Shown: one piece after another, positions 1 to 8,986 of the stretch
Numbering within the stretch: position 1 is the stretch's first letter
Layout of the letters: each line of letters opens with the position of its first letter
Source: Nitrospinota bacterium
Lineage (GTDB): Bacteria > Nitrospinota > Nitrospinia > JACRGO01
Assembly (NCBI GenBank): GCA_016212295.1
Contig: JACRGO010000083.1
Location: 1-8,986, forward strand
Direction of reading: 5' to 3'
DNA length: 8,986 nt
Notes under the pieces: generated by a model
What the model saw: the letters and a program-made list of their open reading frames with translations, nothing else
What the model was told of the DNA's origin: nothing
The model's database searches: none
Program-made: the position numbers and the translations under genes

Positions 1-203
1 CACAATAACGGTAGAACCTTTTTCCTTTACCACTACCAGAGGTCGTGGTTTAAACCGATTAATAAAAAAAATAGGTTAATTTCGTTTAAAAAGATCAATT
101 TGTTGATTGTGGGGATTTTGTGTCATTTTAACGGTAAAAACGGCATTTTTTCTAAAAATGAGACAACCGGCATCAAACCATAAAACCTTTTAAAATCAAA
201 GGG
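1..203. other. Intergenic left edge, no gene seen
   Basis: This AT-rich stretch lies downstream of the aldehyde dehydrogenase stop codon and holds no convincing reading frame. Two hairpins can be drawn. Positions 29-49 form a 9-position stem (ACCAC..GTGGT ends, one mismatch) with an AGA loop. Positions 144-160 form a perfect 7-bp stem, CATTTTT/AAAAATG, with a TCT loop. Neither is a GC-rich stem followed by a clean U-tract on the minus strand, so neither can be called a terminator with confidence. Confidence 0.5.
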
Positions 204-1649
204 TTACTCCACCCTTTCTCCCATGTTCTTCATAACCAAAACCCGCCACTCCGTCATGTCCTCAATCGCGTATTTCACCCCTTCCCTGCCGAACCCCGAA
301 TTTTTCACGCCTCCGTAAGGCATGTTGTCAACGCGGGTGGTTGGAACATCCCCTGCTATCACCCCGCCCACCTCAAGGTTCTCAAAGGCATAAAAGATGT
401 TGTGGGCGTCTCTTGTGAAGATCCCGGCCTGGAGTCCGTATTCGGAGTCGTTCACAATGTCAACGGCTTCCCTGAAACTGGAATACCTGATCAACACCGC
501 CACCGGACCAAATGCCTCCTGGCAATTTATCCGGCAATCACTCGGAACGTTCTCAAGGACAGTTGGCCAAAAGAGCGTGCCGGAATGACGGTTCCCGGTG
601 AGGCCCCTTGCTCCTCTCTTTTCAGCCTCGCTGATCCACTCCGCAAGCCTTTCGACGTTCGCAAGGTCGATCATTGGGCCAACGTCGGTTGCCTCGTCCA
701 TCGGGTCCCCTACCCTCAATTTCTCCGTTTCGTTGATGAATTTTTCCTTGAACTCCTCGTAAATTTTTTCATGCAATAGTATACGCTGCACGGAGATGCA
801 TACCTGCCCGGCGTAGGAAAAGGAGCCAGCAACACAACGCGCCACGGCCTCCTTCAAATCGGCGTCGTGATGCACCACAGCGGCGGCGTTCCCTCCCAAT
901 TCCAGAACAACCTTTTTCTTGCCGGCCCTTTCCTTAAGCTTCCAGCCGACCTCCGGACTCCCGGTAAAGGAAATAATTTTAAGGCGCGGGTCCGTGGCAA
1001 AAAGGCCGGCCTCTTCCCTCCCGCACGGCAGCACATGGATGCTCCCCTGCGGCAGGCGGCAATTTTCCAAAATCACCTCCGCCAGTAAAAGGGAAGTCAG
1101 TGGTGTGGACGTGGCTGGTTTCAGGATAAACGTGCTGCCAACTGCCAGGGCCGGCGCGACCTTATGGGCCACGAGATTCAACGGCCAGTTGTAGGGAGAG
1201 ATAAATGAGGCAGGGCCTATTGGGAAACGCCTGGTTATGGCCTTGTAAGGCTCAGCCATTGGGGTTATGTCAACCGGAATAACCTCCCCGCCCAGGCGTT
1301 GCGCCTCCCCGGAGGCGATTTCAAAGGTGCTGACGGCCCTTTCCACCTCCATGCGAGAGGTCTTGAGCGGCTTGCCCGCCTCAAGGGAAAGGACCTCCAC
1401 TAATTCATCGAACCGGTCCCGTATCCCCCTTGCCACGCCCAGGCAATTGTCCCTGCGCGCCCTGCTGGAAAATTTTTTCGTGGATTCAAAGGCCAAGGCG
1501 GCCTTGCCTATGGCCCGGCTGATATCCTCTTCCGAGGCAAGGCAAACCCTGGAGATCAACCGGTTGTCGAAGGGGGACCGCACCTCGACTGTATTTTCCG
1601 TTTCCTCCCATCCGTTAGCGCCTAAAATTCCGTATAATTTTTTTAGCAT
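204..1649 (-). CDS. Aldehyde dehydrogenase superfamily protein (NAD(P)+-dependent)
   Basis: A complete 481-residue cytoplasmic enzyme expected to oxidise an aldehyde to its acid or thioester with NAD(P)+. All core ALDH elements are visible: the YNWP motif with the oxyanion Asn at 154, the cofactor-binding Lys in LKPAT at 177, the FTGS turn at 229-232, general base Glu 250 in LELGG, nucleophile Cys 284 in GQVCIS, and Glu 378 in QEAFGP. The tail region DNMPYGGVKNSGFGREG (441-457) resembles the group holding methanogen lactaldehyde dehydrogenase and non-phosphorylating glyceraldehyde-3-phosphate dehydrogenase-like proteins. The substrate cannot be fixed from sequence. Length is normal for the family. 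The ATG at 1649 is taken as the start because the early MLKKLYG segment leads directly into the family N-terminus; no clear Shine-Dalgarno lies upstream. It stands alone, with decayed DNA upstream and no pathway partner in view. Confidence 0.93.
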   Translation of the reverse strand: MLKKLYGILGANGWEETENTVEVRSPFDNRLISRVCLASEEDISRAIGKAALAFESTKKFSSRARRDNCLGVARGIRDRFDELVEVLSLEAGKPLKTSRMEVERAVSTFEIASGEAQRLGGEVIPVDITPMAEPYKAITRRFPIGPASFISPYNWPLNLVAHKVAPALAVGSTFILKPATSTPLTSLLLAEVILENCRLPQGSIHVLPCGREEAGLFATDPRLKIISFTGSPEVGWKLKERAGKKKVVLELGGNAAAVVHHDADLKEAVARCVAGSFSYAGQVCISVQRILLHEKIYEEFKEKFINETEKLRVGDPMDEATDVGPMIDLANVERLAEWISEAEKRGARGLTGNRHSGTLFWPTVLENVPSDCRINCQEAFGPVAVLIRYSSFREAVDIVNDSEYGLQAGIFTRDAHNIFYAFENLEVGGVIAGDVPTTRVDNMPYGGVKNSGFGREGVKYAIEDMTEWRVLVMKNMGERVE

Positions 1650-1775
1650 GTTTTTTTAAATGGCAGAAAGCTATGTCATGGCGGCAGCCTGACCACAAGG
1701 ACCTCCCTTTATGGGCCGACCGCCTCTGGCGGATAATCATGAACCAGCAGAGCGTTTCGCCCCGGATAGGGTTAG

Positions 1776-1955
1776 GCGGTTTTCTCATCAGGCAAGGCGC
1801 CGAAAAAAGCGCTGGAGATGCTAAAGACCCTTATCGTCCTTGGCGTCAAGGAGGCAATACGATTGAGCGGAGGGTTTGTGTACATTGACCCGGCTTATTG
1901 CTGGGTCGACGTCCTGGCTTCAGCCAAGAAATTCAAGACCCGGCGCGCTGGATAG
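1776..1955 (+). pseudogene. Remnant of a BTAD-type transcriptional regulator with an internal deletion
   Basis: An open stretch of 59 codons between a TAG at 1773 and a TAG at 1953. The first part, codons 3-23 (FSSGKAPKKALEMLKTLI then VLG), resembles the start of the winged-helix DNA-binding domain in large BTAD/TPR regulators, usually written FSGKA.KKPLELLKALIALG. Codons 24-46 (VKEAIRLSGG then FVYIDPAYCWVDV) resemble the end of that domain, where CWVDVWAFER is a familiar signature. About 40 residues that normally separate the two blocks are absent, and the join is in frame. After CWVDV the match fades within a few codons and the frame runs into the convergent nucleotidyltransferase 3' end. 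No start codon or upstream domain remains; the neighbouring frame (LGGF near 1770-1784) may hold a trace of the preceding strand. The family assignment is from memory of the motif and needs a profile search. Confidence 0.6.
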
Positions 1956-2295
1956 CCGGATACAGAATGAGTCCGTTTTGCCGGATTTCTTGAACCAGGG
2001 AAAAATCAATGGTTTCGAACTCATGCATGGTATAGCAGACGGCTTCCAGGGCGCGTTCCCCGTCCCAATGGGAAAGGACCAATTCCATGCGCTCCCAGGG
2101 TTTTATTCCTTTAAAATCCGGTGAAATAACACAAAGATCATAATCGCTCCAAGTGGTGTGTTCTCCCTTTGCCCTTGACCCGAAGAGGAGAACCCTCTCC
2201 ACATGAATGGCTTTTGAAAGGCCCCTGATCAGGCCATGGATCCAAGCTTCGTTTATAGCCTGGACGCCACAAAGTTCATCAGTATCTTCGCGCAT
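1933..2295 (-). CDS. Minimal nucleotidyltransferase (MNT/MntA-like), partner of HEPN protein
   Basis: A 120-residue single-domain nucleotidyltransferase of the DNA polymerase beta fold. The signature is clear: LLFGSRAKG at 36-44 (Gly-Ser 39-40), then SDYDL at 50-54 with metal-binding Asp 51 and Asp 53. Glu 84 in ALEAVCYT sits where many relatives carry a third acidic ligand, usually Asp. In HEPN-MNT modules the MntA-type enzyme can transfer AMP to the HEPN partner and neutralise its toxicity; such modules act as toxin-antitoxin systems. The gene begins with an ATG inside the 3' end of the upstream HEPN gene, a 43-nt overlap. A GAGG at 2306-2309 lies 10 nt upstream, supporting this start, and no in-frame ATG, GTG or TTG is found between it and the catalytic motif. 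Translational coupling to the HEPN gene is likely. The last codons overlap the convergent regulator remnant. Confidence 0.88.
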   Translation of the reverse strand: MREDTDELCGVQAINEAWIHGLIRGLSKAIHVERVLLFGSRAKGEHTTWSDYDLCVISPDFKGIKPWERMELVLSHWDGERALEAVCYTMHEFETIDFSLVQEIRQNGLILYPAIQRAGS

Positions 2296-2641
2296 TTCTC
2301 CAATTCCTCGATCATCGCCAAATCATAATAATCCCTGGGAATGCCTCCTACTCCATTTGGATACCTGGAAAGGATGTAATGGGGGTCCAAACGCCTGGCG
2401 GCCTGAAATGCCTCCTCCGGGACTTCCACTTGCATCCCCTGAAGTTTTTTCAGCAAGTCCAGGGAACTGTGGGTGAATCCGGGCCGTCCTTCCTTGAAGC
2501 ACAGCGCCTTCAACATTTTTTCCGTGTTCTGCTGCAAATGGAAGGCGGCCATGGCGTAATTTCCCTCTTTCTGAGGGTTTCAAAGGCGCTCCAGTCGTCC
2601 TTGGCGGACTCCAGCCACCAGTGTTGTTCCGCAGTTCTCAT
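2253..2641 (-). pseudogene. HEPN domain protein gene, broken by a one-base frameshift
   Basis: Reading from the ATG at 2641 gives MRTAEQHWWLESAKDDWSAF followed by ETLRKR, a typical HEPN (PF05168) N-terminus. This frame then drifts to PWPP and stops at 2510-2512. The family sequence continues in the next frame as GNYAMAAFHLQQNTEKMLKA, running to TAA at 2253. Adding one base in the AAAGAGGG tract (about 2563-2570) joins the two into a 129-residue protein of normal length; as it stands the region is 389 nt, one short of 130 codons. Later HEPN features are FTHSSLDLL, the PHYILSRYP loop and DYYDLAMI. An R-X4-H string occurs (RRLDPH), but not in the usual RN-x-x-x-H context of HEPN ribonucleases, so catalytic status is open. 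An internal ATG at 2552 could make a 99-residue fragment lacking the first helix. The cause may be true mutation, sequencing error or recoding. It overlaps the nucleotidyltransferase gene by 43 nt. Confidence 0.82.
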
Positions 2642-2807
2642 GCGTGGATGTTACCATGCCAATACTTGGGGATTCAACAAAATATAGGGTTGCCTGGGCA
2701 GGGCGGGAAAAAACTTTCAAAATAAAAATTCAGGGCCAAATTAATTTCCAATACGTCCCCAATAAGTAACTTCCCCCGTGCTATGCTCCAGGTTCAATAA
2801 TAAAAAT

Positions 2808-2829
2808 CAGTTTCCAGTTTCCAGTTGAC
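2808..2829. repeat. Short tandem repeat, CAGTTTC x2 plus CAGTTGAC
   Basis: Two perfect copies of CAGTTTC at 2808-2814 and 2815-2821 are followed by a diverged third, CAGTTGAC, at 2822-2829. It is followed by a GTTCACGG word. It lies in non-coding DNA between the HEPN and DUF423 loci, and its role is unknown. Confidence 0.75.
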
Positions 2830-2936
2830 GGTTCACGGAAAACCAGCCGGGCTTGACGCCTTGCGCCTGCCGCTTGAATTCGCCATTGGCGGTAAGGGAA
2901 AAAAAACCATTGATATATAGATGGCAAGCATTAAAG

Positions 2937-2988
2937 GACACAAAAAATTCACAAAGAACGCGGAGAAAAACTTTGTGGTCTTTGTGGT
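2937..2988. repeat. CACAAAG / CTTTGTGGT repeat element
   Basis: CACAAAG at 2950-2956 is matched by its inverted copy CTTTGTG at 2971-2977, separated by 14 nt, and CTTTGTGGT is then tandemly duplicated at 2971-2979 and 2980-2988. The element ends eight bases before the stop codon of the collapsed DUF423 gene. A related direct array of CACAAAG words lies at 8531-8568. The arms could form a hairpin on either strand, but no poly-U terminator follows. Confidence 0.75.
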
Positions 2989-2996
2989 AAAAAAAA

Positions 2997-3134
2997 TTAT
3001 CCCCTCCACACACTCCATGCCAAAAGCAGCCAGCCCAGCAAAAAGGCCGCGCCTCCGATAGGCGTAATGGCCCCAATGGCCACGCTCAAAAAGGAAAAAA
3101 TCGCTCCAAGAATGAAAAACAGTTTTGACGGCAT
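2997..3134 (-). pseudogene. Collapsed DUF423 (YgdD-like) membrane protein, 45 codons
   Basis: From ATG at 3134 to TAA at 2997-2999 reads a 45-residue hydrophobic peptide. Residues 1-22 (MPSKLFFILGAIFSFLSVAI then GA) match the N-terminus of DUF423 proteins, which normally continues ALGAFGAH. Residues 22-45 (AITPIGGAAFLLGWLLLAWS then VWRG) match the C-terminus, usually written GAITPIGGVAFLAGW. The roughly 75 residues normally between them, including two further membrane segments, are missing, and the join is in frame. Direct copies of AATGGCC at 3066-3072 and 3075-3081 sit at the junction. The original family is a small inner-membrane protein of unknown function, about 120-130 residues. The product could still be made as a one- or two-helix membrane peptide, so this is either a decayed gene or a new micropeptide. 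It starts 38 nt downstream of the ydcF-like stop, and its ribosome site is weak (AGGGG, 12 nt upstream). Confidence 0.72.
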
Positions 3135-3172
3135 GTATAGAGAAAACCCCTGTTCAGTGAAAAAGCGAATAA

Positions 3173-3898
3173 CTATAGCAAACGCAAAAGAAAGGATTCC
3201 CGGATGAAAAGAGCGGCCTTTCTGATTGTGTCCTCGTCGAAGAAATTGTAAAGGAACATGCCCATAACCTCGATTTTAATGGAGGAAAGTATTTCCCTTC
3301 CCCTTTGGGCATGTATCCAGAATGGGGAAGGCGCGGGATATGCCTCCAGTCCAAATTTCCCGGCGAAAAACAGACTTCGTCTCATGTGCAAAGGGGAGGT
3401 GACCAGAAGGGCCGTGCGGATGCCTTTCGCATCCATCAGCTTTTTGGAAAGACGCATATTCTCAAGGGTGTTCCGCGACTCCTCCTCGGTGAGGATGGCG
3501 TCTTCCGGCACACCCAGCTTAATTGCCAGGTCCTTCATGTACATGGCGTCATTGAGGTATTTTTCCGAAACCCTTCCTCCGGAGAAAAGGATTTTAGGAG
3601 CATAGCCTTGCCGCCAGAGTATGATTCCGTGGATTTCACGCCCCAGGGTCACTCCCTCCAGGACCCGCCTATTCTGGTCCGCTCCGCCGCTGAGAACGAT
3701 TATTACATCAGCTTTTTTCAGGTTCGGCTTCACCGCGAACCATTCCGCGAGCATGAATGGAAGGGGTGTCCAGCGGACAACCACTTCCTGGGAGATGAAG
3801 AGGACGGCTAAAACCGAGACCACAAGGCGTATGGGCCTGAACTTAAGGAAAAATTTCAGCGCCGACGCCAGGAAGTCAATGATTCCAATATAGATCAT
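3173..3898 (-). CDS. YdcF/ElyC/SanA-family (DUF218) envelope protein
   Basis: A 241-residue protein with a membrane segment near residues 23-38 followed by a DUF218 domain. Family landmarks are ADVIIVLSGG (63-72), the RRVLEGVTLGRE helix (77-88), KILFSGG (102-108), the acidic E-E-E-S-R-N-T-L-E-N cluster (138-147), and LLVTSPLHMRRS (164-175), where the Ser-x-x-His-x-x-Arg signature lies. Characterised relatives such as ElyC and SanA act on envelope integrity and peptidoglycan or lipid-carrier metabolism; the reaction of this protein is not known. The N-terminus in the cytoplasm with the domain outside the inner membrane is the usual topology. ATG at 3898 is chosen because it gives the full family N-terminus; the bases upstream are repetitive and show no clear Shine-Dalgarno. 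It follows the flavin transferase gene after a 70-nt repeat-rich spacer on the same strand. Confidence 0.9.
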   Translation of the reverse strand: MIYIGIIDFLASALKFFLKFRPIRLVVSVLAVLFISQEVVVRWTPLPFMLAEWFAVKPNLKKADVIIVLSGGADQNRRVLEGVTLGREIHGIILWRQGYAPKILFSGGRVSEKYLNDAMYMKDLAIKLGVPEDAILTEEESRNTLENMRLSKKLMDAKGIRTALLVTSPLHMRRSLFFAGKFGLEAYPAPSPFWIHAQRGREILSSIKIEVMGMFLYNFFDEDTIRKAALFIRESFLLRLL

Positions 3899-3900
3899 GA

Positions 3901-3958
3901 ATTTGTGATTTATTTGTAATTTTGGATTTGGATTTTTGCTTTCCTTGGATTCCTTGCA
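3901..3958. repeat. Low-complexity tandem words in ydcF-apbE spacer
   Basis: The spacer between the two genes is almost entirely short tandem words: ATTTGTGATTT then ATTTGTAATTT (3901-3922, 11-bp period, one mismatch), TTTGGAT then TTGGAT (3921-3933), and TTCCTTGGA then TTCCTTGCA (3941-3958, 9-bp period, one mismatch). It directly abuts the ydcF-like start, where a ribosome binding site would be expected. Confidence 0.7.
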
Positions 3959-3968
3959 TTTTTTGTGG

Positions 3969-4994
3969 TTAATTGCCGAGTATTTCCACCTTCCCCTTCA
4001 ATCTCTCGCTCACCAGGATTTTTCCGTCCTTTGCCACGATGAATCCATCCATATCGTTCCTGGAGTTTATTAATTCCATCCCTTTTTCCGGGCCGAGAAT
4101 AAAGATACCGTCATCAACGGAGTCGGCGTAAACGGTTTTGTCCGTAACGATTGTGACGCTCTGGCACTCACCTGCCGGATAGCCGGTATCCGGGTCTATA
4201 ATATGATGGTATCGGACCCCGTCCTTGATGAAGTAATGCTCGTAGTCACCGGCTGTGACTACAGCCTTATCGGTCAATTCCAAAACCGCCAGAATTTCTT
4301 TTTCTTTTCTTGGATGCTGGATGCCGGTCCTCCAGACAGAGCCGTCAGGTTTGTGTCCGAAGAGCAAAATATCGCCACTGATATCCACAATCCCGCTTTT
4401 TATCCCTTTACTTTTTAAGAGCTTGACGGCCTGGTCCGCGGCGTATCCTTGGGCGATACCTCCAAGATCCAACGTCATCCCCTTTCTCTTGAGGAACACG
4501 GAACTGGAAACAGAGTCGATTTCAAGGTCCTTTATGCCTACCAGGGAACGCGCGGCCTGGATCTCGTCCGCTGATGGAACGAACTCCCGCTTACCGTTGT
4601 TTTCAAAATCCCACAGGCTGGTGAGCGGGCCTATGGTGATATCGAATTTTCCTGACGTCAGGGAGGTGGCAGGAAGGGAGTCCATGATTACCTGGAGAGT
4701 CTCCGGATTGACTTTCACGGGACCTTCTCCAGCGGAGGCGTTGATTTTTGTGGCATCGCTGGTGGGCTTCATTCTCATCATCAGTCCTTCAATCCGGCGT
4801 ATTTCGTCAAATGCCTCCTCGATCTTCACGGCGGCGTCCTTTTCATTGGAGTCCACTATCGTAATATTAACAATGGTCCCCATGATAAAGGCGGACTTTT
4901 TATATACCGCAGCTTCTTCGGCTTTTTCGCAGCCCAAGAGAGAGAGGAGGGAAAGGAGAACGCCGCATGTTCTTGCGATTCGTATGAATTTCAT
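3969..4994 (-). CDS. apbE: FAD:protein FMN transferase, lipoprotein (ApbE family)
   Basis: ApbE enzymes cleave FAD and attach FMN to a Thr or Ser of target proteins, such as Nqr/Rnf subunits or extracytoplasmic reductases, outside the inner membrane. From the ATG at 4994 the protein has 341 residues and opens with a lipoprotein signal, MKFIRIARTCGVLLSLLSLL then GC, so Cys 22 would be lipidated. ApbE motifs are KFDIT.GPLTSLWDF (116-130), LDLGGIAQGYAAD (175-187), VDISGDI (203-209) and HHIIDPDTGYPA (263-274). The frame extends upstream to a TTG at 5018, but that would put eight residues before the signal peptide, so ATG is preferred; neither has a good Shine-Dalgarno. An oddity is ADSVDDGIFILG (290-301): relatives usually have ADALSTALFVLG, with Thr four residues after the Asp as a metal ligand, here Asp 295. 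No flavinylation target or Nqr/Rnf gene is in view. Confidence 0.93.
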   Translation of the reverse strand: MKFIRIARTCGVLLSLLSLLGCEKAEEAAVYKKSAFIMGTIVNITIVDSNEKDAAVKIEEAFDEIRRIEGLMMRMKPTSDATKINASAGEGPVKVNPETLQVIMDSLPATSLTSGKFDITIGPLTSLWDFENNGKREFVPSADEIQAARSLVGIKDLEIDSVSSSVFLKRKGMTLDLGGIAQGYAADQAVKLLKSKGIKSGIVDISGDILLFGHKPDGSVWRTGIQHPRKEKEILAVLELTDKAVVTAGDYEHYFIKDGVRYHHIIDPDTGYPAGECQSVTIVTDKTVYADSVDDGIFILGPEKGMELINSRNDMDGFIVAKDGKILVSERLKGKVEILGN

Positions 4995-5020
4995 CACTAT
5001 TGTCGGGGTTTCTGGCAATG

Positions 5021-5042
5021 GTCAATTGTAAATCGTCAATTG
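5021..5042. repeat. GTCAATTG direct repeat across the prcB-like stop
   Basis: GTCAATTG occurs at 5021-5028 and again at 5035-5042, a 14-bp period. The core CAATTG is palindromic. The stop codon of the PrcB-domain gene (complement of 5036-5038) lies inside the second copy, so the repeat sets the last codon of that protein. Confidence 0.7.
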
Positions 5043-5533
5043 TGGAGGTGGAGAGTAAAAAGGACGCGGGAATTTTGATCACGAACTTCCACTTCTTTTG
5101 CCTCTGCTGCTCTCTTTACTTTAAAAAGGAGAAAAGGATTGGTGAGGACCTGGGCTTGCATGGTCCCCGGCGATGGTTTATTCAGGAATAGCTCTATTAT
5201 TAAAAGATCACCCTGCCATGTGACTTTTTTTAATTCCATTCCGTATCCGGCGGTGGGCTTTTCCCCGGCGGAGGCAAGGAAAACAAAAAATTCCTGGAAA
5301 TCCACTTGAGGCACAGCGGGAGAGGGGAGCACATTCGAGTAGATCAGCTTGAAGGCTTGTTCAAATTTTTCAGGACTGTTTATGGCTTCGAAGTGAAAAT
5401 CAGGAGAATGCCGCCCAATGCGTATTCCCCGGTCCATGACCTCATAGAGGCGCGGTTGAGAGGCGCAGGAAGAAAAAAGGAAACAATGCAACAGAATAAA
5501 TATGGGAATTATTTTTTTGCCTGAATTTTTCAT
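5036..5533 (-). CDS. PrcB-domain lipoprotein, probable S8-protease accessory
   Basis: A 165-residue predicted lipoprotein counted from the ATG at 5533. The signal peptide (MKNSGKKIIPIFILLHCFLF) ends in an SSC lipobox with Cys 23. Residues about 80-140 match the PrcB C-terminal domain (PF14343): VDF, the F-F-V-F-L strand, GEKPTAGYGMEL, then KPSPGTMQAQVLTNPFLL. The name comes from PrcB of Treponema denticola, a lipoprotein of the dentilisin complex needed for the subtilisin-like protease PrtP. Here the gene sits 97 nt downstream of a secreted S8 peptidase on the same strand, which supports a related role: chaperone, anchor or stabiliser of that protease. No PrcA homologue is present. A TTG at 5539 is an alternative start two codons earlier; it has an AGGG at better spacing (about 9 nt), while the ATG is the stronger codon. 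It is followed closely by apbE. Confidence 0.82.
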   Translation of the reverse strand: MKNSGKKIIPIFILLHCFLFSSCASQPRLYEVMDRGIRIGRHSPDFHFEAINSPEKFEQAFKLIYSNVLPSPAVPQVDFQEFFVFLASAGEKPTAGYGMELKKVTWQGDLLIIELFLNKPSPGTMQAQVLTNPFLLFKVKRAAEAKEVEVRDQNSRVLFTLHLHN

Positions 5534-5630
5534 TTGCAATTATTTGTGCCCTATGGAGCCAGCAGATGTGGAAAAATTCTTCCTTTAGGCTGAATTCCGG
5601 ATCCTGCCACCTGATCCATGACTCCTGACG

Positions 5631-8450
5631 TCATCGTAACCTCTTGAATTTCTCCCTATGCGGTTTTTGGCCGGTCCCGGATCCTTGGCTTTGAGGCGAC
5701 ATGAGTTCCCCCAAATCAAAATTAATGTCAGCGGTATTTTGTCCAGGGGCAATAGTCACCAGGTCCGGATAAATCCCGCAGGCGTCTTCCACGTCGCAGA
5801 TAAAAAGGTCATCATCACGGTCAGTGCCGGCGGCTATGATATAAGTCCCGGCCGGGACCTGTGACTTATCGAAGGCATATTCATTGCCGGAGTCGGTGAC
5901 GGCTTGGGTAATGGCGGTTAGGTTTCCGGCGTCAAGAAAAAGGACGTAAACAGTTCCCACGTCGCCGCTTGCTGATCCTCCCGCGCTTACCACGCTCATT
6001 GTCACGGTTATGGCCGCTGTATTGCTTCCCTTGGCGGCGTCTGATTGGACTGTCACCGTGGCGCTGTAATTTCCAGCGGAAAGGCCAGCGCGGTCCACGC
6101 CCAAGCCCACGGACAATGGGGCCGTGCCGGACGTGGTTTTCACGCTCAACCAGGACGCATCGGAGGACACGGAGGTTATATTCAATGTTCCTCCGCCGGA
6201 ATTGCTTATGTCAAAGGAAAGGTCGGAAAGATAGTTCTCAAAGCTGAGGGTCGAATTGGAAATGGAAAGGATGGATTCCGTGGGGGGGGCTGTTCCTCCT
6301 CCGCCCGCTATCTCTTTCGCCGCTAACACAGCCTGGGACGCGTCAATAAGCCCATTACCGTATATATTGTCCCATCCGGCTTCCCCGATGTCTCTCGTGA
6401 TGCGCAGGCTGGTCTTGGAGTGGGTCCCCTTCAGGAGATCATCAAGGTCGGTTGGAGTGAGATTCGGGTTGACGGCCATCATTAAGGCCACTACCCCGGC
6501 CATGTGTGGAGAGGCCATGGAAGTGCCTTGGTAAAAACGATACGTTAATTTGCCGGAGTCATCACCCAAAGTGCTCAACACGCCGTCCTCATAACCGTCG
6601 TTGTTGAGATCCACGCTGGAATCCCCGCCAGGGGCCGCCACGTCTATGGCGTTGCCGTAATTTGAATAAGGGGACTTTTGGGAATTCATGTCCACGGCGG
6701 ACACGGAGACTACTCCGTCATAGGATGCTGGATAGAATAATGTGCTAACGTTGTCGTTTCCGGCGGCGGCCACAATGATTACCCCCTGGTCTCTTGCGGC
6801 CTGTATAGCGTTCTTTGTTGTGGCGCTGGAGCCCGCTCCCCCCAGACTCATATTGATAATATTAGCCCTTTTGGAAGGAGTCGTGCCGGAACTATTGGAA
6901 AGGCCGGCGGCATAACGGATGGCCTGGGCTATGTCCGCGTCCGTTCCCCCTCCAATCCCCAATACGCGAAGCGGCATTATCCTGGTCTCCCATGATACGC
7001 CGGCGACGCCTACGGAGTTGTTTGTAGCCGCCCCGATGGTCCCGGCCACATGGGTCCCGTGGAAGGAACTGCTGCTTTTCTTATAGTCGTCCCCCACGTC
7101 CGTTGGATCGGAATCAATACCGTTTCCATCCCCGCCGATAGAGGGGTCGCTGATAAAATCGTAGCCGGAGACCAGCTTGGAACTCAGGTCCGGATGGCTC
7201 GACAAAATGCCGGTATCAATAACCGCCACTATGACGTCGGCGCTGCCTGTTGTTGTCTCCCATGCCTGCGGCAGGTTTATGAGCGGATAGTGCCACTGGA
7301 GTTTATAATGTTCGTCATTAGGGGTTTTGAGCGGTTTTCTGATGAAGTTCGGTTCCGCGTACTCGATATCCTGGTCATTTCGCAGTTGGCGTATGGCATC
7401 CACGGTCAGGGACTTGAGTGCGTTCTTTTCACTTCCCGGCAAATTCAATTTACCTGCCCCACGGCCTTTTTGGAGAGCGGATTTTTTCGCTGGCAGCACC
7501 CGCATAAGTTCCACCCCTCCCGGCAGATCACGTTCATGCGCCAAGGCCGCCCCGGAGGAAAGGGAGAAATTTTTCTTTCGGATTCCGTCGCGTCCCTCTT
7601 TCCATTTCATTAGAATATGGCCTGGAACAAAATCCGCTCCGATAGGGGCAATATTATCGTCCGCTGACTGGGTGGACAAGCTTCCAAGGGATGAAAAGGA
7701 AAGGGAGTACGCGCTGGACCCTTTACTAACCCTGACCCCAACCAGAAAAGATCCCGCAGCGGTGGTTTCCAGCCGTTCCGTATTGGTGTTTCCCTCTGAC
7801 AGGTCAACAATAGTGCCGGATGAATCCATGAGGACTAAATCCAGGTCATTATAGACGAGATCGTTCGCTGCTACGGTTAAAGTGATCCTGGCCGGCCCGG
7901 GGGCCTGCAATAAATACAGGTCTTCCACCTGGAGTCCTGCGTACGCAGTCCCTATGAATTGCGGCAGGATAAATCCCGCATCCCCATAAGCGGCGTCCCC
8001 AAAAACCTTGGATGAGTTGGTGACGGATTGGGCCTGCGCGATGGAGTTGTTCGGCTCCTGCTCCACAACGTTGTCCGGCGATACAGCCAGTTTTCCGGAC
8101 GCGCTTCCTGGTTGCTTTTGCTTTTCATAAATCGCGGTGACGGTCGCGGTCCTTTTTGCCCTGACGCGCGCCACCGTTTGCCCGCTTTGAGGCTTTTTGA
8201 GCTTGTATCCGGTTAAGGTGCCGAACTGGACGGCATAATTTCCCGGCGGCAGGGAATATTGAACCTGTTTAGTTCCGAAATAAAAACCCTCAATATAAAT
8301 AGGCGCGTCCACGGCCTTTCCGGCTGTATCCTTGGTTTTTATAACGATTTTGCCGTAGCCTGCCCCTTCGGCGGTGTTTACTGGAAAGAGAGGATGTAAA
8401 GTCGCCAGGAAAAACGAGATGGCAAAAAATAAGAGCGTGTGTTTTCGCAT
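5631..8450 (-). CDS. Secreted subtilisin-family (S8) serine peptidase, multidomain
   Basis: A 939-residue exported protease. The signal peptide (about 1-29) is followed by a PEGA-like beta domain (32-110), a bacterial pre-peptidase C (PPC) domain beginning EQEPNNS (130-253), and a prodomain opening FVPGHILMKW (274-370), which probably acts as intramolecular chaperone and inhibitor. The S8 catalytic domain spans 380-712, with Asp 412 (VIDTG), His 464 (FHGTHVAG), oxyanion Asn 565 (AAAGND) and Ser 644 (GTSMASPH), all intact. After it come a BACON-like beta domain (about 727-820, with SWLSV) and a C-terminal beta domain (832-914) with an acid-rich loop, DRDDDLFICDVEDACGIYPD. The protein ends in a basic tail without LPXTG or PEP-CTERM sorting signals. 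ATG at 8450 is well supported: GGAGGA stands 9 nt upstream and the signal peptide starts at once. A PrcB-domain lipoprotein gene follows 97 nt downstream and may serve this protease. Target proteins are unknown. Confidence 0.95.
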   Translation of the reverse strand: MRKHTLLFFAISFFLATLHPLFPVNTAEGAGYGKIVIKTKDTAGKAVDAPIYIEGFYFGTKQVQYSLPPGNYAVQFGTLTGYKLKKPQSGQTVARVRAKRTATVTAIYEKQKQPGSASGKLAVSPDNVVEQEPNNSIAQAQSVTNSSKVFGDAAYGDAGFILPQFIGTAYAGLQVEDLYLLQAPGPARITLTVAANDLVYNDLDLVLMDSSGTIVDLSEGNTNTERLETTAAGSFLVGVRVSKGSSAYSLSFSSLGSLSTQSADDNIAPIGADFVPGHILMKWKEGRDGIRKKNFSLSSGAALAHERDLPGGVELMRVLPAKKSALQKGRGAGKLNLPGSEKNALKSLTVDAIRQLRNDQDIEYAEPNFIRKPLKTPNDEHYKLQWHYPLINLPQAWETTTGSADVIVAVIDTGILSSHPDLSSKLVSGYDFISDPSIGGDGNGIDSDPTDVGDDYKKSSSSFHGTHVAGTIGAATNNSVGVAGVSWETRIMPLRVLGIGGGTDADIAQAIRYAAGLSNSSGTTPSKRANIINMSLGGAGSSATTKNAIQAARDQGVIIVAAAGNDNVSTLFYPASYDGVVSVSAVDMNSQKSPYSNYGNAIDVAAPGGDSSVDLNNDGYEDGVLSTLGDDSGKLTYRFYQGTSMASPHMAGVVALMMAVNPNLTPTDLDDLLKGTHSKTSLRITRDIGEAGWDNIYGNGLIDASQAVLAAKEIAGGGGTAPPTESILSISNSTLSFENYLSDLSFDISNSGGGTLNITSVSSDASWLSVKTTSGTAPLSVGLGVDRAGLSAGNYSATVTVQSDAAKGSNTAAITVTMSVVSAGGSASGDVGTVYVLFLDAGNLTAITQAVTDSGNEYAFDKSQVPAGTYIIAAGTDRDDDLFICDVEDACGIYPDLVTIAPGQNTADINFDLGELMSPQSQGSGTGQKPHREKFKRLR

Positions 8451-8459
8451 GGCTTGGGT

Positions 8460-8483
8460 TCCTCCAATTTCCCCCTAAAGGGG
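8460..8483 (-). promoter_or_regulatory. Strong Shine-Dalgarno and short GC hairpin upstream of S8 peptidase
   Basis: On the minus strand GGAGGA (complement of 8460-8465) lies 9 nt before the ATG at 8450, the best ribosome site in the window. Just upstream, CCCC-TTTA-GGGG (complement of 8472-8483) forms a four-pair GC stem with a tetraloop. The hairpin does not cover the ribosome site; a role in mRNA stability or initiation is only a guess. Confidence 0.65.
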
Positions 8484-8530
8484 TGGTTTTAATAACTTAT
8501 GGAATTTTTTTATTTTTTTTAAGCTTTTTT

Positions 8531-8616
8531 CACCGCAAAGCACACAAAGTAGACGCAAGATCACAAAGTTTTTAAATGCGTAACACGAATTACACGAATC
8601 AACGAATAACACGAAT
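8531..8616. repeat. CACAAAG and ACACGAAT short-period repeat array
   Basis: The first half carries diverged copies of a roughly 10-bp word: CACCGCAAAG (8531), CACACAAAG (8541), GACGCAAG (8552), CACAAAG (8562). The second half carries ACACGAAT at 8583-8590, 8592-8599 and 8609-8616 with a shortened copy, AACGAAT, at 8601-8607. The CACAAAG part is related to the element at 2937-2988. Such words recur in the intergenic DNA of many environmental bacteria; their function is not known to me. Confidence 0.75.
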
Positions 8617-8655
8617 AGAAAATTTTTTGAATTAGATTTCCGCTCAAAATTATAT

Positions 8656-8799
8656 ATGGAATTAAGGAGAGAAAACAATAAAAACAGTGAAGAGAAGAAA
8701 ACGAAGAAAAAAATAAAAGTTTACCTGGGGCAGTTGTCAGGGTGCGGGATAAGAAAGATACTTACTCTACCATTCCGAGAATTCATCCAGCACATTTAA
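8656..8799 (+). CDS. Possible 47-residue lysine-rich peptide, doubtful
   Basis: ATG at 8656 to TAA at 8797-8799 gives a 47-residue frame. The first 21 residues are highly charged (MELRRENNKNSEEKKTKKKI then K). The rest (VYLGQLSGCGIRKILTLPFR then EFIQHI) looks more protein-like. No Shine-Dalgarno precedes it, and the lysine run is largely what A-rich DNA would encode by chance. It could be an intergenic artefact or the tail of an older gene. I recognise no family. Confidence 0.15.
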   Translation: MELRRENNKNSEEKKTKKKIKVYLGQLSGCGIRKILTLPFREFIQHI

Positions 8800-8852
8800 A
8801 ATAAAAAAAATTATAAAAATTTCAAAAATCTAAAATAAAAAAGGCGTTCTTC

Positions 8853-8901
8853 GCGGCTAAAGAGGGGACAGCCTCTCACCCTTTGCCTTTAGAGCCTACG
8901 C
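8853..8901. other. Foldable GC-containing island with competing helices
   Basis: Within A/T-rich DNA, an outer stem can form between CTAAAG (8857-8862) and CTTTAG (8887-8892), extended by GCG (8853-8855) with CGC (8899-8901). An inner hairpin AGAGG-GGACAG-CCTCT (8861-8876) shares two bases with the outer stem, so the two compete at their edge. It matches no riboswitch consensus I could recall. It may be a small RNA element, a protein site or a repeat unit. Confidence 0.3.
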
Positions 8902-8986
8902 ATAAATAAGAAAAAGTCTTTTAAATCAACAAGGTATTCTTTTTTATTGGATAAAAAAATTGTAAAAATTTCACCTTCCATGCTTA

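Follow-up and report, generated by a model that had tools for sequence, protein, structure and literature searches.

The window analysed here, an 8,986-nucleotide contig (C30) of the Nitrospinota genome G000 (3.74 Mb, 237 contigs), carries a gene for a secreted S8 (subtilisin-family) peptidase and, next to it on the same strand, a gene for a predicted PrcB_C-domain lipoprotein. They are the sole S8 gene and the sole PrcB_C gene found in that genome, and the two families also stand side by side in a second genome of the phylum, from a different family, and on two cyanobacterial plasmids. We tentatively read the pair as a two-component envelope protease, in which the PrcB_C lipoprotein would anchor and stabilise the exported S8 enzyme, and as a recurrent arrangement rather than a descendant of dentilisin, the PrcB-PrcA-PrtP complex of Treponema denticola. 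The pairing is real and probably functional, and its occurrence with other subtilisins elsewhere suggests a reusable protease partner, not a copy of the Treponema complex.

The gene pair and the layout of the protease

The features of the pair and its neighbours, all on the minus strand, are as follows.
5631..8450, minus: secreted S8 (subtilisin-family) peptidase, 939 aa (PF00082)
8046..8450, minus: signal peptide and PEGA-like N-terminal module, residues 1-135
7641..8072, minus: predicted beta-jelly-roll (PPC/P-domain-like) domain, residues 127-270, ahead of the prodomain (predicted structure)
7275..7664, minus: I9/fervidolysin-type prodomain region, residues 263-392 (weak PF22148 match)
6351..7238, minus: S8 catalytic domain, residues 405-700 (PF00082)
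7217-7215, 7061-7059 and 6521-6519, minus: codons of catalytic residues D412, H464 and S644
5631..6314, minus: C-terminal Ig-like/BACON-like region of the protease (BACON_2)
5036..5539 (TTG start) or 5036..5533 (ATG start), minus: predicted lipoprotein with PrcB_C domain (PF14343)
3969-5018, minus: ApbE protein
3173-3898, minus: DUF218 protein

The order of transcription is S8, PrcB_C, ApbE and DUF218. The first-pass annotation had given the gap between protease and lipoprotein as 97 nt, which holds for the ATG start; with the alternative TTG start, which has AGGG 9 nt upstream, it is 91 nt. At 91-97 nt the gap is wide for a tight operon, a point counted against the two-component reading, in which the genes would be co-transcribed. 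ApbE was rejected as a member of the module because the same-genus genome G002 has its ortholog in an unrelated neighbourhood. Farther along the window (1933-2552, minus strand), a HEPN protein gene overlaps that of an MNT-type nucleotidyltransferase, resembling a HEPN-MNT toxin-antitoxin pair. An Rfam search of the window gave no match.

Both family assignments were upheld by profile searches. The peptidase matched PF00082 at 200 bits (cut-off 21.8, E-value = 6.5e-59), and its catalytic triad is intact and in order, with the motifs DTG at D412, HGTHVAG at H464 and GTSMASPH at S644 and the oxyanion residue N565. The lipoprotein matched PF14343 over residues 88-142 (40.1 bits, cut-off 24, E-value = 4.3e-10). 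The PEGA, PPC and prodomain parts ascribed earlier to the protease fared less well. PEGA (PF08308) reached 14.2 bits in the N-terminus against a gathering cut-off of 20.8, and the fervidolysin-type prodomain profile PF22148 reached 15 bits at residues 351-368 against a cut-off of 21, both below threshold; the prodomain region ends in DIEYAEPNF. PPC had no Pfam match in the protease, but an AlphaFold single-sequence model of residues 127-270, of low confidence (pLDDT 60), matched the Tk-SP subtilisin by Foldseek (E-value = 1.5e-5), as well as the jelly-roll domains of SubHal and KP-43 and the ColH collagen-binding domain. A PPC/P-domain-like fold is therefore likely in this region. When the C-terminal region was searched alone, BACON_2 was matched at 25.4 bits (cut-off 25). 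A lipidated cysteine was looked for in the protease, and its N-terminal signal region (MRKHTLLFFAISFFLATLHPLFPVNTAEGAG) contains no cysteine.

Residues 1-126 of the protease match about 20 other ORFs of the same genome (L020-L035, L092, L093), and a profile of this module picked out 29 stretches in it; the other 76 genomes of the phylum, one of them from the same genus and 99% complete, gave no match. The domains following the module comprise RCC1, kelch, PQQ-type propellers, Fib_succ_major, Lcl_C, FGE-like, CAP and chitobiase-C-like domains, and PEGA (PF08308) matched weakly in 5 of 16 module copies. The protease therefore belongs to a group of exported proteins, peculiar to this genome, that share a PEGA-like N-terminus, a result that may merit more attention than the S8-PrcB_C pair. 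A diversity-generating retroelement serving the module-bearing C-type-lectin-like proteins was considered and rejected: the sole RVT_1 gene of the genome (contig C142, L091 9962-11338) looks like a reverse transcriptase of the group II intron type, and no adenine-biased repeat pairs were seen.

Recurrence of the pairing

In a census of 77 genomes of the phylum, PF14343 was found in 4 and PF00082 in 20. Two of the four genomes with PrcB_C genes have them adjoining S8 (G000 and G067), against about 0.002 expected from the S8 counts, and the chance that a single S8 gene and a single PrcB_C gene adjoin is about 6e-4 in G000 and 1.6e-3 in G067 (MAG SZUA-224, L005/L043). The pair also recurs on plasmids of Tolypothrix PCC 7712 (NZ_CP063792) and Nostoc UHCC 0926 (pn1), where S8 is followed by PrcB_C nearly end to end, in agreement with the earlier proposal that such pairs exist outside spirochetes.

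Because the window had been chosen for its pair, it was left out of a fairer test across 14 PrcB_C groups. Two of these (G067 and the cyanobacterial plasmids) have S8 next door, where 0.035 would be expected (P about 5e-4; the value is rough, as it supposes 950 genes per Mb and, for two groups, S8 densities that were guessed). The other twelve had no S8 neighbour in the examined flanks, some of which end at contig ends; neighbours were sought by phmmer with the window S8 domain, which a very divergent S8 could escape. The unpaired groups, MAGs or isolates so labelled, are Psychracetigena, Competibacteraceae, Lokiarchaeota, Gemmatimonadetes, Deltaproteobacteria, Flavobacterium, Cloacimonetes, Chloroflexi, Campylobacterales, Nitrospinota, Bernardetia and G068. 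Loci L006, L007 and L054 likewise have PrcB_C with no S8 neighbour, and G068 and G072 encode PrcB_C but lack S8 anywhere in the genome. As PrcB_C is mostly not linked to S8, its presence alone is no marker of a protease module.

These unpaired groups are what would be expected under the main null, namely that the two genes are neighbours without a functional tie, PrcB_C having some other envelope role and the adjacency being accidental. The ApbE gene, equally close on the other flank and in an unrelated context in G002, fits this as well, and so does the GC content of the lipoprotein gene (45%, against 54% for the S8 gene), a gap that may reflect different histories. However, the small chance of adjacency in G000 and G067 and the recurrence of the pairing in cyanobacteria and Treponema make an accidental origin somewhat unlikely.

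The individual pairs differ from one another. The G067 pair resembles that of the window in being adjacent and co-directional and in lacking PrcA, and its S8 domain is 43% identical to the window's; it differs in that the PrcB_C gene comes first and the PEGA-like module is missing. The S8 of G067 groups with S8 genes lacking any detected PrcB_C neighbour, among them that of G069, a genome (58% complete) in which no PrcB_C was found. The Tolypothrix and Nostoc pairs share with the window the S8 gene in first place and PrcB_C directly behind, whereas they belong to another S8 lineage and neither partner has a signal peptide. Their flanking genes (L052 1763-6143; L053 1778-6042) encode a ribonuclease-domain protein and several small ones, all with a common acidic leader at the N-terminus (E.FSEA..E.LE), another difference from the window; the cyanobacterial S8 enzyme may process this leader.

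In the tree of S8 domains, the window, G067 and cyanobacterial domains did not form one clade (AU P-value = 0.02 for all four, and likewise 0.02 for a clade of window and G067), a rejection that is weakened by long branches and carries moderate weight. Together with the reversed gene order, the tree favours repeated recruitment of PrcB_C, which would have become the partner of one S8 enzyme or another on several occasions, now upstream and now downstream of the protease gene.

Possible roles of the PrcB_C protein

The designation as a PrcB_C lipoprotein was secure for the domain and less so for the lipid, as the candidate lipobox (LFSSC at residues 21-25, with Phe at -3) is plausible but non-canonical. 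The structure model of the protein is beta-rich and confident (pLDDT 88). Of the family's loops, G(E/Q)xxTGGY and TQALTxPY are the most conserved; they lie on either side of a predicted beta-hairpin and correspond in the window protein to G90 to G96 and to L130-T131-P133; judging from strand order, both should sit at one end of the sheet. Its identity to other PrcB_C proteins is low, about 17-28%. Neither the lipoprotein sequence nor the PrcB_C profile found a significant match among PDB sequences, and Foldseek of the model against PDB and viral structures returned none under an E-value of 0.001. NigD-like Bacteroides proteins were rejected as structural relatives, the best VIA-align Z of 4.8 being too weak, and no PrcB_C relatives were found in viral contigs or phages.

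In the two-component reading, the S8 enzyme would be exported by its signal peptide and, by analogy with other subtilisins, would mature by losing the N-terminal part (PEGA-like, jelly-roll and prodomain). The PrcB_C lipoprotein would sit in the membrane through its lipid, bind the enzyme, and stabilise it and keep it on the cell surface, the part that PrcB plays for PrtP. The two proteins interact in T. denticola, where PrtP is undetected without PrcB (PMC8167434). The window pair would then be a functional analogue of the PrcB-PrtP step that dispenses with PrcA. The T. denticola data were counted in favour of the two-component reading together with the adjacency in G000, the two of four in the phylum, the cyanobacterial plasmids and the 14-group test; counted against it, besides the long gap, were the many PrcB_C genes with no S8 neighbour (with G068 and G072 lacking S8 altogether), the low identity among PrcB_C proteins and the fact that lipidation is not conserved in the cyanobacterial partners.

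The main functional rival has the lipoprotein as a peptidase inhibitor or regulator, which would bind active S8 at the envelope, restrain it and so protect the cell. The predicted position of the conserved loops at the same end of the sheet would resemble a binding edge, and PrcB_C also occurs near caspase-like C14 genes, so that it may serve peptidases generally. In one such case (L045, 1400-6312) it is fused to a VWA-like protein, the VWA being read by eye, and in the other (L049, 1551-6285) to ankyrin repeats, the C14 assignment being read by eye. However, the T. denticola PrcB, the only relative tested, is needed for the presence of PrtP and is part of the active complex (PMC8167434), and structural searches with the model turned up no inhibitor fold at a significant score, which renders an inhibitory role quite unlikely.

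A broader proposal, which we regard as doubtful, is that PrcB_C acts as an all-round partner of extracytoplasmic and processing peptidases (S8 in several lineages, caspase-like C14 in others). Different enzymes would have recruited it time and again; it could do without PrcA or lipid and function even in the cytoplasm, and dentilisin would be one specialised case of a widespread device. If PrcB_C does repeatedly pair with unrelated S8 enzymes, a minimal protease-PrcB unit would be open to study in non-pathogens, and annotations as "protease complex subunit PrcB family" would become testable, and not names inherited from Treponema.

Comparison with dentilisin and other subtilisins

The window and dentilisin share a subtilisin-family protease beside a PrcB_C lipoprotein and an N-terminal propeptide part before the catalytic domain. 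In the mature Treponema complex, PrcB retains its lipid, while an N-terminal piece of PrtP is released; PrcB and PrcA are both reported to be unique to oral spirochetes (PMC8167434). The first-pass annotation had called the pair dentilisin-like, and as a statement of descent this was not sustained. A true relative would be a prcB-prtP operon reduced by the loss of PrcA and with its order inverted. The lipoprotein indeed matches no NCBIfam model other than denti_PrcB (NF033596), and denti_PrtP (NF033595) ranks second among the matches of the protease. Both scores are, however, far under the curated equivalog cut-offs (45.4 bits against 125 and 120.4 bits against 300), and a mycosin model scores higher on the protease. 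As the earlier annotation had observed, PrcA is absent (NF033597 matched nothing in G000 or G067) and the gene order prcB-prcA-prtP is reversed, with the protease first and PrcB_C second. In addition, the window protease has no lipoprotein signal where that of dentilisin is acylated, its accessory domains are different (PEGA-like, jelly-roll, BACON-like), and its S8 domain stood apart from those of the other PrcB-linked proteases in the tree above (P-value = 0.02). Descent from dentilisin is accordingly very improbable.

The Tk-SP, SubHal and KP-43 subtilisins resemble the window protease in combining a subtilisin with a beta-jelly-roll domain. In those enzymes the jelly-roll comes after the catalytic domain, whereas the one predicted in the window protease precedes the prodomain, which is an unusual position.
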